Of a stretch of DNA of 64,000 nt, positions 1 through 64,000 are shown in pieces. The position numbers and the translations under genes were made by a program. Origin of the DNA: Chthoniobacteraceae bacterium (GTDB lineage Bacteria > Verrucomicrobiota > Verrucomicrobiia > Chthoniobacterales > Chthoniobacteraceae). The notes beneath the pieces were generated by a model that searched no databases, was not told where the DNA came from, and saw nothing but the letters and a program-made list of their open reading frames with translations. The stretch's first letter is position 1. Every line of letters starts with the position of its first letter. The DNA is taken from NCBI GenBank assembly GCA_028293625.1, contig JAQGOL010000042.1, forward strand, positions 1-64,000, in the 5' to 3' direction.

Positions 1-2
1 GC

Positions 3-146
3 TTCCGTAAAGGAGCGTCGGCTCTCGGGGTTCTTAAGGATTTGGGATTGCACGGGGGTCTGTTTCACTTTCATTGGTATCTTCCAGATACCCGCCCCTT
101 GTGTCCACTAAAGCGGAGCAAGCTCAAAGTATCCGCAGCCATTTAA
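3..146 (+). CDS. possible C-terminal end of an unidentified protein (partial at left edge)
   Basis: An open frame enters from the left edge and stops at TAA 144-146, giving about 47 residues with a His/Trp-rich stretch (HGGLFHFHWYLPDTRP) and a basic end. The aromatic-rich composition is more protein-like than the other frames, but no family is recognisable and the start lies outside the window. It could also be chance. Confidence 0.25.
   Translation, partial: FRKGASALGVLKDLGLHGGLFHFHWYLPDTRPLCPLKRSKLKVSAAI
110..126 (+). repeat. 17-bp direct repeat, copy 1
   Basis: AAAGCGGAGCAAGCTCA occurs here and again at 698-714 in the same orientation, 588 bp apart. The copies flank the small hypothetical ORF at 330-614. 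No transposase or integrase lies between them. Confidence 0.5.
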
Positions 147-329
147 AAGCGAGGCTGCGCAGGATGGCGCTATAGCCTTTCTGGCTTTTCTTTTGCTGAA
201 GGTAATAAGCCTTGGCCCATCGGCACGCTTTCAAACTTTAGCCAGCCCACTCCATGAGGGCTGCCGGGCAAACAGCGGGCGCCGGCAGCGACTTGCTCCA
301 ATGCACGTCACTGGCAACTTGGATTACCA

Positions 330-614
330 TTAAGATCCCGCGCCACTTCCTTCTATCCTGGGTGGGGTAACCGGTTTATCGGTAGACAGTTCGGGATCAG
401 CGTTTGCTTTCACTGGATTAGTACGACTCCCGGGCACTCCCGGATCCGGAGTGCCAGACACATGAGGCTCGCCGGGCTTAGGCGCCTCCATTGCTGCGAG
501 CACCTGTTCGCTTTCGCCTTCGACAGGGACACTTGGAGGCCCGCCCCCTTTAACGTTGCTTCCTCCATGTTCCGGCGCGAGCAGACATTCTTTTCTTAAT
601 GGATCCCAGTTCAT
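330..614 (-). CDS. hypothetical Pro/Gly-rich small protein
   Basis: A 94-residue ORF of low complexity, rich in Pro, Gly, Glu and Ser, with no membrane segment or known motif. There is no Shine-Dalgarno-like sequence before the ATG at 614. It stands alone between the two copies of a 17-bp direct repeat. A disordered linker-like protein and a chance ORF are both possible; no function is suggested. Confidence 0.3.
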   Translation of the reverse strand: MNWDPLRKECLLAPEHGGSNVKGGGPPSVPVEGESEQVLAAMEAPKPGEPHVSGTPDPGVPGSRTNPVKANADPELSTDKPVTPPRIEGSGAGS

Positions 615-697
615 AAGAATAACTACGGCTCACGGAGCATCGACGGGTGCGATGTTTTAATCTTGACCGGGTGGGCACCGCCTCGCTGTTTTACACA

Positions 698-714
698 AAA
701 GCGGAGCAAGCTCA
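698..714 (+). repeat. 17-bp direct repeat, copy 2
   Basis: Identical to 110-126. The stretch 615-885 otherwise shows only a short, unconvincing plus-strand ORF (647-832) and no recognisable gene. Confidence 0.5.
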
Positions 715-885
715 GCCTATCGCCAAAACTGATCCTGAGTCACTGACGCCCCATTTTGGGATCCTCTTAGGATCTGGTATCGAAAGATGTACGGGGCAAC
801 TCCCCTCCCCGGCACTTCCCTCTCAAACCTAATGGATAAAGGGGTTGCAGGCAATCACGCTTCCTAAGAACCTCCGGATTCGCCA

Positions 886-1620
886 ATGTGCCGAAGCTCC
901 GTAATCGCGATTATCACACTCAGCGTGGTCATGGTGACCTCTATAGGTTTGAACGTGCTTGTGAGCCGGCTGGCCAGGAAATTTTATGTCGAGCTGAGTG
1001 GCTCCCGGATCGATCCGCTCGGCTTAAAATCATATCCAAGGGCAACGGGGCCACTACCAAGCCCGTCCCTTCTCTTTTATGGCGACTCCCGAGCAAAAGA
1101 GTGGCCGTCACCTGATGGCCTAAAGAATACGTTATTTATCAACCGCGGAATCGGCAATCAGACGACTGCGCAGGCTCTCGGCCGTTTTCAGGCGCATGTT
1201 TCATCTCTTAAGCCTGATGTAATCGTGGTCCAGGCTGGCGTGAACGATCTTAAGGCGATCCCCTTATTTTCAAGCCGTAAGAAGGAACTCATCGACGACT
1301 GCAAAGCCAATATTTCCCGGATTGTGAACGACTCGGTCGAATGCGGGGCTCGCGTGGTAGTTACAACTATTTTTCCGCTTGGAAAAGTGCCAGTCGAACG
1401 ATGGCCGGTCTGGTCGGGCGATGTGGCAGCGGCCATCGGGGAAGTCAACGCCCATATAAAAACCCTCGCGGGCGAAAAAGTAACAGTCTTTGATACCGCT
1501 CAGATCCTGACAAACGAGCAAGGCATCGTATTCCCCAAATACAGCCGCGATCTTTTGCACCTGACTCCTGAAGGTTATGCGGCGCTCAATCGGGAGCTGG
1601 TCAAGATTCTGGTTCCTTAG
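886..1620 (+). CDS. SGNH/GDSL-family hydrolase
   Basis: A 244-residue serine hydrolase of the SGNH fold. All four blocks are visible: block I FYGDSR with nucleophile Ser68, block II NRGIGNQ with Gly88, block III QAGVND with Asn120, and block V DLLHLTPEGY with Asp222 and His225. Residues 6-27 form a hydrophobic signal peptide or membrane anchor, so the enzyme is probably exported or anchored facing the periplasm. Members of this fold remove acyl or acetyl groups from lipids, glycans or peptidoglycan; the substrate cannot be read from sequence. A later in-frame Met at residue 16 would cut the anchor, so the upstream ATG is preferred. It is monocistronic. Confidence 0.85.
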   Translation: MCRSSVIAIITLSVVMVTSIGLNVLVSRLARKFYVELSGSRIDPLGLKSYPRATGPLPSPSLLFYGDSRAKEWPSPDGLKNTLFINRGIGNQTTAQALGRFQAHVSSLKPDVIVVQAGVNDLKAIPLFSSRKKELIDDCKANISRIVNDSVECGARVVVTTIFPLGKVPVERWPVWSGDVAAAIGEVNAHIKTLAGEKVTVFDTAQILTNEQGIVFPKYSRDLLHLTPEGYAALNRELVKILVP

Positions 1621-1788
1621 GATTTTGCGGCGACAATCGGCGAGTGTTAACGCTTCACGCCGCTGCGCAAGGCATGCGCTCGAGCATCAGCGTTCATATT
1701 CTTTCGCACCGGTTTGGGATGGGGTCCCGGGCGTTTGCAAGAGCTAAAGCCAAGGCGCTCTCCGTTGAAGTTCACAGTCGAGGAAGCT

Positions 1789-2100
1789 TTACTCAACGGG
1801 CAGGTTCAGGTTGCGGCATAGCTCGACAATTGCCTGCTGATGCTCCCTGACCAAGCGATCGTTTAATATCTCGACCTGCTCCGAGGCTTTCACGAGTTGC
1901 TGGCCCAAATAGTCCAGATCCTTGGGAAAAACCTCCGTCGTTACGAATAGCGTGTCGACACCGTATTTGATGCGCGCGCGGAATCCGGCACCGACATTTT
2001 TTTTGAGTTGGTTAAAAACATCCTCCGTCAGTGGAGGCTCTGTTCGAAAGGCGACAAATTCTGCGTCAGTTTTTTCAGCATATATCGCGGCAATTCTCAT
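1789..2100 (-). CDS. hypothetical protein, 103 aa
   Basis: A small soluble protein, mixed alpha/beta by composition, with a helical, charged C-terminal half (residues 60-100) and no cysteine cluster or membrane segment. It starts at ATG 2098-2100 and ends 311 bp later. It lies downstream of the RND efflux operon on the same strand, separated by about 135 bp, so it may be a separate transcript. I do not recognise the family. The 168 bp between it and the SGNH hydrolase gene show nothing. Confidence 0.45.
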   Translation of the reverse strand: MRIAAIYAEKTDAEFVAFRTEPPLTEDVFNQLKKNVGAGFRARIKYGVDTLFVTTEVFPKDLDYLGQQLVKASEQVEILNDRLVREHQQAIVELCRNLNLPVE

Positions 2101-2235
2101 AGGTATAGGTGATGGCGGATTGATAGTGGCCGTGGCGCGGCGTCCGCGGCCTGACCGTTAGCAGTTCGCTTGCCAACACGCGGAGCAACAACTCCCCCGC
2201 CCGCGCGGCAGCCATATAATCGCCTCGCGTGAGAA

Positions 2236-3720
2236 TTACTTTATGGCCGTGCCGGAGCGCAGGAGGTCCGCCCCGGTGGCGCGCAGCAGACCAGTGCGGG
2301 CGACGGAGTAGCTGCGCAGACCTTCAACATATAAGCCGCGCGCTTCGGTAAGGGCGGTCTGCGCGTTGAGCACATCAATCTGTGCGCTGGCGCCTTCTTT
2401 GTAGCGGGCGTCGGCGAGTTCGAGCGCGCGCACAGCTTTTGCAACGTTCTTGGTTTGCGCATCGAGGACAGCGCGGGCGGTGCGGAGGTTGGACCATGCG
2501 GTGCGTACCTGCAATTCGACGATGCGTGTGGTCTCAAGCCTGGCCTCGCCCGCCTTGTCGCGCAGCGCGACGGCTTCCTGCACGCGGCCCTTGGTGAGGA
2601 AACCGTCGAAGATCGGCCACGAGACCTGCCCGCCGGCAAAGCCGCCGTGGAGCTGATCGCCAGCAGCGCGTGTTTCGATGCGGCTCGTCAGCTCGTAGCC
2701 GGCGAAGGCTTGCACGCTCGGTTTGGCGCCCGCTTTGGCGACGATGATCGCCTCGTTGCGCAGCAGTTCCTCTGTCTCGAGCGCGGCGATTTCAGGACGG
2801 TTAACCAGCGCGTCGGCCAGCGCGGTGGTGAGGCTGTTGGGATACGGGCGTGCTTCGAGGGGGGTGGAAAGCTTCAGCGCAATGTCGTCGGAAACCGTGA
2901 TCGGCAGGTCGTAGCCGAGCAGTTGAACGAGGTTTTGCTTTGCCACGCGATGATCGCCGACGGCCTGCACCTTTTGCGCCACGGCGTTGGCGACTTCAAC
3001 TTCCTGCCGCACCACATCAAACTCAGGCAGGTCGCCAACCTCGTTCCGGATTCTCGTATCTTTAAGATAAGCGCTCAGAAATGTCACCGCCGCCGCGCGC
3101 ACTTCGATCTGTTTTTCAGTGCTCAACACGGTGTCGTAGGCGTTGCTGACACTCAGGAGCGTGTCGGCGACCGTGCTCTCAAAAGTAAGGAACGCCTGCT
3201 CGCGGATCAGCTTTGAACTGCGGAGGGCGGACAGCATGCGGCCTCCTTCGTACAGCGACTGCACGACGCGGATATCCGTGGCCCAGTCCTGGTTGTTGAC
3301 CCTGGGCTGGGTGCCGCCGCCCAGCTCCAGCGTCTTGGGCATGATCTCCAGCGTCCTCGGCATGGCGCCGATTCCAAGCCTCAGCGGGCCGAGCCCGGGC
3401 AGCTTGACCGTTTTTGAAGGAAGTTCACGGTGCTGGTTCGCCTCGATGAGCGAGTCCTGCCGGACCCTGTAATTGCCCGTATGATTGAGCTTTGGAAAAA
3501 CAATCGCCCGGATCTGGATGGCGACCCCAAAAGCGGCCTCAACATCCTTCTGCGCCTTCAGGATCGTGCTGTTGTTCAGGATGGCGAGATTGAGCGCGTC
3601 GACTTTGGAAAGCGGCCGGCTCAGGAGAATGTCATCGGACTTTCCCCCGTCGCCTGCGCGAAGCGTTGAGAGGGCAAGCAGCGCAATGATGACGGCGACG
3701 AATGAGTAGGGGTGCTTCAT
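2236..3720 (-). CDS. TolC-family outer membrane efflux channel
   Basis: A 494-residue outer membrane factor. It has a signal peptide (residues 1 to about 22) and the two internally similar halves of long helices and short beta segments typical of TolC/OprM proteins, for example LNLAILNNSTILKAQKDVE early and ALELADARYKEGASAQIDVL near the end. It should form the trimeric outer membrane and periplasmic exit duct for the RND pump encoded directly upstream. The ATG lies 3 bp after the pump stop codon, so it is the last gene of the adaptor-pump-channel operon. The exported substrate is not evident. Confidence 0.92.
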   Translation of the reverse strand: MKHPYSFVAVIIALLALSTLRAGDGGKSDDILLSRPLSKVDALNLAILNNSTILKAQKDVEAAFGVAIQIRAIVFPKLNHTGNYRVRQDSLIEANQHRELPSKTVKLPGLGPLRLGIGAMPRTLEIMPKTLELGGGTQPRVNNQDWATDIRVVQSLYEGGRMLSALRSSKLIREQAFLTFESTVADTLLSVSNAYDTVLSTEKQIEVRAAAVTFLSAYLKDTRIRNEVGDLPEFDVVRQEVEVANAVAQKVQAVGDHRVAKQNLVQLLGYDLPITVSDDIALKLSTPLEARPYPNSLTTALADALVNRPEIAALETEELLRNEAIIVAKAGAKPSVQAFAGYELTSRIETRAAGDQLHGGFAGGQVSWPIFDGFLTKGRVQEAVALRDKAGEARLETTRIVELQVRTAWSNLRTARAVLDAQTKNVAKAVRALELADARYKEGASAQIDVLNAQTALTEARGLYVEGLRSYSVARTGLLRATGADLLRSGTAIK

Positions 3721-3723
3721 AGG

Positions 3724-6700
3724 TCAGTGGGCCGCAGGAGTGAGGGGTGCGGTGGCTTTCTTCGCATGCGGTTTCCTCCCACCGCCGAGTTTTTCAATGA
3801 GATAATAGAGCACCGGGATGAGGAAGATGGCGATGAAGCTGGCCGCAAGCATTCCGCCAATGACCGTGAATCCCATCACCTGGCGCGACAGCCCGCCGGC
3901 GCCGCTGGCCGTGGCAAGCGGAACGCAGCCAAGGATAAAGGCAAACGATGTCATCAGAATCGGGCGCAGGCGGAGCCGGGCGCCTTCAAGCGCGGCCTCC
4001 ATGAGCGGCAGTCCTTCGTCCACTTTCATCTTGGCGAACTCGACAATGAGAATGGCGTTTTTCGCGGCCAGGCCGATCAGCATCACGAGGCCGATCTGCG
4101 CGTAGATGTTATTCTCATACTTCCCCACCATCAGAGCGGCGAAAGCTCCGAAGACGGCGACGGGCGTGCCAAGAAGCACACTGAACGGGAGTGTCCAGCT
4201 CTCGTATTGCGCGGCAAGGATGAGGAAGACAAAGAGCAGCGAGATGGCGAAAATGACCATTGGTGAGATGCCTTCGCTCGCCTGCTTTTCCTGGAAGCTC
4301 ATGCCGAGATACGAGAAGCCCATCTCGTTTGACATCGATGCGGCAAAGACTTCCTCCATTGCTTTCATCGCCTGTCCGGAGCTATAGCCGGCGGCGGGTG
4401 TCGCGTTGATCTGCGCTGAACGATAGAGATTGTACCGCATCGTGAATTCCGGGCCGCTGATCGCTTTTGAGCTGATTACAGTGCTGAGCGGCATCATTTG
4501 GCCGTCCTTGTTTTTCACAAAGAATTGGCCGACCTGGTCGGCGTTCTCGCGGTAGTCTGCCTCGGCTTGGACAAACACCTGCCATTGGCGCCCGAAGCGG
4601 TTGAAGTAGTTCACGAAATAGCCGCCCATGAAAGTTTGCAGCGTCTGATAGACCGCGCCCAGATCGACGTTCTGTTTAAGCACCTTGTCGCGGTCCACTT
4701 GCATGAAGACCTGCGGCACCGCGGGGGAAAACATCGGAGTAACGCCCACAAGCTCTTTCCGTTCGCGCGCCGCGGCGACAAACTTCCCGACGTTTTCCGC
4801 AAGGAACGCAACGTCTTTGCCCGCGCGATCCTGCAGGATGAAAGTGACGCCGCCGCTGGTGCCAATCCCGGGAATGGCCGGTGGCGAAAACGCAAAGGCG
4901 CGCCCGCCGGAGATCTTTGAAAATGCACCGTTCACATGCTTGAGGATTGCCGCGTATTGTTCCTCGGGTGCCTTGCGATGGCCCCACTCCTTGAGCGTGA
5001 CAAAGAAGATGCCGCTGTAGGTCGTGTTGACGCCGCTCAGGAAGTTATAACCGTTGACCGTGGTGACGTATTCAATGCCGGGTGTGGCCTGCAAAATTGC
5101 CTCGCACTGGCGCATGACTTCGTCCGTGCGCTGGAGCGACGCAGCGTCGGGCAGGATGACCTGGGAGTAAAAATAACCCTGGTCTTCTTCGGGCAGGAAG
5201 CTGGCAGGGATCCGCTTTCCGAGCATCCCGGTAAGAAACGTGATCCCGATGAGAAGGATCACCGCAACGAACGATTTGCGGATCAGGAATCGGCAGACAC
5301 TCACGTAGCCATTGGTCGCCACGCCAAAGACGCGGTTGAAGAGATTGAAGAACTTCTGCAGCAGGCCGGATCCTTTTTTCTTCGGCTTGAGAAGCAGAGC
5401 GGAAAGTGCGGGCGAAAGAGTGAGCGCGTTGAAGGCGGAGATGAGGACCGACACGGCGATCGTCACGGCGAATTGCTGGTACAAGCGCCCGGTGATGCCC
5501 GGAATGAACGCCGTCGGCACGAACACCGCCGCCAGAATCAGCGCGATGGCGATAACCGGTCCGCTGACTTCCTCCATCGCCTTGAAGGTTGCCTCCTTCG
5601 GCGTAAGCCCGTGCTCGATGTGATGTTCGACGGCTTCGACGACAACGATGGCGTCATCAACGACGAGCCCGATCGCCAGCACGAGGCCGAAAAGCGAGAG
5701 CGTGTTCACCGTGAACCCGAACAGCGGGAACAACGCGAATGTGCCAACCAGCGACACGGGCACCGCAAGCAGCGGGATGAGCGTGGCGCGCCAGCCCTGG
5801 AGAAAGATGAAGACCACCAGGATGACAAGCACCAGCGCCTCAATCAGCGTGTGCTGGATTTCCACCATCCCCTCGGTGACGGCAAGCGTGGTGTCGAGCG
5901 AGACCACGTAATCGAGGTCCGCGGGGAAGCGCCCGGAGAGTTCCTTAAGCTTCTTTTTTGCGCCATCCGCGGCCGCGATCGCGTTGGAACCGGGGAGCTG
6001 GTAGAGCGCGATGATCGCGGCCGGCTTGCCATTGAGCCGGCCGGCAAGCGCGTAGTTCTGAGCGCCAAGTTCGATGCGCGCAATGTCCTTGACCCGCAGC
6101 ATCGAGCCGTCGGGATTCGGGCGCACAACGATCTCGCCGAACTCTTCCGGCGTCTCCAGGCGCCCCTGCGCGCGCACCGCATACGTGAACTCCTGCCCTT
6201 TCCGGATAGGCTCCGCGCCGATCGTGCCGGCGGGATTCACCGCATTCTGCGCTTTGATTGCCTGCAGGATTTCCGGGATCGTGACGCCGAGCTTGGCGAG
6301 CGTGTCGGGCTTTACCCAGATCCGCATGGCGTATTGGCCGGCGCCGAAAATGGTCACGCTTGCGATGCCTTTCACCCGCGTGAACTCGTCGTTCAGGTTG
6401 ATGTTCGCGTAGTTCGCCAGGAAGATGCTGTCATACGTGCCATTCGGCGAGAAAAGCGAGAACATGATCAGCGGCGAGGAGGTCGATTTCTGCACCGTGA
6501 CGCCGAATTTGTTCACGTCCTCCGGGAGCTGCGAGGAGGCTTGGTTGCTCCGCATCTGCGAGAGGATCTGGTCGGTATTCGCGTTGGTGCTCACGTCGAA
6601 ATTGACCGTGAGCTTGAGGGTGCCGTCGTTGCCGTTGACCGACGACATGTAGTTCATGTTGTCCACGCCGCTCATCTGCTGCTCGATCGGTGTGGCGACC

Positions 6701-6879
6701 GATTTCTCGACAGTGAGCGCATCGGCGCCGGTATAGGTGGTTTTCACCTGGATTTCCGGCGGGACGATATCCGGAAACTGCGCGACCGGGAGGCTCAGGT
6801 AAGCGGCAACGCCAACAATCGTCATCAGGATCGAGATGACGATGGCGACGATGGGGCGGTTAATGAAGAAGGAAGCCAT
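3724..6879 (-). CDS. RND-family (HAE1/AcrB-type) efflux pump
   Basis: A 1051-residue inner membrane proton-driven exporter, the usual length for the HAE1 family. The N-terminus (FFINRPIVAIVISILMTIVG) is typical, and the two 6-TM halves carry large periplasmic domains. The proton-relay motif LVVDDAIVVVE in TM4 and the matching lysine in GLAAKNAILIVEF (TM10) are present. It works as a trimer between the adaptor and the outer membrane channel. It lies between those two genes with gaps of 2-3 bp, so the three are cotranscribed. HAE1 pumps export hydrophobic or amphiphilic drugs rather than metal ions. Confidence 0.95.
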   Translation of the reverse strand: MASFFINRPIVAIVISILMTIVGVAAYLSLPVAQFPDIVPPEIQVKTTYTGADALTVEKSVATPIEQQMSGVDNMNYMSSVNGNDGTLKLTVNFDVSTNANTDQILSQMRSNQASSQLPEDVNKFGVTVQKSTSSPLIMFSLFSPNGTYDSIFLANYANINLNDEFTRVKGIASVTIFGAGQYAMRIWVKPDTLAKLGVTIPEILQAIKAQNAVNPAGTIGAEPIRKGQEFTYAVRAQGRLETPEEFGEIVVRPNPDGSMLRVKDIARIELGAQNYALAGRLNGKPAAIIALYQLPGSNAIAAADGAKKKLKELSGRFPADLDYVVSLDTTLAVTEGMVEIQHTLIEALVLVILVVFIFLQGWRATLIPLLAVPVSLVGTFALFPLFGFTVNTLSLFGLVLAIGLVVDDAIVVVEAVEHHIEHGLTPKEATFKAMEEVSGPVIAIALILAAVFVPTAFIPGITGRLYQQFAVTIAVSVLISAFNALTLSPALSALLLKPKKKGSGLLQKFFNLFNRVFGVATNGYVSVCRFLIRKSFVAVILLIGITFLTGMLGKRIPASFLPEEDQGYFYSQVILPDAASLQRTDEVMRQCEAILQATPGIEYVTTVNGYNFLSGVNTTYSGIFFVTLKEWGHRKAPEEQYAAILKHVNGAFSKISGGRAFAFSPPAIPGIGTSGGVTFILQDRAGKDVAFLAENVGKFVAAARERKELVGVTPMFSPAVPQVFMQVDRDKVLKQNVDLGAVYQTLQTFMGGYFVNYFNRFGRQWQVFVQAEADYRENADQVGQFFVKNKDGQMMPLSTVISSKAISGPEFTMRYNLYRSAQINATPAAGYSSGQAMKAMEEVFAASMSNEMGFSYLGMSFQEKQASEGISPMVIFAISLLFVFLILAAQYESWTLPFSVLLGTPVAVFGAFAALMVGKYENNIYAQIGLVMLIGLAAKNAILIVEFAKMKVDEGLPLMEAALEGARLRLRPILMTSFAFILGCVPLATASGAGGLSRQVMGFTVIGGMLAASFIAIFLIPVLYYLIEKLGGGRKPHAKKATAPLTPAAH

Positions 6880-6881
6880 GG

Positions 6882-8063
6882 CTAGTGTTTGGCTGCCGGT
6901 TTCGCTTCCTTGGCGGGCGCGGCCGGGCGTTTCTCAGGCGGCACCCACGGTTTTGCCTCAACCGGCATGCCCGACTTCACCATCTGAATCCCCTCGACGA
7001 TCACTTTTTCTCCCGCCTTCAATCCCGAGGTGATCACCCAGTCGGTGCCATCGCGGGCGCCGACCTTCACGGGCCGGATCTCTGCCTTGCCGTTCGGATC
7101 GACGATCCCCACCTGGTAGCTGCCCTGGACTTCCGCCACGGCGCGTTGCGGTACCAGCACCGCATCCTCCAATGTCTGCGCGATCACCCGCGCCCTGGCG
7201 AACTGCCCCGGCCGCAGCACGCTGCCCGGATTCTTGAGCAGCGCGGTGATAAGGATCGTGCCGGTCGATTGCTTCACCTGAAGATCGATTGAGAGCAGCC
7301 GGGCTTTGTGCTCAAAGGTTTTCCCGTTCGCGAGGATTAGCTCAATCATCTCGTCCCTTTCCTCCAGCGGCTTGCTCATGCTCTTTTCGACGCGTTCTCT
7401 CACGAGCAGGTATTCCTCCTCGCTGATAGGGAAAACGAGCTTCACCGGATCGAGCGTGGAGACCGATGTGAGCGCCGGGCCATTGGCGGCTCCCACAAGG
7501 TCGCCCACCTGCGCCTTGGCGATGGCGACGATGCCATCAATGGGCGACATGATCGTGCAGAATTGCAGATTTAATTCAGCCTGTTTTACCGAGGCCTCCA
7601 GCGCTTTCACCTTCGCCTCGTGCGATTGGTTGAGCTGTGTTTTGTTGATGAACTCTTTTTTGGAAATGACCTTCTGATTGAAGAGCGCCTTGCTCCGCTC
7701 AGCCTCCGCCTGCGAGGCAAGCTGCATCGCTTTCCCCTGGGCCAGCTGGCTCTGGGCCTCCGCCAGGGCCACCTCGAAGGGCCGCGGATCGATTTCAAAA
7801 AGCACGTCGCCCTGCTTAACCAGCGTCCCTTCCTTGTAATCGCGTTTGAGCAGGTAGCCTGTTACCCGGGCGCGAACTTCCGCGTTCTCGGAGCCGTCGA
7901 GCGTGCCAATCCACTCGCGATAGAGAGGCACGTCCCGAGTTCCCGCCGGGATCACAAGCATAGTCGGCGGCGGCAGCGTCGATTTTGCCTCGTCCTCGCG
8001 CTTGCAGGCGGGCAACAGGCAAAGCGCAAGCGCCGTGACGATCAGGGCGTGGATGTGATGCAT
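6882..8063 (-). CDS. RND efflux periplasmic adaptor (membrane fusion protein)
   Basis: A 393-residue adaptor of the AcrA/MexA type. It begins with a lipoprotein signal peptide whose lipobox LLPAC puts the lipidated cysteine at residue 20. A barrel-sandwich/lipoyl half-motif (GSENAEVRARVTGYLLKRDY), an alpha-helical hairpin of about residues 100-165, the second lipoyl half (MSPIDGIVAIAKAQVGDLV) and a beta-barrel domain follow. It bridges pump and outer membrane channel. Its start is 22 bp after the receiver-only regulator gene, so regulator and pump genes probably share a transcript. The C-terminal tail is Lys/Ala/Pro-rich. Confidence 0.93.
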   Translation of the reverse strand: MHHIHALIVTALALCLLPACKREDEAKSTLPPPTMLVIPAGTRDVPLYREWIGTLDGSENAEVRARVTGYLLKRDYKEGTLVKQGDVLFEIDPRPFEVALAEAQSQLAQGKAMQLASQAEAERSKALFNQKVISKKEFINKTQLNQSHEAKVKALEASVKQAELNLQFCTIMSPIDGIVAIAKAQVGDLVGAANGPALTSVSTLDPVKLVFPISEEEYLLVRERVEKSMSKPLEERDEMIELILANGKTFEHKARLLSIDLQVKQSTGTILITALLKNPGSVLRPGQFARARVIAQTLEDAVLVPQRAVAEVQGSYQVGIVDPNGKAEIRPVKVGARDGTDWVITSGLKAGEKVIVEGIQMVKSGMPVEAKPWVPPEKRPAAPAKEAKPAAKH

Positions 8064-8085
8064 AGGAATTGCGACGGGGTGGTGC

Positions 8086-8484
8086 TCATCGATTGTACTG
8101 GGTGGAATCAGCCTGGCCGCTCAGTGCCCAGGCGACCGCATCGAGCAGCGCCTGATCGTCCACCGGCTTGCTGAAGTAACCGGCCGCCCCAACCCGATGA
8201 GCAATGGCGCGGGTCTCCGGCGTGTCGTGGGCGGTGACGAAAATGACGGGGAGATGACGTCCGGCGCGGGCGAGCAACTCCGGTAGCTCGAGGCCGCTTT
8301 TTCCCGGCATCCGCACGTCGCAAATAACGCAGGCCTTGTCATCAGACAACTCCGCCTCCATGAATTCCTCGACCGATACGAACGCCCGCGGCTCCATCTT
8401 GGCCGAGCGTGCAAGGCGGGCATAGGCGGTCCGGAGCGACGGTTCGTCGTCTACGATGAAGAGCTGAATGGCTGGGAGCGTCAT
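8086..8484 (-). CDS. single-domain response regulator (receiver only)
   Basis: A 132-residue CheY-like receiver without an output domain. The acidic pocket (FIVDDEP), the phosphoacceptor Asp in CDVRMPGKSG, the Thr of VTAHD and the Lys of SKPVDD are all present. The sequence resembles FixJ/TodT receivers. It lies between the histidine kinase and the efflux adaptor on the minus strand, 57 bp after the kinase stop. It probably acts as a phosphate sink or second target of that kinase, modulating the FixJ-type regulator upstream. A truncated transcription factor is less likely because the receiver is complete. Confidence 0.88.
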   Translation of the reverse strand: MTLPAIQLFIVDDEPSLRTAYARLARSAKMEPRAFVSVEEFMEAELSDDKACVICDVRMPGKSGLELPELLARAGRHLPVIFVTAHDTPETRAIAHRVGAAGYFSKPVDDQALLDAVAWALSGQADSTQYNR

Positions 8485-8524
8485 CTGGCAATGCCCGAAC
8501 TCTGGCAGCGCTGGTGCCGCTTCG

Positions 8525-8546
8525 CCTATCAGACTAAGGTCCTATT
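8525..8546. promoter_or_regulatory. copy A of a recurring inverted motif (candidate regulator site)
   Basis: The plus strand reads CCTATCAGACTAAGGTCCTA followed by TT. It overlaps the stop codon of the histidine kinase gene and lies about 40 bp upstream of the receiver-only gene. Related copies are at 13084, 24344, 28988 and 43210. A binding role is inferred only from the recurrence. Confidence 0.4.
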
Positions 8547-10212
8547 CCGTCGCCGGCAGCAGGATGGAGAAGATCGCGCCGCCTTCCGCGTGGTTGCACG
8601 TCTCGATGCGTCCGCCGTGATTTTCGACGATACGCCGGCAGATGCAGAGCCCCATCCCGAGCCCATGGGCCTTGGTCGTGTAAAACGGCGCGAAAACTTC
8701 TGCCAACCGTTCCGGCGGAATCCCGCAGCCGTGGTCGCGAACACTGATTCTCACGTTGCCGGACCTGGATTCCGTTTCTATGTCGATCCGGCGCTGCGCG
8801 TGCGGTGTCTCCTTCATGGCCTGCTCGGCGTTTAGCAGAAAGTTTACTAGGACCTGCTGCAACTCGACCCGCGCGGCAGCCACTCGCGGCAAGTCGCTTG
8901 CGAGCGTGGTGCGGACTTCGACGTGCTCCCCGAGTAATTCCGCATGCAACAGTTCCAGGACTTCGCATACGAGTTCATTGAGAGAGCACGTTTCGCGAAC
9001 GACCGGACGTTTGGTCAGCATCGCGCGCAGATTGTGAATCACGGCGCCGGCACGTTTGTCGTCGCGGATGATGTCGTCAAAGGTCGCACGCAGTTCCTCC
9101 GGGTCGACGGTCCCTTCGGCGAGGAAGCGACGCGCCGCCTGGGCGTTGCTCAGGATGCCCGCCAGCGGCTGGTTGAGTTCGTGGGCAAGGGCCGCGACCA
9201 GCTCGCCGAGCGTTGCCACCCGCGAGCTGTGCGCCAGCTCTGCGCGGAGTTGTTCCGCGTGCTCTTCCGCCCGCTTCCGCCCCAGCACCGTGGCAAAGAT
9301 CTGCGCCACCAGTTTGAGCTCCGCGATTTCATCCTCCCGCCAGCGTCGCTCCGTCCGCATGGCGGCAAAACTGAGCACGCCAAATACCCGGCCACTGGCA
9401 AATAGCGGGATGCAGATGTGCGATTTCATTCCGAACAAGCGGAACGATTCAGCATCACGCCCGGCTTCCGGCGGAAGTTCGCTGACGCTGGAAAATGAAA
9501 AGAACTCGCCGCGTTGCAACCTGGCGCTCAGCCAGGGAAAAAATTGAGCGGCGGCTATCGGTCCCGGCACTTCAGGCCACCCTGATTCCTGCCAATAATG
9601 GGTAAGCACCAATTGCTGGTCCGTTTCCTGCCAGAGCGTGCTCCGATCGAGAGCGAACCCTTTTACAATCAGCCGCTGGGTATCTTCAATGGCGGCATCG
9701 ACTTGTTCCGGAGGCAAACCAACAAAGCGTGCGGAAAGCTCGGCGAGCAATTGCTGGAGCCGCAGCTTCTCCGCGAGTTCTTTTTCCAAGCGCTTTCTCT
9801 CGGTGATGTCGGTGCGGACCGCCACCAGCTGCCGCGGAGTGGCTTCTTCACCAGGAAAAGGGACGATTGTGGTCGCGACCCAGAAATGGGAGCCGTCCTT
9901 CGCGCGGTTCTTGACTTCGCCTTCCCAGACATCTCCCGCGGCAAGCGCCCTCCATAGCCCGCGCATGAATTCCTTTGAGTGATGGCCCGAGTTGATGATC
10001 CGATGATCCTGCCCGAGCAACTCCTCGTGCGAGTATTGCGAGATCTCGCAGAACTTATCGTTGATGTGGATGATCCGGCCACGGCGGTCGGTGATGGAGA
10101 CCATGGCATGCTCGTCGAGCGCTGCACTCAAGTAAGCGGTTTCCATCGGGTGCAGTCGTGTCTGGTCTTCCGGGCCGCCGCCACCATGGTTTTCCAAGCT
10201 CGTATCGTTCAT
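8542..10212 (-). CDS. PAS-GAF sensor histidine kinase (FixL-like)
   Basis: A 556-residue cytoplasmic sensor kinase. Domain order is PAS (about 30-136, with a PAC end at TDITERKRLEKEL), GAF (about 155-312), HisKA with phosphoacceptor His344 in ALAHELNQPL, and an HATPase domain with its N-box (FLLNAEQA), G1 (DHGCGI) and G2 (GLGMGL) motifs. There is no membrane segment, so it should sense a cytosolic or diffusible signal. The open frame runs further upstream, but I chose ATG 10210-10212 because the preceding stretch is an Arg-rich read-through into the regulator gene. It lies between a FixJ-type regulator and a single receiver, upstream of the RND pump genes. Confidence 0.9.
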   Translation of the reverse strand: MNDTSLENHGGGGPEDQTRLHPMETAYLSAALDEHAMVSITDRRGRIIHINDKFCEISQYSHEELLGQDHRIINSGHHSKEFMRGLWRALAAGDVWEGEVKNRAKDGSHFWVATTIVPFPGEEATPRQLVAVRTDITERKRLEKELAEKLRLQQLLAELSARFVGLPPEQVDAAIEDTQRLIVKGFALDRSTLWQETDQQLVLTHYWQESGWPEVPGPIAAAQFFPWLSARLQRGEFFSFSSVSELPPEAGRDAESFRLFGMKSHICIPLFASGRVFGVLSFAAMRTERRWREDEIAELKLVAQIFATVLGRKRAEEHAEQLRAELAHSSRVATLGELVAALAHELNQPLAGILSNAQAARRFLAEGTVDPEELRATFDDIIRDDKRAGAVIHNLRAMLTKRPVVRETCSLNELVCEVLELLHAELLGEHVEVRTTLASDLPRVAAARVELQQVLVNFLLNAEQAMKETPHAQRRIDIETESRSGNVRISVRDHGCGIPPERLAEVFAPFYTTKAHGLGMGLCICRRIVENHGGRIETCNHAEGGAIFSILLPATE

Positions 10213-10235
10213 GAATTCAGCCGGAGAAAAGTTGT

Positions 10236-10889
10236 CTATGCAGGCGCCACCCCCGCTGCCTGCGACACGCGCACCAACTCCGCCACGGACACCACGCCCA
10301 TCTTTTCCATCACGCGTTTGCGATGGATCTTGATCGTCTTCTCTGCGGCGTTGAGGCGGCCGGCGATCTGTTTGTTGAGCATTCCGGCGATGACACACTT
10401 TAAGACTTCAAACTCCCGCGGTGTCAGGGTTTGGATCCGCGTCCGTGCGCACGCGTGCTCGGCGACCGACTGGCGGGTCTCGACGGAACGGGCTAGCGCG
10501 CAGCGGACGGCAGTGAGCAGATCTTCATCGTCGACCGGCTTGGTAAGAAAATCGACCGCGCCTGCTTTCATCGCCCCGGCGCACATCGGCACATCCCCGT
10601 GGCCGCTCAGGAAAACGATCTGCACTCCGCGTCCCGCCAGCGCTTGCTGAAGCTTTAGCCCGTCAAGACCGGGCATCCGCACATCGAGCACCAGGCACGA
10701 CGGCCCGGGATCCGGGGCGCGGTCAAGGTAGGCACGCGCTGAGGGAAGCGTCTCCACCGGCAGATGCGCGGAGCGAAAGAGCCGCGCGAGGCTGCGCCGA
10801 ATTGAATCATCGTCGTCGACCACGCAAACGAGCGCGTCCGCGGGAAGCGGCGCGGGGGCTGGCGTTGGAAGTGCAAAGGGTGACGGCAC
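10236..10889 (-). CDS. FixJ-family response regulator (receiver plus LuxR/NarL HTH)
   Basis: A 217-residue two-domain transcription factor. The receiver (about 18-135) has the acidic pocket VVDDDDS, phosphoacceptor Asp69 in LDVRMPG, and the conserved Lys of LTKPVDDED. The NarL/LuxR helix-turn-helix (about 152-210) includes LTPREFEVL and NKQIAGRLNAAEKTIKIHR. It is the first gene of the regulator-kinase-receiver-RND cluster and ends 23 bp before the kinase. It is the obvious partner of that kinase and the likely activator of the pump genes, and a candidate for binding the inverted motif found at several places in the window. Confidence 0.92.
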   Translation of the reverse strand: MPSPFALPTPAPAPLPADALVCVVDDDDSIRRSLARLFRSAHLPVETLPSARAYLDRAPDPGPSCLVLDVRMPGLDGLKLQQALAGRGVQIVFLSGHGDVPMCAGAMKAGAVDFLTKPVDDEDLLTAVRCALARSVETRQSVAEHACARTRIQTLTPREFEVLKCVIAGMLNKQIAGRLNAAEKTIKIHRKRVMEKMGVVSVAELVRVSQAAGVAPA

Positions 10890-10983
10890 GAGGGCGAAAG
10901 ACTCAGCCGTTCCCTTCGCATGCAGCCGCGAAGACGGATCTATAGAGATGCGCCCCTCAGTTTTCCACTCCCGCCGGCTCCGG

Positions 10984-11625
10984 TCACCGCGGAAGAATCA
11001 CCATGCGGATGACCGCGAATGCAAGGATGGCAAAGGCAAAGGCAAAGGCAAACAGCCGCACACGCCGCTGCTCGAATTTCCCCGACGCGCTTGCGAAAAA
11101 GAGCACCGTGGCGAAGAGCACGGTGTTGGCAAGGTACTGGCCGGCGATATTGCCGGCACCGCGCGCTTGCTCGACGTTGGCCGCGGCTTTCGCGGTCGCT
11201 TCGGCGGCTTCCCTGGCGCCGCGTGGCTCGTAAAGATTCGGCACGAACGGATGCGGATCGGCCTTCGGATTCTCAAGCGGATTCTCCGCGAGCCAGGCGT
11301 CGTAAGCCTTGCGCAGATCGGGGGAAAAACGCTCGACGTAGAAGCTCGCCAGTTTCTCATTGCCCGCCTGCTGGGCGGCGATCATCTGCATGAACATGGC
11401 GGTGTGAATGGTGGCCGACTGCATCCCTTGCAAGGTTAGTACCCCGGCCCGGCGTTCAAGCGAACTGTTGTCGTTCATCAAGCGATTGGCCCGCCGCGTC
11501 CATGCCGCTGACTGATAAGAGCACCACGCCGTGCTCAGCGTCGCCAGCCCCATGAGCACCGCCACGAGCGGTTCAATCCATCGTTTCCTGGACGTCCCGT
11601 TCTCCAAATCGGATGGCTTTTCCAT
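10984..11625 (-). CDS. DUF4337-like membrane protein
   Basis: A 213-residue protein with an N-terminal hydrophobic segment (WIEPLVAVLMGLATLSTAW), a long helical, Ala/Glu-rich middle region and two C-terminal segments (about 165-185 and 192-210). This layout matches the DUF4337 family of unknown function. ATG 11625 is preferred over the upstream ATG at 11685 because the extra 20 residues overlap the phosphofructokinase gene and look unlike a protein start. It begins 11 bp after that gene, so the two are probably cotranscribed, but nothing links it to glycolysis functionally. Confidence 0.7.
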   Translation of the reverse strand: MEKPSDLENGTSRKRWIEPLVAVLMGLATLSTAWCSYQSAAWTRRANRLMNDNSSLERRAGVLTLQGMQSATIHTAMFMQMIAAQQAGNEKLASFYVERFSPDLRKAYDAWLAENPLENPKADPHPFVPNLYEPRGAREAAEATAKAAANVEQARGAGNIAGQYLANTVLFATVLFFASASGKFEQRRVRLFAFAFAFAILAFAVIRMVILPR

Positions 11626-11636
11626 GGAGGTAAAGT

Positions 11637-12872
11637 TTACGCAAACTGTTCCGGCTGTCCGGTTGCGGCGAGTACGGAGCGCCACCAGCCCCCTGCCGGA
11701 TCGAGTCGTTTGGTATGCGTGGTTAGGAGCGCGATCGGCACGTGAATAAAGCGCTCATGCAGAAAGCCGATGACAACGCCCGTCTTTCCGGCCATCGCGG
11801 CGTGAACGGCGTGCCGCGCAAAGAGATCGCAGAGGAGCGCGTCCTCGCAGTTGGCCGGACGGCTGCGAACCTGGTAGCTCGGATCAAAGTAACGCATCAC
11901 GATCGGGATCCGCTCGGATTTGAAAAACTCCTCGATTTTATTGCGCAGAAACGGGCCGATATCCCTGAGCTTCACATTGCCGGAACTGTCGCGCTCACTT
12001 GCATCGGCTTGGAGCAACTCCTGCCCTGCCCCTTCGGCAACCGCGATGACGGCGTGGGATTTTGTAAGCATCCGCTCCCTGAGCGCCGCCAAAAAAGGGG
12101 CGAGCGCAAATGGCACCTCGGGAATGAGCGCGAAGTTCACATCCTGGCTCGCGACAACGGCGCCGGCGGTGATGAATCCCGCGTGGCGGCCCATCAGTTT
12201 CACGAGCCCGATGCCGCCCTGGACGCTGCTCGCCTCCGTGTGCGCGCAACCGAGCACGCGCGCCGCTTCCTCGATCGCACTGAAAAATCCGAAGGTGCGG
12301 GAGACGAAGCCGACGTCGTTATCAATGGTCTTCGGCACCCCGATGACCGAAAGCAGGTGGCCGCGTCTGTCTGCCTCCTGGTAAATGTCGTTTGCGCCCC
12401 GCTGCGTGCCATCGCCGCCGATGGTGAAGAGGATGTTTACCTTGCGCGCGATGAGATTTTCCACCGCCCTGCCCACATCCACCGGTCCACGCGAAGAACC
12501 GAGGATCGTGCCGCCTTGTCGATGAATACAATCGACAAGTTCCGGCAGAATGACCACTGGCTCAACGCCGTTCTTTGGATCAAGCCCGCCGTAGCCGCCG
12601 CGAAATCCAAGCACTTCCGCGACACCGTAGCCGTAGTGCAGTTCAAGGAAGAGCGAACGAATGACATTGTTGAGTCCGGGGCACAACCCACCGCACGTCA
12701 CAATGCCGGCCCGCGTCTGCGTCGGATCAAAAAAGAGCTTCCTGCGCGGTCCTGCCAACTCGAACCTCAGCCCCGGTTCCCTACCCGTTTCGATATGCTC
12801 AGGGATGGTGATATCGTCGCCCATTGCGTGACTGTGCGCCGAGGCGAAGCGCGGTTGGCCGAGTGTGTTCAT
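11637..12872 (-). CDS. pfkA: ATP-dependent 6-phosphofructokinase
   Basis: A 411-residue phosphofructokinase that phosphorylates fructose 6-phosphate to the 1,6-bisphosphate. Motifs seen are TCGGLCPGLN (59-68), GGDGT (152-156) and PKTIDND (180-186). The Gly in GGDGT points to ATP rather than pyrophosphate as donor, because PPi enzymes carry GGDD. The Lys in PKTIDND and the length of over 400 residues place it with the long plant-type group instead of the 320-residue E. coli PfkA type. Classical allosteric control therefore may not apply. It is followed after 11 bp by the DUF4337-like gene. Confidence 0.92.
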   Translation of the reverse strand: MNTLGQPRFASAHSHAMGDDITIPEHIETGREPGLRFELAGPRRKLFFDPTQTRAGIVTCGGLCPGLNNVIRSLFLELHYGYGVAEVLGFRGGYGGLDPKNGVEPVVILPELVDCIHRQGGTILGSSRGPVDVGRAVENLIARKVNILFTIGGDGTQRGANDIYQEADRRGHLLSVIGVPKTIDNDVGFVSRTFGFFSAIEEAARVLGCAHTEASSVQGGIGLVKLMGRHAGFITAGAVVASQDVNFALIPEVPFALAPFLAALRERMLTKSHAVIAVAEGAGQELLQADASERDSSGNVKLRDIGPFLRNKIEEFFKSERIPIVMRYFDPSYQVRSRPANCEDALLCDLFARHAVHAAMAGKTGVVIGFLHERFIHVPIALLTTHTKRLDPAGGWWRSVLAATGQPEQFA

Positions 12873-13083
12873 CGGAAAAAGAGAATCGCGACCACCCGCG
12901 CGCCGCTTTCCGCGAAGTCCGCGCCGTTCTCAAAACTGAACGTGGGAATGGAGAATCTGTTGGCCGACGGATTGCGATGGAGTTCACTCGCGCCGAGGCC
13001 GTGGGCGGAGAGATCCAGGTGGGTCGTGCTCATGCATTGGTAAACATTTCGACTCGCAAAATGAACCAGCGGCCAAGGAACGC

Positions 13084-13106
13084 CTATCGGACCAAGGTCC
13101 TATTGG
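13084..13106. promoter_or_regulatory. copy B of the recurring inverted motif
   Basis: The core CCTATCGGACCAAGGTCC is followed by TATTGG; GGACC-AA-GGTCC is a perfect 5-bp inverted repeat. It sits about 100 bp upstream of the plus-strand hypothetical gene at 13206 and about 210 bp upstream of the phosphofructokinase start on the other strand. Confidence 0.45.
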
Positions 13107-13205
13107 AGCCGAAACACCCAGGCATCACCATGACGCATGAGCTGACGACACCCATGATTTGTGCCGGTTTCACCGCTCAAAAACAACACTCAATCAACCA
13201 CCATC

Positions 13206-13538
13206 ATGCCCTCCGAAAATCTGAACATGGACGACCTCACCGGCGCGCGACGCAAATCCATCGCGGAATCGATCCACACGATCAGCGTCGAGGAACTGAA
13301 GGCGCTGGGCGAGGGACTCTTCCCGCTTGTGAATCATCCGTGGCGGGAGAAATTTTTCAACTTCCTCTCCGAGAACTCCGGTGCCGCGTTTTATCATGCC
13401 GTGACGGACGACAGCGTCCACGTCATCTATTGTCCCGCCAGGGAAAAGGGCATCTGGTTCCTGCCTGGCAGCGGCATGGGACCGATGCAGCCGAAGGGAT
13501 TGAGGATTTTGAAGGAGATTGTCGAAGGGCTGCGCTGA
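13206..13538 (+). CDS. hypothetical protein, 110 aa
   Basis: A small soluble protein of 110 residues with helical, Glu/Arg-rich N-terminus (RRKSIAESIHTISVEELKAL) and a beta/Gly-rich C-terminal half ending in a helix. No membrane segment or known motif. ATG 13206 is chosen over the upstream ATG at 13161, whose 15 extra residues are Thr/Ser-rich and unremarkable. A recurring inverted motif lies about 100 bp upstream, and a decayed SulP/STAS fragment follows 33 bp after the stop, so the locus has been rearranged. Family not recognised. Confidence 0.65.
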   Translation: MPSENLNMDDLTGARRKSIAESIHTISVEELKALGEGLFPLVNHPWREKFFNFLSENSGAAFYHAVTDDSVHVIYCPAREKGIWFLPGSGMGPMQPKGLRILKEIVEGLR

Positions 13539-13571
13539 CCTCATGGCTGCCGCCATGAGGTTCAAGACACG

Positions 13572-13751
13572 GTTATCACGACGCCGCATCTCGCTTGTCC
13601 GGCACGCCTTGACGCAACCACCGAACTCGTCCGTCTCTTCATCCGCGAACTTTCGACCTCGCCACACCTCGACATGAGCGATGCGGAACCGTTTCGCATG
13701 CTCGCGGATGCAATTGATAATTTTCAGGAATCGCGAAGGCGGCCGGGATGA
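13572..13751 (+). pseudogene. decayed STAS-domain remnant of a SulP transporter gene
   Basis: This reads LDATTELVRLFIRELSTSPH, then LDMSDAEPFRMLADAIDNFQ, then a stop. It matches the C-terminus of the intact SulP protein of this window (27217-28938), which has LDAAAELVRLVICDLSTSPT and, later, RFTMLADAIDHFQ. About 45 codons between the two blocks are missing, and there is no transporter domain upstream. It is therefore a C-terminal relic with an internal deletion. The nucleotide sequence has diverged noticeably, so it is not a very recent duplication. Confidence 0.75.
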
Positions 13752-13882
13752 CACTCGCCCTTCGTGGATAATCGACGCAAGTCACTCCTAAAGTGCTTGT
13801 CGTCATGTAGGAAGGCGATTTTTTAAACTATAAGGCGAGTTGGCTTATCTGAGGCGCGGTGATCACCACCTTCAGTAAATAG

Positions 13883-13914
13883 AAAAAAAGGGGGCCTGTG
13901 ACGGCCCCCTTTTT
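13883..13914. terminator. bidirectional rho-independent terminator
   Basis: Seven A, the stem GGGGGCC (13890-13896), a 6-nt loop, GGCCCCC (13903-13909) and five T. The A-run and T-run make it usable on both strands. It separates the plus-strand hypothetical/STAS remnant from the minus-strand lipoprotein gene at 14042. The rest of 13752-14041 holds no gene that I can support. Confidence 0.85.
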
Positions 13915-14041
13915 ATCTTCTTAAAACCCGACCCGCATTCACGGGTAGTTTTAATTGTCGGCGTGTGCCTTTTCGTGAGTTGCCAGATGCCTGTTCCTTT
14001 ACTTCCCAGCTCTCTCGAGCAGCCCACTCACGCCGAGTAAT

Positions 14042-14413
14042 TTATTCGTAGTCGGATAGGGGGTCGGCATTCGACGCGAGCGATTGGGAACTAACGACCG
14101 TCGTCCCGTAGGTTGAATAGGGCACCGCGCCGTAGCGCCGGTAACTACGGCGGTCATAACGGCGCTCGAAACGATTCCTTGGATAGACGCGATCAACGCC
14201 GACGTAACTCGAAGAATAGGGAGCGGCGTTGACATGAGGAGCCTGAGCATAATGGTGGGTGTCAGTGCCAGTATAGGCGGTTCGCGTCGCGCAGGCCCCC
14301 AGCGAAGCGCTAACGGCAACCAACCCGAACGTGGCCAAGAAGCGCGGAGCGCGGCGTAAAATCGGCAGGATTAATCGGGCGGCCCCGACAGCGAGCGGTG
14401 ATTGTTTATTCAT
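14042..14413 (-). CDS. small lipoprotein with Tyr/Arg-rich tail
   Basis: A 123-residue predicted lipoprotein. After MNKQSPLAVGAARLILPILR comes a hydrophobic core (FLATFGLVAVSASLGAC) with lipobox LGAC. The mature part is Tyr-, Ser- and Arg-rich (for example RYDRRSYRRYGAVPYSTYGT) and low in complexity. ATG 14413 gives a clean signal peptide, whereas the open frame runs 84 codons further upstream without protein-like composition. It should be attached to a membrane facing the periplasm. The function is unknown. Confidence 0.65.
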   Translation of the reverse strand: MNKQSPLAVGAARLILPILRRAPRFLATFGLVAVSASLGACATRTAYTGTDTHHYAQAPHVNAAPYSSSYVGVDRVYPRNRFERRYDRRSYRRYGAVPYSTYGTTVVSSQSLASNADPLSDYE

Positions 14414-14551
14414 ACAAAAAAAATCGAGAAGTAGGAACCGAACGATCCTGGGGTTTAGGGCCAAACGCCGTTGAGGAATTGGTCGGATCGAATTCGCGCC
14501 ATTTGTGTCGACCCCTACTTGCAACGCAGAAACTGAATGGCGCATTAAACT

Positions 14552-14574
14552 ATTGTGATTGAATGCATCACAAT
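14552..14574. promoter_or_regulatory. 23-bp palindrome between divergent genes
   Basis: ATTGTGAT, a 7-bp spacer, then ATCACAAT: a perfect 8-bp inverted repeat in the roughly 420-bp region between the lipoprotein gene (minus) and the barrel protein gene (plus). It is a plausible operator. It resembles a CRP half-site pair, but the TGTGA and TCACA halves are 9 bp apart instead of 6. Apart from this palindrome the region 14414-14837 shows nothing further. Confidence 0.4.
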
Positions 14575-14837
14575 GAGCTTGGCCGGCACCGCACTTCATT
14601 TTGAAGTGGAACCCCTGGTGAAATGGCAGGTTGGCGAACGTCGGTTGGTTGTTCGCCTGGGACATCCGTTTAACCCGTTAAAATAAGGTTTCAGAATAGG
14701 GGGCGTCCCTGATTGAGGCATCGTGGTTGGAAAGCGCGTCGACACTTCATACTGTCGTCCCTACCCCTCGGGGCTTCATCGCGCGTTCAGCTCGATGAAC
14801 GCCAACAGCGACCAAACTAAATCACCATTATATACTG

Positions 14838-15374
14838 ATGAAAAACACCATACTCAGTCTTGTCGTCGGGATAACGGCTGCCAGCAGCGCGTTCGCCGGT
14901 ACCGAGGTCTCGCATAAGGATTTCAAGAGTCCAGCTCCGCTCCCTGAGCCTTGCTTTAGGGATACCGAATTCCAGTTCGATACATTCGGCTCCTTCACCG
15001 ATAACTCCCACCATAGCATTTATCGCGACGGTTGGGGTGGCGGCGTCTCGCTCAATGTTTTCTTTGCCCGCTACTTTGGCCTTAGCGCCGAAGGCAACGT
15101 CTATGACGGTGGCGCCAACGGCGTTTGGAACCCGGACGCCCGGCTCATTGTCCGTTATCCGATTGAAGGAGGCGCCTTCTGCTGGGCTCCTTATATCTTC
15201 GGCGGCGGCGGCGCGCAGTTCGACGGCACGAGCTCCGGCAGCTGGCATGTTGGGAGCGGCGCCGAATGGCGTGTGACCCGGGAGTTCGGAATCTTCTACG
15301 AGGGCCGTTACACCTGGACGGCGCAGAGCAACGACGCCGCCCAATATCGGTTAGGCGTTCGTTTCACATTCTAA
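14838..15374 (+). CDS. outer membrane beta-barrel protein, 178 aa
   Basis: A signal peptide (MKNTILSLVVGITAASSAFA) precedes a mature part of alternating polar and hydrophobic strands rich in Gly and aromatics. It ends in RLGVRFTF, the C-terminal Phe signature used by the BAM machinery. The length suits an 8-strand OmpA- or OmpX-like barrel. Two cysteines (CFRD and FCWAPY) may form a disulfide. The role could be structural, a small pore or an adhesin. A long perfect hairpin follows 32 bp after the stop. Confidence 0.8.
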   Translation: MKNTILSLVVGITAASSAFAGTEVSHKDFKSPAPLPEPCFRDTEFQFDTFGSFTDNSHHSIYRDGWGGGVSLNVFFARYFGLSAEGNVYDGGANGVWNPDARLIVRYPIEGGAFCWAPYIFGGGGAQFDGTSSGSWHVGSGAEWRVTREFGIFYEGRYTWTAQSNDAAQYRLGVRFTF

Positions 15375-15405
15375 TCCAGCTGCCAGGGGTTCGCTTTCTA
15401 AGCGA

Positions 15406-15437
15406 CTCATAGCGCCGATTGGTCTCGGCGCTATGAG
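15406..15437. terminator. hairpin between convergent genes
   Basis: CTCATAGCGCCGA (15406-15418), loop TTGGTC, TCGGCGCTATGAG (15425-15437): a perfect 13-bp stem. It lies between the ends of the plus-strand barrel gene and the minus-strand porin gene. There is no T-run, so it is either a factor-assisted terminator or an RNA end-protecting hairpin. Confidence 0.6.
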
Positions 15438-15518
15438 CTGGCCTGGGTGCCGACGATGCGGCGGTTGTGCAAAAACGATCGCGGCGTCGGGCAGGAGCAA
15501 GCGCGCCGGGGACAAGAT

Positions 15519-16967
15519 TCAGCGCACGAGGTCGTAGCGGAAAACAAAATTCAGCCGGTGCGCGTCGCGTTCGGAGCCGTCGATGGTCTCCTTGCGGCCG
15601 TAAAGATATTCGAGGCCCACTCGGAAGGAAGTGGTCGGATGCCACATCAGGTTCACGCTCGCATAGACCGTATTGCCGATCGCGAACCGGCCAAGCGATG
15701 AGGGCGGGTCGGCGTGGACGTAACTGCCGGAGATCGTCGAGCGCCAGTGCGCGTCCCAGTGATGGGTATAGCCGGCCATCGCGGCAAATACGGGGATCGC
15801 CTCAAGCCGCCCATCGTCCAACGCCGCATCGAGGTTCTCGCCGCTCAGATCGTTAATGTAGCGCGCGACGCCTTCGCCGTACGTGGCCTGTGCGGAAATT
15901 TTGTCTTTTCCAAAAAGATTCAGGGCGCCCGCGAGCGTCACGCCCCAGCCGAAGGTGTCGTCACTCGGCCCGTTGTCGGTTTCAAAAGAAAGCTCACGGA
16001 ACAACCCTGCCCCTTGCATGTGACCGAGCGTCCCTTCCCAGCGGAAGCCGGCGATCCCATCGGGAGTGTGGCTGAGGGGCGTTGCGCCGTCCTGGAACTC
16101 ACCCGTGTCGATCTTCGACTCCGGCTGCTCGATGCTCACGAAGAGCTGGAATTTACTTTTATCGTGGTCGTAGAGCGGCAGCGTGTAACGGATCTGCGGC
16201 TGGCGGCGATTGACAATGCCGTTTGGTCCCTGGTAGTCGACGACATCCGGGAATGCGTCGATGTCCTGGAATGCCGAGTAGGTCTGGCCGATGAGGAAAT
16301 TCCACGCCTGTCCGTAAAAATGACGCACGCGGAACTGCATGAAGTTCGAGGTCGAGTCGTCGAAGAAATCGTATTCGCTGTAGATGCGCAGCGTGCTCCC
16401 CCATGGCACCGGGCGGCGCAGTTCAAGGCTGAGCCGCGTCCCTTTCGAGTGCAGCGTGCTGCGTTCGCCGCCGTCCCATCCATGCTCGTTTCGCACCGGG
16501 ATCGTCGACGGGACGAACTGGTTTGGGTTGCCGTTGTTGCTGAGGTCGACGATCGCGTCGAGCCGCGCCGCGCCGCCGATTTTGAACATAGTGACCGTTC
16601 CAGGGATCGCGATAAACCCTTTAAGATCCGGGTCGAGTGGCGCGTTACCGGGCCGTGGTGCCGCAGTTTGCAGATCGAGAAACGCGTCGGCGTCACGGAC
16701 CGCGGCACGCTCTCTCGGGACGGCGTTCCCGGGCAACTCGGCGAGTGGCACATTCATCCCGGCGACCGTGACGGAACGATAAGGTGCCTTCGTCTCCGTC
16801 TGTGGGGCCTTTGGCGTGCGCTGCTGTTTTTCGAGCGTGGCAATGCGTGCGTTTTGCTCGGCGATGGTCTTTTGCATTGCACGCACGGCGGCTTTGAGGT
16901 CGTCGAGTTCGCTTGCCGTCGCGGAGGAGACAAGCGCGAGCCAGAGCGGCAGCAGGATGGGCCTCAT
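15519..16967 (-). CDS. DcaP-like outer membrane porin
   Basis: A 482-residue outer membrane protein: signal peptide to about residue 18, then a coiled coil (DLKAAVRAMQKTIAEQNARI), then a barrel that begins with GFIAIPGTVTMFKIGGAARL and ends in VFRYDLVR. This order (coiled coil, the phrase GFIxIPGT, long barrel) is that of the DcaP family of trimeric porins, which take up small organic acids. ATG 16967 overlaps the pyruvate kinase stop by 4 bp (ATGA), so the porin is translationally coupled to pyk. It may therefore serve uptake or release of a small acid connected with that pathway. Confidence 0.82.
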   Translation of the reverse strand: MRPILLPLWLALVSSATASELDDLKAAVRAMQKTIAEQNARIATLEKQQRTPKAPQTETKAPYRSVTVAGMNVPLAELPGNAVPRERAAVRDADAFLDLQTAAPRPGNAPLDPDLKGFIAIPGTVTMFKIGGAARLDAIVDLSNNGNPNQFVPSTIPVRNEHGWDGGERSTLHSKGTRLSLELRRPVPWGSTLRIYSEYDFFDDSTSNFMQFRVRHFYGQAWNFLIGQTYSAFQDIDAFPDVVDYQGPNGIVNRRQPQIRYTLPLYDHDKSKFQLFVSIEQPESKIDTGEFQDGATPLSHTPDGIAGFRWEGTLGHMQGAGLFRELSFETDNGPSDDTFGWGVTLAGALNLFGKDKISAQATYGEGVARYINDLSGENLDAALDDGRLEAIPVFAAMAGYTHHWDAHWRSTISGSYVHADPPSSLGRFAIGNTVYASVNLMWHPTTSFRVGLEYLYGRKETIDGSERDAHRLNFVFRYDLVR

Positions 16968-18400
16968 GGCGCCGGAAGCTGCATCAGTTCGATCCGGTGA
17001 TTGGCATTGGAATTTTTTGGCGATGGACCGGCGACTAAGAGGATGCGCTGGGCGGCAAGCCCGTGCCCGCGCACCCACTGTGCGGCAAACTCCGACCAGT
17101 CGGCCGGTTCCTCCGCAAAATCGACCGCATGTACGCCATAGGAAAAAGCGAGCCCCTGGCAGACCGCCGGATCGCACGCTGGCGCGACGATCCACACGGA
17201 CGGCTTGTAGCGCGAAATGGCGCGCGCCATGTTGCCCGAGAACGTGGGCACAAGCACGGCCTCGCACGGCACGGTTCCGAGTGCGTGCTCGACCACCGAG
17301 GCCATGCGGGCCGCGCCGGTCATAGCCGGCGGCGCGCCCAGAAATTCCTGCTTGGCGGCGAGGTTCGCGCGCGGGCGGTGCGCTTCGGTGAACGCGGCGA
17401 TCTTTGCGAGCATCGTCACCGATTCCTCGGGAAATTTGCCCATCGCGGATTCACCGGAGAGCATTACACAATCGGTGCCGTCGAGGATCGCGTTGGCGAC
17501 GTCGGTCGCCTCGGCACGAGTTGGCAGGCGGCTCGCGACCATCGATTCGAGCATCTGTGTGGCGGTGATGACCGGTTTGCCCGTGAGATTGGCTTTCGCG
17601 ATAAGCTGCTTTTGCGTGTGCGCGATTTCCTCAATCGGCACTTCCACGCCGAGATCGCCGCGCGCGACCATGATGCCGTCGGCAGCCGCGAAGATCTCAT
17701 CGTAGTGTACCAGCGCGTCAGAGCGCTCAATCTTCGCAATGATAAATGGCTGCCGTCCGATCTTCGCCGCTGCCGCCCGTACAGCCTCGATGTCGGCCGC
17801 TGTCTCGACGAACGATTGGCTCACCGCATCGACTCCCACGCGGAGTGCAAACTCCAGGCATGCGCGGTCGTGTTCGGTGAACGCGCTGATACCAAGATCA
17901 ATTCCCGGCAGATTCAGTCCCTTGCGCGAACGGAGTTCCCCGCCGACTGCGACTGTGCATTCCACGTCATTGGCCGTAACGCGCTCGACGACAAGCTGCA
18001 CGAGGCCATCATTAAGAAAGAGCCGGTTTCCAGGCTGCACCACGCGCGGCAGCGGTTCAAAGCTCATTGAAACGCGACGCGCATCGCCAACGATCTCTTC
18101 ATTGGTAAGCGTAAACCGGTCGCCAGGCACGAGCTGGATCGGCTCCGGTGCGATCTTTCCGAGCCGCATCTTCGGCCCCGGCAAATCGGCCATGATCGCC
18201 ACCCGCCGGCCCGTCGCCCGCTCCGCCTCGCGGATACGCCCCACAACTTCCGCGTGATGCGAAAAGTCGCCGTGCGAAAAATTGAGCCGCGCGACATTGA
18301 GCCCCGCGAGGATGAGCCGCTGGAGCATCTCCGGCGACTCCGACGCCGGGCCGATGGTGGCGACGATCTTCGTTTTGTGCTTTGGAAAAAGATTACTCAT
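16964..18400 (-). CDS. pyk: pyruvate kinase
   Basis: A 478-residue pyruvate kinase, phosphoenolpyruvate plus ADP to pyruvate plus ATP. The N-terminus KTKIVATIGPASESPEMLQ, the substrate segment NVARLNFSHGDFSHH, the signature IIAKIERSDALVHYDEI with the catalytic Lys, MVARGDLGVEVP and KPVITATQMLESM are all present, followed by the usual C-terminal regulatory domain. It overlaps a 43-residue ORF upstream and the porin gene downstream, each by ATGA, so it sits within a glycogen-to-pyruvate cluster. The frame is intact. Confidence 0.96.
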   Translation of the reverse strand: MSNLFPKHKTKIVATIGPASESPEMLQRLILAGLNVARLNFSHGDFSHHAEVVGRIREAERATGRRVAIMADLPGPKMRLGKIAPEPIQLVPGDRFTLTNEEIVGDARRVSMSFEPLPRVVQPGNRLFLNDGLVQLVVERVTANDVECTVAVGGELRSRKGLNLPGIDLGISAFTEHDRACLEFALRVGVDAVSQSFVETAADIEAVRAAAAKIGRQPFIIAKIERSDALVHYDEIFAAADGIMVARGDLGVEVPIEEIAHTQKQLIAKANLTGKPVITATQMLESMVASRLPTRAEATDVANAILDGTDCVMLSGESAMGKFPEESVTMLAKIAAFTEAHRPRANLAAKQEFLGAPPAMTGAARMASVVEHALGTVPCEAVLVPTFSGNMARAISRYKPSVWIVAPACDPAVCQGLAFSYGVHAVDFAEEPADWSEFAAQWVRGHGLAAQRILLVAGPSPKNSNANHRIELMQLPAP

Positions 18401-18528
18401 AAGGCGAACATCGTTTGACCCGTGCCGCGCAGATCGCTCACAGCTTGCTTGAGACGCTCTGCCATCGTCACCTCGGCGAGCGCAAGATATGAGCGCAGGT
18501 CATCGGTTTTAGAGTCGGCGACTGGCAT
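18397..18528 (-). CDS. small ORF between glgX and pyk, 43 aa
   Basis: A 43-codon ORF starting at ATG 18526-18528 and ending in TGA 18397-18399, which overlaps the pyk start codon as ATGA. It begins 23 bp after the glgX stop. The product is mostly helical and charged (LRSYLALAEVTMAERLKQAV) with no membrane segment. It fills a gap in a cluster whose other neighbours are coupled by the same ATGA overlaps, which argues for translation. It may be a small protein or simply a leader that couples pyk to glgX. Confidence 0.5.
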   Translation of the reverse strand: MPVADSKTDDLRSYLALAEVTMAERLKQAVSDLRGTGQTMFAL

Positions 18529-18551
18529 AGTGATGGTGTCGGTTTGTCTGC

Positions 18552-20660
18552 TTATGCGGAGGTCTGGCTTGGGAGAATTTCGGCGCGCAGCAGGGCCAAT
18601 GAGCGGGCTTGCAGCGGGAAAACGCTCATGTGCTCAAAAGAGCGCGGCGCGGAATCGGGTGCAGCGGTATCGAACACGCAAAGCCAGCGCGCATCACGTC
18701 GGCGTGCGCCGAGGCGGAAATCGACCGCCTCGTGGTGGGCGTTGAAAAGAATCGCGAACGTGTCACCGGCGATCCGTTCGCCCTGGGTGCCCATCTCGGT
18801 GATTTGATCACCCGGCAGGCCCATTCCAAGGCAGCACGCATGGCCGGCGTTCCAATCGTCATCACTCATTTCGGAGCCGTCGGGTTTAATCCAATACAGG
18901 TCTTTGATCTCTAGGCCATGGATGGCGCGGCCCTGGAAAAAATGGCGCCTGCGGAAGACGGGCTCGGCTTTGCGCAAGCGCATGAGTTCGCAGGTGAAAG
19001 CGAGCAGGGCGCGCTGTTCGGCCGGGAGCTTCCAATCGAGCCAGGCAAGCGGCGAATCCTGACAGTAGGCGTTGTTGTTGCCGGACTGGGTCTGGCCAAA
19101 CTCATCGCCGGCGAGAAGCATCGGCACGCCTTGGGAAAGAAGGAGCGTGGCGAGGAAATTTTGCTGCTGCCGTATTCGAAGAGTGTTGATCGCGGCGTCG
19201 TCTGTCGGGCCTTCCACCCCGCAGTTCCAATTTTCGTTCTCGTTGCAGCCGTCGCGATTTTCCTCGCCATTGGCCTCGTTGTGCTTGGCGTTGTAGCTCA
19301 CAAGATCGCGCAGTGTGAAGCCGTCGTGCGCGGTGATGAAATTCAGGCTCGCGCTGGGACGGCGGCCATTGTGCGCGTAAAGATCGCTGCTGCCCGCAAG
19401 CCGTGAAGCCAGCTCGCCCACAGTCCCTCCGCTGCCTTTCCAAAAACGCCGCACGCAATCGCGATACCTGCCGTTCCATTCAGTCCAAAGAACGGGGAAA
19501 TTGCCGACCTGATAGCCGTTTGGCCCGAGGTCCCACGGCTCGGCGATAAGCTTCACCTGCGAGAGCAACGGATCCTGGTGAATGATGTCAAAGAATGCGC
19601 TGAGCTTATCGACTTTCCACAACTCGCGGGCGAGTGCGCTGGCAAGATCGAAGCGGAAGCCATCGACATGCATTTCGAGCACCCAATGGCGCAGCGAATC
19701 CATAATGAGCTGGAGCGTGCGCGGGTGTGCGACGTTGAGCGAATTGCCGCAGCCGGTGAAATCGACATAGCGCGCGCGATCGTCAGCGAGCCGGTAATAG
19801 GCGGCGTTGTCGATGCCTTTGAATGAAAGCGTGGGGCCGTGCTCGTCACCCTCGGCCGTATGGTTATAGACGACGTCGAGAATGACCTCAATGCCCGCGG
19901 CGTGCAAACGGCGCACCATCGCCTGGAACTCCGGCACCGCGCCCTCCGGTCCGTTCGCGGAGTAACGCGGATCGGGCGCGAAAAAGCCGAGCGTGTTATA
20001 GCCCCAGTAATTCACGCGGCCGCGCTGGACGAGAAAGTGTTCGTCGATGTGATAATGCACGGGCAGCAATTCGACCGCCGTGATGCCCAACCCGTTCAGA
20101 TGTTCGACGGCCGCGGGCGAAGCGAGGCCCGCGTAAGTGCCGCGCAGCTTCTCCGGGACGCCGGGATGCTGTTTGGTAAAGCCCTTGACGTGAAGCTCAT
20201 AGACAATCGTCTCGTGCCACGGCGTGCGTAGCGGCTTTTCGCCGTTCCAGTCGAATCCCGTATCAATGACACGGGCAAGCGGCGCGCAATGACCCGTGTT
20301 GCGATCCAAAGGCTGCACCGCATCGTCCCAGCGCAGTCCACGCGCGATGGCCTTCGCGTAAGGATCAAGCAGCATCTTGCGCGGATTGAAACGATGCCCG
20401 TGCGCCGGCTCGTGCGGTCCGTGGATACGGTAGCCGTAGATTTGCCCGGGCCGCACGTCCGGTAGATAGCCGTGCCAGACCTGATCGGTTTTCTCCGGCA
20501 GCGTGATTCGCTGCGCTTCGCCCGGCGCGTCCGGCGAATCAAAGAGGCACAAGTCGACCTGTGTCGCGTGCTCGGAAAAGAGCGCGAAGTTCACGCCGGA
20601 ACCATCGAAGCTCGCGCCAAGCGGTGAAGGCCGGCCTGGCCAGACGCGCGGTGTGGTCAT
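18552..20660 (-). CDS. glgX: glycogen debranching enzyme (GlgX, GH13)
   Basis: A 702-residue isoamylase-type debranching enzyme that hydrolyses alpha-1,6 branches left by phosphorylase. The N-terminal CBM48 (about 10-130) is followed by a GH13 barrel with DVVYNHTAEGDEHGP, nucleophile Asp338 in DGFRFDLA, acid Glu374 in LIAEPWD and the third acidic residue in FITAHDGF. The ATG overlaps the stop of the dehydrogenase gene upstream (ATGA, 20657-20660). It acts together with the glycogen phosphorylase of the same cluster. Confidence 0.95.
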   Translation of the reverse strand: MTTPRVWPGRPSPLGASFDGSGVNFALFSEHATQVDLCLFDSPDAPGEAQRITLPEKTDQVWHGYLPDVRPGQIYGYRIHGPHEPAHGHRFNPRKMLLDPYAKAIARGLRWDDAVQPLDRNTGHCAPLARVIDTGFDWNGEKPLRTPWHETIVYELHVKGFTKQHPGVPEKLRGTYAGLASPAAVEHLNGLGITAVELLPVHYHIDEHFLVQRGRVNYWGYNTLGFFAPDPRYSANGPEGAVPEFQAMVRRLHAAGIEVILDVVYNHTAEGDEHGPTLSFKGIDNAAYYRLADDRARYVDFTGCGNSLNVAHPRTLQLIMDSLRHWVLEMHVDGFRFDLASALARELWKVDKLSAFFDIIHQDPLLSQVKLIAEPWDLGPNGYQVGNFPVLWTEWNGRYRDCVRRFWKGSGGTVGELASRLAGSSDLYAHNGRRPSASLNFITAHDGFTLRDLVSYNAKHNEANGEENRDGCNENENWNCGVEGPTDDAAINTLRIRQQQNFLATLLLSQGVPMLLAGDEFGQTQSGNNNAYCQDSPLAWLDWKLPAEQRALLAFTCELMRLRKAEPVFRRRHFFQGRAIHGLEIKDLYWIKPDGSEMSDDDWNAGHACCLGMGLPGDQITEMGTQGERIAGDTFAILFNAHHEAVDFRLGARRRDARWLCVFDTAAPDSAPRSFEHMSVFPLQARSLALLRAEILPSQTSA

Positions 20661-21700
20661 GACTGGGCTTTCGAGGCAGGCGCCCCGGGTTTCGCCCCCG
20701 ACGTCAGCTCCGTCTCCGGGAGGAAAGGCTGTCCGTTGGCGAATGCAACGAGGTTCGCAGTGGTGACGCGGGCGATCTCGGCGAGGGCTTCCCGGGTAAG
20801 GAAAGCCTGGTGCGCGGTGATGAGGACATTGGGAAAAGTAAGCAGGCGCGCGAGTTCGTCATCGTGCAGGATCTGGTCGGAAAGATCCTCGAAGAAAACG
20901 CCTTCCTCTTCCTCATACACATCGAGCGCCACGCCGCCGAGGCGCCCGGATTTGAGCGCTTCAATCAGCGCCGCCGTGTCGATGAGCGCGCCGCGGCTGA
21001 CGTTGATCAGGATTGCGCCTGGCTTCATCAGTTCAAGCGTTTCGCGCCGGATGATGTGGTGGGTCTCGGGGGTCAGCGGCGTGTGCAGCGAGATCACCTC
21101 GCACTCGCGTGCAAGCGTGCGGGCATCGGTATATTCAACGCCGTGCTCTCGGGCCCATTCGATGGAGGGGAACGGATCAAACGCAAGGACGCGCATTCCG
21201 AACCCACGCAGGATTTGCGCGGCGATTCGGCCGATTTTTCCCGTGCCGAAAATGCCCGCTGTCTTGCCGTGAAGGTCGAAGCCGACAAGGCCGTTGAGCG
21301 CGAAATTCAGGTCACGCACGCGGTTGTTGGCCCGCGGGATTTTGCGATTAAGCGCAAGAAGCAGCGCGATGGCGTGTTCAGCGACGGCGTAGGGTGAGTA
21401 GGCCGGAACGCGAGTGACCGAGAAGCCGAGTTCCTGCGCGGCGGGCAGATCGACGCTATTGAAACCCGCACAGCGCAACGCAACGTGCTTCACTCCAAGC
21501 GTTGCCAGTGCTTCAAGACACGGGCGGTCCACCCGGTCATTCACGAAGATGCAGACGGCTTGCGCACCCTGTGCGGCGGCGGCAGTCTTGGCGCAGAGGC
21601 GGCACTCCATGAAGCGCCATTCGATGTCGGCTCCGGCGGCGGCGCGCTGGAGCGGTTCGTGGTCATACGGTTTGGTGTCGAAGACGACAGTCTGAAACAT
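20657..21700 (-). CDS. ldhA: D-lactate dehydrogenase-type 2-hydroxyacid dehydrogenase
   Basis: A 347-residue NAD-dependent D-isomer-specific 2-hydroxyacid dehydrogenase. It has the Rossmann motif GIFGTGKIGR, the catalytic Arg in INVSRGALID, the Glu in YEEEEGVFFE and the His in ITAHQAFLTREAL; the last is typical of fermentative D-lactate dehydrogenases. ATG 21700 (MFQTVVFDTKPYD) is used, because the upstream extension lacks protein character and reaches into glgP. It lies between glgP and glgX, which suggests that sugar from glycogen can be drained to D-lactate when respiration is limited. Confidence 0.9.
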   Translation of the reverse strand: MFQTVVFDTKPYDHEPLQRAAAGADIEWRFMECRLCAKTAAAAQGAQAVCIFVNDRVDRPCLEALATLGVKHVALRCAGFNSVDLPAAQELGFSVTRVPAYSPYAVAEHAIALLLALNRKIPRANNRVRDLNFALNGLVGFDLHGKTAGIFGTGKIGRIAAQILRGFGMRVLAFDPFPSIEWAREHGVEYTDARTLARECEVISLHTPLTPETHHIIRRETLELMKPGAILINVSRGALIDTAALIEALKSGRLGGVALDVYEEEEGVFFEDLSDQILHDDELARLLTFPNVLITAHQAFLTREALAEIARVTTANLVAFANGQPFLPETELTSGAKPGAPASKAQS

Positions 21701-21765
21701 GGCGGCGTGCGTTGGCTGGTGATATTGCTTATGGCGTGTTATGCTGAGGCGGCTTCGTTTCCGCC

Positions 21766-24234
21766 TCAGGAATTGACAGGGACAGGCCGGATCTTCCAAA
21801 CACGCTCGCAATAGTCGCGGATCGAGCGGTCCGAGGAAAATTTGCCCATGCCGGCGGTGTTGAGAATCGACTGGGCGGTCCAGGCTCGCGGGTCGCTCCA
21901 TAGCGCGCTCACGTTTCGCTGGGCTTCGATGTAGGCGGCGTAGTCAGCCAGGACCAGGAAGGGATCATGATCGAGCAGATTCTCGACGATCGGGCGAAAG
22001 AGTTCGCGAGCCCCCAGCCCGCCACCGGCAATAAAGTCGATGACCTCGCGCAGCGCGGCGTTCTGTTCGTAATGATCGCGTGGACGGTAGCCGCGCGCTT
22101 TGAGCTCAGCGACCTCAGCCTCGGTAAGGCCAAAGAGGAAAAAGTTCTCCGCGCCGACTTCCTCCCGGATTTCGACGTTCGCGCCGTCGAGCGTGCCAAT
22201 GGTGAGCGCCCCGTTGAGGGAAAACTTCATATTGCCAGTGCCACTTGCTTCCTTGCCCGCCGTGGATATCTGCTCGGACAAATCCGCGGCGGGATAGATG
22301 AAGTGCGCATTGGTCACGTTGAAGTTGGGAAAGAAGACGACTTTCAGCCGGTCACGCACCGCGGGATCATTGTTCACGACGTCCCCAACGGCGGTGATGA
22401 GTTTGATGATGCGCTTGGCCATAAAATAGCCGGGCGCCGCCTTGCCGCCGAAGAGGAAGGTGCGCGCGGGCACGTCGGCTTGCGGGTCACGTTTTATTTG
22501 CAGGTAAAGCGTGAGGATGTGCAGCGCATTAAGGTGCTGGCGTTTGTATTCGTGGATGCGCTTGACCTGCACGTCAAAGAGCGAATCGGGCGCGACGATG
22601 ATGCCGGTGCGCCTGGCAATGAGCGCGGCCAGGCGGCGCTTGTTCTCGAGCTTCACGTCGCGCCATTGCTGCTGAAATTCCGCGTCGACTGCGAGCGCTT
22701 TGAGCTGGCGGAGCCGATACGGCTCTTGCAGCCAGCCGTCGCCGATGCGCGCCGTAACGAGCTGCGTGAGTCCGGGATTGCTTACGGCGACAAAACGCCG
22801 GGGCGTAACGCCATTGGTCACATTGCAGAACTTGCCGGGCCAGAGTTCGGCGAAATCGCGCAGCACCGTCTGCTTTAGCAGGTCGGAGTGAAGTTGCGCG
22901 ACACCGTTGATCGTGTGGCTTCCAACGCATGCGAGATTCGCCATGCGCACGTAGCGCGGCCCGCTTTCGTCAATAAGCGAGAGCCGCGAGACCCGCGCGT
23001 CGTCGTTGGGAAAAGCGGCCCGCACTTCGTCAAGAAAGCGGCGGTTGATCTCGAAGACGATCTCCAACGTCCGCGGAAGCAGTGCGCCAAAGAGATCGAG
23101 CGTCCACTTCTCCAATGCCTCCGGGAGCAACGTGTGATTGGTATAAGCAAACGTGGCGCGCGTCACCGCCCACGCTTCGTCCCAGCCGAGCGCGTGCTCG
23201 TCCACAAGCAGCCGCATCAGTTCGGCGACAGCGATGGCCGGATGCGTATCGTTGAGCTGCACGGCCCACTTTTCGTGGAATGTGGCCGGCGTGCCGCCGA
23301 GAAAAGCGTGGATGCGCAGCATGTCCTGCAGCGAACAGCTCGTGAAAAAAAACTGCTGCTTGAGGCGCAGCACCTTGCCACGATGCGCTTCGTCATTGGG
23401 GTAAAGCACTTTTGTGATCGTCTCCGATGCCATCTTCTCCTCGACTGCCCGGTCGTAATCACCGTGGTTGAAGGCGGCGAAATCAAACGACTCGATGGCC
23501 TCCGCTTTCCAGAGCCGCAGCGTGTTGCAGGTGTCGACACGGTAGCCGGCAATCGGCGTGTCGTAGGCGACACCCTTGACCTGCGTCTGCGGAATCCAGC
23601 GGACGCGCAAGCCGTTCTGCGTCTCAGTGTGTCCGCCAAACTTCACCTCGTACGCGATCTCTGAGCGCACGATTTCCCACGGGTTGCCGTTCTTCAACCA
23701 TTTATCGGTCCTCTCGCACTGCCAGCCATCGCGGATGACCTGATCGAAGATACCGAACTCGTAGCGGATGCCGTAGCCAAGCGCCGGAACTTCAACCGAT
23801 GAGAGCGAGTCCATGTAACATGCCGCGAGCCGCCCCAGCCCGCCATTGCCGAGGCCCGGCTCCTCCTCCTGCTCAAGGAGCTCATCAAGATCATAGCCAA
23901 GTCCGCGCATCGCTTCGCGCGCGGGTTCCGTGATGCCGAGATTTAGCAGGTTATTGGCAAGATGCGGCCCAAGCAGGAACTCCGCCGAGAGATACGCCAC
24001 GCGGCGGGCGTCCGCGCCACCGTAGTTTTCCAGGCTCGCGACAGTGCGCTGGAAAAGACGGTCGCGCACCGTCATCGCGAGCGCGAAATAGAGATCATGC
24101 TTGGTGGCCGCGGCTTGGTGCCGGCCCATGCCGCAGACGAGGTTGTCAAGGAAAGCCTGCTTGATGTCAGCGGCAGTAAGCCCGGTGCGGATGCTGGCGC
24201 CGGGAGCTTGCGATTCGGAGGACACGGGTTTCAT
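21766..24234 (-). CDS. glgP: glycogen/alpha-glucan phosphorylase
   Basis: An 822-residue PLP-dependent phosphorylase that releases glucose 1-phosphate from glycogen, close to the usual family length. Diagnostic stretches are YLSAEFLLGPHLANNLLNLG, EEEPGLGNGGLGRLAACYMD, VQLNDTHPAIAVAELMR and the PLP lysine motif EASGTGNMKFSLNGALTIGT. ATG 24234 (MKPVSSES) fits better than 24336, whose extension is low in complexity. It opens the minus-strand cluster glgP-ldh-glgX-small ORF-pyk-porin. A recurring inverted motif lies about 110 bp upstream in the divergent promoter region. Confidence 0.95.
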   Translation of the reverse strand: MKPVSSESQAPGASIRTGLTAADIKQAFLDNLVCGMGRHQAAATKHDLYFALAMTVRDRLFQRTVASLENYGGADARRVAYLSAEFLLGPHLANNLLNLGITEPAREAMRGLGYDLDELLEQEEEPGLGNGGLGRLAACYMDSLSSVEVPALGYGIRYEFGIFDQVIRDGWQCERTDKWLKNGNPWEIVRSEIAYEVKFGGHTETQNGLRVRWIPQTQVKGVAYDTPIAGYRVDTCNTLRLWKAEAIESFDFAAFNHGDYDRAVEEKMASETITKVLYPNDEAHRGKVLRLKQQFFFTSCSLQDMLRIHAFLGGTPATFHEKWAVQLNDTHPAIAVAELMRLLVDEHALGWDEAWAVTRATFAYTNHTLLPEALEKWTLDLFGALLPRTLEIVFEINRRFLDEVRAAFPNDDARVSRLSLIDESGPRYVRMANLACVGSHTINGVAQLHSDLLKQTVLRDFAELWPGKFCNVTNGVTPRRFVAVSNPGLTQLVTARIGDGWLQEPYRLRQLKALAVDAEFQQQWRDVKLENKRRLAALIARRTGIIVAPDSLFDVQVKRIHEYKRQHLNALHILTLYLQIKRDPQADVPARTFLFGGKAAPGYFMAKRIIKLITAVGDVVNNDPAVRDRLKVVFFPNFNVTNAHFIYPAADLSEQISTAGKEASGTGNMKFSLNGALTIGTLDGANVEIREEVGAENFFLFGLTEAEVAELKARGYRPRDHYEQNAALREVIDFIAGGGLGARELFRPIVENLLDHDPFLVLADYAAYIEAQRNVSALWSDPRAWTAQSILNTAGMGKFSSDRSIRDYCERVWKIRPVPVNS

Positions 24235-24343
24235 GAAACAGTGGAGGTTGTGAAATCGTGGGCGGCCATCTCGCACCGCAGCGCGGCGATTCGCGGATGG
24301 AAGTGGGATCGTAGCGCCATCGTAATTCTCCGGCACGCCGGCT

Positions 24344-24366
24344 CCTATAAGACTTTAGTCCGATGG
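24344..24366. promoter_or_regulatory. variant copy of the recurring inverted motif
   Basis: CCTATAAGACTTTAGTCCGA followed by TGG sits between divergently transcribed glgP (minus) and the AAE transporter gene (plus, 24487). The layout CCTAT-n-AGAC-n4-GTCC-n-AT matches copy A at 8525. It could serve either gene. Confidence 0.35.
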
Positions 24367-24486
24367 CACGCGCTGCCGCGGCTGGTTCATCGTGCCAGTC
24401 GAAAACCGCTGATGAGCACCACAGCCGCCGTCCTTACTGCCCACGCCAGCGCTGAAGTAAAAGCCGCCGCGGCAAAAGCCTGACGC

Positions 24487-26157
24487 ATGAACTGGCTCTT
24501 TGAATTGCACAAAACACAGCCCATCGCCCATGCCGTCGGCGTGCTCGCCTTCGTGTGCGTAGTAGGGATGGCACTCGGCAGTTTGAAGTTCAAGGGCATT
24601 GGACTTGGCACGTCGGGCGTGCTTTTTGCTGGCATCCTTGTCGGGCACTTCGGCGAAACGGTCGATCATCACACGCTCGATTTTGTGAAGGAATTCGGGT
24701 TGATCCTTTTCGTCTTCACCATCGGGTTGCAACTTGGCCCGGGCTTCTTTGCCGCGCTGCGGCAGCAGGGTGTGAAAATGAACGTGCTCGCGGCGGCGAT
24801 CGTAATTCTCGGGGCGGTGAGCGCGCCCCTCATCGGCTGGCTTGCAGGCTTTGATCCGGCGGCGGTTCTCGGCATTTTTTCCGGCGCATCGACCAATACG
24901 CCGTCGCTTGGTGCCGGCACGCAGACGCTTGGCACGGTGCCGGGGATTACAGACGAGCGCCTAACGCTGCCGGCGCTGGCGTATGCGGTGACGTATCCTA
25001 CCGCAATCATTGGCATCATCGGCACGCTGCTGCTGCTTAAACAAATTTTCCGGGTCGATCCCGTCCGCGAGGCTGCCGACGCTGCCGCCAGGCATCGCTC
25101 CAAGGCTCAACCACTCGAGAGCTGCACGCTGATCGTCACGAACCCGAACCTCGACAATATCCGCCTCGATGCAATCCCCGGCCGCATTGAGTCAAGGGTC
25201 ACCATTTCGCGCGTTCGCCACGGGAACCAAACGCATGCCGCGACCGACGCCACCGTGATTTATCGCGACGACCGCCTTTCCGCCGTCGGCACACGCGCCG
25301 GGCTGGATCAATTCGCACGCGTGGTCGGCGAGTGCAGCCAGGAAGATCTCGTCCTCGACGAAGGGACGATCACCTTCCGCCGCGTCGTTGCCACCGCTCG
25401 CGACGTCCTCGGCAAGACGGTGGGAGAGCTTAACCTTGGTGAGCGCTTTGGTGTCGCCGTTACGCGGGTCACCCGAGCCGACCTCGAAATGTCCGCCGTA
25501 CCGGACCTGCGCCTGCAATTTGGCGACCAGATGCAAATCGTTGGCGCGCCTGCCGACCTCGACAAGGCGACCGCTGCTCTCGGCAACTCGCTGAAAGAAC
25601 TCAACGAAACGCATTTCATCCCGTTTTTTATCGGCATTACCCTCGGGGTCGCCCTCGGCACCATGCCAATCGCTTTACCCGGACTGCCGCTGCCGATCAA
25701 ACTCGGCCTCGCCGGCGGGCCGCTCATTGTCGCCCTTCTCCTCGGCCGCGTGGGCCGCATTCGACGTCAGGTCTGGCACATGCCCGTGAATACCAACCTC
25801 GCGTTCCGCGAGTTCGGCATTGCGCTGTTTTTCGCCGCGGTCGGCCTTGCCGCGGGCGCGAAATTTTTCGCTACGGTCTTCAGCTCGACCGGTGTGCAGT
25901 GGCTGCTTGCCGGCCTGTGCGTCACGGTGCTTCCGCTGATGCTTATCGGCATCGCCGCGCGCGTTGTGTTGAAGATGAACTTCATCGATCTCAGCGGCCT
26001 GCTTGCAGGCAGCATGACGGACCCTCCCGCGCTTGCGTTCGCCTCGAACATTGCCGGCTCCGACGCGCCGGCCGTCGCCTACGCCACTGTCTATCCGCTC
26101 ACCACGCTTCTGCGCATTCTTGCCGCGCAAGTGCTCGCCATCGTCCTTTTCCGATGA
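24487..26157 (+). CDS. AAE-family transporter (YidE/YbjL/AspT type), paralogue 1
   Basis: A 556-residue inner membrane protein with the duplicated AspT/YidE layout: about five TM segments, a central cytoplasmic part with a TrkA-C/RCK_C domain (about 205-370, including VTRVTRADLEMSAVPDLRLQ), and about five more TM segments. The repeat signatures GASTNTPSLGAGTQ and GSMTDPPALAFA mark the two halves. Characterised relatives exchange aspartate for alanine or carry dicarboxylates; the substrate here is unknown. It is divergent from the glycogen cluster. A second copy lies at 54557-56233. Confidence 0.88.
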   Translation: MNWLFELHKTQPIAHAVGVLAFVCVVGMALGSLKFKGIGLGTSGVLFAGILVGHFGETVDHHTLDFVKEFGLILFVFTIGLQLGPGFFAALRQQGVKMNVLAAAIVILGAVSAPLIGWLAGFDPAAVLGIFSGASTNTPSLGAGTQTLGTVPGITDERLTLPALAYAVTYPTAIIGIIGTLLLLKQIFRVDPVREAADAAARHRSKAQPLESCTLIVTNPNLDNIRLDAIPGRIESRVTISRVRHGNQTHAATDATVIYRDDRLSAVGTRAGLDQFARVVGECSQEDLVLDEGTITFRRVVATARDVLGKTVGELNLGERFGVAVTRVTRADLEMSAVPDLRLQFGDQMQIVGAPADLDKATAALGNSLKELNETHFIPFFIGITLGVALGTMPIALPGLPLPIKLGLAGGPLIVALLLGRVGRIRRQVWHMPVNTNLAFREFGIALFFAAVGLAAGAKFFATVFSSTGVQWLLAGLCVTVLPLMLIGIAARVVLKMNFIDLSGLLAGSMTDPPALAFASNIAGSDAPAVAYATVYPLTTLLRILAAQVLAIVLFR

Positions 26158-26314
26158 ACACCTGGGGCTTGGCGAACCGTGCTTCGTTTCTACAAAAAGT
26201 CGCACGGCCAGCGACGAAATCCGTGTCCTCAAGCGCGGAGCCGGGAGCGGATTGCATAAGACCTTGCTCTGATAGGCGGTGTCACATTGCTCCGAGCGAA
26301 CCCTCATCCGACCT

Positions 26315-27220
26315 ATGAAAACCAAGCAACTCATCGAAAGGGCCCACGGTTTGTCCGAACCGTACCGCATTGCGAACGGGAAAAAATTCCGGCTCAAGGA
26401 TGTCGATCCCGCCGACACGCAGGACTTCAAGTCCGAGGATAAACCGAGGGCCAAAGAGGCGTTACAAAATGGCATCGAAGCGCTGGCCGAGTTGCAGGAT
26501 ATGCTTTATGCGCAGGACTGCTGGTCGCTGCTGCTCATCTTCCAGGCAATGGATGCGGCGGGGAAGGACGGGACGATCAAGCATGTGATGTCCGGGGTCA
26601 ATCCTCAGGGATGCCACGTCTCCTCATTCAAGGCGCCGACGAGTGAAGATCTCGATCACGATTATCTGTGGCGCTGCGTAAAGCAGCTTCCGGAGCGCGG
26701 ACGAATCGGCATTTTCAACCGCAGCTACTACGAGGAGACGCTGGTAGTGCGCGTCCATCCGGAGTTTCTTGCCGGACAGAAGCTCCCATCGAAATTGGTG
26801 ACAAAAGATCTCTGGGACGAGCGGTTCCAGGACATCCGCGCCTTTGAGCGATACCTCACCCGCAATGGAACGATCGTTCGGAAGTTCTTTCTTCACGTCT
26901 CGAAAGAAGAGCAGCAAAAGCGCTTTCTCGAACGGCTCGAAAGGCCCGACAAAAATTGGAAGTTTTCCGCGAACGACGCGAAGGAGCGCGGGTTTTGGGA
27001 TGATTACATGGAGGCTTATGAAGAGACCATCCGCGAGACCGCGACGGAGGATTCGCCATGGTATGTAGTGCCTGCCGACAACAAGTGGTTCACCCGCGTG
27101 GTTGTGGCCGCGGCGGTGATCGACGCGATGGCCTCGCTGAACCTGGACTATCCAAAAGTCAGTGACGCGAAGCGCGAGCAACTCGCGGAAGCGAGGACGG
27201 CCCTCCTGGCCGGCCAATGA
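26315..27220 (+). CDS. ppk2: polyphosphate kinase 2 family (PPK2)
   Basis: A 301-residue polyphosphate:nucleotide phosphotransferase, which uses polyphosphate to phosphorylate nucleotides. The Walker A is MDAAGKDGT (79-87), followed by HVMSGVNPQGCHVSSFKAPT, the basic lid RIGIFNRSYYEETLVVRVHP and FLHVSKEEQQKRFLER. The length and context of these motifs fit the single-domain enzymes acting on AMP and/or ADP. ATG 26315 gives the family N-terminus; the upstream ATG 26279 adds 12 unrelated residues. The stop overlaps the SulP start as ATGA, so the two are cotranslated. Confidence 0.93.
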   Translation: MKTKQLIERAHGLSEPYRIANGKKFRLKDVDPADTQDFKSEDKPRAKEALQNGIEALAELQDMLYAQDCWSLLLIFQAMDAAGKDGTIKHVMSGVNPQGCHVSSFKAPTSEDLDHDYLWRCVKQLPERGRIGIFNRSYYEETLVVRVHPEFLAGQKLPSKLVTKDLWDERFQDIRAFERYLTRNGTIVRKFFLHVSKEEQQKRFLERLERPDKNWKFSANDAKERGFWDDYMEAYEETIRETATEDSPWYVVPADNKWFTRVVVAAAVIDAMASLNLDYPKVSDAKREQLAEARTALLAGQ

Positions 27221-28938
27221 GCGCGACGGCCGCCTCGGAAAACGCACCGGCCCATGCGGGGCGCCGGATCTTCGCCGCAGCATGCTGGCTGCCCGCCTAT
27301 GAGCGGCAATGGTTTCGCGCGGACCTGGCAGCCGGTGTGACGCTCGCGGCATACCTGCTGCCGGCCGCGTTGGGCGATGCATCGCTCGCGGGCCTGCCGC
27401 CGGAGGCGGGACTTTACGCGTGTCTGTTTAGCGGCCTTCTCTTCTGGCTTTTTTGCAGTTCGCGGCAAACGGCGGTCACGGTCACGTCGGCGATCTCCCT
27501 GCTTATCGGTTCATCGCTTGGGGGCATGGCCGGCGGCGATCCCTCACGCTTTGGCGCAATGGCCGCCTGCACGGCGCTGATCACGGCGGCGATCGCATTC
27601 ATCGCGTGGCTGATGCGCGCGGGCTCGGTCGTGAACTTCATTTCGGAAAGCGTGATAATCGGGTTCAAAGCCGGCGTAGCCCTGCATCTTGCCAGCACCC
27701 AGCTGCCCAAGCTTTTCGGAGTGCAAGGCGAGCACGGCGATTTTTGGGAGCGCATGGACGGGTTTATCCGTCACGCCGGTGACACGAACACCACCTCTCT
27801 CCTGCTCGGCTGCGGCGCGCTCGCACTGCTCATTCTCGGCAAAAAGCTGCTGCCCAATAAGCCGGTGGCGCTCTTTGTCGTCATCGCCGGCGTCGTTTCA
27901 GCGAGCTTCATCGACCTCGGCTCCCATGGGGTAAAACTTCTGGGCGAAGTGCCGCGCGGTTTACCAATCCCGTCGCTGCCCGCGGTGCATTATGAGGACT
28001 TGCGCGAACTGCTCCCGCTCGCGCTGGCGTGCTTTCTCCTCGGGGCTGTTGAGACGGCTGCGATCGGCCGGATGTTTGCCGAAAAACATGGCTACCGGCT
28101 CGATAGCAACCAGGAATTTCTCGCCCTCGCCGGCGCGAATCTCGCCTCAGGTCTCGGCCACGGCTTCCCGGTCAGCGGCGGAATGTCGCAATCGCTGGTC
28201 AACGAAAGCGGCGGCGCGCGCACCCCTCTCTCGGGTGCGATCGCCGCGGCGCTCATCCTGGTTGTCGCGCTTTTTTTCACCGGTCTGCTGCGCAACCTGC
28301 CGCAACCAGTACTCGCCGCGGCCGTGCTCATGGCGGTAGTGAGTCTCGTAAAGGTAGACGTGCTGCATCGGCTCTGGCAGGTGCATCGTGGAGAATTCCT
28401 CGTCGTGATGAGCGCCCTCCTTGGCGTGCTCGGGGCGGGGCTGCTCAAAGGGGTGCTTGTCGGCGCGATTATCTCCCTTGTGTTGCTGCTTCGCCGCGCC
28501 TCCACGCCACACGTCGCCTTTCTGGGACGCATCCCGGGTGCGCGCCGGTACTCCGACCTTTCCCGCCACCCCGATAATGAGCCGACGCCCGGCGTTCTCG
28601 CGTTTCGCGTCGAGTCCGGCATCGTCTATTTCAACTCCGAGCACGTCTTCGACACCGTGCTCGCGCACCTCGACGCGGCCGCTGAACTGGTCCGCCTCGT
28701 CATTTGCGATTTGTCCACTTCGCCCACGCTCGACATGGCCGGCGCGCGCATGTTCCTCACGCTGCAGGCGGAACTCAGGAAGCGCGGCGTTGAATTCCGC
28801 ATTGTTGAAGCGCGCTCCGGCGTCCGCGATATGCTCCGCGTCGAGGGCGTTGAGGCGAAGGTCGGCCGTATCGACCGGTTTACGATGCTCGCGGATGCCA
28901 TTGATCACTTCCAAAGCGAAGCCGGCTCAAACTCGTGA
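27217..28938 (+). CDS. SulP-family anion transporter with STAS domain
   Basis: A 573-residue SulP (SLC26-like) permease. The membrane domain (about 20-430) has the family opening WFRADLAAGVTLAAYLLPAA and the segment FPVSGGMSQSLVNESGGART. The cytoplasmic STAS domain (about 450-565) includes ICDLSTSPTLDMAGARMFLT. SulP proteins carry sulfate, bicarbonate or organic acids; the substrate cannot be assigned. It starts within the PPK2 stop codon. A fragment of a relative's STAS domain survives as a pseudogene at 13572-13751. Confidence 0.92.
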   Translation: MSATAASENAPAHAGRRIFAAACWLPAYERQWFRADLAAGVTLAAYLLPAALGDASLAGLPPEAGLYACLFSGLLFWLFCSSRQTAVTVTSAISLLIGSSLGGMAGGDPSRFGAMAACTALITAAIAFIAWLMRAGSVVNFISESVIIGFKAGVALHLASTQLPKLFGVQGEHGDFWERMDGFIRHAGDTNTTSLLLGCGALALLILGKKLLPNKPVALFVVIAGVVSASFIDLGSHGVKLLGEVPRGLPIPSLPAVHYEDLRELLPLALACFLLGAVETAAIGRMFAEKHGYRLDSNQEFLALAGANLASGLGHGFPVSGGMSQSLVNESGGARTPLSGAIAAALILVVALFFTGLLRNLPQPVLAAAVLMAVVSLVKVDVLHRLWQVHRGEFLVVMSALLGVLGAGLLKGVLVGAIISLVLLLRRASTPHVAFLGRIPGARRYSDLSRHPDNEPTPGVLAFRVESGIVYFNSEHVFDTVLAHLDAAAELVRLVICDLSTSPTLDMAGARMFLTLQAELRKRGVEFRIVEARSGVRDMLRVEGVEAKVGRIDRFTMLADAIDHFQSEAGSNS

Positions 28939-28987
28939 GCTTTCGAGCAGACCCGAAACCGGTCTCAGCCATGGCTGCCGGCTGGTT

Positions 28988-29010
28988 GATAGGACCAAGG
29001 TCCGATACCC
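28988..29010. promoter_or_regulatory. copy C of the recurring inverted motif
   Basis: TGATAGGACCAAGGTCCGAT then ACC: arms GGACC and GGTCC around AA, with flanking AT-containing wings like copy B in reverse. It lies in the 103-bp gap between the SulP gene and the hypothetical gene at 29042, about 30 bp before that start codon, a position that suits an operator or activator site. Confidence 0.45.
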
Positions 29011-29041
29011 CGTCCGGCAAAATAAATTCATAGTTCAGACC

Positions 29042-29446
29042 ATGCCGTCTCCATCACGAGTCCTCACCAACGACTACAACGATTGCAAGCTGATCAAGCT
29101 CGATTTCGACGACCCGAAAAGCCCGCTTGTTGTTTTGCAGGAAGCCTACGCGCCAAGTGACCCAGTCAGCCGGATGCGCGTCTTCTATCTCCAGCACGAC
29201 GGATTCTGGATCGATGAAATCGCCCGCAGCACACTCCCCGAGCGCGAGATCGGCGAGATCGTTTTTGACACCCCCGCCGAAGCGCTCCGAGTCTTTTCCG
29301 GGCTTTTTGGAAAACCGCTTATCCGCGACTTGCCTGTCACCGAGAACGACGTGCGCGCCTATATGGCACGGGCGGGAAGTGGCTCTCCCAAAGAACTGTT
29401 TCGTGAATTTCTCGCCCGTTACCGTGCTTCAAAAAGCAAAGTCTAG
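29042..29446 (+). CDS. hypothetical protein, 134 aa
   Basis: A soluble 134-residue protein beginning MPSPSRVLTNDYNDCKLIKL. It alternates beta strands and helices and ends in a basic helix (LFREFLARYRASKSKV). No known motif is seen. ATG 29042 directly follows the intergenic region carrying a recurring inverted motif; the long frame upstream is a shadow of the SulP gene. It converges on the TolC-like gene, with stop codons overlapping by 4 bp. The short size and own promoter region suggest a separately regulated accessory protein. Confidence 0.7.
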   Translation: MPSPSRVLTNDYNDCKLIKLDFDDPKSPLVVLQEAYAPSDPVSRMRVFYLQHDGFWIDEIARSTLPEREIGEIVFDTPAEALRVFSGLFGKPLIRDLPVTENDVRAYMARAGSGSPKELFREFLARYRASKSKV

Positions 29447-30972
29447 CGCTCGTAACCGCCTCCTACCGCCCGGATCAGGTCGATTGTAGCGCTGTAACGC
29501 GTGTTCAGGGTCTGCACCTCGGCAAGTTCCGCGTTGAGGAGAACGCGCTGCGCATCGATGACTTCAAAATAGTTGATTGCCCCTTCCCGATAGCTTTTCT
29601 GGGCAATATCAAAAACGTGCCGCGCATTCTCGGCGGCACGCCCGCGGGCCTCGGCTTGAAGTGCACGCTGGCGCAGACCGCTTAATGCATTCTCAGCTTC
29701 CTTAAAAGCGTTGAGCGCCGCCTGTTGGTAAGCGGCAAGCGCCTGCTGCTCTCTGGCGCGCGCGGCATTGAGCCTGGCCGCGTTCCTGCCGCCTTCAAAG
29801 ATAGGAATGCTGATTCCGCCTGTGATAGACCAGACATGGCTTTGATCCTTAAAAAGTTCGGCCGAGTCCGCGCTTTCGAAGCCGTAGTTGGCGCCGACGT
29901 TGACAGTGGGAAAAAACTCGGCCTTCACAGACTTGATCCCCTCACCTTCGGCGGCAACACGGCGTTCTTCTTCAACGAGATCGGGACGCCGGGTCAGCAA
30001 TTGGGCCGGAATTGTGATGGGTACCGGGGGCGGCAAACCGTGATCCAGCGGATGTTCGGCGAGATGGAAGCCGCTTGCGGGCTGCCCGCAAAGAACCGCC
30101 ACGGCATTCTCGGATTCAGCTCGCCGTTGAGTGACGTCAGCCAACTCCGCTTCGGCATTTGCCAGCTCGAACCTGGCGCGGAAAACTTCAATGTCGCCGG
30201 CCACCCCGGCTTTGAGCCGGGCCTCCTGAATTTGAATCGCATCGGCTCGCAGCCGCAAGGTGCGGCGCAGCAGAGCCATTTGGGAGTCGAGCGCGCGCAA
30301 AGTAAAATAGCTCGCCGCCACCTGTGAGGTGAGACTCAGCTCCACGGCGCGCCGGTCCGCCTCGAAAGCCTGGGCCGTGGCACGCCCCTGGGCGTACGCA
30401 TGCCGGATGCGTCCAAAGAGGTCGACCTCGTAACCGAGGGAAAGCTGGGTTGAAAAATCGTTGGAACTATTTGTCAGCGCCTGCCCGGCAAACGAATCGG
30501 GTCCGCTGGCTCCGTTTCCGGCGGGAAAGATGCCGCTGCCTATAATGCGGGAACGAACGATTGGACCGGTGTTAGTGGTCCGCTGGCGGGTGGCATGCAA
30601 CGGAGCGCTCAATGTCGGATAAAAGCCGGCAGCAATCGTGCGCGCCTGTTCCCGGGCTTCCACCACCCGTGCCACGGACTGATAGAGATCTCGATTTCCC
30701 AACACCGCTTCCCGCATGAGTTTATCGAGCACCGGATCATGAAAAAGCTGCCACCAACGCCCCGTTTGATGATCATGAGCGGAGCCGCGAGTGACCTCCT
30801 TCCCTCCGGTCGCCGCTTTAAATCGGGCCGGGACCTCGATTGATTCGGCAGGCTTAACGTCCCGCCCCAATAGCGGTGACACCGTGATGCTCAGCAGGCC
30901 CGCGGCGATCGCAAGAGACTTCCATCGCAGTGGCGGCTTTAAATTGTCGATCCGAAGAATTGGCAGACTCAT
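29443..30972 (-). CDS. outer membrane efflux channel (TolC/NodT family)
   Basis: A 509-residue outer membrane factor of the NodT/OprM subgroup. Internal duplicated halves include LMREAVLGNRDLYQSVARVV and the end-segment YREGAINYFEVIDAQRVLL that caps such proteins. A hydrophobic N-terminal segment (about 17-32) acts as signal peptide; there is no lipobox cysteine. The ATG overlaps the HlyD-family gene stop (ATGA, 30969-30972). It forms the exit channel for the DHA2 exporter and adaptor of this operon, which is controlled by the TetR regulator at its head. Confidence 0.92.
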   Translation of the reverse strand: MSLPILRIDNLKPPLRWKSLAIAAGLLSITVSPLLGRDVKPAESIEVPARFKAATGGKEVTRGSAHDHQTGRWWQLFHDPVLDKLMREAVLGNRDLYQSVARVVEAREQARTIAAGFYPTLSAPLHATRQRTTNTGPIVRSRIIGSGIFPAGNGASGPDSFAGQALTNSSNDFSTQLSLGYEVDLFGRIRHAYAQGRATAQAFEADRRAVELSLTSQVAASYFTLRALDSQMALLRRTLRLRADAIQIQEARLKAGVAGDIEVFRARFELANAEAELADVTQRRAESENAVAVLCGQPASGFHLAEHPLDHGLPPPVPITIPAQLLTRRPDLVEEERRVAAEGEGIKSVKAEFFPTVNVGANYGFESADSAELFKDQSHVWSITGGISIPIFEGGRNAARLNAARAREQQALAAYQQAALNAFKEAENALSGLRQRALQAEARGRAAENARHVFDIAQKSYREGAINYFEVIDAQRVLLNAELAEVQTLNTRYSATIDLIRAVGGGYER

Positions 30973-32153
30973 TTGATGAGTACGTTGGCGATCGCTGAAA
31001 GCCCGGGCCGCAGCCGCTCCTCAAACCCACGGATCGAATCGCGATCAAATACGATTTTCACCGGAACGCGCTGCACGACTTTTGTAAAGTTGCCGGTGGC
31101 ATTGTCGGCCGGCAGCAACGCAAACTGCGCTCCGGTTGCCGGCGCGATGCCATCCACCTTTCCGGTGAAGTGATGTCCGTCCACGGCATCGACCGTGATC
31201 TCGACGCGCTGACCGGCACGCACGTTCCTGATTTGGGTCTCCTTAAAATTCGCGACGATCCAGTAGTCGCCGCCCACCACCGCAAAGAGCGCCTGGCCCA
31301 CCTGCACGCGATTGCCCGGCTCGACGTTCTTATTCCCAACCCGGCCATCCGAGGGGGCCACGATCTCACTGTACGAAAGTTCCCGCTCCGCGTCGCGCAC
31401 CCCCGCTTCCTGGACCAAAATCCTGGCATCAGCGGTGGCGATTTCCGCCTCGGCTGATTCCACGGCGGCGGCACTGGCGTCGCTGCGTGCTTGCGCGGCC
31501 GTCAGATCGGCTTTTGCGCCAATCAGCGCCGCACCGGAGGCCTGCGCATTGCTTTTCGTCGTATCGACTTCCGCTTTGGAAATGGCGTGTGCATCGCTTT
31601 GAAAAAGACGCTGGTTGCGCTCGAAATTCACATTGGCCATTTGGAGCTGCGCTTCAATGAGCCGCACCTGAGCCTCCGAAGAGGCGGCCTGCGCCGCGGC
31701 CTGAACGGTCTGCGCTTTGGCTTGATTTAATGCAGCCTGGGCATGCCGCGCACCCGCTTTTTCCTGGGCAAGCGCCGCCCTGGCTTTTTGAAGCGAAATC
31801 TGAGAGGCGAGCGGATCGATGCGCGCAAGCGCCTGGCCGGCTTTGACCGCTTCATTTTCACTCACGAGCACCTCAATGACAGAGCCGGCTCCCCGGGAAC
31901 TGACCTGATAAATGTGACCGTTGATATAAGCGTCGTCGGTCACCTCAAATGTCATGGAGTGATGAATGAAATTCGCGAGCCAAATGCCGGTTCCCGCAAT
32001 GGCAACCGTCGCACCGAGCCAAAAAACAAGGCCGCGCTTTTTGCGAGGCAACCCGGTTTCCCGCGGAACGGCATTGGCACGATGACTGGACGGGAGCGAC
32101 GGCGCGGCGGTGGGATCCTCGACGGTTTTGTCGGAAGAGGTGTGGTTGGACAT
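30969..32153 (-). CDS. HlyD/EmrA-type adaptor protein
   Basis: A 394-residue membrane fusion protein: a cytoplasmic N-terminus, one TM segment (about 42-62, LVFWLGATVAIAGTGIWLAN), the lipoyl halves around a long Ala-rich coiled-coil hairpin (about 110-250), and the beta-barrel end with SEIVAPSDGRVGNKNVEPGN. It couples the 14-TM exporter encoded upstream (24-bp gap) to the outer membrane channel encoded downstream (4-bp overlap). This is the EmrA-like part of a complete EmrAB-TolC-type system. Confidence 0.92.
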   Translation of the reverse strand: MSNHTSSDKTVEDPTAAPSLPSSHRANAVPRETGLPRKKRGLVFWLGATVAIAGTGIWLANFIHHSMTFEVTDDAYINGHIYQVSSRGAGSVIEVLVSENEAVKAGQALARIDPLASQISLQKARAALAQEKAGARHAQAALNQAKAQTVQAAAQAASSEAQVRLIEAQLQMANVNFERNQRLFQSDAHAISKAEVDTTKSNAQASGAALIGAKADLTAAQARSDASAAAVESAEAEIATADARILVQEAGVRDAERELSYSEIVAPSDGRVGNKNVEPGNRVQVGQALFAVVGGDYWIVANFKETQIRNVRAGQRVEITVDAVDGHHFTGKVDGIAPATGAQFALLPADNATGNFTKVVQRVPVKIVFDRDSIRGFEERLRPGLSAIANVLIK

Positions 32154-32177
32154 GAAAAATGAGAGAAAAACGCGGGC

Positions 32178-33815
32178 CTAATGGGCGGCTGCGGCGGCAT
32201 CTTCCGCGGCGCGGTTCGTTTTGCCGCCGAGCAATAAAATCAGTGGAAGCGACACTATAAAAAGCACGGCGACATAGAAAAAAATGTCCTCGTAGGAGAG
32301 GAGCGTGGCCTGGCCATTGACCGTCCGATCGATCAAGCCAAGCGCCCGATGCCGGGCGGCAATCGCATCGCCCCCATGGCTGGTAAAGCCGGCCGTCAAT
32401 GCCTGTAGCCGATCAATCGAGGGAACTCGAAAGGCCGTGATCTTCTCCACAAGGATCGCGCGATGCAAAGCCTCCCGGCGGACCAGCATCGTGGTAATGA
32501 GGGCGATGCCTATGCTGCTGCCGAGCTGGCGTGTCAGGCTGTAAAAACCGGCTCCCGCGGCGATGTCCTTTTTCGCCAACGGTCCAAGCGTTGCAATGCT
32601 GAGCGGCATAAAAATCAGCACTCCGCCAAGTCCCCGGCAGACCAGCGGCCAGAAGAGCTGATCGACGCCCGTGCTCGGATTCAGATCCATCAAAATCATG
32701 CCGGTGGCTGCTGTCAGGAGTGCTCCGGCACAGATCACCAGGCGGGGCGAAAAGCGGCTTGCCACCTTTCCATAAAGAATCATCGCCACGGCGGAGGCGA
32801 TCGCGCCCGGCACTAGCAACAGGCCGCTTTGCAGCGCTGTATAATGCAGGAAATCCTGAACAAACACCGGTACGGCAAACATGATGCCGTAAAGGCCCAT
32901 TCCGAGAATCACTGAATAGAGACTGCCGCCGATCATCGATGGATAACGCAGGACGCGGAGATCAACGGCAGGGTGCTCAGTGGTTAATTCCCGCCAGATA
33001 AACAGCCCGATGCTCACGACGCTTGCAATGGCCATGCCCGTGATAAATCGCGAAGCAAACCAGTCGTCCTGCTGGCCCTCTTCAAGCAGAATCTGGAACG
33101 ACGCCAGCCCGACTGCCAGCAGGCCGATTCCGCTCCAGTCGACCGTGCCCGCGCGGTTCATCTTTGTCTTGTCATCGGCCGGAAGCAAAATCAGACACAT
33201 CACCACCGCAATGATCCCGATCGGCAGGTTGATGAAAAATATCCAGCGCCAGCCGAGGTTGTCCGTGAGCCAGCCTCCAATCACCGGGCCCGCCGCGGGT
33301 CCGCCGATGACACCGAGGCCAAATATGGCTTGGGCCAGGGGCCGCTCTTCATTGGGGAAAGCTTCAAAGATGAGCGATTGCGCCTTGGCCAGAAGTCCGC
33401 CCCCGGCGAGTCCCTGCAAGACCCGCGCGAAAATGAGCGCGCTGAGATTTGTGGACATCCCACAAAGCATCGAGGCAAGCGTGAATCCTATCAGGGAAAA
33501 GACAAAGTAGTTCTTTTTGCCGAAGCGATACCCGAGCCACGCGGAAAGCGGAATGATGACCACATTGGCGCACGCGTAACTGGTTGAAACCCAGCCCGCC
33601 TCCGAAAGGGTGGCGCCCAGGTTGCCTCGAATATCGGGAAGGGCCACATTGGTAATCACGGTATCGATTACCTCCAGGATCGCGCCAAGGGATGCCGCAA
33701 ACACGATTGCCCACTTGAGGATCCCCCGCTCCAGCAACCTGGCAGCAAAGGGAGAAAGCAAGGCGGGATCCGCGCCATACAGGCCGCTCTGCAGGGCCGC
33801 TGATTTTCCGCTCAT
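32178..33815 (-). CDS. DHA2-family (EmrB/QacA) 14-TM drug:proton antiporter
   Basis: A 545-residue MFS exporter. The DHA2 motifs are visible: LPDIRGNLGATLSEAGWVST in TM1-2, the loop motif WLGYRFGKKNYF, and motif C-like LGVIGGPAAGPVIGGWL. About 14 TM segments fit the length. The ATG overlaps the TetR stop (ATGA, 33812-33815), so repressor and exporter are cotranslated and autoregulation sets both. Likely substrates are hydrophobic compounds, but none can be named. Confidence 0.93.
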   Translation of the reverse strand: MSGKSAALQSGLYGADPALLSPFAARLLERGILKWAIVFAASLGAILEVIDTVITNVALPDIRGNLGATLSEAGWVSTSYACANVVIIPLSAWLGYRFGKKNYFVFSLIGFTLASMLCGMSTNLSALIFARVLQGLAGGGLLAKAQSLIFEAFPNEERPLAQAIFGLGVIGGPAAGPVIGGWLTDNLGWRWIFFINLPIGIIAVVMCLILLPADDKTKMNRAGTVDWSGIGLLAVGLASFQILLEEGQQDDWFASRFITGMAIASVVSIGLFIWRELTTEHPAVDLRVLRYPSMIGGSLYSVILGMGLYGIMFAVPVFVQDFLHYTALQSGLLLVPGAIASAVAMILYGKVASRFSPRLVICAGALLTAATGMILMDLNPSTGVDQLFWPLVCRGLGGVLIFMPLSIATLGPLAKKDIAAGAGFYSLTRQLGSSIGIALITTMLVRREALHRAILVEKITAFRVPSIDRLQALTAGFTSHGGDAIAARHRALGLIDRTVNGQATLLSYEDIFFYVAVLFIVSLPLILLLGGKTNRAAEDAAAAAH

Positions 33816-34483
33816 GAATGCTTTCGTCTTCCGGCATTCCCGGATTCCAACGGTTGCTTAAGGATCGGCGCTCCAATCGCCTGCATAACCATCGCCACGC
33901 AGGCATCCAGATAACTCCTGCTGCTATACTCCCGAGGCAAAGGCATCGCCCCGCGCATCGCACCCATAAAAACAAGGGCGCTAAGCTGATCAGCTGCAAT
34001 CGCCGCATCGATCTCTTTGTTCATCTCCCCGCTTTCCTGCGCCGCATGGAGCGCCTTGATGATCCGTTTCCGCTCCGGGAGAAAAATCGCGTGGATCACT
34101 TTTAATTCGTGTTCCTGAAAATGCTGAATCTCGCCAATCAGCACCCGCAGCAGTGCCAGATGTTTATTCGCGCGCTTGAAGCCGCTTGCCACATACTCCT
34201 CAATTACTCCGATCAGCCCCCGGGCGCCGCCGTTCACCTCTTCCGCTTCGGAAAACGTGGCCGGCGCCTCGCCAAAAACGCGCTCAAGGACGGAAGCCAG
34301 GAGGTTTTGTTTATTCTTAAAAAGCCGGAAAAGCGTCACCTCATTGACTCCTGCGACGTGGGCGATCTCGCGAGTCGTGGCGGCCCGCAGCCCGTCCCTG
34401 GCGAACACCTCGGCGGCCGCGTCAAGGAGCCGTTCACGGGTTGGAATCGTGCCGGGGAGGGATGGGGTGGAAGGGCTCGGCAT
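33812..34483 (-). CDS. TetR/AcrR-family transcriptional regulator
   Basis: A 223-residue repressor. The TetR helix-turn-helix lies at about residues 15-62 (TRERLLDAAAEVFARDGLRA, then TTREIAHVAGVNEVTLFRLF). The all-helical C-terminal ligand domain has a TetR_C-like end. It heads the operon for a DHA2 exporter, an EmrA-like adaptor and an outer membrane channel. A perfect 7-bp inverted repeat starts 4 bp upstream of its ATG, so it most likely represses its own operon until an exported compound binds. Confidence 0.93.
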   Translation of the reverse strand: MPSPSTPSLPGTIPTRERLLDAAAEVFARDGLRAATTREIAHVAGVNEVTLFRLFKNKQNLLASVLERVFGEAPATFSEAEEVNGGARGLIGVIEEYVASGFKRANKHLALLRVLIGEIQHFQEHELKVIHAIFLPERKRIIKALHAAQESGEMNKEIDAAIAADQLSALVFMGAMRGAMPLPREYSSRSYLDACVAMVMQAIGAPILKQPLESGNAGRRKHS

Positions 34484-34486
34484 GCG

Positions 34487-34504
34487 TGCAAGTGGTTACT
34501 TGCA
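34487..34504. promoter_or_regulatory. palindromic operator of the TetR-exporter operon
   Basis: TGCAAGT GGTT ACTTGCA, a perfect 7-bp inverted repeat, ends 4 bp before the TetR start codon. On the minus strand a weak promoter, TTGCGC, 17 nt, TAGTTT, ends at the edge of the palindrome, so a bound repressor would block it. The promoter call is tentative; the palindrome is clear. Confidence 0.65.
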
Positions 34505-34619
34505 AACTATTGCCCGGATTTTTATCGCGCAATAAATTTCGCGGCGGATCGCGCAGATCCCGGCCGCCTGATCCCTCCGCATTGCGGCTGCGCGCCATTT
34601 ACTGCCAGCTAAAGTGATT

Positions 34620-35948
34620 TCACTTCATTTCGCGGACGCGGCGCAGTGAAGATTCCGGCGGCAGCATCGAGCCGATGACTTTCGGCACAGCGATCCGCTG
34701 CGAGAGATAGATGCCGGAGTGCCCGCTGGCGCGGTAGGCGAGAAAGCAGGCAATCGCGAGATAGACTGCATGCGTTGCGCCGAAAAGCTCAATACCCATA
34801 AGCGTGCAGGCCAGCGGCGTATTGGTTGCACCCGCAAAGATCGCCACAAATCCCAAAGCCGCAAAAAGGTCGGGTGGAGCGTGCAACAAACCCGCGAGCG
34901 CGTTGCCGAGTGCGGCGCCGATGAAAAAGAGGGGCGTCACTTCGCCGCCCTTGAACCCCGCGCTTAATGTGACGGCGGTGAAAGCGATCTTCCACAACCA
35001 GCTCCACGCATGGATTTCCGGCGAGGTAAAGAATGAGACAATGGTGATCGCATTTGGATCAGGCGACCAAACACCAAGTCCCAGGTAATCGGGCGTCCCG
35101 GCCAATAGAAAGAGCCCAATGACGAGCACGCCGCCAAGAGCGGGTCGGAAAGGGGCAAACGGGATGACTCTTTTAAAGAGCGCGGTGAGCGAATGCGAGA
35201 GCTCAGCGAAGAAGGTGCTTGCAAGGCCGAATGCGATCGAGGCGATGAGGACCTTTAGCAGCAACCACGGTTCAAGATGGAAAAAGGCCGCCGGCGGACT
35301 CGTGCTCGTCATATAGCCAATCGTGTAGTGCGTATGTCCGATTCCCCACGCATGGCAGGTCCAGTCGCCCACGATTCCGGCAACCAAACATGGAATAAGG
35401 GCCTCGTATTGGATGCGTCCGATCACCAGAACTTCCAATGCGAATACCGCCCCGGCGAGCGGCGTTCCAAATACCGCCCCAAAGCCTGCTGCGATGCCGC
35501 CCATCAGCATGACCCGCAGATATGGGTCTCCCAGTTTGAACATTCGGCAAATGCCGCCGGCGATGCTTCCCCCCATTTGCACGGCGGTTCCTTCCCTGCC
35601 CGCGGAGCCGCCGAAGAGATGGGTAACCAGGGTGCCAAAGAGAATCAGCGGCGCCATCCGCCGCGGCACGCCGCCGCCGGGTTGGTGGATCTGATCGATG
35701 ATCAGATTGTTTCCTCCTTCAACGGGCCGGCCCACCCAGTGGTAAATCAAGCCTACTGCAAGACCCGCAACGGGAAGCAAATAAAGGAGCCAAGGGCGAT
35801 TGAAACGCGCTGCAATTACCGCATCGAGGCTCCAAAGGAAAAACGCGCAGGCCGATCCCACGGCCACGGCCATCGGAACAATCAAGCCCGACCACGTTAA
35901 AGCGGCGCATGCCTGCCGCATGCCACTAGTGACTCTTTTGGCGATCAT
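34620..35948 (-). CDS. CLC-family antiporter of the fluoride type (CLC-F)
   Basis: A 442-residue CLC transporter with about ten or more TM segments. Chloride CLCs carry GSGIP, GREGP and GxFxP. Here the first is replaced by GGNNL (78-82), the second by GREGT (117-121) with the gating Glu119 kept, and the third by GGEVTP (334-339). These changes are those described for the fluoride/proton antiporter clade CLC-F. A sequence matching the fluoride riboswitch precedes the gene, which supports fluoride efflux as its role. It is monocistronic. Confidence 0.88.
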
Positions 35949-36019
35949 CCCCTTTGCCTCCGGTCACAATGGGACAGGAGTTTCTGAATAAGAACACCGC
36001 GTGGTTGAGAGATAAGCAT

Positions 36020-36044
36020 GATTCTACTTCGGAAAGTAGGAATC
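36020..36044 (-). terminator. expression-platform hairpin of the fluoride riboswitch
   Basis: On the minus strand GATTCCTACTT, loop TCCG, AAGTAGAATC forms a 10-bp stem with one bulged C. It uses the 3' conserved end (ATTCCTAC) of the aptamer, so aptamer and hairpin exclude each other. That is how a fluoride-responsive switch would work. A T-run is absent, so transcriptional or translational mode is open. Confidence 0.6.
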
Positions 36045-36102
36045 ATCAGCCATGACTTATGGCGGTTTCCCGAGCAAGCCCGGGCGGCAGGAATCCATTG
36101 CC
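36036..36102 (-). ncRNA. fluoride riboswitch (crcB motif) aptamer
   Basis: Read on the minus strand: P1 GGCA, loop ATGGATTCC, TGCC; a linker with an optional CCCG/CGGG hairpin; then AAACC, P3 GCCAT-AAGTC-ATGGC, then TGATGATTCCTAC. These match the consensus GGnnATGG-nnCC, AACCGCY, GCTGATGA-nnCCTAC of the crcB motif in order and spacing. The pseudoknot between GGATT in the first loop and ATTCC near the 3' end has one U-U mismatch. The aptamer ends about 88 nt before the CLC-F start codon. Confidence 0.85.
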
Positions 36103-36203
36103 TGCCTCGAATAAGAGGAGTGCGCACGGGGTTTGTCAAGTTGTCGGTCTTTCAGCGCAATTCGCCCGGCAAGCCCCGGCCGGCGGGCCGGCCATGACCA
36201 ACC

Positions 36204-37007
36204 TTATTTTGTGTGAAGCGGTTTGATAAGCCCGGCGGCCATCTCGCGGATCTGCTTCACATCATCGATTGAAACCGGGGTCTGTTTTTCGCTCCCGATG
36301 AGTGGCTTGAATCGGATGATGCCTTTTTGCATGTCGACCACCGCCGGATACGCCTTCAGCTTTTCATCCATTTTGGATAACTGCGTTTCAAAGTAATCAA
36401 GCATCACCGGCTGATGCAGCAGCTGCGCCTCCTCTACGGAATAGTGCTGGGAAACCAGGGTGGCCAACGCTTCCATGCCGCGCAACCAACCTCCAAGGCT
36501 GATGAAGTGAGCAAGCGGCTCGCTTTTTATTTCAATCATCGCCTTTTTGAGGTCGGCGTTGACTCCCGACCATTCTTCGCGGACCGCCGCCCAATCTTTC
36601 CTGCGAGCTCGCTCAACGATACTGCTTTCACGCGAGACAACCGATTTCTCCACGCCCAACGCACGTGCCAGCTTCAGCGCGGCATCACCGACATCCCGCA
36701 GTTCCGGCGCGTCCTCCGCGGCGGCGGCGAGAAAACCTTCCGCGATGACAAGCCCAAGCGAAAGCGCGATCTGAGGTGGATTCCCGGCCGTCGGCACCCT
36801 CGCAAGCTCGGGATGCAATACAGGTTTCCAATTGGAATCACGAAAAGCATCCAGGGTGCGGAATATCTCGCCTGAAACGGGAGCCAGCACCCCATCGATG
36901 CGTTGAACCTGAGGAGGAAGATCGATCTTATCCAGCTGCTCCGCCACGGCAGGACCGGCCAATGCGACGGAAGCTAACAAGGCGATCTTAAGAAAACCGG
37001 TGGGCAT
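36204..37007 (-). CDS. periplasmic hypothetical protein, 267 aa
   Basis: A signal peptide (LKIALLASVALAGPAVA) precedes a largely helical mature protein without cysteines. Motif-like parts are QRIDGVLAPVSGEIFRTLDA near the N-terminus and a helical C-terminus. It starts ahead of the riboswitch and CLC-F gene but ends about 100 bp before the aptamer, so it is a separate unit. The DUF1275 gene upstream ends 60 bp before its ATG. I do not recognise the family; secretion and helical fold are all that can be said. Confidence 0.75.
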   Translation of the reverse strand: MPTGFLKIALLASVALAGPAVAEQLDKIDLPPQVQRIDGVLAPVSGEIFRTLDAFRDSNWKPVLHPELARVPTAGNPPQIALSLGLVIAEGFLAAAAEDAPELRDVGDAALKLARALGVEKSVVSRESSIVERARRKDWAAVREEWSGVNADLKKAMIEIKSEPLAHFISLGGWLRGMEALATLVSQHYSVEEAQLLHQPVMLDYFETQLSKMDEKLKAYPAVVDMQKGIIRFKPLIGSEKQTPVSIDDVKQIREMAAGLIKPLHTK

Positions 37008-37067
37008 GCGGACACAATGGTTCGTGCCCGGCGTTTATCACGGAAAAAGAAGGACCAAATCGGGCCG

Positions 37068-37775
37068 TCAGGAATGCCGATCCCGGCGCCGCGGCAATTT
37101 GCGGACTTCATAAATCCCATACGCAAGCGCCGTCATGGCGGTCAGACTGCCGGGGATAAAAAGCGCAGCGTACGCGAAGTGTTGGAAAGCAATGGCGCCG
37201 GCGATCCCGCCGCTGAGGAAGGCTGAGATGATGATAAAACAGAGCTGCAATCGCCGCCGATCAACAGGCAGACCACGTAGGGCGTGACCAAGGAAGATAC
37301 CAAGATCGGTAAACATGCCCGACAGATGAGTGGTGCGGACGACCGCCCCGCTGTAGGTGCTTACCATTGCGTTCTGCAATCCGCAGGCACACGCGGCCAA
37401 ATAGAGGCCAAGACTATTGCTGCAATTAAGCAAAGGGACGGCGGCGCATAACAGGACCGATTCCAACAGCAAAGCGACGCCGTAACGCCGCCCGAGTTGG
37501 AGAATGCTATCTTGAATCAGATAACCACTGAGCACATTGCCCGAAACGAACGCGCCGATGATTGCGGCAAAATGCAGGGCCGCCGATCCGTCGCCCGCCG
37601 CCAGTGCCGCCGCAAGCATCGACGTTGTGCCGGTCAGATGCGTAATCGCCCGATGTTCGAACCCGAGCAATCCGACCACATTGACAATGCCCGCCACGAA
37701 AGCGAGTGCCCAGGCGCCTATCCAGACCCATCGAGACAGCTTGGAAATCATGCGGGGAAGCGACCGGAAAACCAT
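37068..37775 (-). CDS. DUF1275 (YoaK-type) membrane protein
   Basis: A 235-residue protein with six or seven TM segments and the DUF1275 family signatures: GIVNVVGLLGFEHRAITHLT near the N-terminus and LQNAMVSTYSGAVVRTTHLS in the middle, both typical. The function of the family is not established. An alternative start lies at Met9 (MISKLSRW). It is followed by the periplasmic hypothetical gene and preceded at a 58-bp distance by the SCO gene, so it may sit at the tail of the nirK transcript. Confidence 0.88.
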   Translation of the reverse strand: MVFRSLPRMISKLSRWVWIGAWALAFVAGIVNVVGLLGFEHRAITHLTGTTSMLAAALAAGDGSAALHFAAIIGAFVSGNVLSGYLIQDSILQLGRRYGVALLLESVLLCAAVPLLNCSNSLGLYLAACACGLQNAMVSTYSGAVVRTTHLSGMFTDLGIFLGHALRGLPVDRRRLQLCFIIISAFLSGGIAGAIAFQHFAYAALFIPGSLTAMTALAYGIYEVRKLPRRRDRHS

Positions 37776-37833
37776 GACCTATCCGCGGTGGCAAGAGTCA
37801 TCTCGATTTCGCCGGCGGATCTCCTGCGCATTT

Positions 37834-38451
37834 TCAGCGTTGCGCGCCGCGCGCGGCTTTTCCGATCGCGGCAATGAGCAGTGCGGGGTCTTGTTTTAAC
37901 CCGGTCTGTTGAAAAGCGATTTCGCCATCCGCATTAAGAAGCGTGACAAGGTTTGTGTGTGCGAATTGCCCGCGGGCGTCCTCGGCGTAGTTCACGCCGA
38001 GCAGCGCGGCAAGTTCCCTGACGTCATCAGATTCCGCCCGCAGCAGCGTCCAGCGCTTGCGGCCAAGCTGGCGCTTTTCGCGAAACGCAGCGAGTTCAGC
38101 GGACGTATCGCGCCTCGAGTCGATGCTCACGAGCAGAAAATCAACCTTTCCAAGCACCTCAGCCGGGAGAGCCTGCTCGATCGCCTTGAGCTCACTGATG
38201 AGAATCGGACAGGCATATTCGCAGTGGGAAAAAAACATCGCGACGATCTGTGGACGGCCACGAAGCGCGCCGAGTTTGATCTTTCTGCCGACATCGGAGG
38301 TCCACGTCGAGTCGAGCAAATAGAGTGATTTGTCAGTCGGATTTCCAAGATCGAGTGCAACGCGGCAACATGGTGGAAGCAGTGCGGTTTTGGGTTCCAC
38401 GCCTTCACAGACACAGGTTGCCAGAAGCAGGACGCCAAGAAGTGCTTTCAT
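37834..38451 (-). CDS. SCO1/SenC-family copper chaperone
   Basis: A 205-residue thioredoxin-fold protein. After a signal peptide comes the copper motif HCEYACP with Cys77 and Cys81 (CxxxC), and the third ligand His165 in FAHTNL. SCO proteins deliver copper to, or reduce, copper sites of oxidases and copper enzymes in the periplasm. Its ATG overlaps the stop of the FGE-like gene (ATGA, 38448-38451) directly after nirK, so it likely serves maturation of the copper nitrite reductase. The upstream Met at 38466 is possible but breaks the overlap pattern. Confidence 0.9.
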   Translation of the reverse strand: MKALLGVLLLATCVCEGVEPKTALLPPCCRVALDLGNPTDKSLYLLDSTWTSDVGRKIKLGALRGRPQIVAMFFSHCEYACPILISELKAIEQALPAEVLGKVDFLLVSIDSRRDTSAELAAFREKRQLGRKRWTLLRAESDDVRELAALLGVNYAEDARGQFAHTNLVTLLNADGEIAFQQTGLKQDPALLIAAIGKAARGAQR

Positions 38452-39221
38452 AAATCCTTGGCGCAACGGAACCCGAGGTTATGGACGGTGTAGCCGGCTC
38501 GCAGACTGCTTCGAAAACCAAAGCGCATGAAAGCCGCGAAGTTGCCAGGGTCGCTTGCGCCGAGCGAGCCGGCACCGCAAAAAAGCTGGCGCTCCAGCCC
38601 AGTGTCGCCGCGTGCGTCGCCGGTCACAAGCGCGCTATTGAAGTCGCTTGTCCATTCCCAGATGAGACCATGAAGATCGCGGACGCCAAAGAAATTCGCC
38701 CGCCCGGTGCCGGCGTCCGGCAGGAGGGCGGGCGACGGCGTTCCATACCAAAGCGTGACCGCCTGCTGAAACTCCTTTTCCGTGGATCCATCCACGACGG
38801 TAAAACCCGCGCCAGCCGCGGCTTCCCATTCCGCCGTGGTTGGAAGTCGTTTTCCTTGGGAAGCGGCGAAGGCTTTGGCGGCAAACCACGAAACATTGGT
38901 GACCGGTTGTTCGGGACGCGCGTTGCCAGGCTCGAGATCCCCGGCCCAGTGTGTCAGATAACGTTCGTCGGCGAACAGGCCCTTTACCTTCGAGCGTTGC
39001 CACTTGGGGTTCTCGCGCACGAAAACGAGGAACTCGCCGTTGGTGACGGGACGCACGTCGAGTTGAAAAGCGGCGACGGGGAGGTCCCGGGGAGCCTTCT
39101 CCGCGCGAAACAGCGGGCGGTAGATCGTCGCTGGAATCGCCGCCATGCCCGGCTCGGATCCGCGCGCCGCGCAAAACCCGGCAAGGATCGCAATGATCGT
39201 CAGGGTGAGGCGGCGGGTCAT
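38448..39221 (-). CDS. FGE/SUMF1-family (formylglycine-generating enzyme-like) exported protein
   Basis: A 257-residue protein: signal peptide ([15 protein letters not shown]) and a FGE-sulfatase fold, with [60 protein letters not shown] and the closing GFRCAKDL. The two-cysteine copper site of true formylglycine-generating enzymes is not obvious, since only isolated Cys remain (FCGAGS and FRCA), so another role is likely. It is joined to nirK and SCO by ATGA overlaps on both sides. ATG 39221 is the overlap-consistent start. A part in assembly of the nitrite reductase or its heme domain is an inference. Confidence 0.88.
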
Positions 39222-40723
39222 TGGTTGACGGATTCGGCGTGAATTTTTTGCACCTCCTCCACGGTCACGATGTCGCCCGTATTGCCCCACGCGTTTCGGA
39301 CAAACGTGAGGACATGCGCGATCTGCTCATCGGTGAGCAGCACCGGCGGCATCACGCCGTTGTATTTTACTCCGTTCACAACCATTTCACCCGATTGCCC
39401 TTTGATCACCCCGTGAATGGCGCGCGCTTTGTCTGCCATCAGAAAGTCGGATTTCGCCAGGGGCGGAAAGACGCCGGGCAACCCCTGCCCCTCCGCCTGA
39501 TGGCATGCAAAGCACGTCTGCGCATAAATGCGTTTCCCTTTCTCTATGAAGATCTCTTTGCCCATCGCCGCGATCTTCGGTTCGTCCGCGATGACTTTCT
39601 TCATCGCAGATTGAAGCGTTGCCACCCGCGAATTGGTGCCGCCGGGCAATGCGTAGTCACCGAGATAGGTCGCATCGACTTCCTTCCCCGAATAAACAAG
39701 CAGGTCTTCCGGTCCCTCCACTTTCAGCATTCCGAGCGCGCCCTTGTTGAACGCGCGAAACAGCGCGTGATCCACGAGCACAAAGGTGCCGGGGACATTC
39801 AGCTTGAATTCCACAATGGCGGAACCGCCCGCCGGCACGACGGTCGTCTGCACATTTTCCTGCGAGAGCTTCATGCCTCCCTCCTGATACACACGATCGA
39901 ATATCTCGCCGATTATATGGAAGGAGGAGGTCAGATTAGGCCCCGCATTTCCCACAAACAGGCGCACACGCTCGCCGACGTTTGCTTTCAGCGCGTTGTC
40001 ACCGACCAGCGAGCCAACAGCGCCGTTAAACACGACGTAGCTTGGTTTCTCGTCTACCGCCTTTTCCATATCAAAGGGCTGCAACCCTTCTTCCCCGAAT
40101 TTTCCTTTCGTATAAAATTCGCTCTGCATCACATAGAATTCCTTATCCACGAGCGGCAGGCCATCCTTTGGCTCGACGAGAATCAGCCCGTACATGCCGT
40201 TTCCAACATGCATCCCCACCGGCGCCGTCGCGCAATGGTAAACGAAAAGTCCGGGATTGAGCGCCCTGAAGGAAAACTGCGAGCTATGTCCAGGCGCGGT
40301 GAAGGAGGAGGTCGCGCCGCCGCCCGGTCCGGTCACCGCGTGAAGATCGATGTTATGCGGCATCTTCGAAGTTGGATGATTGCCGAGGTGAAATTCCACC
40401 AGATCACCCTCGCGCACCCGGATGAACAAACCAGGCACCTCGCCCCCAAACGTCCAAAACAAATAATCGACCCCATCCGCCATGCGTTTGACCAGCTCGC
40501 GCACCTCAAGGTTCACCACGACTTTCGTCGCGTGTTTACGCTCGATTGGCGGCGGCACATTCGGCGCCGGAGTGAGGACCGCCTTCTCCTCGCCGACTAT
40601 TTCCGGATCACTCCCCTTTGGTGCCGACAGCGGTGGCGTTGAAAGGACGGAAGGTTCCGCGGCGAAAAGCACCGGCATAAAGAGGCCAAATGCGACTGCG
40701 GAGAAGAGAAGGGTCCGTTTCAT
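39218..40723 (-). CDS. nirK: copper nitrite reductase with fused cytochrome c domain
   Basis: A 501-residue periplasmic enzyme that reduces nitrite to nitric oxide. Signal peptide about 1-21, two cupredoxin domains, and a C-terminal cytochrome c. Type 1 copper ligands: His123, Cys164, His172, Met177. Type 2 ligands: His128, His163, His319. The catalytic Asp126 (NIDLH) and His269 (FHIIGE) are kept. The heme site is CFACH at 404-408, with a likely axial Met458 (NGVMPP). The fused heme allows direct electron entry. The FGE-like and SCO genes follow with ATGA overlaps. No nitric oxide reductase is in the window. Confidence 0.95.
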
Positions 40724-40829
40724 TGCTTTCAGTATTCGCCAACCCGGGCTCGAAGCATACCTATAGTTCGGGCAAACGACCGGGCATGACGCAATCGGTT
40801 TACTTCGCCTAAGCCTTGTAACTCACGCA

Positions 40830-41555
40830 GTGGGCCTGAACTTTACCACGATGAATTCAACACAAAACATCGTCGTGCTCACCGGTGCCGGCATGTCGGC
40901 TGAATCCGGGGTGCCAACGTTTCGCGGCGTGGACGGCCTGTGGGAAGGCCATCATATCGAGGAAGTGGCATCGCCGGAAGGTTTCGCCCGGAATCCAGCA
41001 TTGGTCCATCGCTTCTACAACCTGCGCCGCGCTGCCTTGAAGTGCGTCGAACCGAACGCGGGGCACCGCGCGCTCGCCATGCTTGAAAGTGAGTGGACGG
41101 GCGGGTTCCTCCTTGTCACGCAGAACGTCGATGATCTCCACGAACGCGCGGGGAGCCGGAAACTCCTCCACATGCACGGCGAGTTGCGCAAAGTCCGCTG
41201 CGAGGCCTGCTATGCCGTTGCCGTGTGGGAGAACGATCTTGATGCCGGCACGGTTTGTCCGGCATGTGGCGAAACCGGTGCAATGCGTCCGCACATCGTC
41301 TGGTTTGGCGAGATCCCCTTCGAGATGGAAACAATCGCCGCCGCCTTGAAAAGTGCCGATCTCTTCCTCTGCATCGGCACTTCCGGCCTGGTCTATCCGG
41401 CGGCGGGCTTCGCGCAGCGGGTCTCCAACGAATGCCGCCTCATCGAGCTGAATATCGAGTCGACCGAAATTTCACGCCACTTTCACGAACACATCGTCGG
41501 CGCCGTGTCGGCGGAATTGCCGAAGTTGGTGGAGTCAATTCTTCGCGCGAGATGA
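40830..41555 (+). CDS. cobB: sirtuin NAD-dependent protein deacylase (SIR2/CobB)
   Basis: A 241-residue sirtuin. It has GAGMSAESGVPTFRG (19-33), TQNVDDLHERAG (97-108), catalytic His116 (HMHG) and a zinc site of Cys124, Cys127, Cys143 and Cys146. Tyr63 and Arg66 in RFYNLRR match the YxxR motif that binds acidic acyl groups in class III sirtuins, so it may remove succinyl or malonyl groups besides acetyl. A second Met at residue 8 (40851) is also a possible start. It is divergent from nirK; the 106-bp gap shows no clear FNR or NnrR site. Confidence 0.93.
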   Translation: MGLNFTTMNSTQNIVVLTGAGMSAESGVPTFRGVDGLWEGHHIEEVASPEGFARNPALVHRFYNLRRAALKCVEPNAGHRALAMLESEWTGGFLLVTQNVDDLHERAGSRKLLHMHGELRKVRCEACYAVAVWENDLDAGTVCPACGETGAMRPHIVWFGEIPFEMETIAAALKSADLFLCIGTSGLVYPAAGFAQRVSNECRLIELNIESTEISRHFHEHIVGAVSAELPKLVESILRAR

Positions 41556-41768
41556 TTCAAGGGGGCCGGCCGCCGGGGTTGCTTTGCGGTATTAAGGCTC
41601 CATGCTGCCACCGGCAGTCGATTGATTAGGGTTTAAACCTTATTCAATTATCATCGGCCGGAATAGTTTTGACCCGTTCCACCCTGCGCGACTGGAATCG
41701 CGCCGCCCGGTCGGATGCCACGGCGGCGTCCCACAGCGAGCAAACGCGGTTTAGAAATTAAAAAGTCT

Positions 41769-42275
41769 ATGACGACCAAAATTGCGGCAACAGCCCTGAC
41801 CGAGAAAGCACTTGATGGCGTGATGGCCAGTATCGGAGCGGTCAGAGAGGCGCTTCCATTTGCCTATGAGCTGACCACGAGTGAAAAACGCGGGATGGCA
41901 AAGATCACGACGGGGACGGCTTACTTCGTGGAGGACAGCCTTAACTCGGCACGGGAAAACCCGGCGTTCGTTCCGGCCTACATCAACCTGGATGAACTCG
42001 AGAATTCACTTCTTCTCTTCAAGCAGCTCAGCCGTGTCCTCACATCGCTCCAGCAGATGGTTGACCTGGTGGAGTCGACTCTGGTCGGCACCGGCAGCGA
42101 CGCGTATTCGGCTTCGCTGAGTTACTACCAGAACGTCAAGCAGGCGGCCAAAAGCGGAGTGCCGGGCGCGCAGGCAATCTACGAGCTGCTCAAAGGCCGC
42201 TTTGATCAAAGTGGTGCGACGGCATCCGTATCGCCCGCATCCAACCCGCCCGCTCCCATTGCCGAGCACGCATAG
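41769..42275 (+). CDS. hypothetical helical protein, 168 aa
   Basis: A 168-residue soluble protein starting MTTKIAATALTEKALDGVMA, predicted all-helical through about residue 145, with a disordered Pro/Ala/Ser tail. A central FKQLSRVLTSLQQMVDLVES resembles a four-helix-bundle segment. The ATG 41769 starts after a short A-rich leader; the frame before it is not protein-like. Downstream, in the same frame but after two stop codons, lies a 21-bp tandem repeat. The gap 41556-41768 holds nothing else that I can identify. Family not recognised. Confidence 0.75.
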   Translation: MTTKIAATALTEKALDGVMASIGAVREALPFAYELTTSEKRGMAKITTGTAYFVEDSLNSARENPAFVPAYINLDELENSLLLFKQLSRVLTSLQQMVDLVESTLVGTGSDAYSASLSYYQNVKQAAKSGVPGAQAIYELLKGRFDQSGATASVSPASNPPAPIAEHA

Positions 42276-42314
42276 GGATAAAAAAAGGCCCCCGGCCCGT
42301 CGCGCCAATCCCCT

Positions 42315-42520
42315 CGCCTGTTCTGCCAATACGTCATCCTGTCCAAGCAACACGTCGTCCGATTCGCGCAACAGGACAGCCTATTGATCGAATACAAACG
42401 CCTGTTCGCCGAACAGGACCGCTTGTTGGCCGAACAGGCTCGCCTGTTCGAGAAATAGGATTGCCTGTCAGCGGAACAGGAAAGCACGTTTGCCGAACAG
42501 ACCATCCTGTTGACATTACT
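42315..42520. repeat. 21-bp tandem repeat, about ten units
   Basis: Ten consecutive imperfect 21-bp units, the best ones reading CGCCTGTTCGCCGAACAGGA. In the plus frame each unit spells a heptad such as RLFAEQD or RLLAEQA, a coiled-coil pattern broken by one TAG in unit 7. In the minus frame the units spell CSANRRx-type heptads without a stop. The plus frame is the same as that of the upstream 168-residue gene, past two stop codons. Confidence 0.85.
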
Positions 42521-42556
42521 GTGTTTTCTAAGCCTTCCAGCTAAAAACACAATTTT

Positions 42557-42793
42557 ATGGATGGAGATACAATCAATTGTCCCAAATGTGCGCACACCAT
42601 GATTTCAGGATTTGTTCCTGATGTCGGCCATAGTGACATCCATCTCAGCAAGTGGCATGAAGGAAAGCCGAAGAAATCGTTTTGGATGGGAACGAAGGTT
42701 TCTATGAAGGATGGGCTGCCGATCCGGGCATTTAAATGTTCTCAATGCGGTTATCTTGAATTTTATGCTCACCAAGACTTCAAAGCCGAGTGA
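42557..42793 (+). CDS. zinc-ribbon protein, 78 aa
   Basis: A small protein with two CxxC knuckles: Cys8/Cys11 (CPKC) and Cys61/Cys64 (CSQC), separated by a beta-rich stretch with Trp and His residues. The layout matches the DUF6487-like zinc ribbons of unknown function, which probably bind one zinc ion. It starts right after the 21-bp tandem repeats and ends 12 bp before the truncated SDR gene on the opposite strand. No partner is evident. Confidence 0.8.
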   Translation: MDGDTINCPKCAHTMISGFVPDVGHSDIHLSKWHEGKPKKSFWMGTKVSMKDGLPIRAFKCSQCGYLEFYAHQDFKAE

Positions 42794-42804
42794 ATAAAAG
42801 GCTC

Positions 42805-43002
42805 TCATGGATTTGGTAATCCCGCCTTGCTGGAGGCGTAGCTAACGACTACTGAAGCGCCGTCCGCCGCGAGCGCTTTGGCAATTGCCGCACCAATGCC
42901 TTTGGAGGCTCCTGTGACAACCGCGACTTTACCTGCAAGTTTTTTTGAAATGATTTTTTGGGTTCTTTGTTCGGAGCGGTTTAATTTATCAATTGATGAC
43001 AC
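42805..43002 (-). pseudogene. truncated short-chain dehydrogenase/reductase (N-terminal fragment)
   Basis: A 65-codon remnant carries the start of an [23 protein letters not shown] (Rossmann TGxxxGIG) followed by [10 protein letters not shown]. It then leaves the homology with LPNP and a stop. An intact SDR has about 245 residues with an active-site YxxxK, which is missing. The remaining three quarters have been lost, and the zinc-ribbon gene now abuts the break, so a deletion joined the two. The gap 43003-43285 holds no further gene. Confidence 0.85.
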
Positions 43003-43209
43003 GCGGCAGCTTCCAAGTTCGGACTGCCGATCGCTTCGACGACAACGCCTTAATCAGGCGGTATGCCATGCCCTTCAAATGGTTGCATATGGGCGTTTCC
43101 GAGGCATTTACAATGATACATCCAAGCCGGAAGATCTGGCGAGTTCCCGTCGATTGACGAAGTATCGCGGTCTCTCTGCCGACTTCTCGTGACTGCCGGC
43201 CATCCCGCC

Positions 43210-43224
43210 CGGATCAAGGTCCGA
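43210..43224. promoter_or_regulatory. weak copy D of the recurring motif
   Basis: CGGATCAAGGTCCGA lies inside a CCCGCC/GGCGGG hairpin about 60 bp beyond the stop of the DHA2 exporter gene. One arm differs from the consensus and the wings do not match, so this may be coincidence. Confidence 0.2.
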
Positions 43225-43285
43225 AAAGTGGCGGGAAAACGGGCATGGTCGCAACTCGCGATCTAGTTCGTCGAGTAGAACGCCG

Positions 43286-44911
43286 CTACTCTGCGGCGAT
43301 GTGCGCGCCCTTTTCGGCTACGGAACGTTTCATCGTGAAGACGAGGAAAACGAGCGCGGCGGCCACGATGGCGGAGATCAGGAAGCTGTCGAAGTAGGCC
43401 AGGGCCGAGGCTTGCTCGTGACGGAGGTTGGCGAGGGTCTGCCAGGCCATTTGCTGGGCGGCAACGGGATCGCCCGATTGCTGGAGAAATCCGGATTGCG
43501 CCTGCTCGATAAAGGAGTGCACTGCCGGGTTGAGCGAGTCGAGGTTCTCACCGAGGCGCAGCGTATGAAATTGCTCGCGCCGCTCGACGATGGTTTTGGC
43601 CACGGAGGTCCCGACGCTGCCGCCTTCATTGCGAAGGAGTGCAAGCAGGCCGACGGCGGCGCCTCGCAGTTCCTGGGGGATCTGCTGGAAGGCGGCGACG
43701 TTAAGCGGCGCGAAGAGCATCGAGAGGCCGGCGATGACGACCACTCGGGGCCAGACGACTTGCCACGCCGTGATGTCCAGATTCATTCGCGACATCCAGT
43801 AGTTTCCCAATCCGAGCGTGCAGAGTCCCGCGGCCATGAGATAGCGCGCATCGACGCCACGACCCAGCAGCATGCCGACAATAAAAAGCACAATGACCGC
43901 GCCAATTCCCGCGGGTGAGAGCACCAGGCCCGAGGTTGTGGCGTCGTAGCCAAAGAGCGACTGCAACAGGCCCGGGAGGCTTGTGGTATTGGCGTAGAGC
44001 ACGCCAAACGCACAGAAGATGATGAGGCAGCAGGAGGCAAAATTGCGGTCACGCAGAGTGCGGAAATTGATCAGCGGATTCTTGATCCGCAGCTGGCGGA
44101 AGATGAGTCCACCGAGGCAACCGACAAAGAGCAGCGCGAGCGTCTGGATACGGAAAAAGGGGTCGCCGAACCAGTCCCACTCCTGTCCTTTGCTGAGCAG
44201 GATTTCCCAGCAGATCGTGGTCATGCCCAGCAGGATGAGGCCAAGCGAGTCAAAGGGCCGGTGCTCGCTTCGCATCCTGGCGCGTTCCGCTTCGAGGTAA
44301 GGCGGGTCAATGACGACAATCCGGCAGACAAAAAGTGCGAGCAGACCGACGGGCAGATTAAGATAGAAGATCCAGCGCCAGCCGTAGTTGTCTGTAATGA
44401 AGCCGCCGAGCGTTGGCCCCACTACAGGAGCAAGCAGCGCGGCGATGCCGAAAATGGTCATTGCCGTCCCTTGTTTTTCCTTTGGAAAGGCGTCAAGCAA
44501 TATGCCCTGACTGGACGGTTGCAATCCGCCGCCGGCCAGTCCTTGGAGAATGCGCGAGCCGATGAGCATCGGCAGGCTTGTAGCCATGCCGCAGAGCAGC
44601 GATGCCAGCGTAAAGATGGCGATCGACCAGAGGAAGTAATTGCGCCGCCCAAGCCGGACGCCGAGCCAGCCGGAGATCGGCAGGATGATGGCATTTGCCG
44701 CGAGGTAGCTCGTGATCACCCACTCGCTATCGGTGGCCGGGGCTGACAATCCGCCGGCCATGTAACGCAGCGCCACATTCGCGATGGTGGTGTCGAGCAC
44801 TTCCATGAAGGTCGGTATGACCACGGCGAGCGCGACAATCCACGGATTGAAGCTCCGCGCAACCGACGAAGCGGCGGGAGCCGGAGCGGCCACGGATGCG
44901 GCTGCGCTCAT
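43286..44911 (-). CDS. DHA2-family (EmrB/QacA) drug:proton antiporter, second system
   Basis: A 541-residue 14-TM MFS exporter: FMEVLDTTIANVALRYMAGG in TM1, WLGVRLGRRNYFLW in loop 2-3, and AALLAPVVGPTLGGFI as motif C. It is a paralogue of the exporter at 32178-33815. The ATG overlaps the stop of the EmrA-like adaptor upstream (ATGA, 44908-44911), so the two form one unit. There is no channel gene and no adjacent regulator, so it must borrow an outer membrane channel, perhaps that of the other operon. Confidence 0.93.
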   Translation of the reverse strand: MSAAASVAAPAPAASSVARSFNPWIVALAVVIPTFMEVLDTTIANVALRYMAGGLSAPATDSEWVITSYLAANAIILPISGWLGVRLGRRNYFLWSIAIFTLASLLCGMATSLPMLIGSRILQGLAGGGLQPSSQGILLDAFPKEKQGTAMTIFGIAALLAPVVGPTLGGFITDNYGWRWIFYLNLPVGLLALFVCRIVVIDPPYLEAERARMRSEHRPFDSLGLILLGMTTICWEILLSKGQEWDWFGDPFFRIQTLALLFVGCLGGLIFRQLRIKNPLINFRTLRDRNFASCCLIIFCAFGVLYANTTSLPGLLQSLFGYDATTSGLVLSPAGIGAVIVLFIVGMLLGRGVDARYLMAAGLCTLGLGNYWMSRMNLDITAWQVVWPRVVVIAGLSMLFAPLNVAAFQQIPQELRGAAVGLLALLRNEGGSVGTSVAKTIVERREQFHTLRLGENLDSLNPAVHSFIEQAQSGFLQQSGDPVAAQQMAWQTLANLRHEQASALAYFDSFLISAIVAAALVFLVFTMKRSVAEKGAHIAAE

Positions 44912-46422
44912 GGCTTGGCGGCTGGAGCTTGCGTTGATTCCTGGAGAAACCTGCCCGCGCTCGGGCCGCTTGGCGCCGTCTTCAAATCGACCACAGGTTC
45001 GACCGAGAGGCCGACGAAGAGCGGCACCTTGTCCGGCTCATAATTCACCAGGTCGATCCGCACCGGCAACCGTTGCACGACCTTGACGAAATTCCCCGTC
45101 GCATTCTGCGCGGGCAGTATTGAGAGCGTGGAGCCTGTCCCCATGGTGAAACCGGAGATGCGTCCCTCAAAGATCCGCTTACTGCCATACATATCCGTCC
45201 CCAGCTCCACGCGCTGGCCGATCCGCAGGTCGCGCAGCTGCGTTTCCTTGAAGTTCGCATCGACCCAGATATCGCGGAGAGAGCGGATAACCATGAGACT
45301 CTGACCAACTTGCACGTTGTTGCCGGGGTTCACATTGCGACGCGTGATCACCCCGTCGATCTCCGCCGCGATGCCGCAATAGCGCAGGTCGAGCTTCGCC
45401 TGATCAAGATCTCGCTCGGCGCGTAAAAGGCCTGCTTCAGCCTGCTTCAAGCCGGGCGCTTTTTTAATGATCTCGGCGTAGATGCGGTCGATGTCGCCGC
45501 CGGGATCACGCTTGTAAAATTCCTCCACGACCTGTCTCGGCGTCAGATCGAAGGAGGAAGGGACGACGCCAAGTTGCGCGGCCCCGTGCATCAATTCCGC
45601 CGTCGCCTGGCGCACGGAGGAGAATGTCTGGTCCAAATCGGCTGGAACGTCCGTGAGCGGCTTTCCCTCGGGCGGTTTGCCGGTGAGGCCGAGCGCGGTT
45701 CGCGCCTGATAAACGCTCTCAAGCGCCTGCGTTACCTGCGCCTTCGCCACGTCCAGCGCTTCACGCTTTTGATCGAATTCCTCCGCGCTCACCACTTTTG
45801 TCGCGAGCAGTTTTTTCGAACGCTCAAACTCCGCTTCCGCCAGTACAAGCGTTGCCTTGCTCTGCTCCCACGTCGCCGCGCGCGCCCGGACCAGCGCGAT
45901 TTGATTGTCCACATCCTCGATGGCATGCACGAGCTTGAAGCGCAGGCCGCGCACCTGCCCGATCTGACCACGCACGGTTGCATCGGCCACCACGAGATCC
46001 GCCCGCGCGGCATCAACCGCCGCCTGCTTGATCGCCACCTGCACTTGGAAAGGCTCGGGATCGAGCTCCACGAGCACGTCGCCCTTCTTTACGCGGTTAT
46101 TGTCCTCCACGAACACGCGCGCCACCTGTCCCATTACGCGCGGTGCCACAAAAGTGGCGTAGCTGTTCACATAAGCGTCGTCGGTCGAGATCGTGTGAAG
46201 CGAGTGCAGAAATCGCGGCACGCCGATGCACACGATCAATAGCACGACCACGAGCGCGGCCACCACCCGCAGCCAGCGGCGCTTTGGGTGAACATCAGCC
46301 GCCGGTTTCGGATCTGTCGGCTGTGCGGAAGGAGATTCGTTGGCGGGTGTTTTCGATTCTTCGGGCATTTGATCGTGGCGTGGCGGGTTTAAGTCCGACA
46401 GTTCAGCTGGGTCAGGTTCCAA
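44908..46422 (-). CDS. HlyD/EmrA-type adaptor protein, second system
   Basis: A 504-residue adaptor: a Pro/Glu-rich cytoplasmic N-terminus, one TM segment (WLRVVAALVVVLLIVCIGVP), lipoyl halves (VFVEDNNRVKKGDVLVELDP and YCGIAAEIDGVITRRNVNPG) around a long coiled-coil hairpin, and the C-terminal barrel. It is longer than the first system's adaptor because of a bigger hairpin. A second in-frame ATG at 46368 (MPEESKTP) is an equally good start. It is cotranslated with the DHA2 exporter. The 210 bp upstream show no clear regulator site. Confidence 0.9.
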   Translation of the reverse strand: MEPDPAELSDLNPPRHDQMPEESKTPANESPSAQPTDPKPAADVHPKRRWLRVVAALVVVLLIVCIGVPRFLHSLHTISTDDAYVNSYATFVAPRVMGQVARVFVEDNNRVKKGDVLVELDPEPFQVQVAIKQAAVDAARADLVVADATVRGQIGQVRGLRFKLVHAIEDVDNQIALVRARAATWEQSKATLVLAEAEFERSKKLLATKVVSAEEFDQKREALDVAKAQVTQALESVYQARTALGLTGKPPEGKPLTDVPADLDQTFSSVRQATAELMHGAAQLGVVPSSFDLTPRQVVEEFYKRDPGGDIDRIYAEIIKKAPGLKQAEAGLLRAERDLDQAKLDLRYCGIAAEIDGVITRRNVNPGNNVQVGQSLMVIRSLRDIWVDANFKETQLRDLRIGQRVELGTDMYGSKRIFEGRISGFTMGTGSTLSILPAQNATGNFVKVVQRLPVRIDLVNYEPDKVPLFVGLSVEPVVDLKTAPSGPSAGRFLQESTQAPAAKP

Positions 46423-46631
46423 GCGCTCGGTTCAGAACTATTGGGAATGTCCGCGCTGGCCATGCGGTCACCCGTTGGAGCCGGCCTCCTCATAAATGCG
46501 ATTCACTGCAAGCGTTAAAATGAAGATGGCAAGCAGTGAGCATGATGGCGGGACTCCAGGATTTGATAAACTCCAAAATATCGGTGTTTAGCTTGTCCTT
46601 TTCGGTAAATGTGAGCCATCTGACTAGATCT

Positions 46632-49600
46632 TCAACTTTGCGTCCTCCTCCCTTGAACCTTCAAGGTGCGTCCCAAACGCCGGGTAGCGAATACGCCCAG
46701 AAGAAGGACGCCGGTTCCCCAGTTTCCTGGTTCCGGCACCGCGCTGATTGAGAGATCAAGCGTGTGATTGGTGATCTTGAATGAGTAATCGGAGAGTTCA
46801 GTGCCGGCCAGCAAGGTGCCAAACGAGAAATCGCCAATATCAAAATTGTTGAGTGTCGCCCCGCCGAAGTCGAACAAGGTAAAGGTGCCGCCGGCCTTCA
46901 GGTCGTAATCGCCGGCATCGGCCAGATTCAGCGTGATGCCGCCGAAACCGCCCGGGCCGGTCAGTGTACCGGCGCTGATGCGCAGGAGGTCGCTGAGGTA
47001 GCCGAGTTGGAAATCGAGCGTTGAGCCGCTGTTGAGAGCAAGGCCGTTGGTAAAGGTCAGCGTCCCGGGCGAGTTGCCGGGGGCGAGATGTCCGCCGCTT
47101 TGAATGGTGGTCAGCCCGCCGATAAAACCACCGCCGCCAAGGGTCGCTCCGGAGCCGACTGTAACGGCGCCGGTCCCGACACCTGAGCCCGTGAGGTTAT
47201 TTACAAGAAGCGTACCCTGACCAATGGCCGTGCCGCCCGTGTAGGTGTTGGCGCCAGTCAGCGTGAGCGCCCCGGTGCCGGACTTGATAAAACCATCGGA
47301 GCCGGTGCCGGTGCCGTTGGAGACGACGGATGTGATCGTGACGGCGCCACTGTTGGTCAGCGTGAAATTGCGCGCCTGATTGTTCTCTGCGAGGATAAAT
47401 GTGCTGCCGGCAAAAGTGGTCGGACCTGAGTTGGAAATCGTGAGGACACGGCCCGCGCCGCTGCTGGAGAAATTCCCATTGAACGTGAGCGCCGATGAAC
47501 CGCCGATGCCGGAGTTGGCGGCGAGCGCCAGAGGATTGGACAGGACACGCGCGGTGCCGTCACCGCTCAGGGCGCCGCCATTGAACGAAACGCTGCCCGT
47601 ACCGAGGTGTTCGCGATGATGCCGCCGTAAGTGAAGTTGCCACCCGCATTGCTCGTGTCGAGGCCGAGGACTGATCCGCCCAGGAACCCGCCCGTGGCGG
47701 TGCCGAGGCCTTTTACGATATCGAGATTTCCCGCAGTGAATTCACCCGCTCCGCCGACGTTAAAAGCGGCGGTGGCACCGGACGCAACGGTAAGATTGGC
47801 GGCTGTCCAACTGGCGGTCGCGCCGTTGTAGAGGGACGCCGTTTTGGCGAATTGCAAGGTGCCGGCCGAAACCCTCGTGGCGCCGGAGTAATTGTTAGTG
47901 CCCGAAAGCACAAGTGTGCCGGTTGAAGTCTTGGCCAGGCCGCCCGCGCCGGTGACCGCCCCGGAAAGCGTCAGCGTATTTCCGCTTGCGACATCCATCG
48001 TGGCGGTAATGCCCATGTTGATCGCCACATCGTTACCCGGGGCAATACTTCCCTTGGTAATCTGCAGTGTGGAGTTGCCTGAAAAAATGAGTCCGCTGGT
48101 GCCAAGGCTTGCTGCCGTGACAGGGTTGACCGTCCCCTGCTCAATTGTGAGTCGGCCGCTGAAAGGATTGTTGGCCGCATCAAGAAAAAGTGAGCCCGAC
48201 CCGGTTTTCAAAAGTCCGCCGGTGCCGCTGAGCGAGCCTTCCCAATACATGATCTGCGTCGCGGCGGTCGGTGTGCTTAATGTGCTGACCGTGCCGGCGC
48301 GCAGCGTGGCGTTGGCGTAGGAGGTGAGCTGCGAGCCCTTGGCCTGCAAGGTGCCGCCGCCCAGTTCGAATATGTAGCTGGTTGGAGCCACGATCGAGAT
48401 GCCGGCCGAGCTGGCATCGCCCACCATTAGCGTGCCGCCCAGGAGATGATATTCCGGAGTGCCCGCATCAATATACAGGTACTGGGAAATATTCATGATG
48501 CCGCCGGTTTGATTGACCACGGCGTGGCTGGTGGCGGCGCCCTGGCCCAGGCGCAGGATGTGGCGGGCATTGACGGTGCCGCCGGCCGAGAGATTGAGGA
48601 TCGCGGTCGAGCCGCTGACGCCAAGCGCCATGGCGGCGGTGCCGGCGTTCAAGGTCGCCCCGTTGCCGCCGACGTTGATGGTGCAGACGGCGTCCGCGGA
48701 GTTGCCCACGGCAAAATTACTGCCCGTGGTGAACGTGCCGCCGTCCACTATGTTGAGCGTACTATTCCCGTCCATTCCCAGGATCGAAGAGGGGCTGGTG
48801 ATCCAGCTGGAGCCGGCGCCTGTTACGGTGATATCCGTCGCGCGCGCCCCGCCGACGGTGGTGGTGCCGATCGCGGCCGTGGTGCTGGTCACCTTCCCGT
48901 CGGCGCTTATCATCACCGTCGTGGTGCCCGCGCCGCCCAACGTCAGGGCCGACGGCGTGGTGAAGGTGGAGTTGGCGCCGGTGACGACAAAATCAGCGGT
49001 CTGTCCGGTCGTGGGCGCAAACGCAGCCGAACGCGTGGTGAAGGTGACCGCGCCCCCATTGGAGACGGTCAGCGAACCGCTGGTCCCCGCCGTGAGGGAC
49101 AACGCGGTACCGGTCGTGGCGCTGAAGTTCCATCGCGAGTTGGCGCCATCGACAGTGACAGCGCCAAGGGTGCCGGCGTTGCCTCCAAGCTTCGCGGTGA
49201 TGTTTTTAACGATCGCTCCATTGTCGATCAGCAGCGAACCGTTGGCGGTGCCACCGATCGTCAGGGCCGGCGCCGACGCACTCGCCACGCCGATGGAAGC
49301 CGTGCTGCCGCGCACAATGAGTGTGCCGGCGCCCACGGTGGTTGCTCCGATGAAAGTGTTCGCACCCGAGAGAATCAGCGAGCCGCTGCCGGACTTGGTG
49401 AATTTGGTGGCCGCGCCGGCCAGAACGGAGGAAATCGTTTGTGTGCCGCTGCCGGTGTCGATGGAGCCGGACGGGCCGAGCGTCAGAGTATTTCCAGCAA
49501 TGGTATAACCGCTCGTGGTGAACGTGAGGCTGCCGGCGGAGATGGGCGCGCCAAGCGTGACCGTGTTGGCGGTTAGGCCGAAAAATGCGTTGTCGAAGTT

Positions 49601-49803
49601 GCTGTTGACTCAAGCTTGCAACGGGGCGCTCCCATCGGGGTTCAACGACCATGCCGGCGTCGTCGTGTTCCATGCGCCGGTCCCGCCGGGCCAGTAGAGC
49701 GAAGTCGCGGCGCGGAGTGATGGGGGGCGATCGAAGAGAGGAGAATCCAGGCCAGGAGAAGCCGGTTCAGTCTTGGGGTGGAGGTGGAAGCAAAGAAATT
49801 CAT
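46632..49803 (-). pseudogene. PEP-CTERM protein with autotransporter-type beta-strand repeats, broken
   Basis: A gene of about 1,057 codons: signal peptide (MNFFASTSTPRLNRLLLAWI), TSLYWPGGTGAWNTTTPAW near the N-terminus, many Gly/Thr/Ser-rich beta-strand repeats (GANTYTG- and SGTNNYSG-like), and a VPEP C-terminal sorting segment with a TM stretch and basic end. Three lesions interrupt it: a missing base in a G6/C6 run (49722-49727), an in-frame TGA at 49610-49612 where relatives have Trp, and a missing base near 47600-47606. Between the lesions the frame stays clean for hundreds of codons. Decay is recent, or these are assembly errors. Confidence 0.85.
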
Positions 49804-49863
49804 AGGGTGGTGGGCTAAACAGCCCGGTTGAACCCGAATGAATGCAAAGCCACAAACCGGGAA

Positions 49864-49889
49864 ACCCAGTAGCGCTACGGGGTTTTTTG
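49864..49889. terminator. weak hairpin terminator after the LuxR-type regulator
   Basis: CCC-A-GTAG-CG-CTAC-G-GGG followed by six T on the plus strand; on the minus strand the same stem is followed by TTT only. It lies between the regulator gene at 49957 and the start of the broken PEP-CTERM gene. One mismatch in the stem lowers confidence. Confidence 0.35.
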
Positions 49890-49956
49890 GGCGGGATCGG
49901 GCGGCACTGGCCGCCTCCGATTCGCGGAAGGAGGTTGGGAGGTTAAAAAACCAACC

Positions 49957-50616
49957 TCACCCCGTGGCGGTCCAGCCGCGCCGTTGAGCAATGGTCATCA
50001 GGTCGGCCAAGTTCTTTGCGTTAAGTTTCGCCATCATGTTGGCCCGGTGAAACTCCACGGTGCGTGCGCTCAAGCCCATCAGTCCGGCAATTTCGCGGTT
50101 GGTCTTTTTGCCGAGCACGAAGCTGAGCACCTGCTGTTCGCGTCGGGAGAGGATCTTGCCCACGCCTTCGGAATTGGCACCTTCGCGGGCGACCGTTTCC
50201 TTGAATTTCGAAGAGAAATAACGCCGCCCATCGGCGACGGCTTCGAGCGCCTCGGCCAGTAGTTCCGGCGTGGCATCCTTTTCAACGTAACCTTCCACGC
50301 CCGACTTGCGAATACGGGTGAGAGCCAATGGATTGACGAGCGAGGAAACCACCAGTGCACGGAGCTGAGGCCGCACCTGCCGCGCCGATTGCACCAACTC
50401 CAAGCCGTCCATCCCAGGCAATTGGTAATCCACCAGCAGCACATCGGGCCGGGCCGCCTCCACTTGCGATAGCGCTTCCTCCCCGGAACGCGCCGAGGCG
50501 ACCAGCACAAAGCCCGGCAGCTGTGCCAGCCAGCGTTCGAAAAAGGCCAGCACCATCCCCTGGTCCTCCACGACCATCGTGCGGACGCGGGTTGAAACTT
50601 CATTCGATGCGTTCAT
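49957..50616 (-). CDS. LuxR/NarL-family response regulator
   Basis: A 219-residue regulator. The receiver has VVEDQGM, the phosphoacceptor Asp in LLVDYQLPGMDG, and the Lys of YVEKDATPE. The NarL-type helix-turn-helix (about 155-210) contains LSRREQQVLSFVL and TNREIAGLMGLSARTVEFHR. ATG 50616 overlaps the stop of the kinase gene (ATGA, 50613-50616), so it is the cotranslated partner of that now split kinase. The longer open frame upstream is a read-through of the kinase. Its own frame is intact. Confidence 0.92.
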   Translation of the reverse strand: MNASNEVSTRVRTMVVEDQGMVLAFFERWLAQLPGFVLVASARSGEEALSQVEAARPDVLLVDYQLPGMDGLELVQSARQVRPQLRALVVSSLVNPLALTRIRKSGVEGYVEKDATPELLAEALEAVADGRRYFSSKFKETVAREGANSEGVGKILSRREQQVLSFVLGKKTNREIAGLMGLSARTVEFHRANMMAKLNAKNLADLMTIAQRRGWTATG

Positions 50617-51895
50617 GCGTTTTCCATCTCCACGGCGCTGGCGATCCGTTTTAGGATGAACCCAAATTCCGTTCCTCCATCCACGCCGGAGCGTGCCTCC
50701 AGCCGCAGACCCTGCGCCAGGCAAATCTCCCGGCAGAGCCGCAGCCCCATGCCTCCTGTTGCCGTCATCGGTTCGTCCTCGCCCGCCGCGAGCCGCGCTG
50801 CGACTTCCAGCGGCAGCGGGGGCCCATCGTTGCCAACCGTGAAGCGCACCCCGGCATCCGATTCCTCCGCGCGGAGGATCACGCGTGTGCGCGCAAACTT
50901 CAGCGCGTTCGCCAATAAATTTCGCACCAGCGTTTGCGCCAGCACCAGATCCGTTTCAACGCGCATTCCCTCCGGTATCTCAAGCATCAGCTTTAATCCG
51001 CCATGTTCGGCCAGCGAATGATGTAGTGCCACGGCCGGCGCGATCAATGCGCTTGCCGCATGCACTGCTGCAACGCGCGTGCCTGCCCGCAGCCGCGCCC
51101 ACAACACCAGATCCTCGATCATTAAAAGCAGCGCACGGCCGGTCCGCGCCACGTCCCGTGAAAACTCACCGGTTGCTGCATCCGCCGATCGCATCAGCCG
51201 GTTATCGGACTGCGCAGATCGTGGCCGATGACCGCCAGCATCCGGTCCTTGTCCGCGTTGGCGGATTGGAGTTCATGAGTGCGCTCCCGCACTTCCTCCT
51301 CCAACTCATCCGCGTAAGCTTCCTCGATCATGCGGCGATGCTCGGCTTCCTCCACGAGTTGTTGCTGACCCCGCGCAAACCGCTCCGCCACGGCCAGCGA
51401 GAGCATCAGCATCTCCAGCGCTGAACCGATCATGAGCCCCCGCATCCCGGCGTCGCGAAACAACGAATCCCAATACCATACCGTCACCATTGGTAAGGAG
51501 CCGGCAAACAGGGAGCCGAACGACACCATAAAAAAACGGGCCTGCCACATTCCAGCCCGCCACGCGGCCAGCGCCAAGACGAGAAGCCCGGCATGCGTGA
51601 TGCCGATAGCCATGGCCGCCACCCGCAGCCATGAGATCCCCGGCGTCATCGTGATTAAGGCAGCCAGAGCCAGCAGCACCAGCATCCATCCCCGCACCCA
51701 ACGGTCGGAACGTGGGAAACGGCTCTTCAATTCCAGAAATATCCGCACAAATTGGGTGAGGAAAAGCCCGCTCAATGCCATCGCCATCGTCAGTGCGGTT
51801 TCCAATCCCGGTGAGCAGATCGCACAGCCGAGTTCCGGCAGTTGAGCGCGCGCCAGAAATATTGCCGGCATGTTTGCAAGAATGTAATGATTCAA
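50613..51895 (-). pseudogene. split and N-terminally short sensor histidine kinase (7TMR-DISM type)
   Basis: The first part (51194-51895) holds membrane helices of the 7TMR-DISM type, a coiled coil (EEVRERTHELQSANADKDRM) and the H-box VIGHDLRSPITG, then TGA. The second part (50613-51194), in another frame, continues LMRSADAATGEF with the rest of the dimerisation helix and an HATPase domain (N-box LLANALKFA, G1-like VGNDGPP, G2 TGGMGLRL). Stop and restart overlap as TGATG. Adding one base joins them. The usual periplasmic sensing part before the helices is missing. It precedes the LuxR-type regulator. Confidence 0.8.
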
Positions 51896-52074
51896 GTCGG
51901 GACAGGTGGTTAAAGCTTAGATGAGACTGGCCGCGGATGAACCAGCGCACCGAATGATGCAGAAAGCACATTGTCAACTTCAGCAGCCGTGGACAAAGGA
52001 ATCCCCTCTGTCCAATGACATAGGCAGCGTGGTCCGAAACTGCGTTTTACCCGCGCCTTACTCAGAACCTACCG

Positions 52075-52110
52075 CTTTGCACCTGCCTCTTTTTTTGCCG
52101 GGGTGCAAAG
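52075..52110. promoter_or_regulatory. 9-bp inverted repeat in the gene-poor stretch
   Basis: CTTTGCACC, an 18-nt loop with seven T, then GGTGCAAAG. It lies about 180 bp upstream of the split kinase, in the 870-bp stretch 51896-52763 that otherwise shows no gene I can support. One plus-strand ORF there (52231-52575) has a hydrophobic N-terminus but no family signature. Confidence 0.35.
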
Positions 52111-52763
52111 AATCCGGGGTCCTGCCCACTATAGTTAAAGAGCATGCGCATGTGGCCGGCCTGCACGCTGATGCACTCTTTATGAATGCATCATCATCAT
52201 CGCCCAGCCAGGATTCCGGGGTAAATTACTTTGGGCGAGTCGGCGAGCGTGATTTGGAGCGCACTGCTTTTCTTCTCTCCGATACTCGTCTTACTCCTCC
52301 GCAAGATCCTTGGGTTTATCTTCCTGGCGGGTTTTTACGCGACTCCGAACTTTAGGCTGAATAGCGAAATTGAGACCCGTATAGTTGATGCGCGGCTTTG
52401 TATTACGATGCCTGGGAAGCCTCTATTTCACAGGATCCGGCATGAAATTCAGACAGGTAAACTGCAGGAAAAAATAGACAGACACGCGGAAATTTTCTAT
52501 AATCGAAGCGATCCTCTCGGATCCCTGGATTATCAAAACCCCGCTTCACCAGCTTCTTACCACAGGCCAGTCTAAACAACCATCCCTTCGTTTCCGGCAT
52601 CCGTTACTCCGGGGAATTCGACAAACAGGAGTATTCGTTTTTGCCGACTGAAAGTTCAACGGCCGGGCAATCTATATAGCTCGTGCTTCCGGGGACATAC
52701 CCGCCCATCCGGAACCCTTTTTCCGCATCCATCAATCTTCATTTCTAAAAGCCAAAATTTCTT

Positions 52764-53525
52764 ATGCCTTTGCACAAACACGACATCCTAAACCTTCTTC
52801 CTCTCGCAGTCGGACTGGCGCTCGCCACCACCGCCTCCGCCACTGACTACACATTCAATCTTGCTCCCTCCGATATTAATAACGGTATCCTCTCGGCAGG
52901 CGGCACTGGCGGTGAAAGCATTCCCATCGGATTGGCCGACTCCCCGATCGGGTGGGAATCCGGCTCTTTTGTCAGCAATATTGACGGCGCGGGCAACCGC
53001 TACTCCCAGCTTTACGTCAACCTTCCTCTGGCGCTCGGCGTTTCCTCCATCACCCTGGACGACCTTGCCGGCATCAAATATTTCACAAAGGAAGGCACGA
53101 CCAATGCCCTCGATTGGGCTCTGCGCATCTACACCAAGCCCGTTGCCGGCGTTACCAGCTTCTATCAATACCGTTTTGACAGCATCAACCCGGCCGGCAG
53201 TAATGAATGGAGCCTTTGGGATGCCAATACGGCCGGCTGGTTTACCAACGTCAGCGATCGCAGTAACGGCGGCAACACCAATACCGCCATCAGTCAAAGC
53301 CTCTCGCAATTGACGGGCAATTATTCGGGTGATCTTCTTTATTTCTCCCTCTTCACAGGGGCTTCCGGCAACACCAGCCCGCTCAGCAATGGCCTCGACG
53401 GTCTCGTCGTCACCATGGCCAACGGCGACGCCGTCCGCATCAACATGGTTCCCGAGCCCGTTACCGCCTCCTTTCTCGTTCTTGGCAGCCTTCTCCTGCT
53501 GAGGCGCCCACGCCGCACTTGCTGA
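52764..53525 (+). CDS. PEP-CTERM sorting-domain protein
   Basis: A 253-residue exported protein. Signal peptide (LLPLAVGLALATTASA), a beta-rich mature domain with Ser/Asn/Gly-rich loops, and the C-terminal signal MVPEPVTASFLVLGSLLLL followed by RRPRR. That tripartite tail (VPEP, TM stretch, Arg cluster) is the substrate mark of exosortase systems, which cleave and anchor such proteins in bacteria that make exopolysaccharide. The exosortase itself is not in the window. The middle domain belongs to no family that I can name. A hairpin covers the stop codon. Confidence 0.88.
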   Translation: MPLHKHDILNLLPLAVGLALATTASATDYTFNLAPSDINNGILSAGGTGGESIPIGLADSPIGWESGSFVSNIDGAGNRYSQLYVNLPLALGVSSITLDDLAGIKYFTKEGTTNALDWALRIYTKPVAGVTSFYQYRFDSINPAGSNEWSLWDANTAGWFTNVSDRSNGGNTNTAISQSLSQLTGNYSGDLLYFSLFTGASGNTSPLSNGLDGLVVTMANGDAVRINMVPEPVTASFLVLGSLLLLRRPRRTC

Positions 53526-53540
53526 GCCCCGGACTCAGCA
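53520..53540 (+). terminator. hairpin spanning the stop codon of the PEP-CTERM gene
   Basis: TGCTGAG, loop CCCCGGA, CTCAGCA: a perfect 7-bp stem that contains the TGA. A second imperfect GCGGGGAG/CTCCCCCGC hairpin follows at 53553-53574. No T-run. Besides these, 53575-54008 shows no gene that I can support. Confidence 0.5.
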
Positions 53541-54008
53541 GGCAACCAGCATGCGGGGAGTTTCGCTCCCCCGCCCAGGACCGAATGTGAGCCGTTCAGC
53601 GGGCTCCCATTCGGTCCCGTATTCCAGATGGCGGTTTATTCGGATAGGTCGGCGCCATCGCTCGCGCCGGAGGTTTGAAGGCATTTTGAGCGGTTTTCCA
53701 AATTCGACTTTTCGCCGGTAAAAATCGTCCAGATGGTCCGGGTTTGGAACGGAGGAACGCATCTCAAGCCCTCCCATTGTACTCCGTTTTCTCACCGAAT
53801 ACGCAGGAAAATGGCGTCATGCAGAAGGTGTGGAGACAGATCCCGTAGATTGTTCTTCCAACTGTTGAGCAGTTCCCCGATATTCTGTTGTCCCTCAGTT
53901 CAATCCATCCAAGAAAAACGGCCTGCCGTTCGTCTTGGAGATTGTTCGGACATTTCGTCCAGAATCCCACAACGGCGGGGTTGCGCCGTGATGCTGCTGT
54001 TGTTGTTT

Positions 54009-54518
54009 ATGGACGAAAATTCTGTGCTTGATAATTTCCTTGTTGCCACCCCGGCAAATGAACCCGATTCACAAAACCGAGGCATCGCTCTGAGCGTTCT
54101 GCATTGGATCGAGCTGCAATCGCTTAGGTTCGAGTTCAGGAGAGTCCGGGATAAACATGCCTTTCGCAAAGACGAATGGTGGGTGACGCAGTCCGAGGAA
54201 ATCAGCGGCCCGGTGACTTTCAAGGGAGCCTTGGACGTCCTGCTTACCGGCGGCGTTCCAATCGCCGTTGTTCACGATTCAGTCGCTGAAGAAGATCCCA
54301 CTCCCTGGGAACCGCTTTCTTACTCCTCCTGGGTTGCCCAACCCGGGATCGTCCGAATCTGGAAACCCGCCTTCTGGATCGCAGCCGTCAGCCTTGGCTG
54401 GGTCGCCCTTTATTTCGTCGTCCCTTCAATTCTACGGATTCCGGCTCAGATTGCTTACCTGTGCGGGCTTGCCTATCTGGCCTGGAGAATCAACCGTTCG
54501 CCGCGGATGGATTCGTAA
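54009..54518 (+). CDS. hypothetical membrane protein with GYF-like domain
   Basis: A 169-residue protein from MDENSVLDNF. A soluble domain (about 55-100) reads KDEWWVTQSEEISGPVTFKG with WEPL at its end. This order (WW, GPV/T, then WxPL) resembles the GYF_2/DUF4339 domain found in bacterial membrane proteins. Two C-terminal hydrophobic segments follow (FWIAAVSLGWVALYFVVPSI and a second one). An earlier ATG at 53991 would add six hydrophobic residues; starts further upstream give a Cys/Arg-rich extension that is not convincing. Function unknown. Confidence 0.65.
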   Translation: MDENSVLDNFLVATPANEPDSQNRGIALSVLHWIELQSLRFEFRRVRDKHAFRKDEWWVTQSEEISGPVTFKGALDVLLTGGVPIAVVHDSVAEEDPTPWEPLSYSSWVAQPGIVRIWKPAFWIAAVSLGWVALYFVVPSILRIPAQIAYLCGLAYLAWRINRSPRMDS

Positions 54519-54556
54519 ATCTGAGTGTGCCCGCGATTGAGCCTGGGTTTCCGCGT

Positions 54557-56233
54557 TCACCGGGCGAAACAGACCACCAACAGCTGCGCGACAAGGATCC
54601 GCAGCAGCATGGTCAGCGGGTAGACCGTGGCGTAGGCCACCGACGGCGCATCTGAATTGTTGATGGCATTGGCGAATGCGAGCGCCGGCGGGTCGGTCAT
54701 GCTGCCGGAAAGCACGCCGCAAACATTGATGAAGTTCAGTTTCATCAATACCCGTCCAACCCACGCCGCCAGAAGCAGTGGAACCAGGGTGATGACCATG
54801 CCGCATGCCATCCACTTCACTCCCTGTGTGCTGAGGAGAACTTCAAAAAAGTGTTCGCCCGCTTTGAGGCCCGCGCACGTCAGAAAAAGCGTGATCCCCA
54901 GTTCCCTGAGCGCCAGGTTCGCATTGGGCGGCATATGCCAGATCAGCGGGCCGATCCGTCCGATTCGGCTCAGCACGATCGCCACGATGAGCGGTCCCCC
55001 GGCCAGTCCGAGCCGCACCGGCATCGGCATGCTTGCAAACGACATCGGGTAAATTCCAAGAAGAATGCCGAGGCCGATCCCGATGAAGACGGTCATGAAA
55101 TTGGTGCTATTGAGATCTTTCACCGAATTGCCGAGCAGCGCGGCCACCTTGCCAATATCGGCTGCCGTGCCGACAACCTGAAGGATATCTCCAAACTGCA
55201 GGGTCAGCGCCGGGACCGCGCTCATTTCGAGATCCGCCCGAGTCACCCGCGTGACTGTCACCCCGTGTTTCTGCGTCAATTCCAAATCTCTGATCGTTTT
55301 ACCGAGGATCTCCTTTTGCGTCACCACAAAGCGGTCAAAGGTGAGCGATCCGGGCGTTTCCATCAGGTCAACCGGGCTCTCCTTGCCGACAATGAGGCAG
55401 AACTCCCGGAGGTGATGCGCCGTGCCGACCGCCAGTAAAAGATCGCCCTCGTGAAGCACGGTACTTGCGTTAGTACCGCTGACTTCCTCCTCCCCCAGGT
55501 ATTTGATCCGCGAAATAACAATCCCAAGCGTCTCCCTGCTTGGGATCTCGTGGAGTTTCAGCCCGGAAAGATTCGGATTTCCCACACGGATGCTCATGCG
55601 CTGGAGCGGCTCGCTTCCTCTTTCCTGTTCAAGGGCGAACGCTTCAGCCTCCTTGCAGAGGTCAATCCGCGAAATCCGGCGCACGATGATCATCGCGAGG
55701 ATGATCCCGATGATTCCAAATGGATACGCCGCAGCATAACCCAAAGCGGAAAGGCCCGCCTGGGCCGGATCGAATCCGGACATCAGTTTTAATGCTTCCT
55801 GGGCCGCGCCGAGCGAAGGCGTGTTGGTGGTTGCGCCGGCATAGATCCCGACGGCGGCCGCGATATCGATATGGAACAGGCGCGAGCTTGCGATGGTCAG
55901 CACGGCGCCGCACAACACCACGCTCGCCGCGAGCAGGTTCAACGGGAGCCCTTGCCTCCGCAGCGAAGTCAGAAAGCCTGGCCCTACCTGAATGCCGATT
56001 GTGTAAACAAAGAGAATCAGCCCAAAGTCGCGGATAAACCCGAGCGTTTCCAAAGGAATCGTCAGTCCAAGATGGCCGAAAAGAATTCCCGCGAAAAGGA
56101 CTCCGGCAACGCCCAGGCGAACGCCGCGGATCGTGATCTGGCCGATGGCCAGTCCCAGCACGGCGACACCCGACAGAATCAGAATCGCAAACGCGACGGG
56201 CTGCGTGGCGGCAAGTTGAGTGATGACATTCAT
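54557..56233 (-). CDS. AAE-family transporter (YidE/YbjL/AspT type), paralogue 2
   Basis: A 558-residue paralogue of the transporter at 24487-26157. It has the same two-half layout: GATTNTPSLGAAQEALK in the first half, a central RCK_C-containing part (VTRVTRADLEMSAVPALTLQ), and GSMTDPPALAFANAINNSDA in the second half. The substrate is unknown. The two copies differ enough to be old duplicates. It is monocistronic, and an 11-bp-arm palindrome begins 10 bp upstream of its ATG, so its expression is probably regulated separately from paralogue 1. Confidence 0.88.
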   Translation of the reverse strand: MNVITQLAATQPVAFAILILSGVAVLGLAIGQITIRGVRLGVAGVLFAGILFGHLGLTIPLETLGFIRDFGLILFVYTIGIQVGPGFLTSLRRQGLPLNLLAASVVLCGAVLTIASSRLFHIDIAAAVGIYAGATTNTPSLGAAQEALKLMSGFDPAQAGLSALGYAAAYPFGIIGIILAMIIVRRISRIDLCKEAEAFALEQERGSEPLQRMSIRVGNPNLSGLKLHEIPSRETLGIVISRIKYLGEEEVSGTNASTVLHEGDLLLAVGTAHHLREFCLIVGKESPVDLMETPGSLTFDRFVVTQKEILGKTIRDLELTQKHGVTVTRVTRADLEMSAVPALTLQFGDILQVVGTAADIGKVAALLGNSVKDLNSTNFMTVFIGIGLGILLGIYPMSFASMPMPVRLGLAGGPLIVAIVLSRIGRIGPLIWHMPPNANLALRELGITLFLTCAGLKAGEHFFEVLLSTQGVKWMACGMVITLVPLLLAAWVGRVLMKLNFINVCGVLSGSMTDPPALAFANAINNSDAPSVAYATVYPLTMLLRILVAQLLVVCFAR

Positions 56234-56242
56234 AATAATTGA

Positions 56243-56271
56243 CCGTCATCGATGAGCCCGATCGATGACGG
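56243..56271. promoter_or_regulatory. long palindrome at the start of the second AAE transporter
   Basis: CCGTCATCGAT, 7-bp spacer GAGCCCG, ATCGATGACGG: perfect 11-bp arms. On the minus strand it ends 9 nt before the transporter ATG, where a ribosome would bind. It is either an operator or a translation-blocking hairpin. The rest of 56272-56523 shows nothing that I can name. Confidence 0.6.
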
Positions 56272-56523
56272 GGATCAGGAATGTAAGCGGAAACGTTCTG
56301 CGGCCTTCTAAAAGCTTCTTTTACGACAGACGGCAAGAACCGAACTCGCCGCAAATTGCCCTTGATTTCCACAATGCCGGATCGGAGGCGAGGAGGCGGG
56401 CCTGATGGCGTCCGGTTCCCAACCAATTGCACTCCCGGGCACGGGCAAATGCAGAATCGAGAGGAATGAGTCTGCTGCTTTACAAGGCTGGCATTCAGGG
56501 AGGCACCATGGGAACATTGCCCC

Positions 56524-57666
56524 ATGGCGCTTCTAAAACATTGCACAATCGGACGCCTGGCCGAGGTGCTGGGGCAGAGCAAGGATGAGATTGTCGACGA
56601 ATGGCGACTGCGCGCCGGAGAGCTCCTTGCCGCCTTGAATCTCGATAAGCCAACGATCACCGATCATGTCCCCGATGTCATTGCGGAGATCATTCGCGAT
56701 CTGGCCCTTGGGCGTGACGGGGTGCTCTCGGTCGAACATACGCGCGGAAGCCCGCCAGTCCATGGAGTGCAGCGCTTTCACGACGGTTTAGATGTGGGTG
56801 AAGTGGTCGCCGAGTATAATCTTCTCCGCACGGCTTTTACAACGGTGGCGGAACGCCATGATCTTTACGTTGTGGGTGAAGCGGCGCACATCATCAATCA
56901 CCGAATCGATGAAGCCGTCCGCCTGGCGGCCATGGCATTTGCAGCGCGGCAAGCTCTCATGCGCAAAGAGGAGGAGGACGATCATCTTGCCTTTATCGCC
57001 CATGATCTGCGCACGCCGCTAAACGCGGTTTCCCTTCTGGTTGAAGAGCTCAAAGATAGCCTGGATCAAACAATCCTGGCTCAGACCAGTGAGGTTTTCG
57101 AGAGCCTTAATCGCAATTTGCAACGCGTCGAGAGCCTGATCAGGCGTGTGCTCGATACCAACGTACAATCGTCGGCACTCGGCAGCTCATTCCGGCCCGA
57201 GCGCAGGACCTTTGAACTCTGGCCGCTGGTTCAGCGGTTGATTATTGATCTGCGAGCGGTCTCGGCAAAACACGCCATCGAAATCATCAATGAAATCCCC
57301 CGCTCGCTTACCGTATATGCGGATGCGGGACTGATCTCGCAGGTTTTTCAGAACCTGCTCGGCAATGCTTTTAAATACGCCTCACAGGGACGCGTGGTCG
57401 TGAGCGCGCATGACGAGGAGGGCACCGTGACCTGCGTCGTGTGCGATAATGGCGCAGGCATTCCGCTGGAAATGTTGTCCACCGTATTTAACAAGCTTGC
57501 GACTGACCCGGCCAAATCGGGCACAGGACTTGGATTGACAATCGTAAAGCAGATTGTGGAAGCACATGGCGGCACGGTGAGCGCTGAGAGCACCCACGGG
57601 GCCGGGGCAGCGTTTCATTTTACAATTCCCGCCCTGGCAAAAAGTCCAGCTTCCAAGCAGGAATGA
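56524..57666 (+). CDS. histidine kinase with RsbRD-type N-terminal domain
   Basis: A 380-residue cytosolic kinase. Residues about 10-145 fit the RsbRD_N-like helical sensor domain (DEIVDEWRLRAGELLAALNL, GEVVAEYNLLRTAF). HisKA follows with phosphoacceptor His160 in FIAHDLRTPLNAV. The HATPase domain has FQNLLGNAFKYAS (N-box), VCDNGAGIP (G1) and SGTGLGLTIVKQIVEAHGG (G2). No TM segment and no response regulator next to it, so it is an orphan. Related kinases occur in stress and light or redox signalling; the signal cannot be read. Confidence 0.9.
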   Translation: MALLKHCTIGRLAEVLGQSKDEIVDEWRLRAGELLAALNLDKPTITDHVPDVIAEIIRDLALGRDGVLSVEHTRGSPPVHGVQRFHDGLDVGEVVAEYNLLRTAFTTVAERHDLYVVGEAAHIINHRIDEAVRLAAMAFAARQALMRKEEEDDHLAFIAHDLRTPLNAVSLLVEELKDSLDQTILAQTSEVFESLNRNLQRVESLIRRVLDTNVQSSALGSSFRPERRTFELWPLVQRLIIDLRAVSAKHAIEIINEIPRSLTVYADAGLISQVFQNLLGNAFKYASQGRVVVSAHDEEGTVTCVVCDNGAGIPLEMLSTVFNKLATDPAKSGTGLGLTIVKQIVEAHGGTVSAESTHGAGAAFHFTIPALAKSPASKQE

Positions 57667-57762
57667 TTTCTCTTATTCAATCAGGAGATTTGTCGTTGAA
57701 AACCTCCGGGCCAGGTTCACTGAAAGTTTCACCTGCGGCAGCCAGTTGAGGTAAAAGGAGCT

Positions 57763-58410
57763 GTGTCTCTCTCCTCCTCTTTTCCGATCCCTGCAAATGC
57801 CGATGGTCAATACGACGTGCGTCTTGGCATTCCTCCCGGGTGTGTCCACTTTCCTGGCAAGCGTCTGACCGTGACCTGCCGTGCGCTCGGTATTGAATGC
57901 GCGGCGGCGATTATTGGTGACGCGAAGCGCAAGAAATTTGGCCCCTTGCTCGATGGCGTAATCATTCGGGCGCCGGACCAGGAGAAATTGGAAGAAGGAG
58001 TGCGGAAGCGCGACGCATCGCGTCCCTCCGAGGAGCAGAAAGCAGCCGTTAAATCCAAAAAGCAGGAGTCGGATACTTCGGCGTTTACGGCCGATATCCG
58101 ACGGCAGTTTCCCGCCATGCCGGAGGCGGATGTGCAGGCTTGCGCTGCGCACGCAACAGAGATTGGAAGTGGACGCGTGGGACGTTCTTCGCTGGCAAAA
58201 AACACGACGGGAAAGGCGGTGGTGGCGTTTGCGCGCCATAAATACACTCCCTACGATGCCCTGCTCGCCAGCGGAGTCTCCCGGGATGACGCCCGCGCAC
58301 AGATCCTTTCGAGTGTTGCGGCGAAAGTTAACGAGTGGAGTCCGCAGCAACATATTGAAGTTAAGCCTGGCCGGCCCTCGAAAAGAGGGCGTCGATTGGC
58401 AAAAATCTGA
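57763..58410 (+). CDS. DUF2293-domain protein
   Basis: A 215-residue protein. The C-terminal half (about 107-200) matches DUF2293, with FPAMPEADVQACAAHATEIG, VGRSSLAKN and YTPYDALLASGVSRDDAR. The N-terminal part (about 10-75) is a separate small domain with PPGCVHFPGKRLTVTCRA. A Lys/Glu/Ser-rich linker joins them. The only in-frame start is GTG 57763; the purine-rich AAAAGGAG just before it is very close to the start codon, which is unusual. Function unknown. It is followed by the nitronate monooxygenase-like gene after 52 bp. Confidence 0.75.
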   Translation: MSLSSSFPIPANADGQYDVRLGIPPGCVHFPGKRLTVTCRALGIECAAAIIGDAKRKKFGPLLDGVIIRAPDQEKLEEGVRKRDASRPSEEQKAAVKSKKQESDTSAFTADIRRQFPAMPEADVQACAAHATEIGSGRVGRSSLAKNTTGKAVVAFARHKYTPYDALLASGVSRDDARAQILSSVAAKVNEWSPQQHIEVKPGRPSKRGRRLAKI

Positions 58411-58462
58411 GAGACTTGCCTCGTTGTTCACGCTCTTTGTGAATGCAGCCCACACCAATAAA

Positions 58463-59575
58463 ATGAACGCGTGGCCAGATCGCAGGATTCAGGAGTTGTT
58501 CAGGATTGAGCACCCAATCATTCAGGCACCGATGGCCAATTCCGCTCTGGCTGCCCTGGCCATTGGCGCCGCACAAGGAGGCGGCCTCGGATCACTGGGA
58601 TGCGCCTCGCTAAGTCCGGAACGTATCCGGGAGGAAGTCGCGCATTTTCGGGAGGCCACCCGGCAGCCACTCAACCTCAACTTTTTCTGCCATCGCCCGC
58701 CCCGGCACGATCACGGGCGCGAGAGCAACTGGAAACGGCTTTTGATGCCGTACTACGACGAACTCGGCCTCGACGCCAGTGCTCCCGCTCCCGCGTCGGC
58801 CCGTTCGCCCTTTGATGAGACCGCCGCAGGCCTCGTTGAGGAATTGCGTCCTGAGATTGTCAGCTTCCATTTCGGCCTGCCCGACAAGACGTTGTTTAAT
58901 CGTGTGCGGGCATCCGGCGCCCGGATCGTTTCCTCGGCAACGACCGTGGAGGAAGCGCGCTGGTTGGAAGGGCGCGGTTGCGATGCAATCATTGCCCAGG
59001 GAGCGGAAGCCGGCGGCCACCGCGGCATGTTTCTCGCCCAGGAGATTGCGGCGCAGGTTGGGACAATGGCGCTCGTTCCTCAGATCGTTGATGCAGTGAA
59101 AGTGCCGGTTATCGCCGCTGGCGGGATTGGCGATAGCCGGGGTATTGCGGCCGCCTTTGCCCTTGGAGCCGCCGCGGTGCAGATCGGAACAGCTTACCTG
59201 TTCTGCCCGGAATCGACCATTTCCCCACTCCACCGCGCCGCCCTGCTCTCCGCGCGTGAGGATCAGACCATGCTTACCAACATTTTTACCGGCCGCCCGG
59301 CCCGGGGAATCGCCAACCGGATCGTGCGCGAACTTGGCCCCCTCTCCGGCGCCGTGCCGGATTTTCCGCTCGCAGGCGGCATGCTCGTCCCGCTGCAGAA
59401 GGCTGATCCCGCGCGTTCAGATTTCATGCCGCTTTGGTCTGGTCAGGCCGCCCGCCTCGGGCGCGAATGCCCGGCTGCAGAATTGACCGTCTGCCTGGCC
59501 AACGAGGCGCTTGCCCGGCTTTCCCGCTCCTTCGAGCATGAACAGCCAGACGGCTCGCCGCGATTTGGGCGCTGA
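58463..59575 (+). CDS. nitronate monooxygenase/2-nitropropane dioxygenase-like flavoprotein
   Basis: A 370-residue FMN-dependent TIM-barrel enzyme. It has the start IQELFRIEHPIIQAPMANSA, the FMN segments AAQGGGLGSLGCASLS and PVIAAGGIGDSRGIAAAFAL, and the His of AEAGGHRG near the active site. Members oxidise nitronates or act as related flavin oxidoreductases; many bacterial ones have unknown substrates. ATG 58463 (MNAWPDRR) gives the family N-terminus. The long open frame to 58130 is a shadow of the DUF2293 gene. Confidence 0.88.
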   Translation: MNAWPDRRIQELFRIEHPIIQAPMANSALAALAIGAAQGGGLGSLGCASLSPERIREEVAHFREATRQPLNLNFFCHRPPRHDHGRESNWKRLLMPYYDELGLDASAPAPASARSPFDETAAGLVEELRPEIVSFHFGLPDKTLFNRVRASGARIVSSATTVEEARWLEGRGCDAIIAQGAEAGGHRGMFLAQEIAAQVGTMALVPQIVDAVKVPVIAAGGIGDSRGIAAAFALGAAAVQIGTAYLFCPESTISPLHRAALLSAREDQTMLTNIFTGRPARGIANRIVRELGPLSGAVPDFPLAGGMLVPLQKADPARSDFMPLWSGQAARLGRECPAAELTVCLANEALARLSRSFEHEQPDGSPRFGR

Positions 59576-59671
59576 TTCTTAAAAGCTGCCGCAGCTCGGC
59601 GGCCGGCCCGAGCCGCGCGCCTAGGTCAGCATATACCGGTGGAAAAACAGTTCAGCCCGGCAGTTGACATG

Positions 59672-60187
59672 CTAAAGGACGGCGTCCTTGGCGGCTTTAG
59701 CCAGGCGGAATTTTACCACGGTCCGGGCTGCGATCTTGATCGGCGCGCCGGTCTTGGGATTACGTCCTTTGCGAGCGGCCCGTTTCTGCTTTACGAACTT
59801 GCCAAAGCCAGGGAGGGCAAAAGCTCCATTCTTTTTTGTCTCGCGATAAGCGATGCCGGTAATTTCATCGAGAACAGCCGCAACCTCTTTTTTCGACAAT
59901 TGAAGAGTGGCGGAGACTGTTTCCAGCAGCTCTTTCTTGGTCATCACAACGCCTGCGGCTCGTGAAGGCGTGGTGACTTTTTTTGCCGCGGCAGGTGCCG
60001 GGGCTTGGACAGGCGGCTTGGGAGTTTTGCCCTTCACGGCGGGTGCCGCCGGTGCTTTAACCTTCGCCGCAGCCGGCGATGGAGTTTTTGCTTTGGGCGC
60101 GGTGACGGCAGGCTTTTCAGCTTTTTTCACCGCCGTGGGTGTTTTCGATTTGGGTGCGGACACTTGGGGTCGCGGGGATTTGGCCAT
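59672..60187 (-). CDS. HU-family DNA-binding protein with histone H1-like N-terminal tail
   Basis: A 171-residue protein in two parts. Residues 1 to about 83 are a Lys/Pro/Ala-rich, low-complexity tail with repeated PKxKTP and KxPA units, as in histone H1. From MTKKELLETVSATLQLSKKE on comes a complete HU/IHF domain with GFGKFVKQKRAARKGRNPKT and the arm tip GAPIKI. It should bind and compact DNA, with the tail adding charge. ATG 60187 (MAKSPRP) starts the tail. It stands alone, divergent from the cytochrome c gene. Confidence 0.9.
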   Translation of the reverse strand: MAKSPRPQVSAPKSKTPTAVKKAEKPAVTAPKAKTPSPAAAKVKAPAAPAVKGKTPKPPVQAPAPAAAKKVTTPSRAAGVVMTKKELLETVSATLQLSKKEVAAVLDEITGIAYRETKKNGAFALPGFGKFVKQKRAARKGRNPKTGAPIKIAARTVVKFRLAKAAKDAVL

Positions 60188-60384
60188 GGCTCCATTGATA
60201 TGTATCTGACCTTTTCCCTCAACGATAAATATAACGCGTTCGCAATCGTGCATTTGCGACGCAGCGCCGCGGGGTCGGGCTGCTCAAGCGATGATCTTCT
60301 TTCAGAAGGTCATGCCGCCACCATGACCAAGATATGACCTCCGGTTTCTTGTCGGGCTGAACCGTTTCCTGCACAACTGCCAGC

Positions 60385-61911
60385 ATGACCCGCCGATCCA
60401 ATCTTGTCTCCGCGCTCTTTACACTCCTTTGCAGTGCCGCGCAGGGAGCGGATATGCCGACTTTTACCGAGCAGATCGCGCCGCTCGTGTATGAAAAATG
60501 CGCGGGCTGCCATCGTGATGGACAAGGAGCCCCGTTTACGCTGCTGACCTATGCGCAGGTCAAAAAACGGGCCCTGCAAATCGCGGATATCACGGATGAG
60601 CGCGTGATGCCGCCGTGGCATGCCGAACATGGGGTGGTCGATTATGCCAACGACCGCTCTCTCAATGACGAGCAGATTGCGCTGATTCGCCGGTGGGTGG
60701 ACGCGGGAACCCCGGAAGGAGATCCTGCCAGGCTGCCGCCCGCGCCGAAGTTTCCCGAAGGATGGCAGTTGGGCAAACCTGATCTGATCGCAGAGGTGCC
60801 GGAGGGATATAGTGTCCCGGCTGAGGGACCCGATACCTACCGCAACTTTGTCGTCCCACTCGGTCTCACGGAAGAGACATGGGTAAACGCCATCGAGTTC
60901 AGGCCCGGCGCGCCCAGCGTGGTGCATCACGTTTTATACTTCATCGACACCAGCGGAAAGGCTCGCGAGGCCGATGCCGCTGATCCGGCTCCGGGTTACA
61001 ACGGCATGGGCCGCAGCAATGGGAATTTCCGCTATCTCGGCGGCTGGGATCTCGGCACGCAGGCTGCCGCGCTCGGCTACGGTCTCGCCTGGCTCTTGCC
61101 CAAGGGCGCGGATCTCGTCCTGCAGGTCCACTACCATCCCAATGGGAAGCTGGCGCAGACGGATCGCGCCGTCGTCGGGTTCCACTTCGCAGACAAGCCT
61201 ACAGCCCGGCCATGGACCATCGTGCCAGTCCCCCCGTTTTTCGGTATCTTATCCGGAATCAACATTCCGCCCGGAGAAAAGGAATATATCAAAGAGAGCA
61301 GCATGGTGCTGCCAGTGGATATCGAGGCAATCGGGGTCAACGCCCATGCCCATTACCTGGGCAAACGGATGGAAATGACTGCGACCCTGCCCAATGGAGA
61401 AAAACAATGGCTGCTCAAGATGGTCAATTGGAACTTCGCCTGGCAGGAAGACTATGCTTTTAAGCAACCGGTCAAGCTTCCCGCCGGCACCCGCCTCGAC
61501 GCGCTGATTTCCTGGGATAACAGCGACAGCAATCCTTACCAGTTTGCCCATCCGCCGCGCGCCGTGCGATGGGGGCCGACCTCAGCCGACGAAATGGGCA
61601 CCCTCACGCTGACAGTGATGCTCAACACGGCGGAGGAAAAGAAAACGCTGCACACCGAACTAAAACGCACCCTGACTGGGCAGTTAATTCAACGGGTTTT
61701 TGAGAAAGATATCGACGGATTAGGCACCGTTCGCAGCCAGATCGGCGGCGAAGTTTCCGTCCCCGATCCCGAGCAACTCGCGAGGTTTCATGCGCTCACC
61801 CTGGGACTGGATATCAACAAGGACGGCAAGCTCGACCATGCGGAACTCCAGCCGGGAATCAATTTTGTGATCCCCATGATGCGCGGCTTCGGAGAGATCG
61901 GGATCGATTAA
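60385..61911 (+). CDS. cytochrome c fused to a copper type II ascorbate-dependent monooxygenase-like domain
   Basis: A 508-residue exported protein. Signal peptide (about 1-21), then a cytochrome c with CAGCH at 39-43 and a likely axial Met in VMPPWHAEH. The following beta-rich region resembles the two-domain copper monooxygenase (PHM/DBM-type) fold; candidate copper ligands are the VVHHVLYF pair, HYHPNG and the HAHYLGKRM motif. An EF-hand-like loop DINKDGKLDHAE lies near the C-terminus. The reaction is unknown. A redoxin gene follows after 8 bp, so the two likely work together in the periplasm. Confidence 0.85.
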   Translation: MTRRSNLVSALFTLLCSAAQGADMPTFTEQIAPLVYEKCAGCHRDGQGAPFTLLTYAQVKKRALQIADITDERVMPPWHAEHGVVDYANDRSLNDEQIALIRRWVDAGTPEGDPARLPPAPKFPEGWQLGKPDLIAEVPEGYSVPAEGPDTYRNFVVPLGLTEETWVNAIEFRPGAPSVVHHVLYFIDTSGKAREADAADPAPGYNGMGRSNGNFRYLGGWDLGTQAAALGYGLAWLLPKGADLVLQVHYHPNGKLAQTDRAVVGFHFADKPTARPWTIVPVPPFFGILSGINIPPGEKEYIKESSMVLPVDIEAIGVNAHAHYLGKRMEMTATLPNGEKQWLLKMVNWNFAWQEDYAFKQPVKLPAGTRLDALISWDNSDSNPYQFAHPPRAVRWGPTSADEMGTLTLTVMLNTAEEKKTLHTELKRTLTGQLIQRVFEKDIDGLGTVRSQIGGEVSVPDPEQLARFHALTLGLDINKDGKLDHAELQPGINFVIPMMRGFGEIGID

Positions 61912-61919
61912 ATACATCT

Positions 61920-62507
61920 ATGAAATGGCTGATTCCCTTTTTGCTTTGTTCCATCGCGTTTGCAGAGAATCCAAAACCGCAAGTGCCGGCGGGCACGGAG
62001 CCGAAGGAGGGAATTCAAATTCGTCTGAAAGCTTCCGACGGCCAAAGCTACTCGCCCCTCGCCGGGAAGGCCCGGACGGCAACCGTCCTTCTATTCCTCA
62101 TGCATGACTGTCCGGTGACCAATGCCACGGCGCCGGAGCTGGCCCGGCTTGCCCGCGATTTCGCTGCGCATGGGGTTGAGTTCTTTGGCATCTACATGAC
62201 GGAGACAGAAAAGGAAATTGAAACGCATCGCCGCGAGTACGGGTTGCCGTTTCCTGGGTTGCTTGATCCAAAACTGCAACTTGCCCGTCTGGCTGGGATC
62301 ACACGCGCCCCCGAAGCCGCTCTTTTTTCTCCCCAAGGCGAGCTGCTTTACCGAGGCCGAATCGACGATCGTGCTATCAAGCCCGGCACGATGCGGCCAA
62401 AACCGAGCCGTTACGATCTGCGCCTGGCCCTTGAGTCCGTTCTTGCCGGACGCCAGCCCGAGCCGCGGTTTACCACTTCCATCGGCTGCTACCTGCCGCT
62501 CGAGTAA
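61920..62507 (+). CDS. exported redoxin/AhpC-TSA-family protein
   Basis: A 195-residue thioredoxin-fold protein with a short signal peptide (LIPFLLCSIAFA). The active site is HDCPVTN with a single Cys64, and not the CxxC of thioredoxins; this is the redoxin/peroxidase-like type seen in planctomycete and verrucomicrobial proteins linked to copper monooxygenase-like partners. A second Cys lies near the C-terminus (SIGCYLPLE) and could act as resolving Cys. It starts 8 bp after the cytochrome/monooxygenase gene, so the two form an operon. Confidence 0.88.
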   Translation: MKWLIPFLLCSIAFAENPKPQVPAGTEPKEGIQIRLKASDGQSYSPLAGKARTATVLLFLMHDCPVTNATAPELARLARDFAAHGVEFFGIYMTETEKEIETHRREYGLPFPGLLDPKLQLARLAGITRAPEAALFSPQGELLYRGRIDDRAIKPGTMRPKPSRYDLRLALESVLAGRQPEPRFTTSIGCYLPLE

Positions 62508-62611
62508 AATGATCGGTTCAATGAACGCTAACCAACGGCTGATGCGACAAGTTCGTCACATCAAGCCGTTCAGCAACCTGACATTAATCAGGCGTGTTAT
62601 CTTGCTGTTGG

Positions 62612-64000
62612 TTACGCAGCGTTGCGATCGCCCGAGGACCGGCGCTTCCGCAGGCCGGCGAACCCAAGCAGACTGATTGCCCCAAGGAGCGCGGCGGACG
62701 TGGGCTCGGGGACGGCGACAATCTCGTATCCGCCGGTAAAGGGAATCGCCCGGTAGCCCGAGCCAAAGGTCGCGAAGACGACGTCGTTTTGGGTGAAGGC
62801 ACTCATAAATTCACTGGCATTGCCGCTGAAGAGCAGGCGATCGCTGGCCGTGGTTCCCAGAGTTGTGCCCGTGCCCGACCAATTGAGAATGCTCAACGTC
62901 GTGCCTGCAACATGCGTGCCGACGCCGGCAAACAGAAGATCCTGGCCACCGGTGCCGGTGCCGAAGTCGAGTGTGGAATTAGAATTGAGTGCCAGCAGCC
63001 CAAAGCTCTCCGAGGCGTTTGCCAGGCTGTTTGCCAACTGCAACGTGCCACTCGACCCGGTTGCGCCAAGTGTCAGGACGCTGGTCGGGCTATTTACCGC
63101 GTTGTCAGCTGAAAGAAGCAGCGTGCCTTGGGCAACGTTGATCGCAGTCGAACCGCTAATGCTTCCGGTGACCGTTAACGTGCCGCCGTTCACCGTCGTG
63201 GCTCCATGATATGTATTGGCTCCATCGAGCACTTGGGTGCCGTTGCCGGATTTGACCATGCTGATCGCATTCGCGCTGTTGGTGTCGGTGATCGTGCCGC
63301 TGAAGGTGGTGGTGCCGCCGGCTGGATTCAGTGTCAATGTCACAGGCGTGGCGGCCGCTCCATTGATCACCGAGCCGCCGTTGGCACCGAAGTTGGCGAG
63401 CGAGGCAACGGTCTGCGTGACGCCATTAAGATCGAGCGTCGCGCCGCTGGCGATCTGCACAGCCGAGCTGGCCGGCAGGATATTTGTCCCGGTGGCCACC
63501 GATGCGGTGCCTACCACTTCCAGTTCGCCATATCCGTCGTAGCCATTCAACTGTGTTCCAAAGTTGAAGCGGACGGCAGACACGCCGCTGGCCAGAAGTC
63601 CGCCTGCTGCGTTGAGCGAGGCAAGGTTTGTGCCTCCTCCCCCTGCAAAGTCGTCGTTGCTTCCGGGGATGGCCGTGAAGACGGTCGGATTAGCGACAGT
63701 CGAGTAACTGATGTCTGTAAGAGTAATCTTCGCGCGCCCGGAGTCCTGCCATTGAGAGAAGAGATTGATCGTCGTAAGGTCGTAGCCCGTGACGGAGGAG
63801 CCAAGCTTGTAGGTAAGCGACGCATTATTGGCGACCACATAGGTGCTGGTGAATTTGAAAGCCGGGATGGCACTGTCGGTCAGTACCCCGGCGGGTCCTG
63901 TGTTTTCGCTCCTGGCGTTGGTATTTGTGTTGGCGATAAGCGTGCCGCCAGAGGTCAACAAATTGTTGTTCGCCGGGGCGAAGCTGTAGGAGCCGGAATT
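62612..64000 (-). CDS. PEP-CTERM protein with autotransporter-type beta-strand repeats (5' end outside window)
   Basis: At least 462 codons open to the right edge, where the N-terminus lies beyond the window. Gly/Thr/Ser/Asn-rich repeats such as SGNGTQVLDGANTYHGATTV and LTLGATGSSGTLQLANSLAN mark the beta-strand repeats. The end is the tripartite PEP-CTERM signal: VAVPEPTSAALLGAISLLGF with RKRR after it. It is a surface protein for exosortase sorting. Unlike the relative at 46632-49803, its frame is unbroken through the part seen. Confidence 0.9.
   Translation of the reverse strand, partial: NSGSYSFAPANNNLLTSGGTLIANTNTNARSENTGPAGVLTDSAIPAFKFTSTYVVANNASLTYKLGSSVTGYDLTTINLFSQWQDSGRAKITLTDISYSTVANPTVFTAIPGSNDDFAGGGGTNLASLNAAGGLLASGVSAVRFNFGTQLNGYDGYGELEVVGTASVATGTNILPASSAVQIASGATLDLNGVTQTVASLANFGANGGSVINGAAATPVTLTLNPAGGTTTFSGTITDTNSANAISMVKSGNGTQVLDGANTYHGATTVNGGTLTVTGSISGSTAINVAQGTLLLSADNAVNSPTSVLTLGATGSSGTLQLANSLANASESFGLLALNSNSTLDFGTGTGGQDLLFAGVGTHVAGTTLSILNWSGTGTTLGTTASDRLLFSGNASEFMSAFTQNDVVFATFGSGYRAIPFTGGYEIVAVPEPTSAALLGAISLLGFAGLRKRRSSGDRNAA

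Follow-up and report, generated by a model that had tools for sequence, protein, structure and literature searches.

Riboswitch-controlled CLC antiporters were reportedly described in 2012 by Stockbridge. Translational fluoride riboswitches are known from P. syringae and B. pseudomallei, and in transcriptional fluoride riboswitches the re-use of the pseudoknot strand in OFF structures is also known (PMC13273304). Another precedent is the B12 riboswitch upstream of ppe2 in M. tuberculosis, which is followed by a short upstream ORF (uORF) whose stop codon overlaps the next start codon as AUGA: expression requires translation of the uORF, and proceeds mainly by termination-reinitiation (PMC11260477). 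More generally, of 14 tested gene pairs with an ATGA or TGATG overlap, 13 proved to be strictly coupled (PMC6728339). We found no fluoride riboswitch that acts through a coupled leader ORF in the open-licence literature that we searched. Here we describe a locus within a 64,000-nucleotide stretch of DNA from a Chthoniobacteraceae bacterium (‘the window’) that, within that literature, looks like an undescribed variant of the fluoride-riboswitch expression platform, with a probably coupled leader ORF placed before clcF. As in the translational fluoride riboswitches (RF01734), the pseudoknot strand can be swapped into an alternative hairpin ahead of a fluoride exporter gene; the difference is that the masked start codon here is that of a short, overlapping leader ORF, and not the exporter's own. 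The locus shares with the ppe2 system a riboswitch, a short uORF and the AUGA overlap; on the other hand, ligand, aptamer and phylum differ, and a mechanism that was established there by experiment is one that we infer here.

The aptamer lies on the minus strand, as do all of the features of this locus. The RF01734 (crcB motif) covariance model is matched end to end (model positions 1-64) at 36111-36030, scoring 43.2 bits (gathering score, 34; E = 1.2e-8 in the window), and this is the sole RF01734 match that a whole-genome covariance-model search returned from the 6.83-Mb genome. Two weak Rfam matches near the aptamer (P15 and P24) fall far under the gathering score and were set aside as chance. 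A first-pass annotation had read the motif's elements in order on this strand and had named the RF01734 score as the check on that reading; the score lies above the gathering threshold, and every element is found where it had been placed: GGCA-ATGGATTCC-TGCC at 36102-36086, AACC at 36067-36064, a 5-bp P3 (GCCAT/ATGGC, 36063-36059 with 36053-36049) and, after P3, GCTGATGATTCCTAC at 36050-36036. P2, P3 and the pseudoknot are all present, together with the conserved AUGG, AACC and GAUGA.UCCUAC, and the gene downstream is a CLC-F type fluoride-resistance gene. The structure, pseudoknot included, is also upheld by covariation: across 48 aligned relatives, the aptamer helices contain 43 double-change cells versus 11.3 in shuffles, and 91.5% of the cells of the named structure stay paired.

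The annotation had also pointed to a single U-U mismatch in the pseudoknot. The mismatch is real, and lies at the fourth pair between the 5' strand GGATTC (36096-36091) and GATTCC (36044-36039), but no state is commoner in the relatives: this pair is unpaired in 37 of the 48, being U-U in 29, and is G-C in 11. We therefore regard the U-U as normal and not as a defect, and we rejected it as a sign of decay. Two features that the annotation left unmentioned are the expression platform, to which we return below, and a 6-bp accessory hairpin between P2 and P3 (CCCGGG-CTTG-CTCGGG, 36084-36069), which is an insertion in the Rfam alignment. A hairpin occupies that place in about 40 of the 48 CLC-F-associated aptamers, and is absent from those of Geobacter and Bacteroidota. 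At five loci elsewhere in the collection (L007, L009, L017, L018, L037), a second fluoride riboswitch, divergently oriented, lies upstream of clcF on the opposite (minus) strand.

The gene that follows, clcF (34620-35948), encodes 442 residues that match PF00654 (E = 1.1e-68). Its best solved relative is 6D0J, the Enterococcus casseliflavus CLC fluoride/proton antiporter (E = 2.9e-57, the match spanning residues 24-419), versus 2e-4 at best for canonical ClcA. The CLC-F type is marked by the signatures GNNLI/GMGLI, GREGT/V and GEVTP (PMC11139923). All three occur in the clcF product, as GNNLI (residue 79), GREGT (117) and GEVTP (335), and in this it resembles 6D0J; the two differ in that the filter here is of the Asn type (GNNLI), whereas the E. 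casseliflavus protein has Met at that place. Signatures and closest solved relative together support a CLC-F type protein with a predicted role in fluoride export. The fluoride-type CLC residues claimed in the first-pass annotation are thus borne out, and the two lines that it drew towards fluoride resistance both hold at the level of sequence: the data support its reading of a fluoride riboswitch before a CLC-F exporter gene, each of a known kind. CLC-F and CrcB/Fluc exporters are nearly mutually exclusive, and RF01734 lies upstream of about 30% of CLC-Fs in general (PMC11139923). In agreement with the former, we found no CrcB/Fluc (PF02537) in the whole genome; as for the latter, 52 of the 80 nearest CLC relatives in the public genome collection have RF01734 just upstream.

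Directly downstream of clcF on the same strand (29443-34483), an EmrAB-type efflux operon comprises a TetR regulator, an MFS pump, an HlyD adaptor and a further ORF (509 aa) that looks like a putative outer-membrane factor. Upstream of clcF, again on the minus strand (37834-40723), what looks like a denitrification module contains a multicopper oxidase-cytochrome c fusion (NirK-like), an FGE-domain protein (NirV-like), SCO1 and then a DUF1275 gene. In two Methylobacterium loci, an nhaA-I RNA (RF03057; L009:4833-4889 and L013:4808-4864) sits a few hundred bases downstream of a riboswitch-controlled clcF.

How might the aptamer communicate with clcF? The aptamer's 3' strand, GATGATTCCTACTT, is complementary to AAGTAGAATCAT, which begins a few bases downstream; the two strands are predicted to fold into an anti-aptamer (OFF) hairpin, ATGATTCCTACTTTCCGAAGTAGAATCAT (36046-36018), that joins the aptamer 3' strand to the start region of a leader ORF and is mutually exclusive with the pseudoknot. 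The duplex is worth -12.5 kcal/mol versus -5.5 in shuffles, only 1 in 500 of which was as good, and the hairpin is present in the minimum free energy (MFE) fold of the window's leader. Equivalent pairing was found at P<=0.05 in 50 of 60 riboswitch-clcF loci, and the partner arm differs by group: in Alphaproteobacteria it is the Shine-Dalgarno sequence and start codon of clcF (e.g., L007, AAGGGGGAGTCATG), and the Geobacter relatives have a terminator. Alternative OFF structures, then, draw on the same strand as closes the pseudoknot.

In the window, the AUG within the OFF hairpin (36019) opens a 24-codon leader ORF (36019-35945), the UGA of which overlaps the clcF AUG as AUGA (35948-35945), an overlap characteristic of termination-reinitiation pairs. 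This AUG is out of frame with clcF, and since the open frame of clcF extends no more than 15 nt upstream of its ATG, clcF cannot begin at the sequestered codon. The Shine-Dalgarno sequence of the leader AUG is weak (-1.9 kcal/mol); that of clcF, a GGAGG within the leader ORF (35961-35957), is strong (anti-Shine-Dalgarno duplex, -9.5 kcal/mol). That the leader's start site can initiate is argued by the near-identical AAGTAGAATCATG, which is the clcF start itself in one relative (L145, from genome G042). When the leaders of the window and L002 are compared, the S, Q and P codons show changes at third positions only, which we take as a hint that the leader is translated.

Locking the aptamer strand raises the predicted unpaired fraction of the leader start region from 0.18 to 0.39, and that of the clcF AUG from 0.30 to 0.67. 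A local hairpin that would mask the clcF ribosome-binding site is attractive in the fold, but the occlusion of this site does not exceed that in shuffles (unpaired, 0.46 vs 0.47), and so we did not count its masking as evidence. Nor do we draw support from the fold of the leader as a whole, because it is not better than shuffles (z = -0.76).

Upstream of the aptamer there is a predicted promoter, with an exact TTGACA at -35 (36139-36134) and, after a 17-nt spacer, TCTTAT at -10 (36116-36111). A generic sigma-70 scan did not list this site, because position 2 of its -10 element is not A. In the window, as in most relatives, a TTGAC stands 35-38 nt upstream of the aptamer's first GG, and this conserved spacing suggests that transcripts start a few bases ahead of the aptamer. 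A 267-aa ORF with no Pfam or NCBIfam match (36204-37007) ends about 60 bases upstream of the promoter.

We consider it probable that these elements constitute a translational platform in which fluoride gates translation of the leader ORF, and clcF is coupled to the leader by termination-reinitiation. Transcription would begin just upstream of the aptamer. Without fluoride, the aptamer 3' strand (GAUGAUUCCUACUU) would pair with AAGUAGAAUCAU, burying the initiation region of the 24-codon leader; fluoride, if bound, would keep that strand in the pseudoknot and leave the leader AUG free. Ribosomes would then translate the leader as far as the UGA that overlaps the clcF AUG, terminate, and re-initiate at that point, aided by the internal GGAGG; the outcome would be increased production of the CLC-F antiporter, and expulsion of fluoride. 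Because the OFF hairpin hides the start of the leader, and the stop of the leader overlaps the start of clcF, activation of the transporter gene is probably indirect, through ribosomes that pass from one frame to the other.

The same layout recurs among relatives. At 12 loci from Verrucomicrobiota, clcF is preceded by a leader ORF of 17-82 codons, the stop codon of which always overlaps the clcF AUG; the overlap is AUGA in 11 loci (the window and ten further) and UGAUG in L116. Besides that of the window, the leaders comprise 17 codons (L211), 19 codons (L119/L182, L120/L181, L197, L208), 22 codons (L002), 30 codons (L116, and L003 from Chthoniobacter flavus, with which L082 reads the same), 46 codons (L170/L183, in which the AUG lies just past the OFF hairpin and not inside it), 79 codons (L059/L205) and 82 codons (L198). 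The leader sequences are unrelated across the 12 loci, and the idea of a conserved leader peptide was rejected. With random linkers of the same composition, the chance of each single overlap is 0.01-0.29. For all 12, it would be ~1e-11 if they were independent, a value that is too strong because several of the loci are related; for five selected loci it is ~1e-6, these five having been chosen after the data were seen. The linkers range from 50 to 245 nt and are all 2 modulo 3, but such an overlap requires this, and it is therefore not a separate line of evidence.

Other Verrucomicrobiota clcF loci are arranged differently. In five groups, of which six loci were scored, the sequestered AUG is the start of clcF itself (L145/L184, L025/L115, L042/L050/L067, L192, L199), and in L178/L180 there is a terminator instead; among the Verrucomicrobiota clcF loci that we read, none had an unlinked clcF start. 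In nearly all of the crcB loci read in the same bacterial family (f17), the AUG directly starts crcB; the exceptions are L187 and L190, where crcB begins some 290 nt after a variant aptamer (GATGAGGCC). We also observed that in relatives from Nitrospirillum and Azospirillum (L041, L043, L047, L048, L051), clcF has either an in-frame N-terminal extension or an AUGA-coupled short ORF, as if flipped by indels: a GTG is in frame in L047, an in-frame ATG stands at nearly the same place in L051, and in L041, L043 and L048 the GTG is AUGA-coupled. We lean towards the view that the coupled loci represent a recurrent class of riboswitch in Verrucomicrobiota that is specific to clcF, as opposed to crcB: a ligand-gated platform for translational coupling, the leader of which is free in sequence and is conserved solely in ending on the start codon of clcF.

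Several other explanations deserve consideration. Control might be exerted on transcription, with either translation of the leader or the OFF hairpin determining whether the polymerase reads through or terminates (intrinsically or via Rho), and the leader ORF serving mainly to shield the RNA from Rho. In relatives from Geobacter (L057, L064, L072), as well as in L178/L180, the same 3' strand does give rise to genuine intrinsic terminators, and exposure to Rho was also considered for the ppe2 uORF of M. tuberculosis (PMC11260477). In the window, however, the OFF hairpin runs into GCTTATCTCT and not into the T run of an intrinsic terminator, and no terminator-like site was found between 36046 and 35949, which led us to reject a terminator platform here; Rho, for its part, leaves the overlap between stop codon and clcF AUG unexplained in 12 of 12 loci. 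We judge such transcriptional control to be unlikely. A programmed frameshift that fuses the leader to clcF, to yield an N-terminally extended transporter, strikes us as highly improbable: the coupled loci share no slippery sequence that we could see by eye, their leader sequences are unrelated, and a start codon is placed exactly at the overlap, with a Shine-Dalgarno sequence in the window. These points outweigh, in our estimation, the observations that a frameshifted fusion also occurs in M. tuberculosis (PMC11260477), and that in six loci (L145, L042, L050, L067, L192, L199) the sequestered AUG is in the clcF frame and extends the N terminus.

Given that the clcF Shine-Dalgarno sequence is strong, that of the leader is weak, and the occlusion of the clcF site does not rise above chance, ribosomes could initiate at clcF independently and so circumvent the switch. 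Taken to its limit, the leader ORF would be incidental: clcF would initiate independently at its own GGAGG, with the riboswitch acting through longer-range structure. The state of the aptamer has no clear predicted link to the clcF Shine-Dalgarno sequence (unpaired, 0.25 when free versus 0.30 when locked), whereas the leader start opens, as does the clcF AUG; furthermore, the overlap recurs in the twelve loci, several of which lack a useful clcF Shine-Dalgarno sequence. An incidental leader is in our view quite doubtful, and coupling of clcF to a fluoride-gated leader is the reading that we prefer.

An aptamer of this class in front of an exporter gene is textbook material; the platform that joins them is not. 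Automated annotation would take such loci for long untranslated leaders or for plain translational switches. If the proposed coupling holds, the leader-ORF platform would offer a simple natural system for understanding how a riboswitch can work via termination-reinitiation. It also raises the question of why antiporter genes use a leader ORF, and channel genes in the same bacterial family do not.
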